Under the pieces are notes generated by a model. That model saw nothing but the letters and a program-made list of their open reading frames with translations. It did not search any database and was not told the DNA's origin. Positions 1 to 64,000 of a DNA stretch of 64,000 bases are shown piece after piece. This DNA is from an uncultured Haliea sp. (GTDB lineage: Bacteria; Pseudomonadota; Gammaproteobacteria; Pseudomonadales; Halieaceae). Positions within the stretch are counted from its first letter, which is position 1; every line of letters begins with the position of its first letter. Location of the stretch: the NCBI GenBank assembly GCA_913062625.1, contig CAJXWP010000006.1:1-64000 (forward strand), given 5' to 3'. The translations under genes were made by a program, and so were the position numbers.

Positions 1-559
1 ACGCGACTAATGTGGCTAAAGTATTCATTCGCCCAACGGTTTCTGAAAATGTGAGGTTATTTCCATCGAGCACAAGTCTCCCAAAATTTCCCGTTGAGGT
101 ATCGACCAGATTTTGGATGTGACTAGAACCTATCAGCAGACCGGTGTTTGAACCTACAATGACGCCAGAGCCGGACATTTGAGCAGCAAGCGGCCACATT
201 GAACCAATCGTGCTCAGCTCGTTTACGACTACACTTCCATTCTGCTCGTTATTAACAGCTGCCATTAATCGAAAAGAGCGGGCTTCGAAGCCACTGAATT
301 CTCCACCGTCTGCTACGAGGTAATAAAAACCGCTTTCCAACTTTGGCAGTCCGGTAAAACTGATGTTGCCTTCTGATGAACTGCGGCCCGTTGCTATAAC
401 CATCGATTGTTGGTTTGGGATTGCCTGCCAGAGCTTAACGTCGGCATTTACAACCGGTTTATTAGCTGACTCAACAAGAACATTGAAGTCAACTGGAACC
501 GCATATGAGTTGAAGGCCAGTAGCAGTGAAGTTAACAGGAAAAGCTTTAAAATCTTCAT
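1..559 (-). CDS. Secreted protein of unknown function, C-terminally cut by window edge
   Basis: This gene is absent from the ORF track because it runs off the left edge. Reading the minus strand from an ATG at 559 gives an open frame of 186 codons with no stop. A GAGGG Shine-Dalgarno lies about 9 bases upstream of the ATG. The N-terminus is a typical signal peptide (a lysine pair, then LLLTSLLLAFNSYA), so the product is probably exported. The next ~80 residues look like a beta-sandwich segment. The visible C-terminal part (STIGSMWPLAAQ, then a GLLIGSSHIQNLVDTSTGNFG-like stretch) resembles, from memory, a conserved segment of exported bacterial proteins that often carry NHL or beta-propeller repeats. 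The rest lies outside the window, so no function is assigned. The plus-strand ORF at 363-581 is its shadow. Confidence 0.75.
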   Translation of the reverse strand, partial: MKILKLFLLTSLLLAFNSYAVPVDFNVLVESANKPVVNADVKLWQAIPNQQSMVIATGRSSSEGNISFTGLPKLESGFYYLVADGGEFSGFEARSFRLMAAVNNEQNGSVVVNELSTIGSMWPLAAQMSGSGVIVGSNTGLLIGSSHIQNLVDTSTGNFGRLVLDGNNLTFSETVGRMNTLATLVA

Positions 560-1509
560 AGAAAACCCTCGGTATCGGTAAGTGAGCTACGGGTGACTTT
601 GAATTGGTCACTTAAGATTGATGACTGACAACAATCAGCTCCTAAATTCACACTCGGCGCCTGATTGCCACAACAACTAAACCATACATTATCCTCCGTC
701 GCACTGTATGTATAGCAATAGACGGCCTATTGAGTCGATTTACTCACTCAACGTGCGAAGTAAACCGGAAAAATCCACGAAATGCTCGCCTACTGGCTTG
801 AAAATTTGCTTGCGGCGGTGATCGTGCAATTTATACCCGTTCAATCTTGAATGAGAACATGCACTCTTCCGTATGACACGTTTCTCAGTAATGGTGCTGC
901 CGGTTTATCATTGTGGATGAGGATTCGATTTCTACAAAATGAGGCAATGCGTCAGGCCCTGCGCTGGGAGGAAGTGGGAGCGACGTGAGGGTTAGCAGGC
1001 ATAGCATCTCTCAGCCTCGCTAACAGCTATGCTATAACTGATCGTCTTCGTTAGCCTGAGAACTGCCCACAACCTGCGGCATAGCAGCGGTGTCTCAGCA
1101 GGATCGAGATCCAGCCGAGCGTTCTAGGCATCCTGGTCCAACAAGCCCTGGCGCTCGAGACAGCGGCCCACTCGTTGACTGATTAGATGCACCAGATCTT
1201 CCAGCTCTTTGATTGAAGTTGTTGCGCGAATTTATTTACTGTGTATGACGCTCTTTATATTTACGTACGTTTTAGATTTTATTAACTTTTTACTCCCTCT
1301 CAGTAAATTTGCATAGTGCCAACCCCGTACTTACTCCATTCTTAATAGCGTGTGCATGAGGCGATGCTTCTAAACACCCTCTTAACCGAAGTAAAGTTCT
1401 ACGAGATTTTTAGAGTGTTGATTCTACTGGGGTTGTGGTTCTTTCAACTATTCCCACTCAATCATCGCAGGAGGATTGCTTAAAGTATCGCAGGTTGTTC
1501 TGAAGAACC
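560..1509. other. Long intergenic region with one transposase remnant
   Basis: About 950 bases contain no intact gene on either strand. The left end is the leader of the truncated secreted protein. The middle holds the decayed transposase fragment listed separately. The remainder is AT-rich with scattered stops, and I see no tRNA, convincing promoter or terminator in it. Confidence 0.6.
1000..1219 (-). pseudogene. Decayed transposase fragment (IS91-like type)
   Basis: Conceptual minus-strand translation gives a short stretch with the pattern KELEDLVHLISQRVGRCLER, then QGLLDQDA, an in-frame TAG, and further on TISYSIAVSEAER. This matches my recollection of the central part of IS91-type (Y2) transposases, where an 'ISxRVGRxLERxGLL.RDAE' block is followed by a 'HSITYRIAVGP' block. 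The stop codons, the missing catalytic parts and the absence of visible ends make it a dead remnant. It suggests past insertion in this loosely packed region. Family assignment is from memory and tentative. Confidence 0.5.
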
Positions 1510-2370
1510 TCATCTAAAATAAGACATTATTCTAGCTGAGCCTTTTTCACAATTTGGACCCATTAAATGAACTCCATCAATGCACGGAAGCTGGATAATT
1601 TTCTCGATCAGTTCTCGACAAATTGTTTCACCAGTCTCCGCTGGCGATTCACTAACCTCTAAGCGGTGCAGAATTTCATCAGAGATGTTTACACCCCATA
1701 AGTTTTTTCGTATCCAGTCAGCCTGCTTAGCTGATTTTAAAGGGCCCATCCCAATCAGCACCTTACAACTGTTAAAGGAACCGTGATCGTTCAATTTCTC
1801 CGAATATTTTTTAATCACCTCGTAATCAAAACAATACTGAGTTTGCACGAAATGCGCTCCTTGCTCGATCTTCGCAACTAATTTACTCAGCGCAGCTGGT
1901 TTAGAGAGCTGATCGTATAAATCGTCCGCCGCACCCGAATAAATTGGTAGGGGGTTTTTTATTTTTGTTCCATCGGTCAGCGTGCCTCCTGAGATGACCT
2001 TACATAGTTTAATCAATCCGTTACTATTAAACTCATTAACAACCACAGGTCCATTCTTGTCTGGCTGATCTCCGCTTAAACAAAGGACTTTATTTACACC
2101 CACCGACAGTGCACCAAGCAGTACGGACTCCAACGCAATCTGGTTCCTGTCCCTGCCCGTTAGTTGCAAAATGACATCTAGCCCACTTCTTTGTATCTCT
2201 GAAGCAACCAGCAAGCCGTTCAAACGGCTTTTGTAATTTGGTGAATCTGTTACGTTTACAGCGTCAGCCACAACGCTAAGCTCTTCAACCTTGCCAACGC
2301 TTTCAGCAAGATCAGTACTCACATCAGGTGTAGTTTCTGCTGTGAATAAAAAATCAGTTGTTTCGAACAT
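1510..2370 (-). CDS. Methylenetetrahydrofolate reductase-family protein (MetF-like)
   Basis: The product is 286 residues, the usual size of a bacterial MTHFR domain. The family block is clear: VNVTDSP near residue 40, then LQLTGRDRN and a LLGALSVGVNKVLCLSGDQP-like stretch around 70-105. These are the segments that line the flavin and folate site of the (beta/alpha)8 barrel. The FVQTQYCFD segment is also typical. Such enzymes reduce 5,10-methylene-THF to 5-methyl-THF with FAD for methionine synthesis. The track start is a TTG at 2388. The ATG at 2370, with AGGAGT 7 bases upstream, is better. The gene stands alone, without metH, metE or metV beside it, so it may be a paralogue rather than the main MetF; a flavin reductase of unrelated folate substrate is possible. 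Confidence 0.75.
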   Translation of the reverse strand: MFETTDFLFTAETTPDVSTDLAESVGKVEELSVVADAVNVTDSPNYKSRLNGLLVASEIQRSGLDVILQLTGRDRNQIALESVLLGALSVGVNKVLCLSGDQPDKNGPVVVNEFNSNGLIKLCKVISGGTLTDGTKIKNPLPIYSGAADDLYDQLSKPAALSKLVAKIEQGAHFVQTQYCFDYEVIKKYSEKLNDHGSFNSCKVLIGMGPLKSAKQADWIRKNLWGVNISDEILHRLEVSESPAETGETICRELIEKIIQLPCIDGVHLMGPNCEKGSARIMSYFR

Positions 2371-3209
2371 CTCATTACTCCTAAGCAATAGTAGCCTGAA
2401 TTAAAACGCTTATAGATTGTGTGTTTCAGAGGCCTATAGGGTTCTGCCATATCTCTCTAAAATGTCAAATAACATCACTATTGAGTGCGTTATCATATAT
2501 AAAATAAGCGTCCTGTAAATGCCTTTTAAAGTATAGGCGAAATAAAGAGGCTATCGGCGGAAAAGCGACTCTCATCTTCCCAGTTTTATACCTTAAGGTA
2601 GTGCTCTAGCGTCGTTAATTATCGGGAAATCACGCTCGCAGCGCCCTCACCGCAGATCTATTCCAGTCATTCCCAGGCTGCGGTCCTTAGGGATGCATGC
2701 CCGGGTTTTTTAGTGACGGCGCTGGTGCTTGAACTCGGGAAACTTGGATTCCTTTCCAGCGAAATGAGGTAATGTTTCAGGTGGTGCGCGGAGAATAGCT
2801 GTGAGTAACGGATACGTAGAATACCTAGCTTGTAAATTAGTGATATTGCGATCGCCTGGCGCAGGCGCAGCGGGAGCGAGGGTGACCGCGGAGATAGGGG
2901 TGCTGCTTTCCACTTGCCAAGCCAAAGTAAGCTACTGAAGCTGTATCCTGGTGGTAGACATTTGTTAAGGGTTTTCCCGCAAAAATATTGTATAAAGAAA
3001 GCGTTGTCACTGGCTGGAGGCCGTTTCTGACAGCAAAATAGCTCCTAAGGAGCCGCTAGTCATTACCCGGTCGGTGCGGTTAAAAGATACTGCGACGAAA
3101 AGACCATTACCGCAGGTGACCGACTGCTAACCGCTGTCGGCGGCAGCGGTTCCACTAGCCCATGAAGAGATATAAATGTAAAAACCTGCCTGTTTTTCCT
3201 ATAGCAGAA
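2371..3209. other. Intergenic region without recognisable gene; two small palindromes
   Basis: About 840 bases have no credible coding region. The 71-codon minus ORF at 2710-2925 has no ribosome site and no recognisable protein pattern. Two perfect dyads are visible: GCTCCTAAGGAGC at 3041-3053, and AACCGCTG/CAGCGGTT arms around a 7-base loop at 3129-3151. A shorter A/T-flanked dyad (AAAAAC/GTTTTT, 3180-3197) lies just downstream of the peroxidase stop and could act as a weak terminator. Confidence 0.5.
3129..3151. repeat. GC-rich hairpin with 8-bp stem
   Basis: AACCGCTG and CAGCGGTT are perfect inverted arms separated by seven bases. The hairpin lies beyond the 3' end of the peroxidase gene and could stabilise or end its mRNA. 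It is not followed by a T run on the minus strand, so it is not a classic intrinsic terminator. Confidence 0.4.
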
Positions 3210-4712
3210 TCAAATGCTATTATCATTACATCCTAAATCAATACGCGATTGTCTATCATTATTAGTGACACAGTAGCCACTTGGCAGCAACTTCGGTACA
3301 TATCGCATCAACTCCGGATCATACAAACTCTTCTCTAAAAATTTTACTAAGTTAGTGATTTCTTCCTCACTCAAATCTAGAGGCACAAAACGATGGTCTA
3401 AGTCAGTTGAGTCAAGATCAGTATGTTCGGGAACTGCCACTATCTTGTATCGCACTACCTCTTCTACACTAGCAAATGAGGCACCATGACCGAACACATT
3501 CGTATCGATAAGGTTATAAAGTGTCGGCACTTTAAAGGCGTACCTCTCCATATCATCGCCAGTAAATCCACCGCGACCTTCTCTTGTCGCCTGCTTAACT
3601 TCACCAATAGTATCTGCCCACATATCTAAGTCGTTGAACCCTAGCGTCATAAACATGTCCTGTGCCGTCGAACCGACAGGAGATGATAGCGCGGGGCCGT
3701 TGTGACATCCTGCACAGTTACCCTTACCAAAAAATACGATAGCACCCTCCACTTCTTCCAGGGACATTATAGTCATATCACCGCGCAAGAATTTCTGGAA
3801 CGGTGCACGGTTAGCAAGAATAGTTCGTTCATATCCTGCAATCGCAAGAGCAGCTGCTTCTAACATATCATGGGGTTGTGACACACCATATGCAGCCTCA
3901 AACATCATCTGATAGGTTTCATTATTAGTAAGTATAGAGTTCTCTTCGTCCACCGCCATTCTATGCACACCTAATCCGGCAACTGCCTGTGTTTCTAGAC
4001 CGGAAAAATTACGCAGGTTTGCTGCCTTTGGGGTTCCTTCGGTAAAATGGCGTTCCGGATCGATACCTATATTCACGATACCACCCACCTCATTACCAAA
4101 CTGACCATTCCACAACATCACTTCTTGGTATGCGGTGTTGAGTACTGCAGGAGACGTTACGGGTTGTACATCTGCAAATTCTTCCATACCCTCAGCGAAG
4201 GTTCGGTGGTCAAACCCCACCCCCCCTTCACCGATACCTTGTCGAATACCAGACTTAAAACCGTTCTGGCCGCTATGGCAAGATGCACAAGACCATGTGT
4301 TTTCCATATCCGTCTTATTATCCTCAGTCGACGTGAGACCCGTCTCATGGTAAAGCAACTTACCCAGCGCTACTTTCTCGATAGTAATTGGATTGCTCGG
4401 GTCTTGGGGAATATTGAAAAAATCGTCACTCTCTGGAAGCATGTATCCCTCGAAAGAACCTGTAGGCGAGGTTACACTCATCATTGTTTTTAGTTCAGCG
4501 ATGGATATATCGAGGGTAGATGGGGGTAATTGAATACCCGTACTGGGCTCTTCAAATGAATTGCCAGAATTGTCAGAGTTGCCAGAGTTGCCAGAGTTGC
4601 CAGAGTTGCCAGAGTTGCCAGAGTTGCCAGAGTTGCCAGAGTTGCCAGAGTTGCCAGCTTCACATGCCGCAAGGAAAACAACTAAAAACAGCAAGATTAA
4701 ATTATTTTTCAT
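3210..4712 (-). CDS. Di-haem cytochrome c peroxidase family lipoprotein (MauG/CcpA type)
   Basis: The product is a 500-residue lipoprotein. Residues 1-17 form a signal peptide ending in a lipobox (VVFLAAC, Cys17). Residues 21-53 are an NSG-repeat linker encoded by a 9-bp tandem array. The catalytic part has two c-type haem sites, CASCH near 142 and CAGCH near 333, in the spacing of di-haem peroxidases. These enzymes reduce hydrogen peroxide with electrons from small cytochromes or cupredoxins, or oxidise other substrates in MauG-like members; here it would act in the periplasm, tethered to a membrane. The track start (4886) lies upstream of the visible promoter, so ATG 4712 is used; its ribosome site is weak. 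The gene is divergent from a small lipoprotein, and a Fur-like site overlaps its promoter. The exact substrate is unknown. Confidence 0.88.
   Translation of the reverse strand: MKNNLILLFLVVFLAACEAGNSGNSGNSGNSGNSGNSGNSGNSGNSDNSGNSFEEPSTGIQLPPSTLDISIAELKTMMSVTSPTGSFEGYMLPESDDFFNIPQDPSNPITIEKVALGKLLYHETGLTSTEDNKTDMENTWSCASCHSGQNGFKSGIRQGIGEGGVGFDHRTFAEGMEEFADVQPVTSPAVLNTAYQEVMLWNGQFGNEVGGIVNIGIDPERHFTEGTPKAANLRNFSGLETQAVAGLGVHRMAVDEENSILTNNETYQMMFEAAYGVSQPHDMLEAAALAIAGYERTILANRAPFQKFLRGDMTIMSLEEVEGAIVFFGKGNCAGCHNGPALSSPVGSTAQDMFMTLGFNDLDMWADTIGEVKQATREGRGGFTGDDMERYAFKVPTLYNLIDTNVFGHGASFASVEEVVRYKIVAVPEHTDLDSTDLDHRFVPLDLSEEEITNLVKFLEKSLYDPELMRYVPKLLPSGYCVTNNDRQSRIDLGCNDNSI
4564..4653. repeat. 9-bp tandem repeat, ten units, coding NSG tripeptides
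   Basis: Eight identical ccagagttg units are preceded by two single-base variants (ccagaattg, tcagagttg). In the minus-strand gene they encode NSG repeats, one variant giving NSD. The unit is a multiple of three, so slippage would change linker length without breaking the frame. The plus-strand frames also stay open across the array, which explains the fake PEL and CQS ORFs in the track. Confidence 0.97.
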
Positions 4713-4749
4713 ATTATTAGCACTTTTGTGTATTCCACTATTTGGGCGC

Positions 4750-4777
4750 ACTATACTACGATAATCGTTATGGTCAA
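4750..4777 (-). promoter_or_regulatory. Sigma70-type promoter of the peroxidase gene with overlapping Fur-like site
   Basis: On the minus strand TTGACC (4777-4772) and TATAGT (4755-4750) are separated by 16 bases, giving a strong predicted promoter about 38 bases before the ATG at 4712. The spacer contains the odd palindrome ACGATTATCGT. The plus-strand 19-mer at 4754-4772 matches the classical Fur box GATAATGATAATCATTATC at 13 of 19 positions by my count. Repression by iron-loaded Fur is therefore plausible but unproven. Confidence 0.6.
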
Positions 4778-4820
4778 GAGGAATCGCGGATACTGCTGAC
4801 GTGGACGTTCTGTTGCAGCG

Positions 4821-4853
4821 ATTGGCCTCCGGTGATTGGCCTCCGGTGATTGG
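4821..4853. repeat. 14-bp tandem duplication upstream of the peroxidase
   Basis: The unit attggcctccggtg occurs twice in tandem, followed by a partial third copy (attgg). It lies between the divergent peroxidase and lipoprotein genes, upstream of both. It might be a regulatory duplication or a simple replication-slippage product; no known binding site is recognised. Confidence 0.8.
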
Positions 4854-5106
4854 AGAAGTACGCTGGAATCGAGGTCGCCAAGCCACCCGGTATTGGATAC
4901 AACGCCTCGTCCGGTGTCTGAACCTCTGACCTCATATGCCAGCGAGGTTGCAACGTTGCGCTTATCGCGTATCTTTGATGCATGCTTTGTGAAACAAAAG
5001 AACGCTAAAAAAAATGTACTGTGTAACGTTTTCATTGCGCCACGCACAAAACGATGCTGGCACCCGCTGCGGCGTACTTTTTGCATGTCATCATGAGGCA
5101 AGAACA

Positions 5107-5493
5107 ATGACTGATGCTAGAAACTACATAATGGTATTAGCAATAACGCTACTTTGCGCCTGTAGTAATGGTAGCGGACATAGTCAACCGTATAGTGGTG
5201 ACAATGAAGCGGCGACAGCCACTGTCTTCGAAGAAAAGAATTCAATCCAGTGTGGGTCATCGGGTCTTAGCACTGAACAAAGTCGGCAAACTTTAATTAC
5301 TAATGGCATCGACGTCATTCAATCGGATTGTGCCTACAATAATTTAATGGCATTTCCCAGCGTCTGTGGCGCAGACACCGGTGAGATACTTGTCCATGAG
5401 ATCCCAAAACAAAATGTAGTGGATGCTGAAAAATCTGGCTTTACCAACACCAATGACATAAGTGATGACTATAGTATTTATGATTGCACCTAG
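5107..5493 (+). CDS. Small hypothetical lipoprotein
   Basis: The product is 128 residues from ATG 5107, which has a GAGG sequence about 8 bases upstream. The track start at 5014 would place an implausible cysteine- and histidine-rich leader in front of the signal peptide. The N-terminus (YIMVLAITLLCAC) is a hydrophobic segment ending in a lipobox-like LCAC, so the mature protein is probably lipidated. The mature part has several cysteines (IQCGSSG, SDCAY, SVCGADTG, YDCT) that may form disulfides in the periplasm. The GEILVHEIPKQNVVDAEKSGF segment suggests a folded domain but I do not recognise a family. It is divergent from the di-haem peroxidase and shares its intergenic region, which may mean joint regulation. 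Confidence 0.65.
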   Translation: MTDARNYIMVLAITLLCACSNGSGHSQPYSGDNEAATATVFEEKNSIQCGSSGLSTEQSRQTLITNGIDVIQSDCAYNNLMAFPSVCGADTGEILVHEIPKQNVVDAEKSGFTNTNDISDDYSIYDCT

Positions 5494-5860
5494 ACACCAA
5501 AGAAGGTTGTGGCTACTGCGTCTCATCTTGCAGCCTGATACTGCAGTCTCATCATGTAACTCTGTCCGACGGGTTGACTCGCGTTGAGAAAAAATTTGAT
5601 CATTGTTAAGACCTTCGTCTCTTTCCGTAACACGCCCTTGCAGGCAGTCCATGACGTCGTCATGCAGCCACGCCACAGAGGTACTGCCAGGAGCCAACGG
5701 TCTTTGTTGGACTGACTACAGCATATTTTTTTGGCAAATACTTTTCTGAGATTTTTTCATCTTAAATCCATGAAATCCATGAAATCTATCAGACGATATG
5801 CTTCGGGCAGGACAGATCTGTTCAGCTTGTATTGTTTAATTCGAATATCGTTTTCTTAAC
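5494..5860. other. Intergenic region, nothing recognised
   Basis: About 370 bases show no credible gene. The minus ORF at 5344-5697 overlaps the end of the lipoprotein gene and has no ribosome site or family pattern. A short direct repeat (ccatgaaat twice near 5767-5784) is the only local structure seen. Confidence 0.5.
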
Positions 5861-6049
5861 CTAGTGAGGCATAGCTTTGAGCATTAGTTTTTTGAGGTAG
5901 TCAGCCCGGTCCTGAATCATCTTGGCTCGGCCTTCTAAGTATGCGGTCCTGTTGTAAGCTGTGCCACTGGGATCTCGAACTGCGTGTGGTGAGTCTATTA
6001 CGTAAAAGACACGGCCGCAGTGACGGCAAGAGACTGCCAATCGAGTCAT
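5861..6049 (-). CDS. Possible small zinc-ribbon-like protein
   Basis: A 62-codon frame starts with MTRLAVSCRHCGRVFYV, where CxxC resembles half of a zinc ribbon; no second CxxC is present. The C-terminal half is a charged, probably helical stretch (AKMIQDRADYLKKLMLK). The composition looks protein-like and the gene sits just downstream of tRNA-Ser on the same strand. However, no clear Shine-Dalgarno precedes the ATG and I recognise no family. It may be a small regulatory or adaptor protein, or a chance ORF. Confidence 0.4.
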   Translation of the reverse strand: MTRLAVSCRHCGRVFYVIDSPHAVRDPSGTAYNRTAYLEGRAKMIQDRADYLKKLMLKAMPH

Positions 6050-6115
6050 AATTTGATAGTTGCTGAGGGTGTAACCCCAAATAAATTAATATAATCAGGG
6101 GCTTAAGTACTTAAA

Positions 6116-6206
6116 TGGCGGAGAGCGAGGGATTCGAACCCTCGATAGGGTATAAGCCTATACGCCCTTAGCAGGGGCGCGCCTTCAGCCACTCGGCCAG
6201 CTCTCC
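6116..6206 (-). tRNA. tRNA-Ser (anticodon GCT)
   Basis: The minus strand folds into a class II tRNA: acceptor GGAGAGC paired with GCTCTCC, D-loop with GAGTGGCTGAAGG, anticodon loop CTGCTAA (anticodon GCT, reading AGC/AGU), a long variable arm, T-arm GAGGGTTCGAATCCCTC, and an encoded CCA end. It lies downstream of csrA, as in Pseudomonas-like gammaproteobacteria. Confidence 0.97.
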
Positions 6207-6303
6207 GTAGGTTTTTGTGGCACCTTAATACAGGTGCATCCACAGGCGCGAGATAATACCACAAATGCTACGAAATCAAAGCCATAGCAGGGTGTAGGAG
6301 TAC

Positions 6304-6495
6304 TTATTCTTTATCTTCTGCGTTCGGAGTGTCGCCATCGTGGATGCGAACGAAGATTTCCTCTCGGTGCACCGCAATATCTTTAGGCGCGTTGACGCCA
6401 ATGCGAACCTGATTGCCCTTAACGCCCAACACGGTCACAGTGACTTCCTCGCCTATCATTAGCGTCTCACCGACTTTACGGGTCAAAATTAACAT
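6304..6495 (-). CDS. csrA: Carbon storage regulator CsrA/RsmA
   Basis: The 63-residue product begins [15 protein letters not shown] and contains [18 protein letters not shown] and IAVHREEI, the hallmark CsrA sequence. CsrA is a dimeric RNA-binding protein that recognises GGA motifs in mRNA leaders and represses or stabilises transcripts, controlling carbon flow, motility and secretion. The binding strand residues near the N-terminus (L4, R6) and near position 44 (R44 in REEI) are present. AGAGGG lies upstream of the ATG. The location between lysC and tRNA-Ser is the conserved gammaproteobacterial context. About 170 bases separate it from lysC, enough for its own promoter. Confidence 0.98.
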
Positions 6496-6667
6496 CTTTG
6501 GTGCCCTCTGAAGTCACAACCTTTATGCCATTATCACAGTATGGACTGACTTTTTTATACCCTTAGGTCAGCGCTACGCATACGTTCTTTGTCACTTTAT
6601 GTATAGCACACATTTTTGTAAAAACAATGTCGTGAAGCCTTGCGTGTTTTCAGTGCCAGCACAACGC

Positions 6668-7918
6668 CTATTTTTCTTGGCACGTATTTTCTTCCTTCGG
6701 TTCGTTTTCCAGCCCAAACGATGAATGCAGAGCACGCACTGCCAATTCCAAAAATTTCTCCTCAACAATGACCGAAATCTTTATCTCGGAAGTAGTGATC
6801 ATTAGAATATTAATGCCAACCTCACCCAAGGCGGAGAACATCTGACTCGCCACACCCGCGTGCGAGCGCATACCCACGCCAACCACCGACACCTTCGCAA
6901 TTTTGCTGTCGCTAGTAACCTTACCTGCCCCAATGTCGCTTGCTATCTGATTAAGTACCTCTTCAGCACGCGGCAGATCACCGCGCCCAACAGTAAAGGT
7001 GAAATCGACGGTACTATGATGGCTAACGTTCTGGACGATCACATCCACTTCAATATTGGCCTCACCAATGGGGCCCAAAATCTGATAAGCCACACCCGGC
7101 ATATCCGGTGCACCCTCGATGGTTAGCTTCGCTTCATCACGATTGAATGCGATGCCAGCAATTGTCGGCGTTTCCATAGCGCTATCGTCCTCCATTGAAA
7201 TCAGTGTGCCCGGGCCGTCCTTAAAACTGTGCAAGACCCGCAGCGGAACATTGTACTTCCCTGCAAATTCAACGGCCCGAATTTGCAACACCTTGGAACC
7301 CATGCTGGCCATTTCCAGCATTTCTTCAAAGGTAATTCTAGACAGACGACGAGCGCCATCCACCATCCTAGGATCTGTAGTGTAAACACCATCGACATCA
7401 GTGTAGATCTGACACTCGTCTGCTTTCAGTGCCGCGGCTAATGCCACGGCAGTCGTATCAGAACCCCCTCTGCCCAGCGTCGTAATATTGCCACTTTCAT
7501 CGACCCCCTGAAAACCGGCCACCACAATCACGTAGCCCTCTTTCAAGTCTCCAATCAGACGATCGCTATCAATCTCACGAATCCGCGCCTTAGTATGCGC
7601 ATTATCAGTAAGAATACGCACCTGGGTTCCGGTGTAAGACTTAGCTTTCACGCCCTGCTTGTTCAGTGCCATGCTCAGCAGTGCAGTTGTGACCTGCTCT
7701 CCAGTGGAAAGCAGCACGTCCAGTTCACGGGGTAATGGTCTCTCCTGTATCTCTTGCGCCAGTGCCATCAGCCGGTTAGTTTCACCGCTCATGGCCGAGA
7801 CGACCACGACCACGTCGTCGCCCCTGGCGCGAAAGGCGGCGACCTTTTTTGCCACGAGCTCGATGCGCTCAACATCACAGACCGAGGTGCCACCAAATTT
7901 TTGAACGATGAGACTCAT
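6668..7918 (-). CDS. lysC: Aspartate kinase
   Basis: The 416-residue enzyme phosphorylates L-aspartate, the first step toward lysine, threonine, methionine and diaminopimelate. The N-terminal amino-acid kinase domain starts MSLIVQKFGGTSV (KFGGTS nucleotide motif) and contains the GRGGSDTTA and TDVDGVYTTDPR active-site stretches near residues 150-185. From about residue 265 onward two ACT domains follow (VDVIVQNVS and VSVVGVGMRSHAGVA), which bind lysine and/or threonine for feedback control. Length and order fit the stand-alone, alpha/beta-type aspartokinases of pseudomonads. It lies downstream of alaS on the same strand, in the usual alaS-lysC-csrA order. Confidence 0.97.
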   Translation of the reverse strand: MSLIVQKFGGTSVCDVERIELVAKKVAAFRARGDDVVVVVSAMSGETNRLMALAQEIQERPLPRELDVLLSTGEQVTTALLSMALNKQGVKAKSYTGTQVRILTDNAHTKARIREIDSDRLIGDLKEGYVIVVAGFQGVDESGNITTLGRGGSDTTAVALAAALKADECQIYTDVDGVYTTDPRMVDGARRLSRITFEEMLEMASMGSKVLQIRAVEFAGKYNVPLRVLHSFKDGPGTLISMEDDSAMETPTIAGIAFNRDEAKLTIEGAPDMPGVAYQILGPIGEANIEVDVIVQNVSHHSTVDFTFTVGRGDLPRAEEVLNQIASDIGAGKVTSDSKIAKVSVVGVGMRSHAGVASQMFSALGEVGINILMITTSEIKISVIVEEKFLELAVRALHSSFGLENEPKEENTCQEK

Positions 7919-8036
7919 AGTTTCTCGCGCAGCTCGCTGCGACCTTAATCAGGCGCGCCAAAAAGGTGCCCCATCAAACAACAAAGTGACCTAATTTTAC
8001 ACCGTCCGGGGAACTTAATCCGCACCACAATTCACA

Positions 8037-10637
8037 TCAGTCCAACTGCGATGACACCCAATCAGGCACAGCCTTCAGTACTGCCGGCAAAGCGTGGACA
8101 TCGGTACCGCCGCCCTGAGCCATATCAGGCTTCCCGCCGCCCTTTCCACCGAGGCGCCCCGCAAATTCACGCATCAGGTCACCCGCTTTGACCTGACCGG
8201 TTAGATCACTGGTCACTCCCGCAGTCAGGGCAATCTTGTCCCCGACCACTGCCGACAACAGGATCACCCCACTTCCCAACTTATTTTTACACTGGTCTAA
8301 CGTGTCGCGCAGTGATTTAGCATCTGCACCGTCTACGTTAGCCGCAAGTACTTTAATGCCTCGCACTTCCACAACCTCAGCGGTGAGATCACTGCCCGCG
8401 GAAGTCGCCAGCTTTTGCTTAAGTCGAGCCACTTCCTTTTCTAACTCTCGATTCTCAGTGCGCAAGGCCCCTACCTTCAACGCGACATTATCAGTATTTC
8501 CCTTGACCACCTCACACACCTCGGCCAACTGCTGTTCATTCGCATCCAGCAGCGCCAATGCACCAGTGCCCGTCACGCCTTCGATACGACGCACCCCGGA
8601 AGCGACTCCAGATTCAGACACGATGCGCAGCAAACCAATATCACCGGTACGATCAACGTGAGTACCACCGCACAGCTCCACAGAAAAATCTTGCTCACCC
8701 ATGGATAACACGCGCACTTCTTCACCGTATTTTTCACCAAACAACGCCATCGCACCAGACGCTACGGCCTCATCCATAGTCATCAAGCGCGTTTGAACCG
8801 CTGTATTCATGCGTATTTGATCATTGATCATATTTTCAATTGTCTTCAGTTGCGTCGGGGTCACGGCTTCCGGGTGCGAGAAATCAAACCGCAGCCGCTC
8901 GGAGTCCACCAACGAACCCTTCTGCTGCACATGATCACCCAACACCGTGCGCAGAGCCGCATGAAGCAAATGAGTCGCACTGTGACTGAGACGAGTGCGC
9001 TGTCGCAAATTCGAATCGACGTGGGCCGAAAGCGTGTCACCGCACTGTACGTTGCCCTGCAACACTTTTACCTGATGCAGGTGATGATCAGCCGTTTTAG
9101 TTGTCGTTGACACTTCCAGCCGAACACCAGAAGCACTTAGATAACCCGTATCTCCAGCCTGGCCACCAGACTCTCCATAAAATGGTGTGCCATCCAAAAC
9201 GACAGTGCCAGACTCATCGAGGTTGAGAACAGTAACGTCTTCGCCGTCTCGCAGTAGCGCTGTTACCACGCCCTTCCCCTCCAGCTTGTCGTAGCCAGTG
9301 AACTCGGTCCTGCCTTCAAGCTTCAGCAGATTGCTATAGTCGACCTTGAAGCTTCCCTTATCCTGCGAGCGAGAACGTTGCTCAGCCATCGCAAGGTCAT
9401 AGCCAACCATATCCAGCGTCAGGTTTCTCTCTCGTGCAATATCGTTCGTCAGGTCCGTGGGGAACCCGTAAGTGTCATACAGTTTAAACACCATTTCTCC
9501 GGGAATTTCACTACCGTGCAAGTCTGCCAGCGCTTCCTCGAGAATTTGTATGCCATTGTCTAGGGTTCGGGCGAATTGCTCCTCTTCGGTCAAAAGCGTC
9601 TTTTCTACTAGAGCCTGCTGTTTGATCAATTCGGGATAGGCATCGCCCATTTGCGCTGCCAACGTGGCCACCAATTTATAAAAAAACGGTTGGTCTGCTC
9701 CCAGCGTATTGCCGTGGCGAACAGCCCGACGAATGATACGTCGCAACACATAAGCGCGACCCTCATTGCCCGGCAGCACACCGTCGACAATAAGAAAAGC
9801 ACAGGAACGAATATGGTCGGCGATAACTTTGAGCGAGTTATGTTGCAGATCTTCCACCTGCAACAACTGCGCCGCAGATTTGATGATCACCTGGAACAAG
9901 TCGATGTCGTAGTTGTTGTGTACCTTCTGCATTACGGCAGCAATACGCTCCAGACCCATTCCAGTGTCGACAGAAGGGTGAGGAAGCGGATGCAGTTCTC
10001 CGCTCTGGTCGCGATTGTACTGCATGAACACCAGGTTCCAGATCTCAATGAAGCGATCCAAGTCTTCGCCCTCACTGCCGGGCGGGCCTCCCGGAATATC
10101 TTCGCCATGGTCATAAAAGATTTCGCTACAGGGTCCACAGGGGCCGGTGTCGCCCATCTGCCAAAAATTATCCTCGTCAAGGCGTGAGATGCGCGCCTTG
10201 GGGAAACCGATTTCATCGATCCATATCTGCTCGGCCTCATCATCGGACAGATGCACGGTGACCCACAATTTTTCCGGGGGGAGGCCAAGCGTTACGGTGA
10301 GAAAATGCCACGCATAACGGATAGCATCGCGCTTGAAATAGTCACCAAAACTGAAGTTACCCAGCATCTCAAAGAAGGTGTGATGACGCGCGGTATAGCC
10401 GACATTCTCTAGATCGTTATGCTTACCCCCCGCGCGCACACAGCGCTGACTGCTAGTAGCACGAACGTAGGCGCGAGGTTCCGTGCCTAGAAAGGTATCC
10501 TTAAACTGATTCATCCCGGCATTGGTAAACAACAGGGTAGGATCGTTGGCCGGAACCAATGAGCAACTCTCAACGCGTGTGTGCTCATGCTGTTCAAAAT
10601 AGGCCAGAAAGGCCTCACGTATCTCTACGGTCTTCAT
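8037..10637 (-). CDS. alaS: Alanyl-tRNA synthetase
   Basis: The product of 866 residues charges tRNA-Ala with alanine and clears mischarged Ser/Gly-tRNA. In order: class II catalytic core with motif 2 around [17 protein letters not shown] (residues ~40-55), the DTGMGLERI motif, the editing domain with zinc-binding HSATHLLH and [11 protein letters not shown], and the C-terminal DHHA1-type C-Ala domain ending [17 protein letters not shown]. The track start is a TTG at 10643; ATG 10637 ([10 protein letters not shown]) matches the family N-terminus. It is first in the alaS-lysC pair. Confidence 0.98.
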
Positions 10638-10673
10638 ACTCAATCTCAGTTATGTTGAGGGAGCCAGTGGTGT

Positions 10674-11021
10674 TCAGCCCGCCATATGGCCTTCGGCGAA
10701 CGCCCTGCCTCCTATGATGTGCAGATGCAGATGAAAAACGGTCTGACCGGCCTCGGCGCCATTATTGACCACCAAGCGAAAGGCATCACCTACACCCAGT
10801 TGCTCAGCGAGTTTGCCCGCAACCAGCATCAAATGACCCAGCAGCGCTTGATCGTTTAACTGGGCATCCACCAATCGGGGAATGTTCTGTCTTGGAATCA
10901 CCAAAACATGAACCGGGGCCTGAGGGTTAATGTCATTTATGGCAATACAATGCTCATCCTCATAAAGGAACTCACTGGGAATTTCACCACTGATAATTTT
11001 TGAAAATATCGTATCTGACAT
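10674..11021 (-). CDS. hinT: HIT-family purine nucleoside phosphoramidase (HinT-like)
   Basis: The 115-residue protein starts IFSKIISGEIPSEFLYED and carries the histidine triad HLHLHIIGG near residue 100, together with the conserved VLVIPRQ and NNGAEAGQTV segments. HIT hydrolases of this group cleave AMP-lysine and related adenosine phosphoramidates in the cytosol. The length is normal. It lies 36 bases upstream of alaS and 19 bases downstream of the Trm112-like gene on the same strand, so the three may share a transcript. Confidence 0.95.
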   Translation of the reverse strand: MSDTIFSKIISGEIPSEFLYEDEHCIAINDINPQAPVHVLVIPRQNIPRLVDAQLNDQALLGHLMLVAGKLAEQLGVGDAFRLVVNNGAEAGQTVFHLHLHIIGGRAFAEGHMAG

Positions 11022-11040
11022 GCTCTGCTACACCCGTTTT

Positions 11041-11226
11041 TTATCCCAGTTTTTCGTCAGTCGTCAGCTGTCGGGCTTCACTTTCCAGCATCACTGGAAT
11101 GCCATCGCGCACTGGGTAGGCTAGGCCGGATGCCTTGCAGACCAGCTCGTCCTTTTGCGTGTCGTACTCCACTGGTGCCTTGCTGACAGGACAGACCAGA
11201 ATACTAAGCAGTCGTTTATCGATCAT
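11041..11226 (-). CDS. Trm112 family protein (YcaR-like)
   Basis: The 61-residue protein [21 protein letters not shown] matches the short bacterial Trm112/YcaR family, with [10 protein letters not shown] at the first knuckle and [14 protein letters not shown] at the second. In classical members four cysteines bind zinc; here CPVS and VCKAS show that only some are kept, as in many gammaproteobacterial copies. Eukaryotic Trm112 activates methyltransferases; the bacterial role is less certain and may also be as a small partner or chaperone. It is 19 bases upstream of hinT. Confidence 0.9.
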
Positions 11227-11270
11227 TACCGTCTCACAATTCCAATTAAGTACAGTATTGTACGGGGTTT

Positions 11271-12137
11271 TTAGGGGTTTGGCATGGTTGGAGCCAGCAA
11301 TTGTGGGTCTATCCGGTGGTTGCGCCAGTTCATACGCCAGTCAAGGTGTGCGCCCGTGGCTCGACCGGTGGCACCTACCTTGCCGATCACATCACCAGAG
11401 TTTACCTCCTGCCCCACTTCCACCAACACCTTGCTCAGGTGCAGAAACGCAGAAGAGAAGCGAAATCCATGGTCCAAGATGACCGTACCGCCAGAATAAA
11501 ACAGGTCGGGTTCCGCCAACGTGACAACACCCGCAGCGGGAGCGAGCACGGCAGTGCCGGTTGGAACCGCCACATCTATACCATAGTGGGGATTTCCTGC
11601 CGCGCCATTATAATAACGTTGACTACCATATACTCCAGATATTGGCCCTATTGTCGGCCATTGAAACCCCGCCAAAGCATCCCGCAACAGGTCCGGGCGC
11701 GACAAGTATTGAGCCTTCGCCGAATTAACAAGTGCCTGCTCCTGTCGAATCCTCTCCAGTTGCTCTGGCGGCGGTGTCACTGTTTTCTGGGGCACGCCGT
11801 GCACTTGCTGAACAGCGTACTGACGCGGCGTAACCTGCAGCGTCTGACGACACACCTCTGCGCCGTCCTCCACCATCAAGTCAGCAGTCGCGGCCGCATC
11901 GCGGCCAAAACCGGCAATGGTGGTGCCATCTTGCAGAACATCCAGCGTCTCCCCGTCCAGTGTCACGCGACTTCCCGATGGCACTGTGCCCCATATCAGC
12001 CCGCCCTGAGTCAGGCTACCGTGAATCTCCATGCAATCTGCTAACACGTCAGTCGGCATATACAACGATGCAGCGGTAAAAAAGGTGAATGCTGTCACTA
12101 ATCGCGCGCGGTGCTGTTGTGCCATCCACTTCCCCAT
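11271..12137 (-). CDS. M23 family (LytM-type) peptidase, periplasmic
   Basis: The product is 288 residues. The hydrophobic N-terminus ([15 protein letters not shown], then VLADC) is a signal peptide, placing the enzyme in the periplasm. A beta-rich middle region ([12 protein letters not shown]) precedes the M23 domain at about residues 165-280. The domain has the zinc motif HYGID (HxxxD) and a FLHLSKV block. The final HxH motif reads GAHLDWRMN: the second histidine, normally a zinc ligand, is an aspartate. Some gammaproteobacterial relatives share this HLDW form. The expected role is cutting peptidoglycan cross-links or, if inactive, regulating amidases. A second ATG at 12125 with GGGGAAG upstream is an equally good start. 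It is divergent from greB. Confidence 0.9.
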
Positions 12138-12229
12138 ACAAATATCCGTTATGCTGGTCTTTCTAACAGCGAAAACAGAAGGAGTCCAGCGGGATTTTGT
12201 TACTCGGTGACAACCGCTAAAATAATACT

Positions 12230-12757
12230 ATGGGACGCTACCGACCACCGCGCCAGCGCGGCTCCAGATATATTACCCCCGAGGGCGAGCAGGCCCTGCG
12301 CGAAGAGCTGCATCAATTGTGGAAAATTGAGCGGCCGGTCGTCACTGATACGGTACATGAAGCCGCCAAGAATGGTGACCGGTCTGAAAATGGCGACTAC
12401 ATCTACGGCAAGCGGCGACTGCGCGAAATAGATTCCAGAGTGCGTTTTCTCAACAAGCGTCTTGATGAAGTTGAAGTGGTGCAGCGCATTCCCAGCGAGA
12501 CCGACAAGGTTTTCTTCGGCGCATGGGTGGTGCTGGAGAACGAAGCCGGCGAAGAGGCGTGCTGGCGCGTGGTCGGTCCGGATGAATTTGATCTGGCCAG
12601 CGGCAAGCTCAGCATGGATTCACCCATGGCACGGGCGTTACTGGGTAAACGTTTAGATGATGAAGTTAGAGTGCTGAGTCCTGCGGGGGAGCAGATTTAT
12701 TATATTACGGGGATCCGTTACGCAGAATCTAAAGAACAATCACCGCCCCTGGCCTAG
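12230..12757 (+). CDS. greB: Transcription elongation factor GreB
   Basis: The 175-residue factor rescues backtracked RNA polymerase by inserting its coiled coil into the secondary channel and stimulating transcript cleavage. The N-terminal coiled coil contains the acidic tip (NGDRSENGDYIYGKRRLREID), which is the Gre catalytic region around residues 47-67, and FLNKRLDEVEVV. The C-terminal FKBP-like domain ends with the typical SPMARALLGKRLDDEV. The basic MGRYRPPRQ leader and the overall length favour GreB over GreA. It is divergent from the M23 peptidase gene. Confidence 0.97.
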   Translation: MGRYRPPRQRGSRYITPEGEQALREELHQLWKIERPVVTDTVHEAAKNGDRSENGDYIYGKRRLREIDSRVRFLNKRLDEVEVVQRIPSETDKVFFGAWVVLENEAGEEACWRVVGPDEFDLASGKLSMDSPMARALLGKRLDDEVRVLSPAGEQIYYITGIRYAESKEQSPPLA

Positions 12758-12862
12758 ACTTTCTGTTTGCGCCGCCGGTATAGCACCGCATTGCCGTGTC
12801 AGCCTCCAAGAACGAGAGTATTTCTCATCTAGATGCGCAATAGCCTTCGGCCAGAAATGCCG

Positions 12863-14083
12863 CTAGCGTAATGCGCCATAAATAATGTTCTCCAGTTGCC
12901 CCCTGAAATTAAACGTACTGGAGGGCATCAGCTGAGTCATAAAAATAACCACTAGCTCCTCCACCGGGTCTACCCAAAACAAAGTGCTGGCCAAACCGCC
13001 CCAAAAAAAACTGCCCGTGGACGCAGGATAACCATTGCGCACAGCATCCAGTTTGATGGCGAAGCCCAGCCCAAAGCCTACACCTTCATACGCTGATTCG
13101 CTGAAACCACCGGTGGCCGTTGCAGAAAGATCCGCGCCGCCTGGCAGGTGATTGCGGGTCATGAGTGCCAGAGTGCGCGAGCCAATAATCCGCGTACCCT
13201 CTAACGTGCCCCCACTCAGCAGCATCTGGCAAAACCGATAATAATCGCCCACTGTGGACAACAAGCCGCCCCCCCCAGAATAGAAACTAGGGCTGGTGAA
13301 TTGGCTGTCTTGCCCGTCATCGTTCAACACCATCTCCCGGTTCATATTACGCTCGTAACAGGACGCAAAGCGCGCAGTGTCGGTCGGCGCGATCCCAAAA
13401 CTCGTGTCCATCATACCCAGTGGCTCAAAAATGACGCTGCGCAAGTAGTCGGGAAGGCTCTGCCCACTAATCGCTTCCACTAAGTGGCCTAGGACATCAG
13501 TTGCCAATGAATAATTCCAGCGTTCCCCCGGGGAAAACTCCAACGGTAAAGCTGCCAGCTGATCGACCATATCCTGCAACGTGTACCCAGGGCGCGGGCT
13601 GCCGACTTGTTGCTTTCGATACGCATAATCAACGTTAGAAGCACGCAAAAAATCATAGGTCAGACCAGAAGTGTGCATGAATAAATCACGAATGGTCATG
13701 GCCCGCTTACAGGGCTCGGTGGAAAACAACGGGTAAGAACCGGCGGTCCAAACCCCCAGGTTACGCCAGGAAGGAATAAATCGATGCACGGGGTCGTCTA
13801 GCGAAAACAGCCCCTTCTCGAGCAGCGTCATCATAGCCAAGGAGGTAATCGGCTTGGACATAGAATAGATGCGGACAATGCTGTCCTCGGCCATTACAGT
13901 GCCGCGCTCGAGATCGCGGTGGCCCTGAACATCCAAATAACAGGCCTTTCCACCGCGGGCGACTAACGTGATACTGCCGGAGATTTTCCTCGGCTCGATA
14001 TAGCGCTTTGTGAGATGCTCGCTCACGCGGGCCAACTGCATACTGTCCATACCAACTGACTCAGGGGTAACAATCTCCAACAC
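12863..14083 (-). CDS. Serine hydrolase of the class C beta-lactamase/EstB family
   Basis: The product of about 406 residues has a Beta-lactamase (PF00144) fold. YSMSKPITS near residue 75 supplies the nucleophile Ser and Lys (SxxK). WNYSLATDVLG near 195 is the tyrosine motif. FFWGGLAST near 370 replaces the KTG/HxG box. Such proteins are mostly esterases or D-amino-acid peptidases rather than true beta-lactamases. No clear signal peptide is present, so the enzyme is probably cytosolic. The track start is a GTG at 14089 lying directly on the AGGAG; the GTG at 14083 has a proper 7-base spacing and is preferred. It is divergent from gcvP. The substrate is unknown. Confidence 0.88.
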   Translation of the reverse strand: MLEIVTPESVGMDSMQLARVSEHLTKRYIEPRKISGSITLVARGGKACYLDVQGHRDLERGTVMAEDSIVRIYSMSKPITSLAMMTLLEKGLFSLDDPVHRFIPSWRNLGVWTAGSYPLFSTEPCKRAMTIRDLFMHTSGLTYDFLRASNVDYAYRKQQVGSPRPGYTLQDMVDQLAALPLEFSPGERWNYSLATDVLGHLVEAISGQSLPDYLRSVIFEPLGMMDTSFGIAPTDTARFASCYERNMNREMVLNDDGQDSQFTSPSFYSGGGGLLSTVGDYYRFCQMLLSGGTLEGTRIIGSRTLALMTRNHLPGGADLSATATGGFSESAYEGVGFGLGFAIKLDAVRNGYPASTGSFFWGGLASTLFWVDPVEELVVIFMTQLMPSSTFNFRGQLENIIYGALR

Positions 14084-14198
14084 ACTCACTCTCCTCTGGC
14101 TCGATAACGGTCCCTAGTGATACCTACGCTAAGCCGAAAACGCAAGCCGGGCAGTCGTTTTATCTTTTCCATTAGGTGCCGCTCAGCGCAGCAATTTA

Positions 14199-14228
14199 TT
14201 GTCCGTCAGGATGTTCTTTTGCTATAAT
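14199..14228 (+). promoter_or_regulatory. Extended -10 promoter of gcvP
   Basis: TGCTATAAT at 14220-14228 is a perfect extended -10 element. TTGTCC at 14199-14204 is a partial -35 box (4 of 6 matches) 18 bases upstream. Transcription would start near 14235, giving a leader of about 50 bases before the ATG at 14287. No glycine-riboswitch-like structure fits in this short leader. Confidence 0.7.
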
Positions 14229-14286
14229 GTTATCGGTCAAAAACACCTACACTATCGCCTTCTTATTAGTAACTTCCGGAGCACCC

Positions 14287-17181
14287 ATGAGCCGTCCGTC
14301 TCTATTGGATTTGGAAAACCATGGCGATTTCATCCAACGCCATATTGGACCTACCCCAGAACAGCAAACAGCCATGGCCCGGGCGATTGGCTACGACACC
14401 CTAGATGCGCTGATTGATGACACTGTGCCTGCGGCCATTCGTCGGGACCAGCCCATGAAGCTGCCTGGAGCGCAAACTGAGCAGCAAGTCATTGCGCGGC
14501 TGCGAGAGTTGGCAGATTTGAATATCGTCAACCGTTCCTTTATCGGCATGGGCTACCACGACACTTTCACACCGCCAGTAATACAGCGCAATGTACTAGA
14601 AAATCCGGGCTGGTATACCGCCTACACGCCTTATCAGCCAGAAATATCCCAGGGCCGCCTGGAAGCGCTACTGACCTTCCAGCAGATGGTGCTCGACCTG
14701 ACCGGCATGGACTTGGCAAATGCCTCCATGCTGGACGAAAGCACCGCCGCCGCAGAGGCCATGACACTGTTACAACGGGTGAATAAGAAGAATCGCAGCA
14801 GCACCTTCCTGATAGCAGACGATTGCCACCCCCAGACTATCGCTGTAGTAAAAACTCGAGCCAAGGCACTGGGTATTGAGGTCTTAGTCGGCAATCCGGC
14901 AGAGCTGCTCAACACTACCGAGGCCTTCGGTCTGCTTGTGCAATACCCCGGGACCTATGGGCATCTACAAGACATTTCTCCATTGACAGAGAAAGCCCAT
15001 AACAAGAATACGCTAGTGGCGGTGGCGGCGGACATTATGGCTCTACTGCTGGTGAAATCACCCGGCTCAATGGGCGCCGATGTAGTGTTGGGCAATACCC
15101 AGCGCTTTGGTGTACCCATGGGCTTTGGCGGTCCACATGCGGCTTTTTTTGCCACTCGGGACGCCTACAAACGTTCTACCCCGGGACGTATTATCGGTGT
15201 ATCTATAGACCGACGTGGCAACCAAGCCCTGCGTATGGCAATGCAAACCCGCGAGCAACATATCCGTCGCGAAAAGGCCACCAGTAACATTTGTACCGCG
15301 CAAGCACTGCTCGCCGTTATGGCTGCTTTCTATGCTATGTACCATGGACCGACGGGACTGCGACGGATAGCCACCCGCATTCAGCGCTTGGCCTGTATTC
15401 TAGTGAAGGGGCTAGAAGACGCAGGCTTCGCGCGCGACAACGCCAGCTTCTTTGATACCATCAGCTACACAGTGGGTGAACAACAACGGGCTATCGTTGA
15501 ACGCGCACTCGCCAGCGGTTTAAACCTGCGCATCATCGGCAGTGATCGCCTGGGCATTGCCTTGGATGAAACCACCTCAGCCTCGGACATCGAAGCTCTG
15601 TGGCGCGCCTTTACCGGCGATAGTGCCTCCGCCTCCGTCGCAATGGTTGATACTCAAGTAACAGATAACGGCGGCATTCCGGAACCGTTGCTGAGACCCA
15701 TTGACTATCTGCAACACCCTCTGTTCAACCACTACCACTCAGAGACGGAAATGCTGCGCTATATGCGCTACCTAGAAGACAAAGACATGGCGCTCAATCG
15801 CGCAATGATCGCTCTGGGCAGCTGCACCATGAAGTTGAATGCCACCACTGAAATGCTACCGGTGACCTGGCCTGAATTTGCCCGGTTACACCCGTTCGCG
15901 CCCCCCGAACAGACCGCCGGCTATCAAGCCATGCTAACGGAGCTTGATAGAATGCTGGTGGAGTGTACCGGCTATGACGCCATTTCTTTGCAGCCCAATG
16001 CGGGCTCCCAGGGCGAGTACACAGGGCTATTGGTCATCAGGCGCTATCACGAAAGTCGCGGTGACACGCAGCGTAACGTATGCCTAATCCCCTCCTCCGC
16101 ACACGGCACCAACCCTGCCAGCGCGACGCTGGCAGGCATGCGAGTCGTGATTGTTGAATGTGACGGGCTTGGGAATATCGACATGGCCGACCTGCGCACC
16201 AAGGTCGAACATCACACGCAAGATCTCTCATGTATTATGGTGACTTACCCATCCACCCACGGTGTATTCGAAGAATCCATCATTGAATTGTGTGAAATTA
16301 TTCATCACCACGGCGGCCAGGTCTACGTGGACGGCGCCAATCTAAACGCTCTCGTGGGAATTGCTGCGCCGGGAAAATTCGGCGCTGATGTATCGCACCT
16401 TAATTTACATAAGACTTTCTGTATTCCACACGGCGGCGGTGGCCCGGGCATGGGTCCCATCGGTGTAGGCGCGCATTTACAACCCTTCCTACCCAGCCAT
16501 CCAGTTGCACCTATTGCAGGTCTAGATGTGAACAACGATGTCGTATCTTCTGCTCCCTTTGGGAGTGCTTCTATTTTGCCGATCTCTTGGGCCTATATCG
16601 CACTGATGGGTGAAGAAGGTCTGACGCAGGCTACGAAGGTGGCCATTCTCAGCGCCAACTACATTGCCCACCGACTTAAGGATCACTATCCCATTCTCTA
16701 CACAGGTGCCAGCGGCAATGTGGCACACGAATGCATTTTAGATATTCGCCCGATCAAGGAAGACAGCGGCGTGTCGGAGGAAGATATCGCCAAGCGCATG
16801 ATCGACTACGGGTTTCATGCACCGACCATGTCTTTTCCGGTGGCTGGCACGCTCATGGTGGAGCCGACAGAATCAGAATCCTTGGCGGAAGTCGATCGAT
16901 TTTGCGATGCACTCATAGCAATCCGCCTAGAAATCAATGCGGTACAGACCGGCGCACTTGATGCAACAGATAACCCATTGACCAACGCCCCACACACGCT
17001 CGCCGACGTCGCTGCTAGCACCTGGGATCATCCGTATGACCGCGAGCAGGCAGCTTACCCTGTCGCATCTTTGCGGCACTATAAGTACTGGGCGCCCGTT
17101 AATCGGGTAGACAATGTCTATGGTGACCGCAACCTCTTTTGCGCCTGCCCAGCCATCGACTCTTATCGGGTTGAGACTTAG
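14287..17181 (+). CDS. gcvP: Glycine dehydrogenase (decarboxylating), P-protein
   Basis: The 964-residue homodimer-type P-protein decarboxylates glycine with PLP and passes the aminomethyl group to lipoyl-GcvH. The N-terminus ([16 protein letters not shown]) and the half-domain motif FIGMGYHDT are typical. The PLP lysine lies in [17 protein letters not shown] near residue 710. The ATG at 14287 has GGAG 8 bases upstream and lies after the visible promoter, whereas the track start at 14176 lies before it. gcvT and gcvH are not adjacent, so the system is split in this genome. Length is normal. Confidence 0.97.
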
Positions 17182-17237
17182 CGCAGTATCCAGCGCACCC
17201 TTGACTCTCTAGCTACCACTTGCATACAGGAACAGCT

Positions 17238-18527
17238 ATGTCTGACATTCTTGCTCAATCATTGAGGCTGCCCTGTGGAATAGCCCTAGAAAATCGCCTT
17301 GTGAAAGCCGCCATGACAGAAGGGCTTGCCAATCCCGCAGGAGTGCCGACGGCCGCTCTCGAACGGTTATATGGCCTGTGGAGTGACGGCGGTGCGGGGT
17401 TGCTTCTGTCCGGCAACATACTGGTGGACGGCGATCATCTAGAACGCCCCGGCAACGTCATCATAGATCAACCACCAAATGCAATCATGCACCAAGCGCT
17501 TTCGAGTTGGGCTAGAACAGCGACCCGCAACGGCAATCATTTCTGGGCGCAAATCAGCCATGCCGGGCGACAGACCCAAAAGGTTATCAACCCCAATCCA
17601 AAGGCTCCGTCTGCGGTAAAAATGGGTCTACCCGGAGGACAATTCGGCGAGCCGGTTGCAATGACGATGCCTGAGATCGAAGACATTGTGCGTCGCTTCG
17701 GCGTATGCGCTGCGGCCGTTAAAGCGGCAGGCTTTACCGGCGTCCAGATTCATGCGGCCCACGGCTATCTGCTGTCGCAGTTCCTCAGTCCGCGCACTAA
17801 TCTACGCAGTGACCAATACGGTGGTGAGCTGGCTAATCGTGCCCGGGCACTACTGGAGTGCGTTCGCGTAGTCCGCGAGTCGGTAGGCCAGGACTTTCCG
17901 GTAGCGGTCAAACTCAACAGTGCAGATTTTCAAAAAGGCGGTTTCGCTTTTGAAGACAGCCTGCAAGTGGCCCAATGGCTAGAAGCGGCAGGGATCGACG
18001 TAATAGAGATTTCCGGCGGGACTTACGAGCAACCCAAACTGCTTGGCGCTGAGGGAATTGAAGAAGAAGAGCAACAAAATGTTGCGCTCTCCACGCTGAT
18101 GCGCGAAGCCTACTTCGTTGATTTTGCGCTGGCCATGAAGGAAACGGTATCCGTTCCGCTTATGGTAACGGGTGGCTTCCGTCGACGCGCTGTGATGGAG
18201 CAGGCCATCACCGCTGGCGGTGCAGACCTGATCGGCCTTGGGCGACCATTGTGCGTCGTTACGGATGCACCTGCCAAATTATTGTCGGGAGCATTGGAGC
18301 TGCCGCGCTTTGAATCACAACTGGCAATGTTTCCGCCTTGGCTAACGTTTCTTAACCGCTCTAAAACCCTGCGCACGCTCGCGACCTTCGGCGTTCAATA
18401 CTGGTATTATGCGCAGCTGGACTCGCTTGGGGTTAATGGAAAAGCGGAACCGACCATGACCGTTTTCTCAGCGACGAGGAAGGTCATGTCTCAACAGAAG
18501 CGCTGGCTCGCTGCGCGGCGTCGATAG
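17238..18527 (+). CDS. NADH:flavin oxidoreductase (Old Yellow Enzyme family)
   Basis: The 429-residue enzyme is an FMN-dependent TIM barrel. Seen are RLVKAAMTEG near the N-terminus, QISHAGRQ near residue 110, the active-site QIHAAHGYLLSQFLSP near 175, the YGGELANRAR phosphate-binding block and ISGGTYEQP. OYE-type enzymes reduce activated C=C bonds of enones or 2,4-dienoyl-CoA-like substrates with NAD(P)H. There is no C-terminal FeS or NAD domain, so it is the short form. Start ATG 17238 follows AGGAA; the track start at 17220 lacks support. Its last 44 bases overlap the 3' end of the convergent SRPBCC-SDR gene. Confidence 0.92.
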   Translation: MSDILAQSLRLPCGIALENRLVKAAMTEGLANPAGVPTAALERLYGLWSDGGAGLLLSGNILVDGDHLERPGNVIIDQPPNAIMHQALSSWARTATRNGNHFWAQISHAGRQTQKVINPNPKAPSAVKMGLPGGQFGEPVAMTMPEIEDIVRRFGVCAAAVKAAGFTGVQIHAAHGYLLSQFLSPRTNLRSDQYGGELANRARALLECVRVVRESVGQDFPVAVKLNSADFQKGGFAFEDSLQVAQWLEAAGIDVIEISGGTYEQPKLLGAEGIEEEEQQNVALSTLMREAYFVDFALAMKETVSVPLMVTGGFRRRAVMEQAITAGGADLIGLGRPLCVVTDAPAKLLSGALELPRFESQLAMFPPWLTFLNRSKTLRTLATFGVQYWYYAQLDSLGVNGKAEPTMTVFSATRKVMSQQKRWLAARRR

Positions 18528-19923
18528 AACCTCTATTCGACGCCAGGAAATCCATGAGCTTCTCAGTTTCCTGACGAGACCCCTTGGTTTTACTGAGCAA
18601 GTGGACGGTATGCTCCGCTCGATCGAGAAACAATTTGCCACTAACTGAACCGGCCTCGGTGGCGACAGCCAACCAAACGATGGTGTCGGCGCCCTCCTCG
18701 GATGATCGCAGCACGTGGCGGGTGAGTTTGCGAAACTGAGGCAGCGCGCTGCGGACACCCGGCGTATCAGCCCATCCAGGGTGCATCGCGTTCACTACGA
18801 TACCTTCACCCTCCCACTCGGCGGCCCACTCCTGCGTCAACACCATCAATGCGCGTTTTTGTCGAGCATAAGCCTCACTACCCGAATATGCGGGGGTGTC
18901 AGGCACCAACAACTGTTCCACATTGAGCGCCTGACTGTACATGCCCCCCGAGACCACATTAATCACCCGAGGGGATGATGCCATCAAAAGAAGAGGCTTA
19001 AGTCCTTCGGTCAGACGATAAGGACTGAGCAGCAAAAGTGCAAAGCTTTGTTCCAGCCCTTCACTCGTTTCGCTTCGAGGATTAAAAAGTGCGCCGGCAT
19101 TATTGATTAGCACGTCGATAGGCCGTCCATTTTTCTTCATCCGTTCGACTAGGCTATCGACATCGGCCATCAGACTTAAATCCGCAAGCTCATAGCGTAT
19201 GTCGCTGTTTCCAGTTTCTAATTTTAGATCAGCGACAGCCTTTTCCGCCTTCACACGATCACGCACAACCAGCGTCAAGTCAGCACCGCGACGGGCCAGC
19301 TCCTGAGCGGTCGCATAACCTAGCCCTGATGATGCGCCAGTAATGACCATGTGCTTGTGCTTTACAGAGGCCGTCATAGGATGAAAGCGCTTGCGGCCGA
19401 GCTTATACCCAAGCCGCGAAAACAAAGACAATGCTGGAAGCACTAGTTTATCAGCGACCTTGTCGGTTGCGGTCGGCGTCTCGACAGGAAAGTTATCTTT
19501 CAGCGCACGTGCGAGTCCCGCTACCGAGTCTCTGCCCATACTCTCCAGTCCTTGCTGTGCGAATCCAGCGAGCGTCGACATCAACGGCTTAAAAAAGAAT
19601 TCAGCACGATAATCTATACGCGTTCCACCGGGCACATCAATAAACGAAATTGTGTCCTCAATATCAAAAAATCTGCAGCTCCCACTCAGCACAATGAGCA
19701 TATTGGCCTGCAGCGTTTTCACGGTGTAAAGCAGCGTAATACTCCCTATCGGAAGCGCGCACTCTACTTCGAATATTGTCCCTACGGCAACCGCGCCGGG
19801 CGTCAATTTGCGAGCCGCAACAGCGGTAGCGTCCCATTCAACGGTCGTGGTGAAATCGCTGACGTAGTCATAGACTTCCTCCGGAGAACGTTTTACATCA
19901 GCGATTTCATGTAGCACAGTCAT
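18484..19923 (-). CDS. Fusion of SRPBCC (START-like) domain with a short-chain dehydrogenase
   Basis: The 479-residue product joins two domains. Residues 1-145 look like an SRPBCC polyketide-cyclase-type fold that holds hydrophobic ligands: VKRSPEEVYDYVSDFTT, then GGTRIDYRAEFFFK and the amphipathic C-terminal helix. Residues ~190-440 are an SDR: TGASSGLG cofactor motif, INNAGAL, and catalytic Ser/Tyr/Lys in VVSGG and YARQK. A hydrophobic ligand may be carried from binding pocket to reductase site. It is last in the minus-strand run that starts at the FAD gene next to the ECF sigma factor, 38 bases after phr, so it may belong to the light-stress regulon. Substrate unknown. Confidence 0.88.
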   Translation of the reverse strand: MTVLHEIADVKRSPEEVYDYVSDFTTTVEWDATAVAARKLTPGAVAVGTIFEVECALPIGSITLLYTVKTLQANMLIVLSGSCRFFDIEDTISFIDVPGGTRIDYRAEFFFKPLMSTLAGFAQQGLESMGRDSVAGLARALKDNFPVETPTATDKVADKLVLPALSLFSRLGYKLGRKRFHPMTASVKHKHMVITGASSGLGYATAQELARRGADLTLVVRDRVKAEKAVADLKLETGNSDIRYELADLSLMADVDSLVERMKKNGRPIDVLINNAGALFNPRSETSEGLEQSFALLLLSPYRLTEGLKPLLLMASSPRVINVVSGGMYSQALNVEQLLVPDTPAYSGSEAYARQKRALMVLTQEWAAEWEGEGIVVNAMHPGWADTPGVRSALPQFRKLTRHVLRSSEEGADTIVWLAVATEAGSVSGKLFLDRAEHTVHLLSKTKGSRQETEKLMDFLASNRGSIDAAQRASASVET

Positions 19924-19961
19924 TGCGTTTCACCATTAAGTTTAACGTCAGTAGTGTTGGG

Positions 19962-21425
19962 TTATCCTAACTTCATGTCCGCATAGGCGGCCAAAGCGGC
20001 ACCTCGTGCATCACGATGGTCAACAATAGGAAGCGGATATGTCTCACCCAATATGACGCCGGCGTCTTGCAACACTGCTGGGGGAGCCAGCGAGGGTTCA
20101 TGCAAGAATTTATTCGGCAACGCCGCCAGTTCCGGCAACCAGCGTCTCAGGTAGTCGCCATCACCATCGAATTTCTGTGCCTGTGTCGTTGGATTAAAGA
20201 TACGAAAATACGGCGACGCGTCGGCGCCACTGCCGGCAACCCACTGCCACCCGCAAGCATTGTTGGCTAAATCAGCATCCACGAGCGTGTCCCAAAACCA
20301 GCGTTCGCCGGACCGCCAGTCTACTAATAAATGCTTACACAAAAAAGAGGCAGCGACCATTCGCACGCGATTGTGCATATAACCCGTTTGCCACAGTTCT
20401 CGCATTCCTGCGTCAACGATAGGGTATCCCGTTTTTCCCTGCTGCCACGCGCTGAGTGCGTCCGCGCCCCCAATCCAAGGAAAAGCGTCGAAGTCAGACT
20501 TGAATGCGTGCGTCGGCATCGTAGGGAAGTGGAATAAAAGGTGATGAGAAAACTCACGCCAGCCCAATTCACTCAGAAATTTTTCAGCCTCATCACCCAG
20601 TTGTGGATCGACCAACTCAGCTTCCCTCACCGTGCAAAAAACCCTATGAGCCGCTATCTCTCCAAAGTGCAAATGTGGCGACAATCCGGATGTCGCGCCG
20701 CGAGCCGGATAATTCCTACCGCTATCGTACTGCGCTATAGCGCCGCGCATAAATACTTTGAGCTTGCGCGCGGCCCCCCGCTCTCCTGGCTGCCACATTT
20801 GCTCCCAGTCTGGCGCCCAGTTCGGCGTCATTGGCAACAGCTCTAGATCTGCAATGCGCAACGATGGTGCCTCGTAAGCGGCCCATGTTACAAAATCAGC
20901 CCTGAAAGTTGATGTCTCGGCGACGGTTAAGACCCGGCATTTTCGCCAAAACGGAGTGAACACTTTAAAAGGAGTGCCGGCTTTGTTTTTGATGGTCTCT
21001 GGCTCCCACAAGAGTGCCCCAGAATACCGCTTTAACACCACGCCCGTGCGCGAAAGCGCGTCGTGCAACTGTTCTTCCAACAAACGTGCCCACGGTTCAT
21101 AGTGTCGGGAGCAGCAAACAAGGTCAGTACCTGTGGCTTCTGCCAGCTGCGCAAGAATCACGTCGGGGCGGCCCCGCGACAAATGAAGCTGACCGCCCCT
21201 CTTCTCTATATCAGCCGCAAGGGAGGTCAAACTATGATGCAACCACCAGCGACTTGCACCGCCCAACTTCCAATCGCCCGGACTGTCGTCATCAAGGATG
21301 TAACAGGCTATCACCGGCCTGCCGCTTGCAAATGCCGCATTAAGCCCAGGAAGATCGTTCAACCGCAGATCTTGTCGAAACCAGTAGATGACGGGGCTCG
21401 CAATAGGGGCCTGAGGGGCTTTCAA
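19962..21425 (-). CDS. phrB: Class I deoxyribodipyrimidine photolyase (CPD photolyase)
   Basis: The ~487-residue flavoprotein uses blue light to split cyclobutane pyrimidine dimers. The N-terminal antenna-binding domain has VIYWFRQDLRLNDLPGL. The C-terminal FAD domain has GRNYPARGATSGLSPHLHFG, GYPIVDAGMRELWQTGYMHN, and NACGWQWVAGSGADASPYFR, with the tryptophan-rich electron path. Its start is a TTG overlapping the stop of the DUF2878 gene by four bases (TTGA), which indicates translational coupling. Photolyase, folE and cfa-like genes in one run beside ECF-ChrR match the known singlet-oxygen regulon theme. The antenna is probably a folate, which would fit the nearby folE. Confidence 0.95.
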   Translation of the reverse strand: MKAPQAPIASPVIYWFRQDLRLNDLPGLNAAFASGRPVIACYILDDDSPGDWKLGGASRWWLHHSLTSLAADIEKRGGQLHLSRGRPDVILAQLAEATGTDLVCCSRHYEPWARLLEEQLHDALSRTGVVLKRYSGALLWEPETIKNKAGTPFKVFTPFWRKCRVLTVAETSTFRADFVTWAAYEAPSLRIADLELLPMTPNWAPDWEQMWQPGERGAARKLKVFMRGAIAQYDSGRNYPARGATSGLSPHLHFGEIAAHRVFCTVREAELVDPQLGDEAEKFLSELGWREFSHHLLFHFPTMPTHAFKSDFDAFPWIGGADALSAWQQGKTGYPIVDAGMRELWQTGYMHNRVRMVAASFLCKHLLVDWRSGERWFWDTLVDADLANNACGWQWVAGSGADASPYFRIFNPTTQAQKFDGDGDYLRRWLPELAALPNKFLHEPSLAPPAVLQDAGVILGETYPLPIVDHRDARGAALAAYADMKLG

Positions 21426-22003
21426 ACGGGTGATCGCTGCCCGGCAGGACTTTTGGCCAGGGCACCGCCATCGCTACTGCGAGATATTTTGGCAGCAATT
21501 TTGAGAAATAACGGGAAGGCCACGGCCCACAGCGCGCCTATAATCACTGGACCCCAGAATAATGATCCAAACTCTATTGACGTTAATCGAACGCCTGCGA
21601 TGTAAGACATTGCTCCCCCAACTGCACCGAAAATAGTGGATAAAATAATCCTGTTCTGAAGCCAGTCAAAAGCGTGCATTAAGGTCGAGGCAAAGACTGG
21701 CCACAAACAGGTCAACCATAATGGCGCATAAGCCGACTGACCCTCCAAATTAAAGACACCCGCTGCGAACAGTATTTGATCAATCGCAAAACCAAACACT
21801 GTGACGCCGGCGATGAGCAATAATTCAGGCCTTCCTTTTCCCATACAATAAAAATGTGCCGACAAGTGCAGCAGCACAATTACTGGCGCAAGAAAAGACG
21901 ACTGCGTTAATAATATAGCGAACCAGCTGACATTGAACATCAGAACGTTGGCCACCTTGGCGGTTGCGGGGCCAGCCCAGCGGCTTGATTTGAACACGTT
22001 CAC
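21422..22003 (-). CDS. DUF2878 integral membrane protein
   Basis: The 193-residue protein is almost entirely hydrophobic, with about five or six membrane segments and the family pattern AGVFNLEGQSAYAPLWLTCLWPVFA. DUF2878 proteins are uncharacterised inner-membrane proteins often found beside photolyase, cfa and DUF1365 genes. The start is a GTG at 22003 with GAGGAGA 8-9 bases upstream. The stop overlaps the photolyase start by four bases, so the two are probably translated together. Its constant company with lipid-modifying and light-repair genes suggests an envelope role in oxidative stress, but this is inference. Confidence 0.85.
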   Translation of the reverse strand: MNVFKSSRWAGPATAKVANVLMFNVSWFAILLTQSSFLAPVIVLLHLSAHFYCMGKGRPELLLIAGVTVFGFAIDQILFAAGVFNLEGQSAYAPLWLTCLWPVFASTLMHAFDWLQNRIILSTIFGAVGGAMSYIAGVRLTSIEFGSLFWGPVIIGALWAVAFPLFLKIAAKISRSSDGGALAKSPAGQRSPV

Positions 22004-22073
22004 CCAGCTCTCCTCGGTGCTGCAACTCTTATCGAGCGCTCGCTAACACTTTTGCGTGACCGGTCGCACACAT

Positions 22074-22757
22074 TTACGCAGAAAGGAATTCCGCTCGTGT
22101 GCGCGAATCTTTCTTGAACTGTCCACCGAGCGCAGTGGTGCGAGTTCGCGAGTTAGAGTCCATCACTCCTCTGGCTTTGACGCAGTAATGAACCGCATTG
22201 ATACTGACCGCTACGTCGTCCGTCTCCAAAAGCGTCTGTAAGGCTACCAGTACCTGCTGAGTCAGCCGTTCTTGAACCTGGGGCCGTTGGGCAAAGAATC
22301 GAACAATACGATTTACCTTCGACAAGCCGATGATCCTACTCGATGGGATATAAGCAACACTGGCCATGCCATCTATGGTGATGAAATGATGCTCACATGT
22401 ACTCACCACCGCAATATCATCAATTCGCACCATCTCCTCCACACCCATCTTATTGTCTATGGCGGTGGCTTTAGGAAAACGTGCATAGTCCAGCCCAGAG
22501 AATATTTCATCGACATACATCTTCGCGATACGCTTTGGCGTGTCGCACAAGCTATCGTCATCAAGATCCAGACCCAGCGTGGAAGCAATGTCTTCAAAGG
22601 CATCTTTGATTCGCTCAAACTTCTGGTCTCGGGTTAAGCCATTCTCTATCAAAGGCGTCTCAAGTCCGGACGCTAACAGCGCATCACGCACGTTCCGAGC
22701 ATCATCAGACATCACCCGTGGAGCGGCAATTATCGGTTGCATCAAGGCTTTTTCCAT
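22074..22757 (-). CDS. folE: GTP cyclohydrolase I
   Basis: The 227-residue enzyme opens GTP to 7,8-dihydroneopterin triphosphate, the first step to tetrahydrofolate and biopterins. Active-site and zinc residues are visible: STCEHHF near residue 120 (Cys, His, His), [15 protein letters not shown], and HYCVKARGV (Cys zinc ligand) near 190. The N-terminal ~35 residues are a variable extension; a second ATG at 22742 is possible. It lies 71 bases upstream of DUF2878 and 77 bases downstream of the cfa-like gene on the same strand. In this operon its likely purpose is to raise folate or pterin supply, for example for the photolyase antenna or protective pterins, during light stress. Confidence 0.95.
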
Positions 22758-22833
22758 AACACGGATCTCGTATCGTTAGATTGAACTTAATTACGCAGGT
22801 AGAAGTACTTTAGATCTGTCTTCTGGTAGCTAT

Positions 22834-24114
22834 TCATTCACATTCTAGCGCAGCTGAGCCCTTAAAACGGTAGCCAGGCTTAGCGAATGCCAATTGTACG
22901 GTGCTGATAACGCGCTCTCTGAAGCCTCCCTCGCAATAGCACAGGTAAAAATCCCACATTCGGACGAACTCCTCGCTGAAGCCCATGCCCCGAACTGCCT
23001 CGAGATTGGCAAGAAAGCGTTGGCGCCAATGCGCCAATGTTTCGGCATAATCATTCGTAATATCGCGTAAATGCACGATTTGCATGTCTGTGTCACGCGC
23101 AATATGGTCCGCCATCACTGCCACCGACGGCAAACAGCCGCCAGGGAAGATATAGCGCTTGATAAAGTCAACGGAATCTCGTGCCTCTTTGTAACGCTGA
23201 TCCGCCATTGTAATGGCCTGAATCACCATCTTTCCATCGGGCTTGAGAAGGCCAGAGCACATGCGGAAGTAACTCTGGTAGAAATCATGGCCCACCGCTT
23301 CTATCATCTCAACGGAAACCAGCTTGTCATATTCACCCGTGAGGTTGCGATAGTCTTCGCACAGCAGTGTAATCTGACTTTCAAGTCCTTCTTCCCTGAC
23401 TCTAGCTAGAGCGTAGTCATACTGCTCTTGCGATATGGTTGTGGTGGTGACACGACAACCGAAATTCTTCGCTGCATGGATTGCCATTCCACCCCAGCCG
23501 GTGCCTATTTCCAACAAATGATCATCGGCCTTCAATTCAAGCTGTTGGCAAAGTTCGTCGAGCTTAGTCTCCGACGCCACCTCAAGACTGACCGCATTGT
23601 CAGGAAACAAAGCCGACGAATACATCATTGTCGGATCAAGAAACAGCCGGAAAAACTCATTGCCAAGGTCATAGTGAGCAGCGATATTGAGTTGTGAACC
23701 CTTATGGGTATTGCGATTGAAGCGGTGAGCAATTTTCAATGCCCACCTGACGAAGACCGACTGACTCGCATCAAAATTATTCAGTAAAACGAGGTTCGCA
23801 CTGAATATTCGCATGACAGACATTGCATCAGGCGAAGACCAATACCCCTTCATATAAGCCTCACCGGATCCAATCGAGCCGCCGGTGAGCATTTGTGCAT
23901 AAAGAGCAGGACTGTGGACATGCACCTCGGCCTGCGGCTCATGTGGTTTGTCTATACTACCAAAATGATGACTGCAGGGTCCCTCATGCAGCGTCAGCGA
24001 GCCAATCTCCAGCTTACCCAGCAACCTAAATATGGCCTCCCTGGCTATTTTTTCTCCGACCCTAGCACTGCGCGTCTGTGGCAAACGCAACGTGCCGATA
24101 CTAACTTCACTCAT
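22834..24114 (-). CDS. Cyclopropane-fatty-acyl-phospholipid synthase family methyltransferase
   Basis: The 426-residue SAM-dependent enzyme has the family layout: N-terminal region with GSIGSGEAYMKGYWSSPD, then AAHYDLGNEFFRLFLDPTMMYSSALF, SAM motif LLEIGTGWGG near residue 200, VSVEMIEAVGH, and FIKRYIFPGGCLPS. These enzymes methylenate or methylate the cis double bonds of phospholipid acyl chains at the inner membrane. AGGAG precedes the ATG, which overlaps the DUF1365 stop by 8 bases. Homologues in ChrR regulons include Cfa and the UfaM-type methyltransferase of furan-fatty-acid synthesis. Adjacent FAD oxidoreductase makes either possible, so I do not give the symbol cfa. Confidence 0.92.
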   Translation of the reverse strand: MSEVSIGTLRLPQTRSARVGEKIAREAIFRLLGKLEIGSLTLHEGPCSHHFGSIDKPHEPQAEVHVHSPALYAQMLTGGSIGSGEAYMKGYWSSPDAMSVMRIFSANLVLLNNFDASQSVFVRWALKIAHRFNRNTHKGSQLNIAAHYDLGNEFFRLFLDPTMMYSSALFPDNAVSLEVASETKLDELCQQLELKADDHLLEIGTGWGGMAIHAAKNFGCRVTTTTISQEQYDYALARVREEGLESQITLLCEDYRNLTGEYDKLVSVEMIEAVGHDFYQSYFRMCSGLLKPDGKMVIQAITMADQRYKEARDSVDFIKRYIFPGGCLPSVAVMADHIARDTDMQIVHLRDITNDYAETLAHWRQRFLANLEAVRGMGFSEEFVRMWDFYLCYCEGGFRERVISTVQLAFAKPGYRFKGSAALECE

Positions 24115-24871
24115 TTTTTGCTCCTACCGCATCATTTGCGGGGTGTGTATAGACTGGCATTCCCTTAATGTAAAGTCGTAAGGCCTGCCAATAGATGGCA
24201 AGCGCTACCTTTAGCGACATCAGCGGATAACGGAAAAGTAACTTATTCAAATTGCTCACAGACATTGGCTGGGCTGATAACGCCAGCGTGGCATCAAACA
24301 CTTTTTTATCCTCTAAAAGATTCTCCATGTGCAAGACAAGCCGTCGATCAGGTGCGTTACTTCGCCAACGATAGCGCATGTTCATCGGGTTAAAGGGAGA
24401 CACGTGCAGTTGCTTGTCAAATGTCGTCCGCAACCAGCGGCCGTGTTCCGGGCCCATCAGCACATAACTATGGCGCTCGTTCCACGGCGTATTGTTCACC
24501 TCTGCAACAATATATTCTAAGCGCGTCTCATCTTCATTAAAGCAGTAATAACAAGCAATAGGATTCATTATAAATCCGAAGTAACACAAGTTCGCCAGTA
24601 AATAGATCGGGCCAACGTGCTCCGTATCGGTTTCCTCCCGTATTCGTCGCCGTACCTCATCCTGCAGGGGCAACGCAGGATCGCCGAGAAAATCACTACG
24701 CCGAAACTGGGCAAGAGCCCAGCCCGTGGCAGACCAGAACGGTGTTTTGGCAAAAATATTGGGTAATTCATCCAAACATAAATAGGGCATGATAACATTG
24801 TATTGAAACTCATGTTGCCCTGGCACTGACCGGCGGTGTCTGAGAATACCCCGGTAAATACGTGACTTCAT
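24107..24871 (-). CDS. DUF1365 family protein
   Basis: The 254-residue protein has the family signature: LCYFGFIMNPIACYYCFN around residues 95-112, then AEVNNTPWNERHSYVL and the H-V-S-P-F-N-P-M stretch. No signal peptide or membrane segment stands out except a weak hydrophobic C-terminus. DUF1365 genes nearly always lie between an FAD-dependent amine-oxidase-like gene and a cfa-like gene, as here. Start and stop overlap both neighbours (4 bases with the FAD gene, 8 with the methyltransferase), so the three are translationally coupled. A role in modified fatty-acid formation is likely; the reaction is not known to me. Confidence 0.9.
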   Translation of the reverse strand: MKSRIYRGILRHRRSVPGQHEFQYNVIMPYLCLDELPNIFAKTPFWSATGWALAQFRRSDFLGDPALPLQDEVRRRIREETDTEHVGPIYLLANLCYFGFIMNPIACYYCFNEDETRLEYIVAEVNNTPWNERHSYVLMGPEHGRWLRTTFDKQLHVSPFNPMNMRYRWRSNAPDRRLVLHMENLLEDKKVFDATLALSAQPMSVSNLNKLLFRYPLMSLKVALAIYWQALRLYIKGMPVYTHPANDAVGAKNE

Positions 24872-26130
24872 GCAGCCGCCACATGCTTGCTACACAGCCC
24901 GCTGGCAACACGGAGCGCACTCACTACGCCGTCCTCGTGGAAACCATTTTGCCAGTAGGCCCCGCAGTACCACGTACTGGCGACGCCATTGATTTGATGC
25001 CAGCGTTGTTGTGCGGCACACCCCTCTAGTGAGAACACCGGGTGATCATATTCAAAGCGGCCTATAATCTTATGTGGGTTGATTGCTGCCGTATTATTCA
25101 GCGTGACGCAAAATGTTTCGGGCGCCTGAATTCCCTGCAAAATGTTCATATTGTAGGTCACAATCGCCCGATTCTCTCTCTCCCCCAACGTATAGTTCCA
25201 GCTGCTCCATGTTTTCGTTTTACGTGGTAGCATGCGGATATCAGTATGCAACACCACGTCATTGGCTTGGTAGGGGATAGCGCTGAGAATTTCTGTCTCT
25301 AACGCAGACGGCTCTTCCAATAGCGCCAGCGCCTGGTCAGAGTGGGTCGCAAAGACTACCTGATCAAAGTGCAGTCGCTGGCCATCTGCCATCGTCAAAG
25401 ACACGCCTTTTTCGGCATGCCGAGCAACCCGAATCACCGCGTTGCCGGTCGAAATGCGCTCTGAGAATCGCGCGCACAGGGGGCGCAGATACTCCCTAGA
25501 GCCTCCCTCAATAACCCGCCACTGGGGCCTGTCTTTCACCGACAGCAACCCGTGATTGCGAAAAAACTTCAGGAAAAAAATAACCGGAAAATCCAGAATA
25601 GTGTCGCAGTCAGCAGACCAAATAGCAGAGCCCATAGCGGCCAAATAGTGGCGCTTAAACTTCTCACTGTAGCCCCTTCGCACAAGGTAGGCCCCCAGTG
25701 TTTCATTCTCTTGAATCCTACCCTCGTCAAGGTCAACCACTGCTTCGCGATTAAAACGTAGAATATCTCGCACCATACCAATAAAAGGTAACGATATAAG
25801 ATTACGACGCTGGGCAAAGAGCGTATCGAGATTGGTGCCAGAGTATTCAAGACCAGACTCAGGATCTCGCACGCTAAAACCCATGGCAGTCGGTTTGCTA
25901 GACACACCCAGTTCGTCCATCAGCGCAATGAAATTGGGATAGGTCCAATCGTTGAATACGATGAACCCAGTGTCGATGGCGTAATGACGGGTGCCCAGTT
26001 TCACGTCCACTGTGGCTGTGTGGCCGCCAATCTTCCGTGCAGCCTCATAGACCCAGACCTCGTGTTCATCGCTAAGGTAGTGTGCACAGGCTAGCCCCGA
26101 TATACCTGAGCCGATAACGGCAACTTTCAT
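24868..26130 (-). CDS. FAD-dependent oxidoreductase (amine oxidase/phytoene-desaturase superfamily)
   Basis: The 420-residue protein starts with a dinucleotide-binding Rossmann motif, AVIGSGISGLACAHYL, followed by the WVYEAARKIGGHTATV stretch seen in the 'predicted NAD/FAD-binding protein' group adjacent to DUF1365 and Cfa. YAIDTGFIVFNDWTYPN and the C-terminal YCGAYWQNGFHEDGVVSA are characteristic. In Rhodobacter sphaeroides, related flavoproteins of the sigmaE-ChrR regulon take part in making furan fatty acids; a desaturase or oxygenase-like step on methylated acyl chains is therefore plausible. It is the first gene of the minus-strand operon and is preceded by a promoter matching that of the divergent sigma gene. 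Confidence 0.9.
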   Translation of the reverse strand: MKVAVIGSGISGLACAHYLSDEHEVWVYEAARKIGGHTATVDVKLGTRHYAIDTGFIVFNDWTYPNFIALMDELGVSSKPTAMGFSVRDPESGLEYSGTNLDTLFAQRRNLISLPFIGMVRDILRFNREAVVDLDEGRIQENETLGAYLVRRGYSEKFKRHYLAAMGSAIWSADCDTILDFPVIFFLKFFRNHGLLSVKDRPQWRVIEGGSREYLRPLCARFSERISTGNAVIRVARHAEKGVSLTMADGQRLHFDQVVFATHSDQALALLEEPSALETEILSAIPYQANDVVLHTDIRMLPRKTKTWSSWNYTLGERENRAIVTYNMNILQGIQAPETFCVTLNNTAAINPHKIIGRFEYDHPVFSLEGCAAQQRWHQINGVASTWYCGAYWQNGFHEDGVVSALRVASGLCSKHVAAA

Positions 26131-26185
26131 TGTTGTAAACTTCTCACTTCCAGCACCTCTTAGAGCATTATGTTATGTCAATCGA

Positions 26186-26212
26186 ATACGGCAATAGCCC
26201 AAAGATGGATCA
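26186..26212 (-). promoter_or_regulatory. ECF-type promoter of the FAD/DUF1365/cfa/folE/phr operon
   Basis: On the minus strand TGATCC (26212-26207) is followed by ATCT and, 16 bases after TGATCC, CGTAT (26190-26186). The first ten bases, TGATCCATCT, are identical to those in front of the sigma gene. The TGATC -35 box is the one known for ChrR-linked ECF sigma factors. The start of transcription would lie about 45-50 bases before the ATG at 26130. Confidence 0.8.
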
Positions 26213-26293
26213 ATTTTGCCGATATTCTACAGGGATTTTGCGCCCATGCAGCGTACGTGGCGCAATCGCCTGTTAATTCATGCTGAATTCGAG

Positions 26294-26320
26294 TGATCCA
26301 TCTGCCTGTTCACGCGTATA
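26294..26320 (+). promoter_or_regulatory. ECF-type autoregulated promoter of the sigma-chrR operon
   Basis: TGATCC at 26294-26299 is followed after 15 bases by CGTATA (26315-26320). It resembles the divergent promoter at 26186-26212 in both boxes. The ATG at 26349 follows with a leader of about 20 bases, which also shows that the track start at 26280, lying before the promoter, is wrong. The arrangement implies positive autoregulation of the sigma factor. Confidence 0.8.
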
Positions 26321-26348
26321 CTCCTTAGTTCATTCAAGGCCCCAGAGA

Positions 26349-26957
26349 ATGTTGACTGTGACAGACAAGTTTGATGATGAGACAGACTCCCAAGTCGAGC
26401 CTAGCGGGAAGCGCACCGATGAGTGGAGCGAGTGTCTTACCTTAATTGGGAAGAACGAAGATCGAGCGGCGTTTACACGACTGTTTCGGCATTTTGCTCC
26501 GTTGATGAAGGCGTTCGCGTTATCCGGCTCCACGCTGTCTGCAAATAACGCGGATGAGTTGGTGCAAGAAGTCATGTTAAAAGTGTGGCAGAAAGCTGGA
26601 GCTTTTAACGCAGAAAAGGCGGCTGCTAGCACGTGGATTTATACGATAGCCCGCAATAGTAGAACCGATTTATTTCGCCGTCTGCAGAAATTTGACACCC
26701 CACTATCAGCCGATGACGTATCAGGTTCACAAGAAAGTGAAGAGGCGTTCATGGTGCTGCATCAGAAGCGCGGCAGAGATAGGATTAGAGCGCTCATCAA
26801 TGAACTACCTAACGATCAAGCCCAAATTCTCGCAAAAGTGTATATGGAGGGCAAATCTCATTCTGAAGTTGCCGGAGAACTGGACATCCCATTGGGAACC
26901 GTAAAGTCGCGCGTGCGACTGGCTCTCCAGAAACTACAAATCCGATTTGAGGACTAA
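26349..26957 (+). CDS. rpoE: RNA polymerase ECF sigma factor, ChrR-associated (RpoE-like, ECF11 type)
   Basis: The 202-residue protein has only the sigma2 and sigma4 domains of ECF factors. Sigma2, residues ~30-120, contains DELVQEVMLKVWQKA and ASTWIYTIARNSRTDLFRR. Sigma4, residues ~140-200, contains RALINELPNDQAQILAKVYMEG and the helix-turn-helix SEVAGELDIPLGTVKSRVRLAL. The gene is followed after 4 bases by a ChrR-type anti-sigma factor and preceded by its own TGATCC promoter. In characterised systems this sigma factor is freed when singlet oxygen triggers ChrR loss, then turns on photolyase and lipid-modifying genes; the divergent operon here fits that role. The symbol follows Rhodobacter use, not E. 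coli RpoE. Confidence 0.93.
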   Translation: MLTVTDKFDDETDSQVEPSGKRTDEWSECLTLIGKNEDRAAFTRLFRHFAPLMKAFALSGSTLSANNADELVQEVMLKVWQKAGAFNAEKAAASTWIYTIARNSRTDLFRRLQKFDTPLSADDVSGSQESEEAFMVLHQKRGRDRIRALINELPNDQAQILAKVYMEGKSHSEVAGELDIPLGTVKSRVRLALQKLQIRFED

Positions 26958-26961
26958 TAAT

Positions 26962-27615
26962 ATGACGAATTTTCACCCAGATCTCGACCTTATCACAGAA
27001 TATACAGCGGGTTCCTTGCCGCTGACTCAGTCAGCTTGTGTCTCGCTTCATATTTCTCACTGCCGACGGTGCCAGGGCATTGCTGGGCAGCTGTCAGACC
27101 TGGGCGCAAGTTTATTCGAAGCACTGGAACCGGCCCCCGTTGGTGACGCACAGTTGAATGCGGTACTCGCTAGGCTAGACGAAGAAGTTCCATTGTCGTA
27201 TGCGAGGACGAGCAAGGATACCAGCAACACGCCCGCAATCTTGCAGCGTTTGATGCGTGGGGATTTCAGCGACTTGAGTTGGAAAAATATTGGATCCACA
27301 TTACGCATCAGCTATCTGCAGGCGGGTGATCCACAACATGAGCTGGCCATCTACCACTTCAATGCAGGAGGCCGTATTCCTGAGCACACTCATCGCGGGA
27401 GTGAAATGACGCTGATACTTCAGGGCGGTTTCTCGGATGCTCACGGCAGTTATCACAAGGGTGATTTTTTGGTTCGCCGGCAGGGCGACGTGCATGCTCC
27501 TACAGCCCTTCAGTCTGAAGACTGCATCTGTCTCGTCGTCTTGGACGCGCCGCTAAAGTTCATAGATTGGAAGTTTCGCTGGATGAACCCCTTTCTGAAA
27601 TTACGCACTGTTTGA
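26962..27615 (+). CDS. chrR: ChrR-type anti-sigma factor (zinc ASD plus cupin)
   Basis: The 217-residue protein has two domains. The N-terminal anti-sigma domain shows His5 and His30-x3-Cys34-x2-Cys37 (HISHCRRC), nearly the same positions as the four zinc ligands described for Rhodobacter ChrR. The C-terminal cupin domain has EHTHRGSEMTLILQGGF and GDFLVRRQGDVHAP, supplying the second metal site needed for response to singlet oxygen. It should bind and silence the sigma factor encoded 4 bases upstream. ATG 26962 has GAGGA 8 bases upstream; the track start at 26947 (TTG) overlaps the sigma gene and is less likely. The gene is convergent with an SDR, only 19 bases away. Confidence 0.93.
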   Translation: MTNFHPDLDLITEYTAGSLPLTQSACVSLHISHCRRCQGIAGQLSDLGASLFEALEPAPVGDAQLNAVLARLDEEVPLSYARTSKDTSNTPAILQRLMRGDFSDLSWKNIGSTLRISYLQAGDPQHELAIYHFNAGGRIPEHTHRGSEMTLILQGGFSDAHGSYHKGDFLVRRQGDVHAPTALQSEDCICLVVLDAPLKFIDWKFRWMNPFLKLRTV

Positions 27616-27634
27616 CGCAGTCTCTTAACCTCGA

Positions 27635-28411
27635 TCAACTCCCAAAAGCGGCCCCGCCGTCTATCTTTATAATGGCCCCATTGGTGTAGCGGGAGGCATC
27701 TGATGCCAGATACAGTGCTGCTCCAACGATCTCTTCCGGCTTTCCAGCCCTTCCCAGTGGTATCAAGGCACCCAAAGCACTTTTCATATCTTGCGTCCAA
27801 GCGATAGAGATATCCGTCAGAAACGCGCCGGGCATAATGCCATTGCAGCGCACTTTCGGCCCAAAGGTGTGAGCCAGACCCTCCGTGAGGTTATTCAGCC
27901 CCGCTTTGGCAGCAGCATAAGGTAGTTCCGACGCGCTGGGTGCTACCGCTGCAATACTGCTTACGTTGATAATCGAGCCCCCCCGCCCCCGCGCCATCTG
28001 CTCGCCTATGATTGCCGACAGCCGGAAGGGGCCGGCAAGATTGACGCCGATTACCTTATCAAATAATTCTCGAGAGACAGTGGCAGGGGATTCATAACGC
28101 GGTGACATGCCTGCGTTGTTCACCAGCACATCAATATGGTCGTATTGTTCATAGACTTTTTCTACCATCGCATCACACGCATCCCAATCACCTACATGGC
28201 ACGCAATCGGCAGACAGGTCTGACCGGTTTCCTGCTCTATCAAATATGCCGCGCGCAGACAGGCTTCGAACTTGCGTGAGCTAATCACCACCTTGGCTCC
28301 CGACTGGGCAAAGGCTCTGCACATTTCAAAACCTAAACCTCGGCTACCTCCGGTAACCACGATCACCTTATCAGTGAGATCAAAATAATGGGCGATTTTA
28401 TCAGCTTGCAT
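27635..28411 (-). CDS. Short-chain dehydrogenase/reductase (SDR)
   Basis: The 258-residue classical SDR has the cofactor motif VTGGSRGLGFE near residue 20, VLVNNAGMSPR near 95, INVSSIAA with catalytic Ser near 145, and YAAAK at about 160. The C-terminus GGAAFGS is typical. MQADKIAHYFDLTDKVIVVTGG fits enzymes of the glucose/3-oxoacyl reductase type, cytosolic and NAD(P)-linked. The ATG at 28411 has AGGGA 8 bases upstream; the track start at 28471 is a TTG without support. Neighbouring SDRs suggest redox conversion of lipid or alcohol substrates, but the substrate is not known. Confidence 0.9.
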   Translation of the reverse strand: MQADKIAHYFDLTDKVIVVTGGSRGLGFEMCRAFAQSGAKVVISSRKFEACLRAAYLIEQETGQTCLPIACHVGDWDACDAMVEKVYEQYDHIDVLVNNAGMSPRYESPATVSRELFDKVIGVNLAGPFRLSAIIGEQMARGRGGSIINVSSIAAVAPSASELPYAAAKAGLNNLTEGLAHTFGPKVRCNGIMPGAFLTDISIAWTQDMKSALGALIPLGRAGKPEEIVGAALYLASDASRYTNGAIIKIDGGAAFGS

Positions 28412-28740
28412 AACGCTATCCCTAATCGATGAAATATCATTAATCGTGTTCGCGATCACACTCAGTTGCAAACAGCATACGTAACTATAAACAGCCTGTC
28501 AGTCACACTACAAGGACGCCGTGAGACATGCTGACTGGACTTAATCAATGGACGCGCTATAAGTTGACCTAATATTCAGCTATCAAGAAAATAACCCTGC
28601 TATTTTGTGCAGACCAACCCGACGACGCAGCAGAGGTCTCATGCCGATAAGCTTTGTTATCGTTGGCGCACCCTGCACTGGCATTAATGGATTAAACCAA
28701 AACACAAGACTGTTATTACTGACAACATCTCACCCTGCGC
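28412..28740. other. Intergenic region between two co-directional SDR genes
   Basis: About 330 bases hold the leader of the SDR at 27635-28411 and the downstream end of the next SDR. There is no ORF with family patterns. No copy of the TGATCC-CGTAT promoter is present here, so the adjacent SDRs are not obviously part of the ECF regulon. Confidence 0.5.
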
Positions 28741-29520
28741 TCAGGCGTTACGAATCGTCACCCCACCGTCCACTACTATCGTAGCGCCGGTGGTAAACCC
28801 TGCAGCAGGCAGCACGAGACCCAGCGTGGCATGAGCAACTTCCTCAGGGTCGGCATAGCGGCGCAGCACCGTGCGACGATTGGCAAAAGTGGCTTTATCT
28901 TCTTCCGTTATCCCATCAGTGATCGCGGTGCGAATCGGTCCTGGGCAAACACAGTTAACCGTGATGCCTTCCTTACCAAGGTCCACCGCCATGGCGCGAG
29001 TCAAACCCACGCTGGCATGTTTCGCAACGGTATAAGCACTACCGTAGCGCGTTGCACCCAATGCCTCGGTAGACGCTATATTGACGATACGGGGATGGCA
29101 GGATTCGCGCAGACTGGGCAGTGCGGCACGAATGGCCCACGCCTGCGCGCCCGCCATCACTGCCAAGGACGTATCCCAAGCCTCAGCAAAGTTGTCAGCA
29201 TCCACGGTCGTCGGGATCACCAGCCCCGCATTGTTAACCAGAATATCAATCGCACCAAAATGCACAGCAACCTGCAACACGGCCTGCTCTACCGCATCGC
29301 GAGACGACAAATCTACTGTGAGTGCAAGCACCTCTGCACCGACTGAGCGGATTTCCTCCGCCACAGTGTCAAGGCCATCTCCGTTAATATCCATAATTGC
29401 CAGTCGCGCGCCTTCATCAGCAAACAAGTGGGCTGTCGCGCGTCCCATGCCGCTGGCCGCACCGGTGACTATTGCGACACTGCCACTGATGGAGCGGCTA
29501 AGCTGACTTAATCGTTTCAT
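28741..29520 (-). CDS. Short-chain dehydrogenase/reductase (SDR)
   Basis: The 259-residue classical SDR has VTGAASGMGRATA near residue 20, ILVNNAGLVIP near 95, IVNIASTEAL with catalytic Ser, and YTVAKHASVGL (YxxxK) near 170. The PGPIRTAITDG loop after beta-6 and VDGGVTIRNA at the C-terminus are typical. It differs strongly from the SDR just downstream, so the pair is not a recent duplication. Probable role: NAD(P)-dependent oxidation or reduction of an alcohol/ketone; the substrate cannot be told. Confidence 0.9.
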   Translation of the reverse strand: MKRLSQLSRSISGSVAIVTGAASGMGRATAHLFADEGARLAIMDINGDGLDTVAEEIRSVGAEVLALTVDLSSRDAVEQAVLQVAVHFGAIDILVNNAGLVIPTTVDADNFAEAWDTSLAVMAGAQAWAIRAALPSLRESCHPRIVNIASTEALGATRYGSAYTVAKHASVGLTRAMAVDLGKEGITVNCVCPGPIRTAITDGITEEDKATFANRRTVLRRYADPEEVAHATLGLVLPAAGFTTGATIVVDGGVTIRNA

Positions 29521-29798
29521 GATTGCTTCCTCTTGGAACTAACTATATCGCGTGTGGGCTGCGGGGTTACGCACGCCAATACACGCACATCAATCTGCCA
29601 GCATTCTATACCGTCCTGCGCTATCGCGCGATCATGTTACAGCGCTCGCTCCGCTGCAGAGCCATCAATGGTCTTTGCTCGGGAAGACCTTCGAACGACA
29701 GCAGATCCGATCCCCTACTCAACCGCTGCCTACTATTGGATAACAACTGGATAAAAATGCTAATGTGCTATGCAGCCCAACTTTAAGAGAGAGTCATT

Positions 29799-30104
29799 AT
29801 GCCTAATGAAAAATTATCACCAACAGCCGTCACGGAGCGACTGACCAAACTAGAAGACTGGCAGCTACGTGAGGGTAAGCTCCATCTGAAGGTAGTGTTT
29901 GCCAATTTTGTTGAGGCATTTGATTTTATGGGCAAGGTCGCCCTGCTGGCGGAGGCTGCCAGCCACCACCCTGAATGGTCAAATGTGTACAATCGAGTCG
30001 AGATAGACTTAACCACGCATGACGCGGGCGGGATTACAGAGCTTGATTTCGATCTTGCTGAACAGATAGACCGTGTGTTGGCTGAGCATACGCCAGACCA
30101 CTAG
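29799..30104 (+). CDS. phhB: 4a-hydroxytetrahydrobiopterin dehydratase (PCD)
   Basis: The 101-residue protein carries the pterin-4a-carbinolamine dehydratase signature HHPEWSNVYNRVEI followed by LTTHDAGGITELD, with the two key histidines and the Pro-Glu-Trp motif. It recycles 4a-hydroxy-tetrahydropterin made by aromatic amino-acid hydroxylases. An AGAGAGAG sequence precedes the ATG. No phhA is adjacent, but folE is 7 kb away in the light-stress operon, so pterin metabolism is present in the region. Some members act instead in molybdopterin or DCoH-like roles. Confidence 0.94.
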   Translation: MPNEKLSPTAVTERLTKLEDWQLREGKLHLKVVFANFVEAFDFMGKVALLAEAASHHPEWSNVYNRVEIDLTTHDAGGITELDFDLAEQIDRVLAEHTPDH

Positions 30105-30184
30105 AAAAATATGGCCGATCCGATCGACTGGTCGGCTGTTGCATTCGCCTATTGTTCAGCGTGCGCGTCTATTGACGCAATCAC

Positions 30185-31123
30185 TTAAGGCTCTAACACC
30201 ACTTTAATTGCGCCTGACTTGCGATTCGCTGCAATAGCGAAGGCCTCTGCGGCAGCGTCGAGCGGCAGTCGATGCGTTATCAGAATACCCGGCAGCTCGG
30301 GGCGCTGAGCCATCAACTGCGCGGCTACATCAACATCGCGCACTAGACCTGTGCGGTCATACATTGAGGAGGCATAGATTTTTAAGCCCTTCATCGAAAC
30401 TTCAAACGACGGAAGACTCACCCCGTCCCAATAGGTCGCCAACAGCAAAATAATGCCACTGGGCTTGCACAAGCGAGCGGCCTGCATTAATGCTTCAGAA
30501 GTACCGGCGCACTCCACTACCGCATCATACTCCCCGCTCGGATTAAGTCCTGCACCTAAGCGCTCGGCCGCCTCTCTTTGCGCGTCGTGTCGGGCGGCGA
30601 CATCTACCTTTGCGACAAGCCGCGTTAGCATTGCAGCTGCCGCGAGTCCTACCGCACCCGCGCCGATTATGGCTATTCGGCTTGTGGGTCTAATATCCAA
30701 CATGCGTATACCATGCGCCGCCACTGCGAGCGGCTCCACCAGGCAGGCATCGGCAGCGCTGACATTGCTGGGCAAAGGCACAATACAACGCGCAGGCACG
30801 ATAATTTTCTCTGCCATACCTCCATCGCGACCGACACCGCAGACCATTGCGGCACTCAACCGACAAAGGCTGTAGTCGCCCTGGACACACATGTCACAGT
30901 GCCCGCACGGTGCGATCGGCTCCAATGCCACCGCACGGCCATCACTCAACGTCCCTGCGACCTCATGACCCAGTGTTGCAGCAAGGTTAAATCCCGCGTT
31001 AAGCATGTGCAGATCGGAACCGCAAATACCAGCCGAGCGCACGTTGATAATGACGCCTTCACCCTCGGGCGCAGGCACATCAACCACATGAACCTGTTTA
31101 TCACAACACCGAACTGCTTTCAT
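30185..31123 (-). CDS. Zinc-dependent alcohol dehydrogenase (MDR family)
   Basis: The 312-residue protein is a medium-chain dehydrogenase. Catalytic zinc residues are in GICGSDLH and LGHEVAGTL; the structural zinc site reads CGHCDMCVQGDYSLC near residue 80. The NAD(P)-binding fold has IIGAGAVGLAAAAML near 150. It is shorter than the usual ~340-350 residues, mainly in the central region. It would oxidise an alcohol or reduce an aldehyde or ketone in the cytosol. It stands between phhB and an APH-like kinase gene; the substrate is unknown. Confidence 0.92.
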   Translation of the reverse strand: MKAVRCCDKQVHVVDVPAPEGEGVIINVRSAGICGSDLHMLNAGFNLAATLGHEVAGTLSDGRAVALEPIAPCGHCDMCVQGDYSLCRLSAAMVCGVGRDGGMAEKIIVPARCIVPLPSNVSAADACLVEPLAVAAHGIRMLDIRPTSRIAIIGAGAVGLAAAAMLTRLVAKVDVAARHDAQREAAERLGAGLNPSGEYDAVVECAGTSEALMQAARLCKPSGIILLLATYWDGVSLPSFEVSMKGLKIYASSMYDRTGLVRDVDVAAQLMAQRPELPGILITHRLPLDAAAEAFAIAANRKSGAIKVVLEP

Positions 31124-31241
31124 GAGACAATACTCTGAGTCAATGGCCTAACGGACGCCAACAGTATCGGCGTGTAAATAGTACTCAGGCGTCACCTCGT
31201 GTTTCTGGCCATATCGGCCATGCAAGCCTGTAAAAGAGACG

Positions 31242-32459
31242 TTAACCTGGGGGTAAATCCAAAAATTCTCGCAGCCAGCCCGGGTAATCTACCCGCTCAA
31301 CGGCTGCTACGGCGCGCCTCAAAACTTCAATAAACAGAGCATCCTGCTCTTCGTTAAGCGCACCAAAACCGATGGTGACAATGATGGTCATCAAGGTGTG
31401 GAATGTGAAGCTGCGGTATTCCTGCCATGTCTGTTCAAAATCGATGGCAGTGCCGTAATGAGCCCGACGCTGCACATAGTATTCCACCCATTCGCGCTCG
31501 TGGGCCGCCAGCGTGTCGGCCGGCAGTGAATCAATAAGAAAGTACTGCACATCGCGAATACCTTTGCCCCAATGTGCAGCTTGCCAGTCCAACATGCCCA
31601 TCTCCTGCCCACAGACAAAGAAATTACCAAGGTGGCTGTCGCCATGCAACAGGGACAGCGGGCCGGAAAACCAGTAGGCGAGCATCTCATCCCAATGCTC
31701 AACTGTAAGCCGATAGGCTTCTGCAACATCAGCTGGAATATCACCTGGGCGTTTTGTCATACAAGGCTTTAACGCCAGACGATTGAGATTGCGCGCTACC
31801 AACCCCATGGTGGGCGAAAGGAAAATATGATAATCCAACGGGAGTATCGCCTCACGCTCTTCGCTACTAAGGTCGTAGTGGCAGGCATGCAATCGCGCGA
31901 AGGTGTCCAGACAGCTGCGAACCCGCTCTAGAGATGGACCCTGCATCATATCTGGATTGATAAATAATTCGACCGTGGGGTCTTCGTGGAGGTTCTCCTG
32001 AACCAGATAGAAACGCGTCCCTTGGAACGCAGTGGCATACGTTATCGGCGTCCTCAGGGGCAGGGTTTTCGCAACATGACGAAAGAAGTAGGACTCCAAC
32101 TGCCAGGAATTAATAATACTGAAAAACCAACGAGTCGCTAGAGACTCCATAGGCACCTTGACAAACAAGCTCGCCGGCAACGTCGCCTCGCCCGCTTGCT
32201 CGATCGTCAAGACTAGGTTGTGGCAATTGCTGCTGACAGAGGGAATATCTTGACGCACCAGCGTGTCAATTTTTATGGGTGCAGTGTTTAATTCTAGCGC
32301 ACCCTCGTTAAGCAGACGGGTCAACACGTCCGGTGTAGCAACCTCGGCCGCCTTAAAGGGCAGACTGCGACCGGTCATGTCTCCGAGGGCATCACCGGCG
32401 AGTCGACCCGAGCCTTTCATCACTATCCAGACTAACTTTACGATATTCAGTATTGCCAT
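31242..32459 (-). CDS. Aminoglycoside phosphotransferase-like kinase (APH/choline kinase fold)
   Basis: The 405-residue protein has a kinase-like fold: FVKVPMESLATRWF near residue 110 for ATP binding, LLHGDSHLGNFFV near 270 (Brenner motif HGDxHxxN), and MGMLDWQAAHWGKG (metal-binding Asp) shortly after. Marine lipid-degrading bacteria carry many such genes beside SDRs and acyl-CoA dehydrogenases; they phosphorylate small alcohols, antibiotics or unknown compounds. Resistance cannot be inferred. It is divergent from the phytoene-desaturase-like gene, 121 bases away, with a possible shared regulatory region. Confidence 0.85.
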   Translation of the reverse strand: MAILNIVKLVWIVMKGSGRLAGDALGDMTGRSLPFKAAEVATPDVLTRLLNEGALELNTAPIKIDTLVRQDIPSVSSNCHNLVLTIEQAGEATLPASLFVKVPMESLATRWFFSIINSWQLESYFFRHVAKTLPLRTPITYATAFQGTRFYLVQENLHEDPTVELFINPDMMQGPSLERVRSCLDTFARLHACHYDLSSEEREAILPLDYHIFLSPTMGLVARNLNRLALKPCMTKRPGDIPADVAEAYRLTVEHWDEMLAYWFSGPLSLLHGDSHLGNFFVCGQEMGMLDWQAAHWGKGIRDVQYFLIDSLPADTLAAHEREWVEYYVQRRAHYGTAIDFEQTWQEYRSFTFHTLMTIIVTIGFGALNEEQDALFIEVLRRAVAAVERVDYPGWLREFLDLPPG

Positions 32460-32580
32460 AACGATTCCGCATGAAAAAATTTAATATATGCTTCGACAGT
32501 CTTGCCCTTATAGGACGTTTAAAATAATATGTCCGAAAACTATAGTATACAAGATAGGCCCAAACCCTGGAGCGCATAGT

Positions 32581-34263
32581 ATGACAGATCAGACCGAAGC
32601 AGCCGGCTCATCCGAAGCAAGTAATGAACGGTATGACTGTATCATTGTCGGCGCAGGCCACAATGGCCTCGCCACCGGCTTGGTGCTGGCTCGCAACGGA
32701 CATAAGGTTCTTGTTTTGGAGAAAAATAACTACGTCGGCGGCATGGGGGGTACCCGAGAGATCCTCAAAGACTGTCGCAATGAAGTCGGTGCTAGCTGCC
32801 TGTTTCCTTTGTCCGCAGAGATAAAATCGTATTTTGATTTCGAATCTCATGGCGTGGAATTAATTCCACTGCCGGTAATGGCAGTTAATTTAGCAGGCGC
32901 GAACAGCCGTCCGCTAATACTTTTCAAGAATCCACTGAAGCTTGCCTTCAATGTCTTGAGTAGTTTTGGCCCAAGCGCGATGCTGGGATTCATTCGGCTG
33001 ATGAAGTTTTGCCAGTATCCCGCGCAAGTGCTTGATCGCTTCACCGCTCGTAAAGCGCCGCGCAGACTGGAAGATCTTATCGCCGAAGCACAAACGGTTA
33101 AACAGCAAGAGCATCTGGAACTGGCCTTTAAAGGCTCTGCTATGGATATCATCGACAAATTTTTCCCCGACCCGATCAAGCACCGCGAACTGCGCGCCAG
33201 CATGGCGTTCGCAGCGGTACAAGCGACCTATAAAGGGCCTTATACTGCTGGATCCGGCATGTGCCTTATCTACACGATGGCTCAAGAAGGCTCTGATGGC
33301 TTGATGCAACGCGTCAAAGGCGGCATCGGAAAGCTTTCGGACTGCCTAGCAGAGCAGATCAGTGAATTGGGAGGCGAGGTCAGAATGAAGCAGCGAGTCT
33401 CACATATTATTGTAGAAGATAATCGTGCGGTCGCAGTTGAGCTAAAAGACGGACAGCGCCTATATGCCGATACCATCGTCTCCAACCTAGACAAACAGGC
33501 AACATTTAATGGATTACTGGCAGCCCATAAGTTGGACGACGCAGACCAACTTAAAGTGGACGCGTTTACTCACCAGGGCGCATTTGTACACATGTTGTTT
33601 AAACTTAAAGGCAGGCCTACCTATTCTTCCCACCTAAACAAACTCAACAAAATTCCTGGCGCATACTTCGGTGGCGCCATGGTGCTAGACCCCGAGGAGC
33701 TGCAACGCAGTTACGAAACGTGTCTGCGCGGTGAATTACCTGAAAATGTCCCGCTTGCATTTCAGATTCCAACAATAGTCGATCCAACACTTGCGCCACC
33801 CGGTTACCATATCGCCAGTGCCTATGGTTTCTATTTTCCCTGCGAAGCTGATAAAGGCCAACGCGGCAAACTCAGGGACCAGATGGGCGAGAAGCTGATT
33901 GATCACATATGCCAATATATGCCCGATTTCCGTGATGTGATTGTCGATCAGGCTATTTTTTCATCCGACCACTTTGCCAGTATGCAGGGCGTTACTAACG
34001 GTGATTGGACTCATGGTTTATTGCATCCTGACCAGATGATTGGCGATCGCTGTCTTATTGACGGCACGGGGCATACGACGCCGGTTGGCAATTTATATCT
34101 ATGCGGCGCATCTTGTCATCCCGGACCAGGCGTGACGTTTTTGCCCGGCTATAACTGCGCACACGAAATAATGGCCACAAGCGTGGCGCGACCAGAATTG
34201 ACCTTAGAAACGGAATCAAAAACTACTTCAACAACACCGGCACCAGCAGCGCATGCAGCGTAG
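32581..34263 (+). CDS. NAD(P)/FAD-dependent oxidoreductase of the phytoene desaturase family
   Basis: The 560-residue enzyme begins with a Rossmann motif, CIIVGAGHNGLATGLVLARNG, and VLVLEKNNYVGGMGGTREI, where GG and the glutamate bind FAD. The C-terminal LYLCGASCHPGPGVTFLPGYNCA motif is typical of the CrtI-like/pyridine nucleotide-disulfide group. The ATG at 32581 lies 11 bases after GGAG; the track start at 32488 adds 31 residues of poor composition. No phytoene synthase is nearby, so carotenoid desaturation is not implied; lipid or sterol-like desaturation is possible. Its last 41 bases overlap the 3' end of the convergent tetR gene. Confidence 0.9.
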   Translation: MTDQTEAAGSSEASNERYDCIIVGAGHNGLATGLVLARNGHKVLVLEKNNYVGGMGGTREILKDCRNEVGASCLFPLSAEIKSYFDFESHGVELIPLPVMAVNLAGANSRPLILFKNPLKLAFNVLSSFGPSAMLGFIRLMKFCQYPAQVLDRFTARKAPRRLEDLIAEAQTVKQQEHLELAFKGSAMDIIDKFFPDPIKHRELRASMAFAAVQATYKGPYTAGSGMCLIYTMAQEGSDGLMQRVKGGIGKLSDCLAEQISELGGEVRMKQRVSHIIVEDNRAVAVELKDGQRLYADTIVSNLDKQATFNGLLAAHKLDDADQLKVDAFTHQGAFVHMLFKLKGRPTYSSHLNKLNKIPGAYFGGAMVLDPEELQRSYETCLRGELPENVPLAFQIPTIVDPTLAPPGYHIASAYGFYFPCEADKGQRGKLRDQMGEKLIDHICQYMPDFRDVIVDQAIFSSDHFASMQGVTNGDWTHGLLHPDQMIGDRCLIDGTGHTTPVGNLYLCGASCHPGPGVTFLPGYNCAHEIMATSVARPELTLETESKTTSTTPAPAAHAA

Positions 34264-34801
34264 TGCGCAGTTGAGCATCATTTTTGACCCAGTTACTGGG
34301 CAGCGTTAGAAATGATAATAGTAGACGATAAACCCACTCTATCAATATTTCAGGTCGTACCGCGTCCTGCAACAAATTCGCATCGCGTGCAGGCTGAATA
34401 ACGTGATCCATCAATTCCTCTCCAAAGCTGACAATAGCATTAGAACTCCAGATCACGCGCCGCGCGCGAGTATTTCCCTCCGATGCAAATACCGCCTGCA
34501 GCAGCGGCCGCTGAGGAATTTCCTTGATCGCAACTAATAACCCCTCAACTACTTGGTCAGCCGGGTCGGGATATTTCGTCAGACAAGTGCGAATACACTC
34601 ATTAAGCTCGACCATCTCAGCCATAATAGTCGCCACCAGCAAAACATCTCGACTTGGGAAATATCGGTACAGTGTGGAGCGCGCCAAATCCGCGCTGGCC
34701 GCCACTTCCTTCATTCCTGTAGCGGCAATACCATTAGCAAGATAGCAACGTCTAGCAGCGGCGAGGATAGCCACGACATGATTTTTTTTTGCATCAACCA
34801 T
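34223..34801 (-). CDS. TetR family transcriptional regulator
   Basis: The 192-residue protein has the TetR N-terminal helix-turn-helix at residues ~8-55: AARRCYLANGIAATGMKEVAAS, then ARSTLYRYFPSRDVLL. The helical C-terminal part is the ligand-binding and dimer domain, with no known ligand visible. The gene is divergent from the first sulfotransferase and convergent with the FAD oxidoreductase, so it probably controls one or both. A 21-bp imperfect palindrome lies in the divergent intergenic region and is the best candidate operator. Confidence 0.92.
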   Translation of the reverse strand: MVDAKKNHVVAILAAARRCYLANGIAATGMKEVAASADLARSTLYRYFPSRDVLLVATIMAEMVELNECIRTCLTKYPDPADQVVEGLLVAIKEIPQRPLLQAVFASEGNTRARRVIWSSNAIVSFGEELMDHVIQPARDANLLQDAVRPEILIEWVYRLLLSFLTLPSNWVKNDAQLRTTLHALLVPVLLK

Positions 34802-34868
34802 TAGTTAAAAATTTCTCGTGGAATCGTGTTAGTACGCATTTTCGGCTAATTAGGTGGCAACGTAAATA

Positions 34869-34889
34869 GGCTCTTATAAGATACAAGCC
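34869..34889. promoter_or_regulatory. Imperfect palindrome, candidate TetR operator
   Basis: GGCTcTTATaagATAcaAGCC reads as two arms GGCTnnTAT / ATAnnAGCC around a central AAG, with 7 of 9 base pairs matching in each arm. It sits about 70 bases upstream of the TetR start and about 35 bases before the sulfotransferase start, which is a usual place for a TetR operator. Not tested. Confidence 0.4.
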
Positions 34890-34922
34890 GGTAATAGACA
34901 ATTGCATCGAGGAGGAAACAAC

Positions 34923-36230
34923 ATCACTACTAGAAAGAAACTGCAGGCAACGGATTATCAGCGCGCCCCGATACGTTTACTTAACGGCGTCCTTCGCGGC
35001 GCCAGCGCCGTGGGCGTCGCTCGCTTCAACCTAAATCCTACCGCACTAATCGCGGCAGCAAGAAAAGAGACTGGTTTGACTGATTTCGGCGACGAGGATT
35101 TTCTTGCGCCCATGGAACTCCTTATTCACTCTCTAGAAAACGAAGCTGACCTGAATCCTCTAGGCCGGTTTATGAATAAGTCCAACATCTTACGCCTGCT
35201 AAAAGGGCGTTTATACGCTCAGGACCTCATCAAACGCCATCCTGAAATTCTTGCGCGCACACTACACGACCCGGTAGTCATTGTTGGTCTTGCACGCTCG
35301 GGTACAACCCGGCTACATCGTCTGATGGCCTCCGATTCAAATTTTTTACATGTCAAATCCTGGGAATCAGTGTACCCAGTACCGTATCCTGAATGCTTTA
35401 CGGCTAGAGCAGAAGGAAAAACTGATCCTCGTATCACAGCCATAGAAAAGGGTCTCAAAGCCGTGCTCTACATGAGTCCACAAATCGCGGCAGTGCACCC
35501 GCTGGACACGTTCGGAGTGGAAGAAGAAATCGGGCTTATACAGCATGGCTTTTCAACACAATTGTTTGAGGTTGTGGCAAAAGTTCCAACGTTTGCAGAG
35601 TGGCTGATGACTCATGATCAGACGGCTGCCTATGAGTATATGGCGCTCCTTTTAAAAATCACTTCCTGGTTTCGTGACGATCCTCAGGACAAACCCTGGC
35701 TACTCAAATCACCACAACACATGCAAGATCTGGACGCTCTTTTACAGGTGTTCCCCAACGCAACGTTAATTTGTCCGCACCGTGATCCAGTCAAGGTGGT
35801 CGGATCTTCCTGCTCCATGGTGTGGAATTCAATTGTCCGTGACAGTGCAAGCGTGACGCCTGAATGGGTCGGCCAGGAATGGCTAAAGAAGACTGAACGT
35901 ATGCTGCACAAAAATCTTAAAACACGCGCTGAAAGCGTATGTGATAAGAACCAATACGACGTTTTATACGCGGACATCACCGCAGACTGGGAGCTTGCAA
36001 TGCAAGGTATTTACGATTTCTTAGGACGGCCGTTGACCTCTGATGCGCGCGTCGCCATGCAAGGCTGGCTGAACAGTAACCGACAACACCAGCACGGTGC
36101 GCATAAATACAATCTTAATGATTTCGGTCTCGATAGACAGGAAGTCGAGGAGCGATTGACGTTTTATCGTGAACGCTTCAATATCCCTTTCGAAACTACT
36201 AACCCACATCTGGCAGCAGCCACTCACTAA
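34923..36230 (+). CDS. Sulfotransferase family protein
   Basis: The ~435-residue protein has the PAPS-binding 5'-phosphosulfate loop VIVGLARSGTTRLHRLMAS near residue 120 and the 3'-phosphate region FPNATLICPHRDPVKVVGS near 295. The N-terminal TGLTDFGDEDFLAPMELLI block is shared with the second sulfotransferase at 37.4 kb; the two are paralogues. Products of such enzymes are sulfated lipids, steroids or sugars, made in the cytosol. The start is unusual: GAGGAGG is followed after 7 bases by ATC, not ATG. TTG at 34902, used by the track, lies before the ribosome site and is unlikely. It is followed closely by a DUF1214 gene. Confidence 0.85.
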   Translation: MTTRKKLQATDYQRAPIRLLNGVLRGASAVGVARFNLNPTALIAAARKETGLTDFGDEDFLAPMELLIHSLENEADLNPLGRFMNKSNILRLLKGRLYAQDLIKRHPEILARTLHDPVVIVGLARSGTTRLHRLMASDSNFLHVKSWESVYPVPYPECFTARAEGKTDPRITAIEKGLKAVLYMSPQIAAVHPLDTFGVEEEIGLIQHGFSTQLFEVVAKVPTFAEWLMTHDQTAAYEYMALLLKITSWFRDDPQDKPWLLKSPQHMQDLDALLQVFPNATLICPHRDPVKVVGSSCSMVWNSIVRDSASVTPEWVGQEWLKKTERMLHKNLKTRAESVCDKNQYDVLYADITADWELAMQGIYDFLGRPLTSDARVAMQGWLNSNRQHQHGAHKYNLNDFGLDRQEVEERLTFYRERFNIPFETTNPHLAAATH

Positions 36231-36248
36231 CATAATATGGAAGCCACT

Positions 36249-37367
36249 ATGACTCTTCAAACTGAAAGTCGCACGGCCCTCGGCGAATTTATTGAGCTAC
36301 TTCAGGAGGTTGACACGCGTTGGTCAGGCCCTGAATGGAACCTCAATTCCCCAGAAGACATCGTCGGCTCCCACCGCGCGCTCATGCATATTATAGAGGC
36401 GTCTCTAGTGGGAAACTTTGAGCTAGATGCCAGTCAGCCGGATTTCCGTCGCATTACAACACCAAGCCGCAAACTCACAGGAGACAACTCAGACGCGATT
36501 TACTTTGACGCCCCCGTGAGCCCGGATCATGCCTACGTTATACACGGCAGCATCCATGGCGCAGCCTATTTTTCGTTGACCATTGAGGTGGGCGCTGAAA
36601 ATGGACACATGGCAACCAGAACGGCTGGCGTGATTAATGACCAAAATTTGGAGATTGACAGCAATGGCGATTTTACAGTCTATCTGGGCGGCGAGCCAAA
36701 GGACAAAGGCTGGCTGCCTCTTGAGCCCGGCGCCTCTCGGGTTACAACGCGGCATTATTTTGAACACGCAAGTCCTGCCGCTATGGAACCAAACCTAGAG
36801 CCGCGTATCCGCATTGAATGCCTAACGGCGAAAGGCGTTCCTGCTGCTGCGCCCACTGACGAGACAGTGTCTGCGGGTATTCGACGCGTCTGTAACGCTA
36901 TACACGGCAGGACGCTGGGCATGCTTCCTATGGCCAACGGCGTACTTCCGCCATTTGTGTCACTCACGCCCAACGTATTTCCACCGCCACAGCCACCCGG
37001 TGACTTTGGTCTAGCGGCCTTTGATGCATACTATTCTATGGCTCCGTTCTTCCTGGGCCCAGATGATGCGTTGGTGATTACCGGTCGCTGGCCCGAGTGC
37101 CGCTTCGCTAATGTGTGTTTGTGGAATCGCTTCCAGCAGACCCTTGATTTTCGGAGCCGCAGCGTATCCCTCAATCGGACTCAAACGGTGGTGGAGAGCG
37201 ACGGTAGTTTCAGAATAATCATCGCGCATTCGGACCCCGGCCTACCGAACTGGCTGGACACGGAGGGCAATCTCTTCGGCCTCGTGTTCTGGCGATTTTT
37301 CCTCGTCACAGGTGACGCAGAAACACCGCAGGCGACTGTTACTAAGCTTTCTGAGCTGGAGGCCTAA
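36249..37367 (+). CDS. DUF1214 domain-containing protein
   Basis: The 372-residue protein ends with the DUF1214 core: YSMAPFFLGPDDALVITGRWP, CRFANVCLWNRFQQT, RSVSLNRTQTVVESDGSFR and HSDPGLPNWLDTEGN (residues ~260-345). The N-terminal half is not recognised. No signal peptide is seen. Two ATGs occur; 36249 has GGAAG 5 bases upstream and is chosen. DUF1214 genes are often found beside sulfotransferases, SDRs and CoA transferases in lipid-degrading bacteria. Here it lies between two paralogous sulfotransferases, 18 bases and 1 base from them, so a shared pathway is likely, but its role is unknown. Confidence 0.85.
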   Translation: MTLQTESRTALGEFIELLQEVDTRWSGPEWNLNSPEDIVGSHRALMHIIEASLVGNFELDASQPDFRRITTPSRKLTGDNSDAIYFDAPVSPDHAYVIHGSIHGAAYFSLTIEVGAENGHMATRTAGVINDQNLEIDSNGDFTVYLGGEPKDKGWLPLEPGASRVTTRHYFEHASPAAMEPNLEPRIRIECLTAKGVPAAAPTDETVSAGIRRVCNAIHGRTLGMLPMANGVLPPFVSLTPNVFPPPQPPGDFGLAAFDAYYSMAPFFLGPDDALVITGRWPECRFANVCLWNRFQQTLDFRSRSVSLNRTQTVVESDGSFRIIIAHSDPGLPNWLDTEGNLFGLVFWRFFLVTGDAETPQATVTKLSELEA

Positions 37368-37368
37368 A

Positions 37369-38607
37369 ATGCGCGCGCAAATGCCTCTCCCAGTACGCTT
37401 TTTGAATATGATCGGACGTGGCGTCAATCACATTGGCTTCGAGCCGGTTAACCTGAGTCTGGAAAAGCTGCTGCAGACCGCTGCAGACAACACCGGCCTG
37501 AGTGATTTCGGCGAAAATGATTTTCGCCAGCCACTGGCTCTGCTCCTTGAGGGACTAGAGAAAGAGGCTAATCTCTCGCTTCTCGGTCGCATCATCGCAA
37601 AGTCTGATCTAGTGCGAATCTTAGAAAATAGACTGAATTTTGTAGCGCTGTTCAAACAACAGCCCGAGATTGAGGAGCAGAGTATAGAGCGACCGATATT
37701 TGTGGTCGGCCCACCGCGCTCTGGCACTACGATCTTCCACGATTTACTGGTCATGGATCCAGACAATCGCGTCCCTCTTACCTGGGAAACCGCGCGGCCA
37801 CTGCCACCTCCTGAAACTGCCACCTACACCAGCGACCCACGCATCGCACTCGCGCAAGAAGACCTGAAGAGAGTTGACCAACTGCTGCCTGACTTTAAGA
37901 AAATGCATCCTATGGGCGCTGAGCGCGCACAGGAGTGTGTGACCATGACCAGTCACGACTTCACTTCAATGATTTATCTGGTACAGTTTTTTGTGCCAAC
38001 GTATGATCGCTGGGTAATGGAATGCGATATGCGTTCGGCGCTGAAATGGCACCGGCGCTTCCTACAAGTACTGCAGTGGAAAGCTCCTGGCAAACGCTGG
38101 GCTCTCAAATCTCCTCAGCACCTGTGGCATCTACAGCACATTCACCGAGAGTATCCGGACGCGCTTTTTGTACAAACGCATCGTGATCCCGTAAAAATTG
38201 TTATTTCAACCAGCAACCTCGCAACCACACTGCATACGCTGTCCAGCGATAAGACTGATCTCAGCAAGGTTACAGCCTACTATGCCAAAGCTTTGGCGCA
38301 GGGCTACAGCAATACCGTCGCCTACCGACAATCAGGGCAGCTCCCCGAGAGTCAGGTAATCGACCTGTACTTCCGCGATTTTATGGCAGACCAGGTAGGT
38401 ACGGTTCGACGCGCCTATGAACATTTCGATATCGAGCTATCGGACAAAGCTGCCGCCGCCATGCAATCCTTCCTCGACAATAACCCAGCAGATAAACACG
38501 GCAAGCATTTGTACAGCCTGAAAGATACGGGGATGGAAGAGAGCGAGCTGCGTGAACTATTTACAGAGTACGAAGCGTATTTCGATGTGCCGCAAGAGTC
38601 GCTTTAA
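37369..38607 (+). CDS. Sulfotransferase family protein
   Basis: The 412-residue protein has the PAPS-binding loop FVVGPPRSGTTIFHDLLVM near residue 110 and the YPDALFVQTHRDPVKIVIS segment near 265, which binds the 3' phosphate. The N-terminal LPVRFLN...TGLSDFGENDFRQPLALLL matches the paralogue at 34.9 kb. ATG 37369 has GGAGG 7 bases upstream and follows the DUF1214 stop at once; the track start at 37312 lies inside that gene. The pair probably sulfates two substrates or works as a heteromer; no sulfatase or PAPS synthesis gene is in the window. Confidence 0.9.
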   Translation: MRAQMPLPVRFLNMIGRGVNHIGFEPVNLSLEKLLQTAADNTGLSDFGENDFRQPLALLLEGLEKEANLSLLGRIIAKSDLVRILENRLNFVALFKQQPEIEEQSIERPIFVVGPPRSGTTIFHDLLVMDPDNRVPLTWETARPLPPPETATYTSDPRIALAQEDLKRVDQLLPDFKKMHPMGAERAQECVTMTSHDFTSMIYLVQFFVPTYDRWVMECDMRSALKWHRRFLQVLQWKAPGKRWALKSPQHLWHLQHIHREYPDALFVQTHRDPVKIVISTSNLATTLHTLSSDKTDLSKVTAYYAKALAQGYSNTVAYRQSGQLPESQVIDLYFRDFMADQVGTVRRAYEHFDIELSDKAAAAMQSFLDNNPADKHGKHLYSLKDTGMEESELRELFTEYEAYFDVPQESL

Positions 38608-38645
38608 ACCGAGCATTTCACGGGATTGCATATAGCGAGAAATAG

Positions 38646-39515
38646 ATGAAATTTTGGCAAGCCATTACCTGGGCTGAGACCGACCAACTGATTGAAATTG
38701 CCCGCTTCGCTGAGGACATGGGCTTTCATGGGCTAATGAGCGGAGATCACGCCGTCTATCCTGAGTCTGTCGTGCCGAATTATCCGTATTCCGAAAGCGG
38801 TGTGCCACCCATGCAAGCCGATGACGAATACCCGGACCAAACTGCGATTTTTGCCGCGATGGCCGCGGTAACAAACACACTACTTTTTACCTGCGGGGTC
38901 TATGTGTTACCACTGCGCAATCCCCATGAGGTGGCACGAGCCAGCGCCACACTGGCAATACTCAGTGACAACCGGTTTGTCCTGGGCGTGGGCATTGGTT
39001 GGATGAAGGAAGAGTTTGATATCTACGGTGTCGATTTTCACCGGCGTGGAAAAATAACCGATGAGATTATTGAGGTTTTGCATAAGCTGTGGGACGGCCA
39101 AATGGTTGAGCATCATGGCGCGCATTTTGACTTTCCTAGAGTACAGTTAAGCCCTGCGCCTCAGACGCATCCCTCGATCTACGTGGGAGGGTCCAGTCAA
39201 ATCGCACTGCGCCGCGCGGCGCGCGTGGGGAACGGCTATATCGGTGCAGGCACCGCCCCAGACGACGTCGGCCCCTTACTGCAGAGGCTGAATACACTGC
39301 GTAAGGAATATGGGCGCGATCACCTGCCCTTTGAAGCAATGATCGGCATCAGCGCATCACCGAGTCTGAAACTCTACCAGCGATTAGCCAATGATGGACT
39401 GGAAAGTACGGTAGCCCCACCCTTTCAGTATGCATTGGGAAAGAAACATTCTACTATCGATGAGAAGAAGCAGTTTATGGAATACTATGCGGAGAGCATT
39501 GTGCGTCACTTCTGA
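38646..39515 (+). CDS. LLM class flavin-dependent oxidoreductase
   Basis: The 289-residue TIM-barrel protein has the luciferase-like monooxygenase family pattern: MGFHGLMSGDHAVYPESV near residue 25, ALRNPHEVARASATLAILSDNRFVLGVGIGWMKEEF around 85-125, and SPAPQTHPSIYVGGSSQIALRRAARVGNGYI. The TIGR03619-type N-terminus suggests an F420-group sequence, but related proteobacterial enzymes use FMN and no F420 genes are visible. It would oxidise or reduce a small hydrophobic substrate in the cytosol. It follows the sulfotransferase by 38 bases, probably in one transcript. Confidence 0.9.
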   Translation: MKFWQAITWAETDQLIEIARFAEDMGFHGLMSGDHAVYPESVVPNYPYSESGVPPMQADDEYPDQTAIFAAMAAVTNTLLFTCGVYVLPLRNPHEVARASATLAILSDNRFVLGVGIGWMKEEFDIYGVDFHRRGKITDEIIEVLHKLWDGQMVEHHGAHFDFPRVQLSPAPQTHPSIYVGGSSQIALRRAARVGNGYIGAGTAPDDVGPLLQRLNTLRKEYGRDHLPFEAMIGISASPSLKLYQRLANDGLESTVAPPFQYALGKKHSTIDEKKQFMEYYAESIVRHF

Positions 39516-39591
39516 CCCCGCAGCCCTGCTTGGTGTTACAGTTATAGAGCGGCACTGGGCTCACTAGTAGCCGCTCTAGAAAGGATACACC

Positions 39592-40362
39592 ATGAGTCGT
39601 TCTTATACGCCCATTACGCACTACCGCTCAATACCCTTTAGCGCTGTCTGCAATGGGGGCCAGACCATTAGCCATGATGTCTATCGGCTTGGGAGTGGCC
39701 CACCCGTAATCATCATCCAAGAGCTGCCCGGCATTGGGCCCCAAACGCTGCAGCTGGCGGATGAATTTGTAGAGCATGGCTTCGAGGTAATACTGCCGCA
39801 CTTGTTTGGCCCACTGGAGAAAGTCAGTGTCGGCGGCAACCTAGTGCGTGTGTTCTGTATGCGTAAGGAGTTCAGCTTGTTTAAGGCGAATGGCTCAAGC
39901 CCGATTGTGGACTGGCTAAAAGCCCTGTGCCGCGACGTTAAAACATACAGCAAAACCAAGGGCGTCGGGGTGATCGGCATGTGCCTCACGGGGAATTTTG
40001 CTATCTCGCTGATGGGCGATGAAAGTGTCCTAGCCGCCGTCAGCTCGCAACCGTCGATGCCGCTACTCAAGCCCACCCAACTGCATATGTCGGCCGCAGA
40101 CATTGACGCCATTAAACACCGTATCGACAACACAGCCCCTATACACGCCTACCGGTTCGACAAAGATCCCATGTGCACGGCGGAAAAATATCAGTCCATC
40201 GAAAGCGCATTTAACGACCCTGAAGCCACGCGTGTTATCACCCATACTTTACCGGGAAAGGGCCATTCAGTGCTTACGCTCGATTTTGTCAATGAGAGCG
40301 GTCATCCTACTCGCGAGGCGTTAAACGATATTTTGGCCTATTTTTCAGCTCAGCTTCAATGA
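39592..40362 (+). CDS. Dienelactone hydrolase family protein
   Basis: The 256-residue alpha/beta-hydrolase has the DLH pattern: the IQELPGIGPQTLQLADEFVEHGFEVILPHLFG stretch near residue 40-70, nucleophile GVIGMCLTGNFAISL with Cys near 125, and the catalytic His in PGKGHSVLTLDF near 222. DLH enzymes open lactone rings of chlorinated or natural dienelactones, but many relatives have unknown esterase functions. It lies 76 bases downstream of the LLM gene on the same strand. The missing usual aspartate cannot be checked without alignment. Confidence 0.85.
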   Translation: MSRSYTPITHYRSIPFSAVCNGGQTISHDVYRLGSGPPVIIIQELPGIGPQTLQLADEFVEHGFEVILPHLFGPLEKVSVGGNLVRVFCMRKEFSLFKANGSSPIVDWLKALCRDVKTYSKTKGVGVIGMCLTGNFAISLMGDESVLAAVSSQPSMPLLKPTQLHMSAADIDAIKHRIDNTAPIHAYRFDKDPMCTAEKYQSIESAFNDPEATRVITHTLPGKGHSVLTLDFVNESGHPTREALNDILAYFSAQLQ

Positions 40363-40411
40363 ATATCCGCTGCAGCTTCAATCGATCATTCGCGATGAGT
40401 GCGCTATTTCA

Positions 40412-41266
40412 ATGAATTTTATTCACAATGACCTCCTGAGGTGCCCGCTAGATCAGCATGTCCTGCACCAAGATGCAGATTCCCTGCGCTGCGAGAACGG
40501 GCATGCTTTTGACATCGCCAGACAGGGTTATGCCAATCTACTCGGTGCTGCGGACAAACGCAGTCGTGATCCCGGTGACAGCAAAGAGATGGTCGCAGCG
40601 CGACGTGATTTTCTCAGCGGCGGCCACTATCAAGCGGTGGCCGACAAACTGGTAAGTCTGGTGAAACCGCAGATCAATGCCGATTCGACCATTGTAGATG
40701 CAGGCTGCGGTGAGGGGTATTATCTGGAACAACTAGCGACCCAGATCGCGTCCTCCAGTCAGTATAGGCCTTCAATTATTGGCTTTGATATTTCCAAATG
40801 GGCAGTACAGGCCGCAACACGCCGACTTGCCGCCACTTGGTTGGTCGCCAGCAATCGCAATATTCCTGTTACAGCGCACAGTGTCGATTGCCTGCTTAGC
40901 CTATTTGGATTCCCCGTATTCAACTCTTTTCGAACCGTGCTGAAGCAAGGGGGGACGTTACTATTAGTCGATGCGGGGCCACAACATCTTATCGAGCTAC
41001 GGGAAGTTATCTATCCTCAAGTCAAACGTTCCGAGTCAACGATGTTGCAACAGGCCTGCGCAGCAGGTTTCTCGAAAGGGGAAACCTCAACATTGCAGTT
41101 TCAAACTGATCCTTTGAGCCAGCGACACATTCATCAGCTGCTCAGTATGACCCCACATCTCTTTCGTGCCACCCGAGAGGGAAAGCAACGTGCCGAAGGT
41201 CTAGATCATTTTTCCGTCACCATTGATGTGGTTTTTCAACGGCTACATAACAGCGGCGATATCTGA
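40412..41266 (+). CDS. rlmA: 23S rRNA (guanine-N1)-methyltransferase RlmA-like
   Basis: The 284-residue protein matches RlmA: a zinc finger (RCPLDQHVL, then LRCENGHAFDIARQGYANLL), the KRSRDPGDSKEMVAARRDFLSGGHYQ segment, and SAM motif VDAGCGEGYYLEQL near residue 95. The enzyme methylates G745 of 23S rRNA. In E. coli the zinc ligands are Cys5, Cys8, Cys21 and His25; here the second cysteine position is Asp (CPLD), while the other three remain (C11, C27, H31). Binding may be altered but the rest fits. It lies among lipid genes and is probably a separate unit. Confidence 0.92.
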   Translation: MNFIHNDLLRCPLDQHVLHQDADSLRCENGHAFDIARQGYANLLGAADKRSRDPGDSKEMVAARRDFLSGGHYQAVADKLVSLVKPQINADSTIVDAGCGEGYYLEQLATQIASSSQYRPSIIGFDISKWAVQAATRRLAATWLVASNRNIPVTAHSVDCLLSLFGFPVFNSFRTVLKQGGTLLLVDAGPQHLIELREVIYPQVKRSESTMLQQACAAGFSKGETSTLQFQTDPLSQRHIHQLLSMTPHLFRATREGKQRAEGLDHFSVTIDVVFQRLHNSGDI

Positions 41267-41531
41267 GTCGTTTTTCTGCCACCCAGCATCGCAACATGCT
41301 CGCATGTGAAGCGGACACGTTGTTCCATACGCAAACACCGGATCTCATTCGCGAGGTTGTGCAGCGTCTGCTACCGTTTAAAAAATACCTGCCCAGCGCT
41401 TTGCACTCGTCAACCTCGTAGCCGTGCTACCCGGATTGGTATCTGATACTGAACCACCCCGTCATTGATATCTGCAACCATACTACTTAGGATACTGTAT
41501 CTAGAGCGTAAATCGGATTTAAGGGTATGCC

Positions 41532-42749
41532 ATGAGCGATAGCCTGCACAAAGCCTTCTCACCCGCGATGCTGGGCAAACTGCCTCTCAAGAATCGCATC
41601 CTGAAAGCTGCTACCTACGAAGGTAAAACGCCGGACGGTATACCCGGTGATCTACTGCTGAACTTTCACAAAGGCATTGTTGCAGGGGGCACTGCAATGA
41701 CAACGATTGGCTACTGCACCACGGAGGCAGACGGCCGCATCAACGACCAGATGATGTGGATTCATGAGGGTATCCGCGATCGACTTACCCATATGAACAG
41801 TGAACTCAAAAAAACGGCACCTGATGTCGCCATTTCAGGCCAAATGGCTCACTGCGGAAACTTTTCCAAAAATCGAAAAATGCAGCGTTTAAAGCGTCCG
41901 CTAGGACCCTCCCGCCAATTCAATATGCTGGGAGCGGCATCCGGCATGCCGTTCGCCGGTGCCATGTCAGTCAGCGATATCGATTATCTCGTGCAGACCT
42001 ATTTCGATGCAGCCAAGCTAATGAAAGCGACTGGTTTCGATGCGGTAGAAATCCATTTCAGCCACGGCTACGGCGTCAGCCAATTCATTAGTCCCAAGAC
42101 TAACCGACGTACCGACCACTATGGTGGTAGTTTGGCCAACCGTATGAGGCTGCCACTGCGGGTAATGGACGCGGTACGCAGGGCTGTTGGGGACGATTTT
42201 CCTATCCTTGGAAAAATAGGTCTCACAGATGGCATCAAGGATGGCCTGCACATCGATGAGGCAATAGAGGTCGCCGCGATGCTCGATGCAAGCGGAATTG
42301 ACGCTCTGATCTGTTCCGGCGGAACAAGCAGCTTCAACCCGATGCTGTATTTTCGTGGCGAGACATTAGAGAAGGGCCTGATTGAGGTGGAGAAAAATCC
42401 CATTATGAAACTGGGTCTGAAGCTGATGGGATCTAAGATGTTCAACTACTATCCTTATGAGGAGTTATATTTTCTGGACGATGCCAAGCGCGTGCGCGAT
42501 CGGGTGAGCTGTCAGATGGTTTACATTGGTGGCTGTACCGACGTTACCAGTATCGAAAAAGTGATCGGAGAAGGGTTTGATTTCATTCAGCTAGGCCGCC
42601 CTCTGATCAAGGACCCCGCCTTCGTCAACAACGCAATGGCTGACCGCAACTATAAAAATGGCTGCATTCATTGCAACCGCTGTGCCAGCCTGATCGAGGC
42701 GCCTGGTGGTGTCTACTGCCCGTTAAATCTAGAAGAGGCATCGGCATAA
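41532..42749 (+). CDS. NADH:flavin oxidoreductase (Old Yellow Enzyme family)
   Basis: The 405-residue protein has RILKAATYEGKTPDG near the N-terminus, ISGQMAHCGNFSKN near residue 100, HFSHGYGVSQFISPKTNRRTDHYGG near 175-200, and ICSGGTSS. Unlike the OYE at 17.2 kb it ends with a cysteine-rich tail CIHCNRCASLIEAPGGVYCP, which resembles the zinc- or FeS-binding C-terminal segment of xenobiotic reductase-type members. Probable role: NAD(P)H-dependent reduction of an enone or unsaturated acyl substrate. It is followed by a CoA transferase on the same strand after a 170-base gap. Confidence 0.9.
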   Translation: MSDSLHKAFSPAMLGKLPLKNRILKAATYEGKTPDGIPGDLLLNFHKGIVAGGTAMTTIGYCTTEADGRINDQMMWIHEGIRDRLTHMNSELKKTAPDVAISGQMAHCGNFSKNRKMQRLKRPLGPSRQFNMLGAASGMPFAGAMSVSDIDYLVQTYFDAAKLMKATGFDAVEIHFSHGYGVSQFISPKTNRRTDHYGGSLANRMRLPLRVMDAVRRAVGDDFPILGKIGLTDGIKDGLHIDEAIEVAAMLDASGIDALICSGGTSSFNPMLYFRGETLEKGLIEVEKNPIMKLGLKLMGSKMFNYYPYEELYFLDDAKRVRDRVSCQMVYIGGCTDVTSIEKVIGEGFDFIQLGRPLIKDPAFVNNAMADRNYKNGCIHCNRCASLIEAPGGVYCPLNLEEASA

Positions 42750-42921
42750 GGATGGGCACACCGGTCTACCGCTATCCGGTCGTCAATGCGCTACTGCTGG
42801 CCCATTTTTGTCGATGCACTATTGTGTAAATACAGTTTAGTCGAATCTAGCAAAAACATCGCTGCAGCGTGCAGCGAGAGGTAGAATACCGCGATAATAG
42901 TAATAGAACGGGAGAATTTCA

Positions 42922-44142
42922 TTGGACGTACGACTATCAGACTTACCTCAGGGTCCGTTAAAAGGCATTCGCGTCATCGACATTACTTCGATGATTACAG
43001 GGCCACTGTGTAGCCAGCAACTAGGAGATCTGGGGGCCGATATCATCAAAATTGAACCCATCCACGGCGAGGTTGCGCGGTGGATGGCCCCACCACAAAA
43101 AGCAGGTCTGACCGGTTTCTATACCCAGATGAATCGCAATAAACGCAGCCTGACGGTAGACCTTAAACATCCAGAAGGCATTGCCATTATCAAGAAACTG
43201 GTGGAGGAGGCGGATATCTTAGTTGAGAACTTTCGGGGCGGCGTTCCTGATCGACTGGGTATTGGCTACGAAGACTTGCGTCTTGTTAATGACAAATTAA
43301 TTTTTGTGTCCATTACAGGGTTTGGCCCAACTGGCCCCTATTCTCATAAACCGGCTTATGATCCGCTCGCGCAGGGCCTAGTCGGCATGATGCATATTCA
43401 GGGCATGCCTTTCGGGGGTAAACCACAGCTCATCCAATCGGCTATCGTTGACAAAACCACAGCGATGACTGCTGCCGGTGTTGCCATGGCAGCCCTCTAT
43501 GCACGCGATCGTCCCGGCGGAACGGGCAAAGGGCAGCGCGTCGATGTACCAATGATCGATGCCTGGGCCGCCAACTCGCTTGCCGACATGATGCCTGTGG
43601 ACAGTTTTATGCCCAATGACATGCAGGATCCTGTCCCCCTCGCCGTGCTGCGCACGTTTGAAACGAGTGATGGCTTTGTCGTAGGCATGGCGCTGCAGGA
43701 CAACCATTTCCAGAACCTGTGCAACGCATTGGAGTGCACTGAACTGTTGGAACGAGAGGGCATGCGCAACGTCGGCGAGCGGATTAGTGATTTTGGTCCA
43801 TGGCTGGATGCCATAGGTGATGTAATGAAGCGGTTCAGCACGGAAGACTTGTTATCAAAACTCGATGCCGCAGGGGTACCCTTCGGCCCCGTCAAGACCG
43901 TGCGTGAATTTGCCGAGGACCCACAGGCCAAACACAACCGCACTATTTTTGATGTCGAGCACCCCGAGGCAGGAACCCTGCGTTATGTGCGTTATCCCGG
44001 GCACTTGTCCGAAACGCCTGCCGCCATATACCGCCACCCCCCCCGTTTGGGAGAGCATACACGGGAGGTCCTGCAGGAGGCAGGGTATAGCCCTGAGGAG
44101 ATTGAGCGCCTAGTGCAAGCCAGTATTGTGGGTACTGACTAG
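42922..44142 (+). CDS. CaiB/BaiF family (class III) CoA transferase
   Basis: The 406-residue enzyme moves CoA between acyl groups. Features: GPLKGIRVIDITSMITGPLCSQQLGDLGADIIKIEP at the N-terminus, NRNKRSLTVDLKHPEG near 75, YDPLAQGLVGMMHIQG, and VDVPMIDAW near 200, where the catalytic aspartate is expected at about position 170-210. It starts with TTG 42922 after GGGAGA. Such enzymes activate carnitine, bile acids, steroids and aromatic acids for CoA-linked breakdown. The specific acid is not known. Confidence 0.9.
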   Translation: MDVRLSDLPQGPLKGIRVIDITSMITGPLCSQQLGDLGADIIKIEPIHGEVARWMAPPQKAGLTGFYTQMNRNKRSLTVDLKHPEGIAIIKKLVEEADILVENFRGGVPDRLGIGYEDLRLVNDKLIFVSITGFGPTGPYSHKPAYDPLAQGLVGMMHIQGMPFGGKPQLIQSAIVDKTTAMTAAGVAMAALYARDRPGGTGKGQRVDVPMIDAWAANSLADMMPVDSFMPNDMQDPVPLAVLRTFETSDGFVVGMALQDNHFQNLCNALECTELLEREGMRNVGERISDFGPWLDAIGDVMKRFSTEDLLSKLDAAGVPFGPVKTVREFAEDPQAKHNRTIFDVEHPEAGTLRYVRYPGHLSETPAAIYRHPPRLGEHTREVLQEAGYSPEEIERLVQASIVGTD

Positions 44143-44325
44143 TTAAACGCTTTGTTCGCGCTCACCCATAGCAGGCTACTGATATCCTTCATCCGTGGGC
44201 GACTCCATTCGGTTGACGACACCTCAGACAGACTACATATCGATCCCACTCGGTGGAAAATCAAACGACCCCTTGTTCTGGCCTAAGATATTGTCTTTAA
44301 TAGGCGTTTAAATGTAGGCACGAAA

Positions 44326-46572
44326 ATGCTCGGCAAATTCACCCTCACGTTGGTAGCGCTTGTAGTGTCTTTTTGCGCACTCGCAGACAGCGACTACCCT
44401 CCCCAAGTAAAATCCGTTGTAGAGCAGCGATGTATGGTGTGCCATGGGTGCTACGATGCCCCTTGTCAGCTCAAAATGGATGCCTGGGCCGGCGTGCAAC
44501 GAGGGGCGAGTAAGGAAATTGTCTACGATGGTACCCGGATCACCGACGCGGTCCCTACACGCTTGTTTGAGGATGCCCAGACGGTTGAGCAGTGGCGTCA
44601 AAAAGGATTTTATCCGGTATTGAATCAGGAAACCCCGGACCAGGGTGTACTCGCCCGCATGCTGGCACTAAAACAACAACACCCGCTACCTATTGGGAAA
44701 CAGCTGCCAGATACGATTACTCTGGGCATGGATCGCAAACAACAGTGCACCAAGCCTGAAAACTTCAATGCGTTCGCTGACAAATACCCACTGTGGGGTA
44801 TGCCTTACGGACTGCCGGGACTCACCGAGGAAGAACAGACCACTGTCACCCAATGGCTGGACGATGGTGCCGTAGGTGTACCGATGGCGTCACCCTCAGC
44901 GGCAGAATTAGATGCGGTGCAACGCTGGGAGGCGTTTTTCAACGGCGAGAGCTTGAAACAACGCCTAACGGCGCGTTATATGTATGAGCACCTGTTCATA
45001 GGCGATCTGTATTTTTCTGATCTTGACGCGACGGGAGTCTATTATAACTTGGTGCGTTCGCGCACACCAACAGGACAACCCATTGATATTATCGCTACCA
45101 GGCGCCCCTATAATAGCCCGGGTGCTGCGAGGTTCTATTATCGATTGCAAAAACTGCGCTCTGTTGCGCTTGCCAAACGGCATATGCCTTACGCATTGAA
45201 CGCAGAACGCATGCAGCGCTGGCAGTCACTATTTCTTGACCCAGACTACGAAGTCACTAATCTGCCACCTTACGGTACCGATGTCGCCGTCAATCCCTTT
45301 ATCGCCTATCGGGAGCTGCCGCAAACCGCCCGTTACAAGTTTATGTTAGATGAGGCCCAATTCACCATCATGGGATACATCAAAGGACCGGTCTGTCGTG
45401 GGCAGGTGGCATTAAATGTGATCGACGATCATTTCTGGATTGTCTTTCTCAACCCCGACAGTCAAAACAGTGTTTTAATGGCTGACTTTCTCGCCGAGGA
45501 AAGTACTAACATGCGCCTGCCCAAGGATAGCCAAGGCGCCGTAGTATCCCTATTGGAATGGCGAAATTATGCCAATGAGCAATTGAAGTTCTTAGAAGCC
45601 AAGACGGAATTCATTGCGAATGTTACGGCCGGAGCTGAAGGCACAAAAATCAACTTAGATCTGATATGGGATGGTGATGGCGACAACGATAATGCTGCCC
45701 TCACCGTCTTTAGACACATTAACAGCGCTTCAGTAGTTAAAGGCTTCGTAGGGCAACAACCCAAGACAGCATGGGTGATCAACTACTCGCTACTGGAGCG
45801 TATTCACTACCTGCTTGTGGCGGACTTCGATGTTTTTGGTAACGTAGAGCACCAGCTTGAGACCCGTCTTTATATGGATTTTCTCCGTATGGAAGGTGAA
45901 CAGAACTTCCTGTTTTTCCTGCCGGAGAAGGATCGCATACCACTTCGAAATTTTTGGTATCGAGGCGCCACGCAGGACACCAAGAACCATGTTATGAGTG
46001 AATCCGTGGCTTATAGCCAACAGACCGACATTCAGTACCACACTGACAACCCCAAGCAGGAACTACTGAGCATACTGCAACAGCGCCAGCCCGGTGGTGA
46101 GGCAGCACAATACCAGCCAGCTGATCCGCGTTTTACCACACTGCAAACGCTTCAGGGCACGCCCTTCAGTCTGATGCCAGAAGTCGCTTTTGTGGAAGTA
46201 TTAGGAGAAGGTGATAGTGTAAGTGTCTTTACCATCCTGCATAACGATAGTTATTCAAACAACGCACAGATTTTCGAAGACCAGAAACGACGCATCCCTC
46301 AAGAAGACTACCTGACCGTCGTCAAAGGTTTTATCGGCGCCTATCCTAACGTCTTCTTCCAGCTTTCCGACCAGAACTTGGAAAATTTTGTGCAAACGAT
46401 CATGTCGATGCGCAATGCCGCAGACTACGCCAACCTAGTTACTGTCTTCGGCGTACGTCGCACCAACGTCCCGTTATTTTGGCCATTGTCTGATCGGCTA
46501 AATGCCCATTACAAAGAAAACCGGCCCATTGAGGCGGGGCTCTTTGACTTGAACCGCTATGAGAACCGATAG
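44326..46572 (+). CDS. cti: Fatty acid cis/trans isomerase (CTI)
   Basis: The 748-residue periplasmic haem protein converts cis-unsaturated membrane fatty acids into trans isomers without loss of the double bond, stiffening the membrane against solvents or heat. A signal peptide (MLGKFTLTLVALVVSFCALA) is followed by the c-type haem motif CMVCHGC around residue 35. The rest (YMYEHLFIGDLYF, KGPVCRGQVALNVIDDHFW, MTISVRRTNVP-like segment near the end) is typical of the CTI family. Length is normal. It stands upstream of the YeeE/YedE pair by 26 bases; whether they share a transcript is unknown. Confidence 0.95.
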   Translation: MLGKFTLTLVALVVSFCALADSDYPPQVKSVVEQRCMVCHGCYDAPCQLKMDAWAGVQRGASKEIVYDGTRITDAVPTRLFEDAQTVEQWRQKGFYPVLNQETPDQGVLARMLALKQQHPLPIGKQLPDTITLGMDRKQQCTKPENFNAFADKYPLWGMPYGLPGLTEEEQTTVTQWLDDGAVGVPMASPSAAELDAVQRWEAFFNGESLKQRLTARYMYEHLFIGDLYFSDLDATGVYYNLVRSRTPTGQPIDIIATRRPYNSPGAARFYYRLQKLRSVALAKRHMPYALNAERMQRWQSLFLDPDYEVTNLPPYGTDVAVNPFIAYRELPQTARYKFMLDEAQFTIMGYIKGPVCRGQVALNVIDDHFWIVFLNPDSQNSVLMADFLAEESTNMRLPKDSQGAVVSLLEWRNYANEQLKFLEAKTEFIANVTAGAEGTKINLDLIWDGDGDNDNAALTVFRHINSASVVKGFVGQQPKTAWVINYSLLERIHYLLVADFDVFGNVEHQLETRLYMDFLRMEGEQNFLFFLPEKDRIPLRNFWYRGATQDTKNHVMSESVAYSQQTDIQYHTDNPKQELLSILQQRQPGGEAAQYQPADPRFTTLQTLQGTPFSLMPEVAFVEVLGEGDSVSVFTILHNDSYSNNAQIFEDQKRRIPQEDYLTVVKGFIGAYPNVFFQLSDQNLENFVQTIMSMRNAADYANLVTVFGVRRTNVPLFWPLSDRLNAHYKENRPIEAGLFDLNRYENR

Positions 46573-46597
46573 ATCCGGTATTTAAAAGGGAAGACTA

Positions 46598-47017
46598 ATG
46601 CTCGCGTACACCACACCACTTGTCGGGGGCGTGCTCATTGGCACCTCGACTGTTTTCCTGCTTCTTTTCCTTGGACGAATCGCAGGCATCGGCGGAATAG
46701 TCTGGGGCGCTGTTTCAGCGCAGCCTGACAACGCCTGGCGCTGGTTATTCGTTGTCGGCTTACTGCTCGGCCCACTGCTGTACCACATACTGTCGAATAC
46801 GCCCTTCCCACCGGCTAGCTCCTTACAGTGGTGGCATGCTGCTCTCGGCGGGCTGCTGGTGGGCTTCGGCATAAAGTGGGGCGCTGATTTTACGAGTAGT
46901 CAGGGTGCGCTGGGTATCGCTTGGCTTTCTACACGGTACTTATTTGCCGCTGTGATATTTACGGGCACGGGGATCGCCACGCTCTATGTTGTTCGTCATT
47001 TAGTGCCGGGATTGTAA
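46598..47017 (+). CDS. YeeE/YedE family membrane protein, first half
   Basis: The 139-residue protein has about four membrane helices, with LGRIAGIGGIVWG near residue 25 typical of YeeE/YedE (DUF395). Known members take up thiosulfate through conserved cysteines, usually in a GCTSGHGxCG-like motif. Here the same position reads GADFTSSQGALGI and contains no cysteine. Transport of thiosulfate by the known mechanism is therefore unlikely. It is directly followed by the second half-gene, so the two probably form one channel. Located after cti; role unknown. Confidence 0.85.
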   Translation: MLAYTTPLVGGVLIGTSTVFLLLFLGRIAGIGGIVWGAVSAQPDNAWRWLFVVGLLLGPLLYHILSNTPFPPASSLQWWHAALGGLLVGFGIKWGADFTSSQGALGIAWLSTRYLFAAVIFTGTGIATLYVVRHLVPGL

Positions 47018-47428
47018 ATGAGAAATATAATTGCTCTGCTTTGTGGCCTCGCTTTTGGTGCAGGTCTGGCAGTGTCTAGCATGACGGACACGGCGAAGGT
47101 CTTGGGGTTTCTAGATGTGCTCGGTAACTGGATGCCCGACTTGGCATTTGTAGTAGGCGCCGCGGCTTGCGTCATTCTGGTTACATTCCCCTTCGTAATG
47201 CGACGAAAGAGCCCCCTAATGTCCCTGCGGTTTTTACTGCCTGCAACCCAATTTATCAATGGGCGACTCGTCGGTGGTGCTGCCCTTTACGGCATTGGCT
47301 TGGGATTGTATGGCTATTTTCCAGGCTCGGCGATGGCATCATTAGTGTATCAAGACTGGAAAACTGCAATATTCATTGCTGCCATGCTGATTGGCATGAC
47401 TTTGGCAAACAAAGTTTCAGCCAAGTGA
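47018..47428 (+). CDS. YeeE/YedE family membrane protein, second half (DUF6691-like)
   Basis: The 136-residue protein has about four helices and follows the first half-gene without a gap (stop then ATG). GLAVSSMTDTAKVLGFLDVLGNWMPDLA and the GLGLYGYFPGSAMASL turn match the family; where relatives have a cysteine in GxCPGPA, this copy has Phe (GYFPGSA). With the first half it is a split, cysteine-poor version of the sulfur-compound transporters. Substrate unknown. Confidence 0.85.
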   Translation: MRNIIALLCGLAFGAGLAVSSMTDTAKVLGFLDVLGNWMPDLAFVVGAAACVILVTFPFVMRRKSPLMSLRFLLPATQFINGRLVGGAALYGIGLGLYGYFPGSAMASLVYQDWKTAIFIAAMLIGMTLANKVSAK

Positions 47429-47468
47429 TTCTCAAGCTTGTAAACAGCATCCTTAAGCCCGATCATCG

Positions 47469-48005
47469 CTACCACATCAAATCATCGGGAATCTGGTACT
47501 CGGCATAAGGATCCTCTTCATCCACGTCCATCACCTCGTACGTGTTAAGTAAAACAATGATCTGTGGGTCACGTTGCCTTATTTTTTCGGCCGCTGCGGA
47601 TGGCAGCAATTCAAAGTCATTGCCCAACTTTGCTATCGCCAATCGTCCATTCACTAAATCTTTTTGTAACTGCTCAGTGACATAAATTTTCTTTATCCGG
47701 GTGCCATCCGTGAACTGATAAGCAATATCCCCCCGCTCACGTTTGATGCGATTCATCTTAATCAACTGAGAGATTTGGGCTTTTATCGCCTTTTTTTCGA
47801 CCACTTCGTGTTGCTGTTTATTGAGCTGGCGGTCGCGTTCAGTCTTTTCAAGCAGGTTACGTTTGACCTGCTCCTTGCTATCATCAAGCGGAGTCTGTCC
47901 CTTTTGGCGAACCTTGGCTTCTTTGCGCAGTTCTTGCTTAAGCTGCTTGGCCTTCTTCTTATCAACGAGGCCAGCGTTAAGGAGTTGATCCTGCAGAGAT
48001 GCCAT
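47469..48005 (-). CDS. DUF2058 family protein (YaiL-like)
   Basis: The 178-residue protein starts MASLQDQLLNAGLVDKKKAKQ at ATG 48005; an AAAGG sequence lies 10 bases upstream. The track start at 48161 adds an unlikely leader. The first ~85 residues are a highly charged, lysine-rich coiled coil (KQLKQELRKEAKVRQKGQ). The C-terminal half (LIKMNRIKRERGDIAYQFTDGTRIKKIYV, ending DEEDPYAEYQIPDDLMW) is the DUF2058 domain. Such proteins are nucleoid- or RNA-associated in proteobacteria, but the role is not settled. Confidence 0.88.
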   Translation of the reverse strand: MASLQDQLLNAGLVDKKKAKQLKQELRKEAKVRQKGQTPLDDSKEQVKRNLLEKTERDRQLNKQQHEVVEKKAIKAQISQLIKMNRIKRERGDIAYQFTDGTRIKKIYVTEQLQKDLVNGRLAIAKLGNDFELLPSAAAEKIRQRDPQIIVLLNTYEVMDVDEEDPYAEYQIPDDLMW

Positions 48006-48337
48006 AATGTGAACCTTTAGACTGCCATTTAGACGGCAATTATGGTGAATTGTGACCGCACTGGCAAACGACTTTACACCACAGTCGCCAGACGCCCTGC
48101 GCTTCTGTACAAAAGAGTACAAGCCTTTTAGTTTCCGGTCGTAAGACTGGGTGTTCGGCAACTCTCCCCCTCAATGTCAACGCCTCGTCGGTTGAGGCCA
48201 ACAGCTCAATACTCTATAATGAAAGACGCTTAACGTAATAATAGCCAGACAAAACCTCCCACCCCAGCTCTCTCCTCGGGCGATACGACTGCCAGTGAAT
48301 AGTACGCCGGTTTGGTGAAACTCCAAGGTAGCCCAGC

Positions 48338-49423
48338 ATGAATTTAGAATTTTCCGAAGAACAACTGTTTATTCGTAATCAAGCACGCAATTTTCTCAGT
48401 CAGGAATGCTCCGCCAGCGTTGTGCGCAGCGTTCTTAATACCGATGTCCCGTTTGATCGGGCGCTGTGGCAGAAAATTGTGGACCTTGGATGGACCGCGA
48501 TGTCGATACCCGAAACCTATGGCGGTTTAGGCCTAGGCTATCTGGAACTGTGTGTTATCGCTGAAGAACTAGGCCGTTCGCTGGCGCCGGTACCGTTCTC
48601 TTCGAGTGTCTATCTAGCCACGGAGGCGATTAAAAGCTGGGGCACGGAACCGCAGAAGCAGCACTATCTTCCAAAACTGGCGACCGGCGAGTTAATCGGC
48701 ACTCTCGCCATGAATGAAGGACTAGGCTCGCCGTCTATCGCGGCGCAGGTACTCGAGGGTAAACTCACTGCTAACAAAATACCCGTACCGGATGGCGACA
48801 TCGCAGACTTTACCGTGCTGACGGCTCGTGATGAACAGGGTTGCGTTGGTCTGTATCTCGTCGATTTAGCAGATGCAGGGGTGCAGCGTGAGGTTCTCAC
48901 CAGCATGGACCCTAGCCGATCTCAGGCACGCTTAGTCTTTGATAACGTGCCGGTGCAGGCTTTGGGTGCGGCCGGCGAGACGCAGCTAACAGAGTTGCTG
49001 GATCGTGTCGCAGTGCTACTGGCCTTTGAGCAAATTGGCGGCTGCCAGGCCGCTCTGGATATGGGTATCGCTTATACCAAAGAGCGCTACGCCTTTGGCC
49101 GTGCTATTGCCTCGTTCCAGGCCATCAAGCACAAGTTCGCTGACATGTATGTGGCTCTGGAGCTCGCGCGAGCCAACGCTTATTACGGCGTCTGCGCCCT
49201 CGCCAGTGATGCACCAGACCTACCACTGGCGGCTGCGACCGCAAGGGTAAGTGCGACTGACGCCTATTACTTTATCAGTAAGGAAAATATTCAGGTTCAC
49301 GGTGGCATGGGCTTTACCTGGGAGTTCGACTGCCATCTGTACTACCGCCGTGCACAGCTGTTATCGGGTTTAATCGGTACTCAGCCAATATGGAAAGAGA
49401 CCCTCACTCAGCGCCTGCTATAG
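48338..49423 (+). CDS. Acyl-CoA dehydrogenase family protein, short subunit
   Basis: The 361-residue flavoprotein has FRNQARNFL-like N-terminus, MSIPETYGGLGLGYLELCVIAEELG near residue 55, FAD-binding RYAFGRAIASFQAIKHKFADM near 250, and VHGGMGFTWEFDCHLYYRRA near the C-terminus. The usual TEP-x-AGSD substrate/flavin loop is replaced by AMNEGLGSPSI. It is shorter than typical ACADs and lies 15 bases upstream of a second, longer one. Adjacent unequal ACADs often form alpha2beta2 heterotetramers in steroid side-chain breakdown, where one subunit lacks catalytic residues. Substrate unknown. Confidence 0.9.
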   Translation: MNLEFSEEQLFIRNQARNFLSQECSASVVRSVLNTDVPFDRALWQKIVDLGWTAMSIPETYGGLGLGYLELCVIAEELGRSLAPVPFSSSVYLATEAIKSWGTEPQKQHYLPKLATGELIGTLAMNEGLGSPSIAAQVLEGKLTANKIPVPDGDIADFTVLTARDEQGCVGLYLVDLADAGVQREVLTSMDPSRSQARLVFDNVPVQALGAAGETQLTELLDRVAVLLAFEQIGGCQAALDMGIAYTKERYAFGRAIASFQAIKHKFADMYVALELARANAYYGVCALASDAPDLPLAAATARVSATDAYYFISKENIQVHGGMGFTWEFDCHLYYRRAQLLSGLIGTQPIWKETLTQRLL

Positions 49424-49438
49424 ATTTCGGAGAACATC

Positions 49439-50662
49439 ATGGATTTTCAAGACACCCCACAACTGGCCGTCTTTCGCAGCGACGTAAAAATCTGGCTCGA
49501 GGCGAACGCTACCCGACGCACTGACAAGCTTCACATGGGCATGGAAGGCGATACCGCTTTTCAGGAAGCTAAAGACTGGTACAAAAAGAAAGCGGACAAT
49601 GGCTTCGCCTGTCTGACCTGGGCGAAAGAATACGGCGGCGCTGGACTGACCTCGCTGCACGAGGTGGTCTGGACGCAAGAAGTAGAAAACTATAGGACAC
49701 GGGACGCGCATTTTGTCATCGGCATTGGCAATTGCGGTCCTGCCGTCATGCACTTTGCCAGTGAAGAGGCCAAGCGTGAGTTGTTGCCCCGTATGGCCAG
49801 TGCTGAAGATGTCTGGTGCCAGCTGTTCAGTGAGCCCAGTGCCGGCTCCGATGTGGCGGGGCTGCGCACCCGTGCAGAGCCCGACGGCGACAATTGGATT
49901 CTCAACGGCCAGAAAATCTGGACCTCCGGTGCCCAGTACTCCGATTACGGCGTGGTACTGACGCGCACGGACCCCACTATCTCCAAATATCGAGGCCTTA
50001 CCCTCTTTATGATTGACATGCACCAAAGCGGTGTGGAAGTTCGACCCATAAAACAGATGGATGGCGGCGGCCATTTTAACGAGGTTTTCTTCCACGACGC
50101 TATCGTACCGGACGCCTACCGGCTGGGTGAAGTCGGCGGCGGCTGGACCGGAGCCCTCACTGTATTGATGAGCGAGCGCCTGGCCATCAGCGGGGTTCAG
50201 CCAACAGGCTTTCCGCAGTTCCTAGACCTCGTGAAGTCTCTGGAGCTGAATGGACAACCCATTGCCAACGATCCAATCGTGCGCGACCAACTGGCGACAT
50301 GGTACAGCCAGTATGCAGGTCTCCAAGCTGTCAACAAGCGCATGTTAACCGCAGTCGCCAAAGGCGGTATCGCTGGCGCTGAAGCATCGCTTGGGAAACT
50401 GGTCGGTGCTGTAATGAATCAGGAAATTGCTAATTTTGCGTGCCAGATATTCGGTCCGGCCGGTATTGTGCAGGACACTGAATTGAGCCCGGAACAGGCC
50501 CACTTTCAACAGCAGGTGCTCTTCTCCCCTGGCGTGCGTCTAGCGGGCGGAACTGATGAAGTCATGCGCAACATTCTGGCTGAACAAGTACTGGGGTTAC
50601 CGCAGGAACCTCGGGCAGACAAAGGGATCCCGTTTCAGGACATTCCCACGGGATCCGCATGA
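49439..50662 (+). CDS. Acyl-CoA dehydrogenase family protein, long subunit
   Basis: The 407-residue protein has the canonical loop QLFSEPSAGSDVAGLRTRA near residue 125, the DNWILNGQKIWTSGAQYSDYGV stretch, and the C-terminal GGTDEVMRNILAEQVLGLP typical of steroid-type FadE enzymes. It should carry the FAD and catalytic residues and oxidise acyl-CoA to 2-enoyl-CoA. The preceding short ACAD ends 15 bases upstream, suggesting co-translation and a mixed enzyme. It is convergent with an NSS transporter gene. Confidence 0.92.
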   Translation: MDFQDTPQLAVFRSDVKIWLEANATRRTDKLHMGMEGDTAFQEAKDWYKKKADNGFACLTWAKEYGGAGLTSLHEVVWTQEVENYRTRDAHFVIGIGNCGPAVMHFASEEAKRELLPRMASAEDVWCQLFSEPSAGSDVAGLRTRAEPDGDNWILNGQKIWTSGAQYSDYGVVLTRTDPTISKYRGLTLFMIDMHQSGVEVRPIKQMDGGGHFNEVFFHDAIVPDAYRLGEVGGGWTGALTVLMSERLAISGVQPTGFPQFLDLVKSLELNGQPIANDPIVRDQLATWYSQYAGLQAVNKRMLTAVAKGGIAGAEASLGKLVGAVMNQEIANFACQIFGPAGIVQDTELSPEQAHFQQQVLFSPGVRLAGGTDEVMRNILAEQVLGLPQEPRADKGIPFQDIPTGSA

Positions 50663-50706
50663 GTGCTTGGATCGATTGCGATCTAGCGCCGCTTCAATGA
50701 TTGGAC

Positions 50707-52083
50707 TCAACTCCAGTCAACAATGCCCATTACAAAAATTATCAGTAATGCAGGTGGCACAACATAGCGAATCAGCAAGTGCCAGATTGAATATTGACCA
50801 GAAGACAGCGAGTCCAACTCATCATGGGTAGCCTCTTTTTTCATCGCCCAACCCGCGAACACCGCAATCAATAAACCGCCCAGCGGGAGAAGAATCTGAT
50901 TAGAAAACACATCCATGATGTCATTAAAATTGCTACCTGCCACGGTCCACTGAGACAAAATATTATAAGACACAATAGAGCACACACTGAACAGGGCGAT
51001 CGAACCCACAACGATAACGGTGCTTTGATGGCGAGAAAGATTAAAACGCTCTTCCATCCATGAAGTCACCGCCTCGACTAGGCCTACCATAGAAGTAATA
51101 CCGGCCATCGAAAGCATCAAGAAAAAGACCACACTGAATCCATAACCGCCAGGCATCTGCGCAAACCCCACGGGCAGTGTCTGAAAGATTAGGCCAGGTC
51201 CTACCGCCGGATCTAGGCCGTTATGGAACACAACAGGGAAAATAACCAACCCGGCGAGCAAGGCCACGCCAGTATCAACCATCACAACAATCAGTACCGA
51301 CCGCGTAATGGAAATAGATTTTGGCAGGTAAGCCCCGTAAACCATCATGCCCGCCATGGCCACACCCAAGGAGAAGAAAGCCTGGCTTATCGCTGCCAGC
51401 ACGGTATCAAAACCAATTTTGCTGAAGTCCGGAGTAAATAGCCATGTGACGGCCGCGGAAAACCCGTGCACCTCGGACTCACCTGACGGCATAAAATAAT
51501 TGTAGGTTGCCAGCCCGAGCAACAACACAAACATCAACGGCATCATCACAATAACCGCCCGCTCAATGCCGTTTTTCACGCCAGCGAAAACAATCAAACC
51601 CGTGATACCCAGGCCCACCAGCGTCCAGAAAAGCATGCCTAAATTACTGTCCAATACGGCCGCAAATTCCGCGTTGGCGACAACGCCATCGAAGCCTACA
51701 AAACCCGTAGTCACCGCCTTAAACAGGTACCACAGCACCCATCCCACCACTACAGCGTAGATAATCTCAATGGTATATGCTGCGACCAGGCCCAGAGTAC
51801 CAACCACCCGCCATCGCCTAGACTGACCACTCTCGTCTGCGACCACAACCATAGCCGTTGGGGGACTGCCCTGCCCCCGCCGACCAATGAGCATTTCCGC
51901 AATCAGTATGGGGGCGCCAATACCAAAGGCGCAGGCCAGGTAGACTAAGACAAAGGCTGCGCCACCGTTTTCACCGGTGACATAAGGAAACCGCCAAATA
52001 TTGCCAAGCCCAACAGCGAAGCCCACTGAGGCCATGATAAAAGCAAAACGCGAAGACCAGTGAGCACCGCCCGCAACTGACAT
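50707..52083 (-). CDS. Sodium-dependent neurotransmitter-symporter family (NSS/SNF) transporter
   Basis: The 458-residue protein has about 12 membrane helices. The N-terminus WSSRFAFIMASVGFAVGLGNIWRFPYV holds the unwound TM1 with the Na+ and substrate sites; GGAAFVLVYLACAFGIGAPILIAEMLIGRRG is the TM2-TM3 signature. It would import an amino acid or related amine with sodium. ATG 52083 follows GAGGAAGC; the track start at 52098 lies before that site. Substrate cannot be told from sequence. Confidence 0.94.
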   Translation of the reverse strand: MSVAGGAHWSSRFAFIMASVGFAVGLGNIWRFPYVTGENGGAAFVLVYLACAFGIGAPILIAEMLIGRRGQGSPPTAMVVVADESGQSRRWRVVGTLGLVAAYTIEIIYAVVVGWVLWYLFKAVTTGFVGFDGVVANAEFAAVLDSNLGMLFWTLVGLGITGLIVFAGVKNGIERAVIVMMPLMFVLLLGLATYNYFMPSGESEVHGFSAAVTWLFTPDFSKIGFDTVLAAISQAFFSLGVAMAGMMVYGAYLPKSISITRSVLIVVMVDTGVALLAGLVIFPVVFHNGLDPAVGPGLIFQTLPVGFAQMPGGYGFSVVFFLMLSMAGITSMVGLVEAVTSWMEERFNLSRHQSTVIVVGSIALFSVCSIVSYNILSQWTVAGSNFNDIMDVFSNQILLPLGGLLIAVFAGWAMKKEATHDELDSLSSGQYSIWHLLIRYVVPPALLIIFVMGIVDWS

Positions 52084-52138
52084 GTAATGCTTCCTCAACC
52101 GTTATTATTTGCGCATTCTATAAAAATGTAATACTGAT

Positions 52139-53926
52139 TCAAACAACGATTATTTGCGTTGCCTGCCTCAGCCAGTCCCGATCAGAACCGCGTAACAGAG
52201 GACCGATAGTCGTCGCAACTCGCTGATGATAGGCATTAAGCCACTCGAGTTCCTCCAGATCCAGTCGTTGTGTATCCAGCATGCGAACGTCAAAAGGGGC
52301 AAGCGTCAGCGTTTCAAACTCCAGCATCGGCGTTTCCCCTAAATTGGTCTGAGACGGACGCACCACCTGAAGATTTTCACAGCGAATCCCGAATACACCC
52401 TCACGGTAGTAGCCTGGCTCGTTACTGACAATCATACCCGAACACAGCGCCACGCCATTGTGTTGTTTAGAGATACGTTGAGGGCCCTCATGAACGCTGA
52501 GAAAGACACCCACGCCATGGCCGGTACCGTGATCATAATCATATCCTTCGCGCCACAGATACTGTCGCGCCAGCGCATCCAGTTGCGTGCCAGTAGTACC
52601 AAGGGGAAATCGAGCTCGCGCCAGAGCGATATGACCCTTTAAAACAAGCGTAAAAAGGCGACGTGCCTCAGGTCCAGGGTCACCAATAGCGACGGTCCGT
52701 GTAATATCAGTCGTTCCATCAGTGTACTGGCCCCCACTGTCAAATAGATAGACACTGTCCATAGCTAGGCGAGCCGGGACGCCATTGAGATGGTTATAAT
52801 GGCACATGGCTCCATTAGCGCCTGCGGCAGAAATAGTATCGAAGGAACACGCGTGAAAATACTCGCCCTGCTGCCGCAGACTGAGCAAATGGTCTGACAA
52901 CTCGGCTTCATTGTGCAGCCTTCCCGCTGCAACTTCGCCGTCCAGCCAAGCCAGAAACCGCACTTCCGCGACAGCATCGCGACGGTGGGCATGGCGAGTG
53001 CCCACCAGTTCAACCGCATTTTTGCACGCCTTAGGAAGTAACACAGGATCTTCTCCGTGCACCAACGTTGCGCCGCTGCGAACCAATTCCATCTGCACCC
53101 ATGCGCCCGCGTTTTTAGCGTCGGCTAGTATTTTGTGCGTCTCATAGGCTGCAAACGATGCGCTCGCACCCGCTTCATCTACTACCATCACGCCGCTGCC
53201 CACGTGCTGGTGAAATTTTTCTGGCAGACGACGAACATCGACAAACAGCGTCATATCCCCGGAGGCTTCTAATATCGCGAAGCTCTGTACGACCGGTAAC
53301 TGCGGCATATCCATACCACGAATATTCAACAACCAGCTGACTGAATCAGGCGAAAATATCAACGCCGCATCACAACCTTGCGCCTTAATTTGAACCGCGA
53401 TGCGCTGACGTTTATCTATGCTCGACTCACCGGTAAAGACATAATCCAACAATAGTGCGGAATTGCATACCGCCTCGGGTCGGTTCAGCCAGCAGCGGTC
53501 AATCAGATTATCAGTATCGAGCAGAAGTTCCACGCCAGCATCAGCCAAGGTATTCTTTGTATCCCGATACCATTGCAGGCTGTGAAGACGAGGATCGCAA
53601 ACTACCCTACTACCGACCGGCAGCACATCTGCAAGCCATTGGGGCTGAGGGTTGTCGGCCAAGTGATGATATTCAAAAAGATGGGAGGGAACCTGCGAAC
53701 GCACCTGCACGGTATAGCGGCCATCCACAAAGATCGCCGCTCTGTCCCGCAACACCAACGCCATACCAGCAGACCCAGTAAACCCACTGATCCAGTGCAA
53801 ACGCTCGTTATGCAATGGGAGATATTCTCCGAGATACTCATCTGCCCGAGGTACAACGAGGGCATCGTAATTTGCCTGCGTCATTAGCTGACGCACCGCC
53901 GCCAAGCGTTCTTCACTCACTGTCAT
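52139..53926 (-). CDS. M24B family aminopeptidase (Xaa-Pro aminopeptidase, three-domain type)
   Basis: The 595-residue protein has two creatinase-like N-terminal domains, the first starting EERLAAVRQLMTQANYDALVVP, and a C-terminal pita-bread domain. Metal ligands are visible in FDSGGQYTDGTTDITRT (two Asp), GHGVGVFLSVHEGP (His), EPGYYREGVFGIRCENLQVV (two Glu). It removes N-terminal residues before proline in the cytosol. The ~600-residue length matches the long, eukaryote-like XPNPEP1 type rather than E. coli PepP (~440). It is 56 bases upstream of the transporter gene, and the two may share a transcript. Confidence 0.94.
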   Translation of the reverse strand: MTVSEERLAAVRQLMTQANYDALVVPRADEYLGEYLPLHNERLHWISGFTGSAGMALVLRDRAAIFVDGRYTVQVRSQVPSHLFEYHHLADNPQPQWLADVLPVGSRVVCDPRLHSLQWYRDTKNTLADAGVELLLDTDNLIDRCWLNRPEAVCNSALLLDYVFTGESSIDKRQRIAVQIKAQGCDAALIFSPDSVSWLLNIRGMDMPQLPVVQSFAILEASGDMTLFVDVRRLPEKFHQHVGSGVMVVDEAGASASFAAYETHKILADAKNAGAWVQMELVRSGATLVHGEDPVLLPKACKNAVELVGTRHAHRRDAVAEVRFLAWLDGEVAAGRLHNEAELSDHLLSLRQQGEYFHACSFDTISAAGANGAMCHYNHLNGVPARLAMDSVYLFDSGGQYTDGTTDITRTVAIGDPGPEARRLFTLVLKGHIALARARFPLGTTGTQLDALARQYLWREGYDYDHGTGHGVGVFLSVHEGPQRISKQHNGVALCSGMIVSNEPGYYREGVFGIRCENLQVVRPSQTNLGETPMLEFETLTLAPFDVRMLDTQRLDLEELEWLNAYHQRVATTIGPLLRGSDRDWLRQATQIIVV

Positions 53927-54014
53927 GGGAGGTTCTGCTACGCAAACATTTGAAAGTCATCGCATGTAAGGCATTCAAAAACGGCAACTTGTAAGCGCTG
54001 CGATAAATCAAAGA

Positions 54015-54194
54015 CTACGCCACGTAGGGGTCAAAGTCTGCTTTCCCTATCCCACAATCTGGGCACTCCCAGTCCTCTGGTATATCTTTCCAGAGTGTCC
54101 CTGGGGGAAAGCCATCATCTGGCAGGCCCTCTGCCTCATCATAAATAAAACCACAAATCACACACTCGTACTTTTTATAATCGGTATCGCTCAT
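54015..54194 (-). CDS. Rubredoxin
   Basis: This 59-residue gene is missing from the ORF track because it is below 60 residues. Reading the minus strand from ATG 54194 gives [20 protein letters not shown], then [31 protein letters not shown] and a TAG stop. CxxCG and CPxCG are the four cysteine iron ligands; the aromatic residues Tyr and Trp around the cluster are present. It carries one electron in the cytosol, for example to alkane hydroxylase, rubredoxin oxidase or peroxidases. No alkB is nearby; the partner is not visible. A GAGAGA sequence lies upstream. Confidence 0.95.
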
Positions 54195-54293
54195 ATTTAT
54201 TTTTCTCTCGAACTAAATCTAACCACAACTAAGAACTATACGTCATTGTGATGGCGGATTGTGTCACTACGGTCATCAGTCTTACATCAGCAC

Positions 54294-55043
54294 CTAGAAG
54301 TCGCTCGCTAGGCTGATACGGTAGCCCCCCTCTTCGGGAACCGCGATCAGGGACAGCATTGACTGCAATTGGCTATCCATCACATCTTCAGTTCCCAGCA
54401 GTACGTCCACCTCGTAGCGGCGGTCGTTCAGTTCCAAGCTACCGCTAGCCTGCAGTGGTCCCGCCAATGTAATCACCTGCCCCCGCAGCGCCTCTTCAGG
54501 GATCTGCTCGAAATCCAGAGCGTAACTCCCTAAGGGCACAAGCCCGCGGACGGACTGCCAGCCACTATCCTGCCATACCAAGCGACCCAACGCGCTGTGC
54601 GGCAAACCCTGACGCAACTCCAGGCGATCTAATTGCAGGTTAAACATTCCCACAACCGATACTGGCGCGAAGCGGCTTAGCAGGACTGCGGCCAGCTGGC
54701 CCTCCGCGTTGAGTACATCAAAATCTCTCTGGCCGCGCAACACTAACTCGCCAGAAAACGTCTGATTACCCCACTCACTGCTCACCGTGAGATGTGGCGC
54801 CAACAACAGCAAGGATAGAGGCTGCAGTGACCACTGCACAGCGCCAAGCTGGAAATAACCCTGTGGCAGACGCACTAGGACGCTACTGGCGCTGCCCTGC
54901 CAAACAGTGCCTGCCAACCCGCTAATGAGTAGCTGCTCAGGCGGAACGAGATGACTCAGCAGACGAGCGGGGGCCGACATTACAAGACTCATCAGGAACA
55001 ACAGAGCCAGAACTGCAGCCCACACAAGACGCGACTTATTCAC
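54294..55043 (-). CDS. gspN: Type II secretion protein N
   Basis: The 249-residue inner-membrane protein starts with a cytoplasmic stub and one membrane anchor (LVWAAVLALLFLMSLVMSA), then a beta-rich periplasmic domain (TVWQGSASSVLVRLPQGYFQLGAVQWSL) typical of GspN. GspN belongs to the assembly platform, though its exact task is not settled. The GTG at 55043 follows GAGGCGGGAT and lies 1 base after the gspM stop; the track start (55061) overlaps gspM. It is the last gene of the gspDEFGHIJKLMN series. Confidence 0.88.
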   Translation of the reverse strand: MNKSRLVWAAVLALLFLMSLVMSAPARLLSHLVPPEQLLISGLAGTVWQGSASSVLVRLPQGYFQLGAVQWSLQPLSLLLLAPHLTVSSEWGNQTFSGELVLRGQRDFDVLNAEGQLAAVLLSRFAPVSVVGMFNLQLDRLELRQGLPHSALGRLVWQDSGWQSVRGLVPLGSYALDFEQIPEEALRGQVITLAGPLQASGSLELNDRRYEVDVLLGTEDVMDSQLQSMLSLIAVPEEGGYRISLASDF

Positions 55044-55044
55044 T

Positions 55045-55518
55045 TTATCCCGCCTCTGCAATTCGTACTGTAATGTTTACGCGGCCGGCCGAAGCGGCTG
55101 GGGTCACAGATACCTCCCGCACCAGCAGACTCTCAGTATATTCCATCTCGTTTAGCCACTTTAATACATCGTTAAAAGAGGCGTTTTCGATACGCACTTG
55201 GATTTCGCCACGACTGTTGGGTTGAAGCCGCATAACGGGTAACTGCAGGCGGGTCGTGGACTGGTTAATCACCGACGTCAGATTACGCTTTGCACCGGCC
55301 TTGGCGCCGCCCTGGCGCAGCTGCAACAACTGCGACACCATCGCGTCTACGCGCCCCTGAGATTCAGTAACGGCGCTGTTTTGCGCTATCAGTTGCTCTC
55401 GTTGACTCTCCAGCGGTGACAACACTAAAATATAAAGCAGATACAAAAGCAACGCCGAGCTAAGCAGAAGTAGACTCAACTGCTCGCGCTGGTTCAGTTG
55501 GGAAAACCACTCCTTCAC
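55045..55518 (-). CDS. gspM: Type II secretion protein M
   Basis: The 157-residue protein has a short N-terminal cytoplasmic part, one membrane helix (LSLLLLSSALLLYLLYILVL) and a periplasmic ferredoxin-like domain after a coiled segment. GspM binds GspL in the inner-membrane platform. GTG start overlaps the gspL stop by four bases (GTGA), and gspN follows 1 base later, so L, M and N are tightly coupled. Confidence 0.9.
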   Translation of the reverse strand: MKEWFSQLNQREQLSLLLLSSALLLYLLYILVLSPLESQREQLIAQNSAVTESQGRVDAMVSQLLQLRQGGAKAGAKRNLTSVINQSTTRLQLPVMRLQPNSRGEIQVRIENASFNDVLKWLNEMEYTESLLVREVSVTPAASAGRVNITVRIAEAG

Positions 55519-56708
55519 GACCTCTCCTTAACACGCAAGCGTGCACTGACACGATCACCCTTTGTGTTACTGCTTTCAGTTATCGCTTCCAGCCCAACTT
55601 CATTCATTCGGCTGCGCAACTTCTCCACACCCTCAAAGTCTGCGGCAACAATATTAAGACGCATTTCGCCACCCTTGTCATTGTAGTTAATACTTGCGAT
55701 CGTGGTGCCCGGCATCCCTGAGATCGCATCGCCAACACGTTCCATCAGGCTAACAAAACCAGAACCCTCTCCCGTGCCTCCCAGAGCATCCAGTTGCCGG
55801 CGCAACTGTTTCTCTGCGTCTACCACCACGCCTGTGGGAAAAACCGAGCGATAACTATCCTGAACCGCGCTGCGCAGCGCACTATTTTGCGCTGACAGAC
55901 TGCGATACTCAGCATAGGCCGCACCCAACTGCACAACAAACGCTGCAACCAATACGGCCGCAACTGCACGCCACTGTCGCCACCATAGACCGACCGGCAA
56001 GCGTGGAGCAAAGTCCCCACATAAAAGGTTGATGTTTATCTCTTCGGTTTTACTCAGCAACATCGCTACACTCAGGTTGCCGTGACGCCACTGCACCCGC
56101 TCACGTAATTCAACCGGCAGCATATTCGTATCAGCTTCCTGATCCATACCGTAGACAATCACCGCATCAGGCGGGCCGGCCTCGCTCAGCATTGCACGCA
56201 CCAGGACTTCTATCAGCTCTTTTTCAGCCGTAAACCCCTTGCACTGGCCAACGCGGAAAATCACGCTGTCTCCTTCCACCAGCAGACACCACTCATCGCG
56301 CTCCCATGGCAGCAGGAGCGGCTCCGGTAACCACCGTTGAATACCTGGGAACTCTGCGAGCAGAAACTGCCACTGCTCCATTTTCGCCTGTGCTGTAATT
56401 GCCACGGCAAGTTCATCCTCTTGCAGTGAATCATAGGCAAAGTGCAAGGTATCGACATCAGCTGCAACCTGCTCTTCCAACATGAAGGGTAAGGATTTAC
56501 TGATATGCTTTTTTTCGTCCCGCGTCACTGACAGAGTCAGCAGTAGAGCGTCCTCGCCCGGCACTGCAAAACAGACTTTTATCCGTCGCTGGGCCAGCGT
56601 CGCACGCAGATGTTCCCGAGCGGCGTCGTCCTCCAGCCACTGGGGCTCAGCGCTGGCACCCGGGGGATACCAGGCGAGACGTCCCTCGACCAAACGCACT
56701 ATGACCAT
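55515..56708 (-). CDS. gspL: Type II secretion protein L
   Basis: The ~397-residue protein has an actin-like cytoplasmic domain (residues ~1-235, with the KHISKSLPFMLEEQVAAD stretch), one membrane helix near residue 255 (AVAAVLVAAFVVQLGAAY) and a periplasmic ferredoxin-like domain. The cytoplasmic domain recruits the GspE ATPase. ATG 56708 is chosen over the track TTG at 56717. A gap of 71 bases separates it from gspK, the largest in the operon. Confidence 0.92.
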   Translation of the reverse strand: MVIVRLVEGRLAWYPPGASAEPQWLEDDAAREHLRATLAQRRIKVCFAVPGEDALLLTLSVTRDEKKHISKSLPFMLEEQVAADVDTLHFAYDSLQEDELAVAITAQAKMEQWQFLLAEFPGIQRWLPEPLLLPWERDEWCLLVEGDSVIFRVGQCKGFTAEKELIEVLVRAMLSEAGPPDAVIVYGMDQEADTNMLPVELRERVQWRHGNLSVAMLLSKTEEININLLCGDFAPRLPVGLWWRQWRAVAAVLVAAFVVQLGAAYAEYRSLSAQNSALRSAVQDSYRSVFPTGVVVDAEKQLRRQLDALGGTGEGSGFVSLMERVGDAISGMPGTTIASINYNDKGGEMRLNIVAADFEGVEKLRSRMNEVGLEAITESSNTKGDRVSARLRVKERS

Positions 56709-56779
56709 CTTGCACAAACCTGTATGTTACCCACTAGGGACTTCTCCGGATGTCTCTCAATTTTTGAGCAATGGCTCAT

Positions 56780-57835
56780 TTACAGGCTACCACTCGCTCT
56801 GGCCACAGTAGCAATAGTGCGGTTGCTGCGATTCAACACACTGTACAAGCGCATGTTCCTGCCGGCAACCTCCACTTCCGCCCTCAAAAGAAAGTAAGTG
56901 CTATTTTGCCCAAGCAACGCCGCAACCTCTTTCATGTTATCCCTCTTTCCTTCAAATACAGGATTGGCTTGAAAATCGGTCTTATCCTCGAAGCCTGTTT
57001 CCTCGCGATATTGCACAAGAGACTCACCTTCTGCTTCGGTGAGTGGGCTAAGAACCCCTTTAGCATTGATGCTGCGTAACACCATCGCGGGTGCCGTGTG
57101 TATGTTCAGCGTTGCCGGCTGCTCAGGCCAAACCGTCACCCAAGGCAATAACGCTTGGTAAATCTCTGGCGTCATATACGCAACCGCGCGCAATTCACTG
57201 ACACTGGACATGCTACGATTGGCAGTGCGATACGCGGGCGTCTGCCCAGAATAATAGTCGTCCTCTGCCCCATTTAAAGAAGCCTCCCGATCGGCATCTA
57301 GCCAATCAATGACGGACTCAGTAAGGATAATTGCCTCCTGTTCACTCACAGCCGGGTCTCCCAGTGCCTGCAATAATCGAATAAACTGCTCCTGCGATGC
57401 GGTAAACCGCTTTTTTGATACCGCTGTCGAATCACGAGATGCCTTTTCTACCAGCGTATTTAGATTAAATCTCCCTTGCAGGTCTTCCAACGAACCAGAA
57501 AGCCAGCCAGTGCCATCAAGCGCATAAGTGGGCGGAGGATCACCCGGTTTGGTCCACCATATCTCAGTCAGATCGTCTCGAAGCAGTCCCGCATTTTTAT
57601 CCATATCATAGTCGGCTAGCAGTAATATTCCGGCAAGATCCTCTGCACCCCGAAGATAAGCCTGGGCCTGTCCATCCAACAGAATATTACTACTGCGTTG
57701 ATAGAAACGCTCAAACTCGCCCTTCATCGCCACAACCAGTGCCGTGGCAAGCGCGAACACCAGCATGGCAAAAATCAGGGCGGCACCATGCTGGCGAGTA
57801 ACAGGGGCTGAAGGTCTAGAGCGGGAGCAATGCAT
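56780..57835 (-). CDS. gspK: Type II secretion minor pseudopilin K
   Basis: The 351-residue protein starts with a short leader ending RQHGAALIFAMLVFALATALVV, a prepilin peptidase site of the GspK type (Gly before Ala, no Glu at +5). The large globular part has the characteristic DLQGRFNLNTLV and VIDWLDADREAS segments and INAKGVLSPLTEAEGE near the end. GspK caps the pseudopilus tip together with GspI and GspJ. The start overlaps gspJ by 20 bases. Confidence 0.94.
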   Translation of the reverse strand: MHCSRSRPSAPVTRQHGAALIFAMLVFALATALVVAMKGEFERFYQRSSNILLDGQAQAYLRGAEDLAGILLLADYDMDKNAGLLRDDLTEIWWTKPGDPPPTYALDGTGWLSGSLEDLQGRFNLNTLVEKASRDSTAVSKKRFTASQEQFIRLLQALGDPAVSEQEAIILTESVIDWLDADREASLNGAEDDYYSGQTPAYRTANRSMSSVSELRAVAYMTPEIYQALLPWVTVWPEQPATLNIHTAPAMVLRSINAKGVLSPLTEAEGESLVQYREETGFEDKTDFQANPVFEGKRDNMKEVAALLGQNSTYFLLRAEVEVAGRNMRLYSVLNRSNRTIATVARASGSL

Positions 57836-58469
57836 ACAAACGCCTCATTTCTCCCCAGTCCTGCAGCTGCAAACTAATTTCAACACTCACCGGACTGTTC
57901 AGCTCAGCATCCGGTTCACTGGTATCAACCACCCAGTTTGTCGCCCAGTTGCTCGTGTCTAGCGCAGCACTGCGAGACTGGGTCTGCAGAGCCGCCAGTG
58001 AACCCAGAAAAGCCAGCTGCATATCTTCCACGCCGTCCAGCAACAGCACGCTGTAAGGCTCGGTATCAGATGCTCGATCCAATACCGGATAGCTATCACG
58101 CCACAAAGCCTCATCCTCAAGCCGATAGTTAACGCGTTGTAGGTTGCTGCGCGGGTGGGCATTGGGATTATGCCAGCCCGCCCGCGTAAAACTCAGCGCA
58201 AAGCGTGCCAGCGACCCTCCGGCAATGGCTGGCTCAATCTCGCCGAATTCGTCGCGCACAGGTCGCTCAACAAAGTGGCGTAGATCCCGCGAAATAATCA
58301 TCCAGGCGCGGTTTACTTCATAGGTCCGATCCGCAGTTGCGCGCAGGCTCTCCACACCCTCTAACACCCTAGATAAGCTGGTAGTGGCAATGAGAGCAAC
58401 AAAAGCCGTAATGGCCATTGCAATTAACACCTCCAAAAGCGTGAAACCCGCTGCTGGTTTTTTAACCAT
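57816..58469 (-). CDS. gspJ: Type II secretion minor pseudopilin J
   Basis: The 217-residue product begins MVKKPAAGFTLLEVLIAMAI, where G|FTLLE is the prepilin cleavage site and Glu5 is kept. The hydrophobic helix is followed by the GspJ globular domain (AWMIISRDLRHFVERPVRD, EDALWRDSYPVLDRA). It forms the tip complex with GspI and GspK. The track start at 58541 lies inside gspI and is rejected; ATG 58469 overlaps the gspI end by 8 bases. Confidence 0.93.
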   Translation of the reverse strand: MVKKPAAGFTLLEVLIAMAITAFVALIATTSLSRVLEGVESLRATADRTYEVNRAWMIISRDLRHFVERPVRDEFGEIEPAIAGGSLARFALSFTRAGWHNPNAHPRSNLQRVNYRLEDEALWRDSYPVLDRASDTEPYSVLLLDGVEDMQLAFLGSLAALQTQSRSAALDTSNWATNWVVDTSEPDAELNSPVSVEISLQLQDWGEMRRLYALLPL

Positions 58470-58926
58470 CACGCTCACCCGGCAGGTCGCCCTCAGCATC
58501 CGTCTCTGCATCGCCTGTCTCTGCGTCGCCTGTATCTGCATCGTCTGTTTCTAGGTCGCCTGACATAAAGGCGGTCAGAGTATACAGTGGCTGTTCTTGC
58601 TGCTGCTCATCAAGCGCAACCGCGATATCAACACGGAAAAATTTTGCTACTTCTGTTGTTTTCGTTTCTACCCACCAATACCAATCTCGACCCGCCATTG
58701 AGGCGAAACCACTGTCTTTTCCGGCAGAAAGATTCCGTGTCGAGCTGATCACAAGCCGGATCTCTGTCAGTTTATTCTCAGCCACCATGTAGGCGAGAGT
58801 CTTATCACGCAAATAGGCGGTATCGTCTATCTGCTGATAAAGCGACATTAGCAGTGCAGGCAGAGCGATAGCGACAATCGCCAAGGCAACCATCACTTCC
58901 ACCAGCGTAAAACCTCTGGCACGCAC
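58462..58926 (-). CDS. gspI: Type II secretion minor pseudopilin I
   Basis: The 154-residue protein starts at a GTG overlapping the gspH stop by 1 base. RARGFTLVEVMVALAIVAIALPALL holds the cleavage site and Glu5. The globular part (AYMVAENKLTEIRL, WYWWVETKTTEVAKFFRVDIAV) is typical. The C-terminal ~27 residues are a highly acidic tail of imperfect DAETG-like pentapeptides encoded by a 15-bp tandem repeat, which GspI proteins normally lack. It is the structural start of the I-J-K tip. Confidence 0.92.
   Translation of the reverse strand: MRARGFTLVEVMVALAIVAIALPALLMSLYQQIDDTAYLRDKTLAYMVAENKLTEIRLVISSTRNLSAGKDSGFASMAGRDWYWWVETKTTEVAKFFRVDIAVALDEQQQEQPLYTLTAFMSGDLETDDADTGDAETGDAETDAEGDLPGERDG
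58499..58558. repeat. 15-bp imperfect tandem repeat, four units, in gspI
   Basis: Four 15-base units of the form cctgt-tctgc-tcg lie in tandem with 1-4 changes each. On the minus strand they encode acidic pentapeptides with D, A, E, T and G at the C-terminus of GspI. The unit length keeps frame, so copy number can change the tail length. Confidence 0.9.
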
Positions 58927-59498
58927 TAGTATCCCTCCTCCGCCTCACCCCGCCGCAGCACCTCGAAACGCCCAAACAGATCCCATTCAATGCGCCACAG
59001 TAATTCACTATCTTCCTCTTGAAGCACATTGATCGCCCCTACGGTTGCCTCACCGCTGGCATAAAAAACCACCTGAGGGCTGACAATCTCCATCTCGTCA
59101 TCATCCACAGACAATTCAACCAAGGGCGCATCCTCCAGCTCCAACTCAAGTGCGATGCCAGGAGGCAGTTGTTGCTCTTCGAACAACTCCTTAGCGCTAA
59201 ACGGTGCGCCCCAGCCATCGAGACCGCGCTCCAACCATTGATAGCTATAAATCGTCTCCCCCGTGCCCTGATCCTCCCGCAACAGAAGCCCATAGTCCAC
59301 GCCGGTCATCTGAGCTTCATCCAATGCATACGCAGCCACGTCTGCGAGGTTGTAAACCGTACTTTGCAGCTGAATATCCTGACCTCCGGAGTTGATAGTA
59401 AGGTTTGCCAAAGAGGTGAACAACACAACAACAATCAGCGCGACCAGCAGCTCTAATAGACTAAAACCTCGCTGGCGCCTCAACACCACGGCGAACAC
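58926..59498 (-). CDS. gspH: Type II secretion minor pseudopilin H
   Basis: The 190-residue protein starts (GTG) with a short leader ending RRQRGFSLLELLVALIVVVLF, a canonical prepilin site with Glu5. The rest (LADVAAYALDEAQMTGVDYGLLL and a beta-rich C-terminus) fits GspH, a minor pseudopilin linking tip and shaft. Start choice between GTGs at 59498 and 59489 is uncertain. It overlaps the gspI start by one base. Confidence 0.9.
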   Translation of the reverse strand: MFAVVLRRQRGFSLLELLVALIVVVLFTSLANLTINSGGQDIQLQSTVYNLADVAAYALDEAQMTGVDYGLLLREDQGTGETIYSYQWLERGLDGWGAPFSAKELFEEQQLPPGIALELELEDAPLVELSVDDDEMEIVSPQVVFYASGEATVGAINVLQEEDSELLWRIEWDLFGRFEVLRRGEAEEGY

Positions 59499-59536
59499 CG
59501 GCCGGTCATCGCCACGAAACGGTTACCCATGCAAGG

Positions 59537-59971
59537 TCAGCCTTCTTCTTTCCAGTTGCCAATGTCGGCGCGCTGACCTTCACCACCCGATAAGCCATCC
59601 GCGCCCAGTGAATAGATATCCACTTCATGGAACTCACCCGGACTGAGGTAAAGATAAGGACGCCCCCAGGGATCAATCGGCACCTCTTCGAGATAACCCC
59701 CGGCTTTGAAGTTTCGCGGCTCAGGATCGAGAGTGCTGGGCTCTACCAGCGCCTGAAGCCCCTGCTCGGTTGTAGGATACACGTAGTTATCCAGCCGATA
59801 TATTTTCAGTGAAGTCTCTATTGCCTTAAAATCAGCCTGCGCTTTCTGCACCCTGGCGTCGTCAGCGCGATTAAGTACCGTAGGCGCCACCACGCTGATC
59901 AGCAGTCCCATAATGACCAGCACCACCAAAATTTCTACGAGAGAAAATCCCCCATTACGTTTTGCTTTCAT
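59537..59971 (-). CDS. gspG: Type II secretion major pseudopilin G
   Basis: The 144-residue protein has the prepilin leader MKAKRNGGFSLVEILVVLVIM with Gly(-1) and Glu5, then the GspG core: QADFKAIETSLKIYRLDNYVYPTTEQGLQALVEP and YLEEVPIDPWGRPYLYLSPGE. It builds the pseudopilus shaft that pushes substrates through the outer-membrane secretin; calcium normally binds at the C-terminal loop, ending here SLGADGLSGGEGQRADIGNW. The gap to gspH is 38 bases. Confidence 0.97.
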   Translation of the reverse strand: MKAKRNGGFSLVEILVVLVIMGLLISVVAPTVLNRADDARVQKAQADFKAIETSLKIYRLDNYVYPTTEQGLQALVEPSTLDPEPRNFKAGGYLEEVPIDPWGRPYLYLSPGEFHEVDIYSLGADGLSGGEGQRADIGNWKEEG

Positions 59972-59974
59972 CGT

Positions 59975-61198
59975 TTAGTTCACCATTGTATTAAGATCAA
60001 ATATGGGCAACAGGATAGCGAGGACGATTGTCAGAACCATCCCGCCCATGAACACTACCATCAGTGGTTCAAACAAGCTCATAAGGGTGCCGAGTGTCAT
60101 TTCCAGCTCTCGCTCCTGGTTGGTCGCCGAGCGTTCAAGCATGGTTTCCAGCTCACCACTGGCCTCACCGCTGGCAACCATGTGCACCATCATAGGCGGA
60201 AAGCGGCCACTTTCGCGCAAGGCGCGATTCAAGCTAGCGCCTTCCTGAACGTGTTCCGACACCGCCACGCTGTCTTCGCGCAGTATCAGGTTGGTCAGCA
60301 CTTGTCCGGCGATACGCAGAGACTCAAGCAGAGGCACACCACTGGCCATAAGGATACTGAGTGTTGAAGCAAAACGTGCAGTATCCATCGAAATCAACAC
60401 CCGCGACACGCCGGGTATACCCAGTAGTAAGCTATGCCAACGCTTTTTACGTGCTGGATCGCGCAGCAAGCGTCGCATTATAAAGAACAGCGCGAATACT
60501 CCCAACACCAGCGACAGACCGTACCGCTGAAAAAAATCACTGGTTGCAATAAGACCCCGCGTCAGCGCAGGTAATTCTCGGTTACTATGCGCAAAGATAC
60601 CCACCAGCTCGGGCACCACAAAAACAAGCAGCAAAAGCACCACTGCAATCGCCACCCCAACGAGAATAAACGGATAGATCATCGCCATCTTTAGCTTCTG
60701 ACCGGTGTACTGACGCTGTTCAGTATAATCCGCCAGCTGCTGTAGCACCGGCCCCAGATAGCCCGCGTGTTCACCAGCGTTTACCATGGCACGGTACATT
60801 TCATTAAACACGCTAGGAAATTCAGCCATCGCATAGGCCAGTGTATGCCCCTCTGCAACCCTAGACCGCACCTGCAACAACATGCCTTTTATGCGACTGC
60901 TTCGGCTCTGCTCGGCTGCGGCTTGAAGCGCCTCATCCAGTGGCAAATTCGCCTCCACCAGCGTGGCCAACTGCCGGGTAATCAGCGCAAGATCACCGAC
61001 ACTGACGCGAGAAAAATACAGTGAGAGACTCCATCCGGATTTGCCAGGCCCTGCAGTGTTGTTGGCCTCGGCAACCTCCACGGGGCGCATATCCTGCCCT
61101 CGCAACTGCGAACGAACCTGCCGCTCTGAGTCTCCTTCGAGCACACCCTTGACGAGCTTCCCTTCGGAGTTAAGCGCTTGATAGCGATATGCAGTCAC
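59975..61198 (-). CDS. gspF: Type II secretion inner-membrane protein F
   Basis: The 407-residue protein has the TadC/GspF layout: two cytoplasmic helical repeats, LALITRQLATLVEANLPLDEALQAA near residue 70 and FASTLSILMASGVPLLESLRIAG near 275, with three membrane segments (AMIYPFILVGVAIAVVLLLLVF; near 220; and the C-terminal FEPLMVVFMGGMVLTIVLAIL). It couples the ATPase GspE to pilus assembly. The start is a GTG at 61198, 17 bases after gspE, with no clear ribosome site. Confidence 0.96.
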   Translation of the reverse strand: MTAYRYQALNSEGKLVKGVLEGDSERQVRSQLRGQDMRPVEVAEANNTAGPGKSGWSLSLYFSRVSVGDLALITRQLATLVEANLPLDEALQAAAEQSRSSRIKGMLLQVRSRVAEGHTLAYAMAEFPSVFNEMYRAMVNAGEHAGYLGPVLQQLADYTEQRQYTGQKLKMAMIYPFILVGVAIAVVLLLLVFVVPELVGIFAHSNRELPALTRGLIATSDFFQRYGLSLVLGVFALFFIMRRLLRDPARKKRWHSLLLGIPGVSRVLISMDTARFASTLSILMASGVPLLESLRIAGQVLTNLILREDSVAVSEHVQEGASLNRALRESGRFPPMMVHMVASGEASGELETMLERSATNQERELEMTLGTLMSLFEPLMVVFMGGMVLTIVLAILLPIFDLNTMVN

Positions 61199-61215
61199 AG
61201 TTCAACCAGCCAAGA

Positions 61216-62742
61216 TCAGACGATAGAAGTCACACGCATGACTTCCTCTATACTGGTTTCGCCCGCCATTATCCGACGTCGACCATCGGTCTCTATTCCG
61301 GGGTAATGCTGGCGCGCCAGATGCAAAATATCCTGTTCATTAGCGCCGCCGTAGATCATCTGGCGCATGGCATCATCAATCTCGATTATTTCATAGATGC
61401 CCGTGCGACCCCGATAACCGGTGTATTTGCAGGTCTCGCAGCCTTTGGCCTGACAGACGCTCTGGTGATCCTCGCCAGGCCCAAGACGCAACAATTCTTG
61501 CTCTGCAGAATTGAGCTCAGCGGCCTCCTTGCATTCGGCGCACAGCAGCCGCACAAGACGCTGAGACATCACCGCTATCAGGCTGGACGACAACAAAAAG
61601 GGCTCGATGCCCATATCCTTAAGGCGAGTGATCGCGCCTATGGCCGTATTGGTGTGCAATGTAGACAGCACAAGATGACCAGTAAGGGAGGCCTGCACCG
61701 CAATTTCGGCTGTCTCCCGATCACGAATTTCACCGACCATCACCACATCTGGATCCTGACGTAAAATAGCCCTCAATCCACGAGCAAACGTCATGTCGAC
61801 CTTGGTGTTGACCTGAGTCTGGCCGATACCCGGCAGCATATATTCAACAGGATCTTCAATCGTAAGAATATTACGCGAGGTCTCGTTGATGTCACCCAGC
61901 CCAGCGTACAAAGTCGTCGTTTTGCCCGAACCCGTAGGCCCGGTTACCAAAATAATGCCATGGGGGCTGTGCAGGTGCTTTTTATACGCAGCAAGAACCT
62001 GCGTGTTCATAGCCAGCTGCGTCAACTCTAATTGTCCAGCCGCTGTATCCAATAGTCTCAACACCACCCGCTCACCGTGAGCAGAAGGTATCGTCGACAT
62101 CCGGATGTCCACGGAATGACCCGCGATCTTTACTGAAATTCTGCCGTCCTGGGGTATGCGTTTCTCGGCAATATCCAGCCTAGCCATCACCTTCAAACGC
62201 GATACCAACAGCGGCGCCAACATGCGCTTAGGCGACAGCACTTCTGCCAAAACTCCATCGATACGATAACGGACACTCAGCCGGTCTTCGAACGTTTCAA
62301 CATGAATATCCGAAGCCTTCTCACGCACGGCTTGCGATAGTATGGCGTTAATCAGGCGGATAATAGGGGCATCATCTTCCGTATCCATCAGGTCGCTGGA
62401 ATCAGGAATAGCATCAGCTAGACGACTGAGATCAACATCGGCGCCAATGTCTTCAGCCATTTGCACGGCTTCATTGTTATTGCGCTGATAAGCTAGTGTC
62501 AGACGTCGCTTGAAATCACTCTCTGACACGTCCTTGAGTGCAAATGCCCCGCCCAGAATCCGACGAAGCTCGCTCAGCACCAGCACCGCTGGCTGTCCGG
62601 TATGCACCACCACAGCAGAGCCGTCATCGGCGGCATCTAGCAACACTCCATACTGCTGCGCGAAGGTAAACGGGAGGCTAGGCCTTGCGGCCACGCTAGC
62701 GACAAGCGCACCTGTCGGCGACGGCTCAACCTGCGCATTCAC
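61216..62742 (-). CDS. gspE: Type II secretion ATPase E
   Basis: The 508-residue cytosolic hexameric ATPase powers pseudopilus assembly. Walker A GPTGSGKTTT near residue 270, the Asp box (ILTIEDPVEYML), Walker B VGEIRDRETAEIA and the His box LSTLHTNTA are present. The C-terminal zinc domain has two CxxC pairs (LCAEC and CETCKYTGYRGRTGI). The start overlaps the gspD stop by four bases (ATGA). Confidence 0.97.
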   Translation of the reverse strand: MNAQVEPSPTGALVASVAARPSLPFTFAQQYGVLLDAADDGSAVVVHTGQPAVLVLSELRRILGGAFALKDVSESDFKRRLTLAYQRNNNEAVQMAEDIGADVDLSRLADAIPDSSDLMDTEDDAPIIRLINAILSQAVREKASDIHVETFEDRLSVRYRIDGVLAEVLSPKRMLAPLLVSRLKVMARLDIAEKRIPQDGRISVKIAGHSVDIRMSTIPSAHGERVVLRLLDTAAGQLELTQLAMNTQVLAAYKKHLHSPHGIILVTGPTGSGKTTTLYAGLGDINETSRNILTIEDPVEYMLPGIGQTQVNTKVDMTFARGLRAILRQDPDVVMVGEIRDRETAEIAVQASLTGHLVLSTLHTNTAIGAITRLKDMGIEPFLLSSSLIAVMSQRLVRLLCAECKEAAELNSAEQELLRLGPGEDHQSVCQAKGCETCKYTGYRGRTGIYEIIEIDDAMRQMIYGGANEQDILHLARQHYPGIETDGRRRIMAGETSIEEVMRVTSIV

Positions 62743-64000
62743 CGACCGTCTGCCGGCGGCGCAGGCGCACCAGGTCCATCAGCATCAGAGGCCTTGATGG
62801 CATCCAGTTGCTGCATTTGTTCTTCCCACTCCGACAGGACAGGGAGACTCGCATCGCCCAAGTACAACAATCCTTTCTCCTGACGCAGCGCTTGTTGGTC
62901 ACGGATATAGCGGTATTTCTCCGCGCTGGCACCAACTAGCTGCTCGTTGTCACGAATAATCGTCGTGCGTATAAACACCATTAAGTTTTGTTTAGACACC
63001 CTTTCTGCATCGCTGCGGAACAGCCTACCCAAGTACGGAATATCACCCAGTAAAGGCACTTTTTGTTGCGCGTCCTGCACGTCGTCCTTGATCAGGCCAC
63101 CCAGAACGACTACCTGACCATCCAGTGCCAATATCTTGGTCTGTATCTTACGCTCATTCGTGATCACGTCCGATGCTATGACTGACGTTTTACTGATGCT
63201 GGAGACCTCTTGCATAATATCAAGCACTACCGAATCGCCGTCATTGATGTGTGGCGTCACAGTCAGGGTAATACCGACATTCTCTCGCTCGATTGTCTGG
63301 AAAGGGTTCTGCGCGCCTTCGCCGCCAGCCCCGGTATTAGTATAGGAACCGGTCACGAAGGGCACCTGCTGACCGACCGTGATAAAAGCCTCCTGATTAT
63401 CCAACGTCAGTATACTGGGCGTTGACAAAATATTTGTATTTGCCGTCTCGTTGAGCGCATTCAGAATGACCGTCATGGATAAACCCATGCTATCCAATTG
63501 AGCCCAGCCTAAAGTCGTGCCCCCCGTTCCAGCCAAAGCCGCCGCCAACCCTCCTAAATTGACACCGTCTGGTGTATCCCCGCCGCCTTCTGCCAGCTGT
63601 GAACCCGCGATACCGCCCAGCCGTGCATCACCTTTAGTAATATTACTGCCGAACACTCCATCGTTATCGGCAAACAACCACTGTAGCCCTAATTCTTGGC
63701 CGTCGATCACTTCCATTTCTACAATAATCGCTTCCACCAACACTTGAGCACGGCGAATATCCAAGCGCTGAATGACCACCTCAAGAGAGGCCATCTCGTC
63801 CGGATCGGCGGTAATGATCAGCGCGTTGGTACCCTCATCTGCCTCTATGGTTGACGTGTTACTGTTACTTCCGCTCGCGGCTTTTGCTCCGTCAGCAGTG
63901 TCTAACTGATTAATATTCTTCATAACTCGGGTCAGGACATCCGCAAGGTCCTTGGCTTCGGCATATTGAAGATAAATAACCTTAACATTGCCGCTTTGCT
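62739..64000 (-). CDS. gspD: Type II secretion outer-membrane secretin D, N-terminal part cut by window edge
   Basis: The visible ~419 residues are the C-terminal two-thirds of the secretin. NVKVIYLQYAEAKDLADVLTRV (N3-type domain) is followed by EADEGTNALIITADPDEMASLEVVIQRLD and the secretin core: EAIIVEMEVIDGQELGLQWLF, ILSTPSILTLDNQEAFITVGQQVPFVTG, NVGITLTVTPHINDGDSV and KVPLLGDIPYLGRLFRSD. The frame is open to position 64000 with no start; the track start at 63923 is internal. It forms the outer-membrane channel; the upstream gspC would lie outside the window. The C-terminal ~60 residues end in a proline-rich tail (PGAPAPPADGR). Confidence 0.97.
   Translation of the reverse strand, partial: QSGNVKVIYLQYAEAKDLADVLTRVMKNINQLDTADGAKAASGSNSNTSTIEADEGTNALIITADPDEMASLEVVIQRLDIRRAQVLVEAIIVEMEVIDGQELGLQWLFADNDGVFGSNITKGDARLGGIAGSQLAEGGGDTPDGVNLGGLAAALAGTGGTTLGWAQLDSMGLSMTVILNALNETANTNILSTPSILTLDNQEAFITVGQQVPFVTGSYTNTGAGGEGAQNPFQTIERENVGITLTVTPHINDGDSVVLDIMQEVSSISKTSVIASDVITNERKIQTKILALDGQVVVLGGLIKDDVQDAQQKVPLLGDIPYLGRLFRSDAERVSKQNLMVFIRTTIIRDNEQLVGASAEKYRYIRDQQALRQEKGLLYLGDASLPVLSEWEEQMQQLDAIKASDADGPGAPAPPADGR

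Follow-up and report, generated by a model that had tools for sequence, protein, structure and literature searches.

The locus raises a simple question: are two matched TGATCC/CGTAT sites, which point in opposite directions between an ECF sigma-chrR gene pair and a run of genes that includes a photolyase gene, promoters recognized by that same sigma factor? The sites lie in the window (the whole stretch of 64,000 nucleotides analyzed, from an uncultured Haliea sp.), and a preliminary description took them to define a self-contained, autoregulated locus. From the protein families, the sites, and their conservation in relatives, we consider it very probable that the ECF11 sigma factor reads both divergent promoters and that the full mechanism operates as set out below.

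ECF11 sigma factor and ChrR

The gene at 26349..26957 (+ strand) encodes a 202-aa RNA polymerase sigma factor of the ECF11 type, with regions 2 and 4 (Pfam Sigma70_r2/r4_2). It is nearest to Rhodobacter sphaeroides RpoE (sigma-E), its best PDB match (2q1z_A, E value = 7.4e-32). The mechanically called reading frame opens at 26280, before the promoter, and runs through it. That position is unlikely to mark the true start, and 26349, downstream of the promoter, was taken instead. Adjacent and codirectional is the gene for a ChrR anti-sigma factor (26962..27615, + strand) with a zinc anti-sigma domain and a cupin domain. This protein scores 155 bits against TIGR02451 (cutoff, 124.5) and matches 2z2s_B (E value = 8.4e-31) with all eight zinc ligands aligned; its N-terminal H5, H30, C34, and C37 and its C-terminal cupin HxH...E...H agree with those of R. 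sphaeroides ChrR. Pfam, TIGR02451, and PDB matches thus bear out the pair as an ECF11-like sigma factor with its ChrR, and TGATCC/CGTA, the promoter motif of the ECF11 type, stands upstream of the sigma gene. No second sigma factor of the ECF11 type was found in the genome.

Two divergent promoter sites

The intergenic region between the sigma gene and the divergent FAD gene is 218 bp long and holds both sites. On the + strand, the putative sigma-gene promoter consists of a -35 element, TGATCC (26294..26299), and a -10 element, CGTAT (26315..26319), separated by a 15-nt spacer, with 30 nt from CGTAT to the likely sigma ATG at 26349. On the - strand, the putative operon promoter consists of TGATCC (26207..26212) and CGTAT (26186..26190) with a 16-nt spacer, and its CGTAT lies about 56 nt from the FAD-gene ATG at 26130. 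Both -35 elements were read directly from the sequence, and in relatives they are kept at the same places, one ahead of the sigma gene and the other ahead of the divergent FAD gene. The opposed sites and their spacers are therefore as first described. The motif also equals promoters mapped experimentally in Shewanella, where RpoE2-ChrR promoters read TGATCC...CGTATT, have mapped start sites, and are autoregulated (PMC4336711), which bears out the association of the TGATC box with ChrR-partner sigma factors given in the preliminary description. Transcription probably starts from both sites here as well. A search of the intergenic region found no sigma-70-like site on the + strand, and the operon side is overlapped by a weak sigma-70-like match (9/12) that is no more than expected by chance.

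The short motif by itself has little genome-wide specificity. The search for TGATCC-N15/16-CGTAT proposed in the preliminary description returned 4 matches in the 3.07-Mb genome versus 3 for a reversed control pattern, and a looser form returned 25 versus 10. A count so barely above its control was dropped as sole evidence. Two of the four matches form the divergent pair within the one 218-bp region, each oriented correctly before its gene; this placement is suggestive, and the stronger test is conservation.

The window contains exactly two copies of TGATCCATCT, one at each promoter site and in opposite orientations, and the pair is the sole inverted repeat of at least 9 nt in the intergenic region. 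A perfect 10-nt inverted repeat of this kind, TGATCCATCT...AGATGGATCA, could instead be an operator, bound by a dimeric repressor or activator that would bend the DNA between the genes or draw it into a loop, and the pair would then not represent two promoters. The variation among relatives bears directly on this choice.

Conservation of the sites among relatives

Relatives were collected from whole genomes and from genomes of named species, and the best named matches were Halieaceae (Luminiphilus, Pseudohaliea, and Haliea). This yielded 152 distinct loci, and the 76 with a divergent FAD gene adjoining the sigma gene were the set in which the pattern TGATC[CT]-N15/16-CGTA was counted. A sense site was present in 57/76 loci, an antisense site in 63/76, and both in 48/76, counts that come from related loci and do not represent independent events; dinucleotide shuffles of the same regions gave expectations of 0.00 and 0.05. 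Chance is excluded by this strong conservation together with the divergent placement of two of the four genomic matches in one intergenic region. Across the loci, the sigma proteins share as little as about 40% identity and most spacer bases vary, a pattern that favors selection acting on the boxes. Nearly all spacers measure 15 to 17 nt (N15 to N17 on the sigma side; 16 nt in 63 sites and 17 nt in 6 on the operon side), and the sense site of the closest loci stays 45 to 65 nt or so from the sigma start.

The information is found mainly in the -35 and -10 columns. The conserved parts are TGATCC, CGTA, and a purine-rich position following TGATCC, and in the N15 class on the sigma side an extended -10 element, CGTATACT, is strongly conserved. 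The shared ten-base block that had been singled out earlier is indeed identical in the two promoters here, but only its TGATCC and the following purine are conserved; an ATCT common to both sites is unique to this genome (1/48 loci), and the block was rejected as a meaningful unit. The same comparison largely refutes a looped operator. Relatives place the two TGATCC boxes anywhere from about 10 to 170 nt apart, a spread at odds with a fixed geometry; the ATCT half of the repeat is not conserved; and each box keeps CGTA 15 to 17 nt away on its promoter side. We regard an operator as extremely unlikely and read the pair as two promoters.

Divergent operon and its probable link to furan fatty acids

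Pfam confirms the described run of genes behind the second promoter, a set concerned with membrane lipids and DNA repair. All are on the - strand and overlap or lie no more than about 76 nt apart, and they are presumably cotranscribed. The run begins with a FAD amine-oxidase-like protein (candidate UfaD; 24868..26130; PF01593), a DUF1365 protein (candidate UfaO; 24107..24871; PF07103, E value = 1.1e-75), and a CFA/CMAS-like S-adenosylmethionine (SAM) methyltransferase (candidate UfaM; 22834..24114; PF02353, E value = 1.4e-83). It continues with GTP cyclohydrolase I (folE; 22074..22757; PF01227 and NF006824, above cutoff), a DUF2878 protein (21422..22003; PF11086), and a DNA photolyase (phr; 19962..21425; PF00875 and PF03441), and the last gene encodes a polyketide-cyclase-like and SDR fusion protein (18484..19923; PF10604 and PF00106). 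The antisense site counted above thus stands before a UfaD-type/cfa/phr gene set, identified by Pfam in the window.

LitR-type MerR regulators are reported to control similar gene sets in other bacteria, and the operon could accordingly answer to a light-sensing regulator of this family, with the TGATC site secondary. Only two MerR-type genes were found in the genome (96.67% complete), both on other contigs, and their open frames of 124 and 153 aa cannot accommodate a LitR that carries a B12 domain. Control by LitR is therefore very unlikely here, even though the Vibrio cholerae blue-light response is reported to use both MerR and ChrR (PMC5241685). We retain the sigma factor as the probable regulator of the operon.

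The first three genes of the operon, which encode a FAD oxidoreductase, a DUF1365 protein, and a CFA-type methylase together, resemble ufaD-ufaO-ufaM, the genes of furan fatty acid synthesis, in which UfaO contains DUF1365 (PMC7380195). Judged by protein kind and gene order as given in the literature, the FAD-DUF1365-CFA series has the order of Rhodopseudomonas palustris RPA2571-2570-2569, and these three genes, when moved into R. sphaeroides, led to the production of furan fatty acid (PMC7380195). Furan fatty acids are a probable product of the Haliea operon. These lipids promote ChrR turnover, and without the genes for them singlet oxygen does not fully activate sigma-E (PMC6852236), suggesting positive feedback.

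Candidate regulon members outside the locus

Two further genes on other contigs are preceded by conserved sites. A DASH cryptochrome gene has TGATCC-N16-CGTA 89 nt upstream (C7:59073; L095:1574-1663). This site is kept in 2/2 close orthologues including the one in this genome (the other is L185), and distant homologues (41 to 43% identity) are mostly without it. A fasciclin-domain gene has TGATCC-N16-CGTA 86 nt upstream (C1:38691; L002:1501-1587), kept in 3/3 close orthologues including this genome (also L183 and L184), and the fasciclin gene RSP_1409 belongs to the RpoE regulon of R. sphaeroides (PMC7074977). These conserved sites make it probable that the sigma factor controls genes dispersed in the genome, and the idea of a self-contained locus is not upheld.

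Two other candidates were judged weak. A Nei/Fpg-type DNA glycosylase gene (C25) has TGATCC-N16-CGTAT directed toward it (L011:1501-1527), about 225 nt upstream and thus more than 200 nt away, and the site is kept in 3/6 loci (also L197 and L198; missing in L199 to L201). The site at an acyl-CoA dehydrogenase gene (C85) is inconsistent among relatives.

Proposed regulation and comparison with known systems

We propose that ChrR keeps the sigma factor inactive until photo-oxidative stress, probably singlet oxygen or organic hydroperoxide, leads to the loss of ChrR. The freed sigma factor would then direct RNA polymerase to TGATCC-N15/16-CGTA, raising its own expression and that of ChrR, and would turn on the run of ufaDOM-like, folE, DUF2878, phr, and SDR genes and, beyond the locus, at least the genes for the DASH cryptochrome and the fasciclin protein. 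Should the first three genes of the operon produce furan fatty acid, as happens in Rhodobacter, their expression would also help destroy ChrR and so close a positive-feedback loop.

Matching systems in Shewanella, Pseudomonas syringae, and R. sphaeroides place the present locus in a known and well-studied kind. Shewanella oneidensis RpoE2-ChrR (SO_1986-SO_1985) has the same promoter motif and a regulon that includes a photolyase/cfa cluster; unlike the Haliea operon, this cluster (SO_3386-3379) lies at a distance from the sigma gene, whose listed neighboring target is a Lon-domain protease gene (SO_1987). In P. syringae, chromatin immunoprecipitation sequencing (ChIP-seq) of PSPTO_1043 placed the same motif before the sigma-chrR pair (PSPTO_1043-1042) and before a phrB run with orthologues of the FAD, RSP_1090-type, and cfa genes (PMC5507510), but there sigma gene and operon are unlinked and several additional targets are species specific. 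In R. sphaeroides, RpoE (RSP_1092) and ChrR are likewise an ECF11 sigma factor and a ChrR with the same zinc ligands, and rpoE-chrR is preceded by an RpoE-dependent operon, RSP_1091-1087, that includes UfaD and UfaO (PMC7074977). However, ufaM (RSP_2144) and phrA (RSP_2143) occupy a separate locus in that organism, whereas CFA/UfaM-like, folE, DUF2878, and phr genes belong to the same run in Haliea. R. sphaeroides is also phototrophic, whereas no reaction-centre gene was found in the present genome at 96.67% completeness.

The general picture of ECF11-ChrR regulation is unchanged by this locus. What the comparison adds is a firm and conserved promoter model for the sigma factor of photo-oxidative stress in an abundant marine family, together with candidate regulon genes beyond the locus and furan fatty acids as a probable product.

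Variation in the likely autoregulatory promoter

The sigma-side promoter, with its motif and its conservation in 57/76 loci, is likely autoregulatory, as had been claimed for the locus. Autoregulation is not universal, since the sigma-side site is missing in several Halieaceae and both sites are missing in some loci; of the two halves, the autoregulatory one is the less constant. Some Halieaceae loci (such as L036, L101, L102, L107, and L109) keep the operon-side site and have no recognizable sigma-side site, and in four more (L072, L073, L108, and L110) both sites are missing while the divergent gene order is kept. Loci with only the operon-side site lend some weight to an arrangement in which only the operon-side promoter depends on the sigma factor and the sigma gene is expressed mainly from a housekeeping promoter, with weak or absent autoregulation. 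For the present genome we consider this unlikely: the sigma-side site is intact here and in the closest relatives, with little change in its distance to the start codon, the extended -10 element is strongly conserved in its class, and the + strand yielded no sigma-70-like site. Dependence of both promoters on the sigma factor remains the preferred reading.

A more tentative extension concerns Halieaceae, including this genome with no reaction centre detected. The divergent pair may tie the sigma factor to the full set of furan-lipid genes that its own release from ChrR requires, forming a one-locus positive-feedback switch, and some relatives may have replaced the sigma-side promoter and so turned an autoregulated loop into a feed-forward arrangement only. 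We regard this as possible though rather doubtful.

The five loci named above that have only the operon-side site carry sequences such as TGTATGCT at the CGTAT position upstream of the sigma gene, perhaps reflecting a switch to another promoter type. One further locus (L089, genome G004) has an extra TGATCC-N16-CGTA site inside the run, with the CFA gene on one side and folE on the other, ~4519 nt upstream of the sigma start, which suggests that folE and the genes that follow it can have a sigma promoter of their own.
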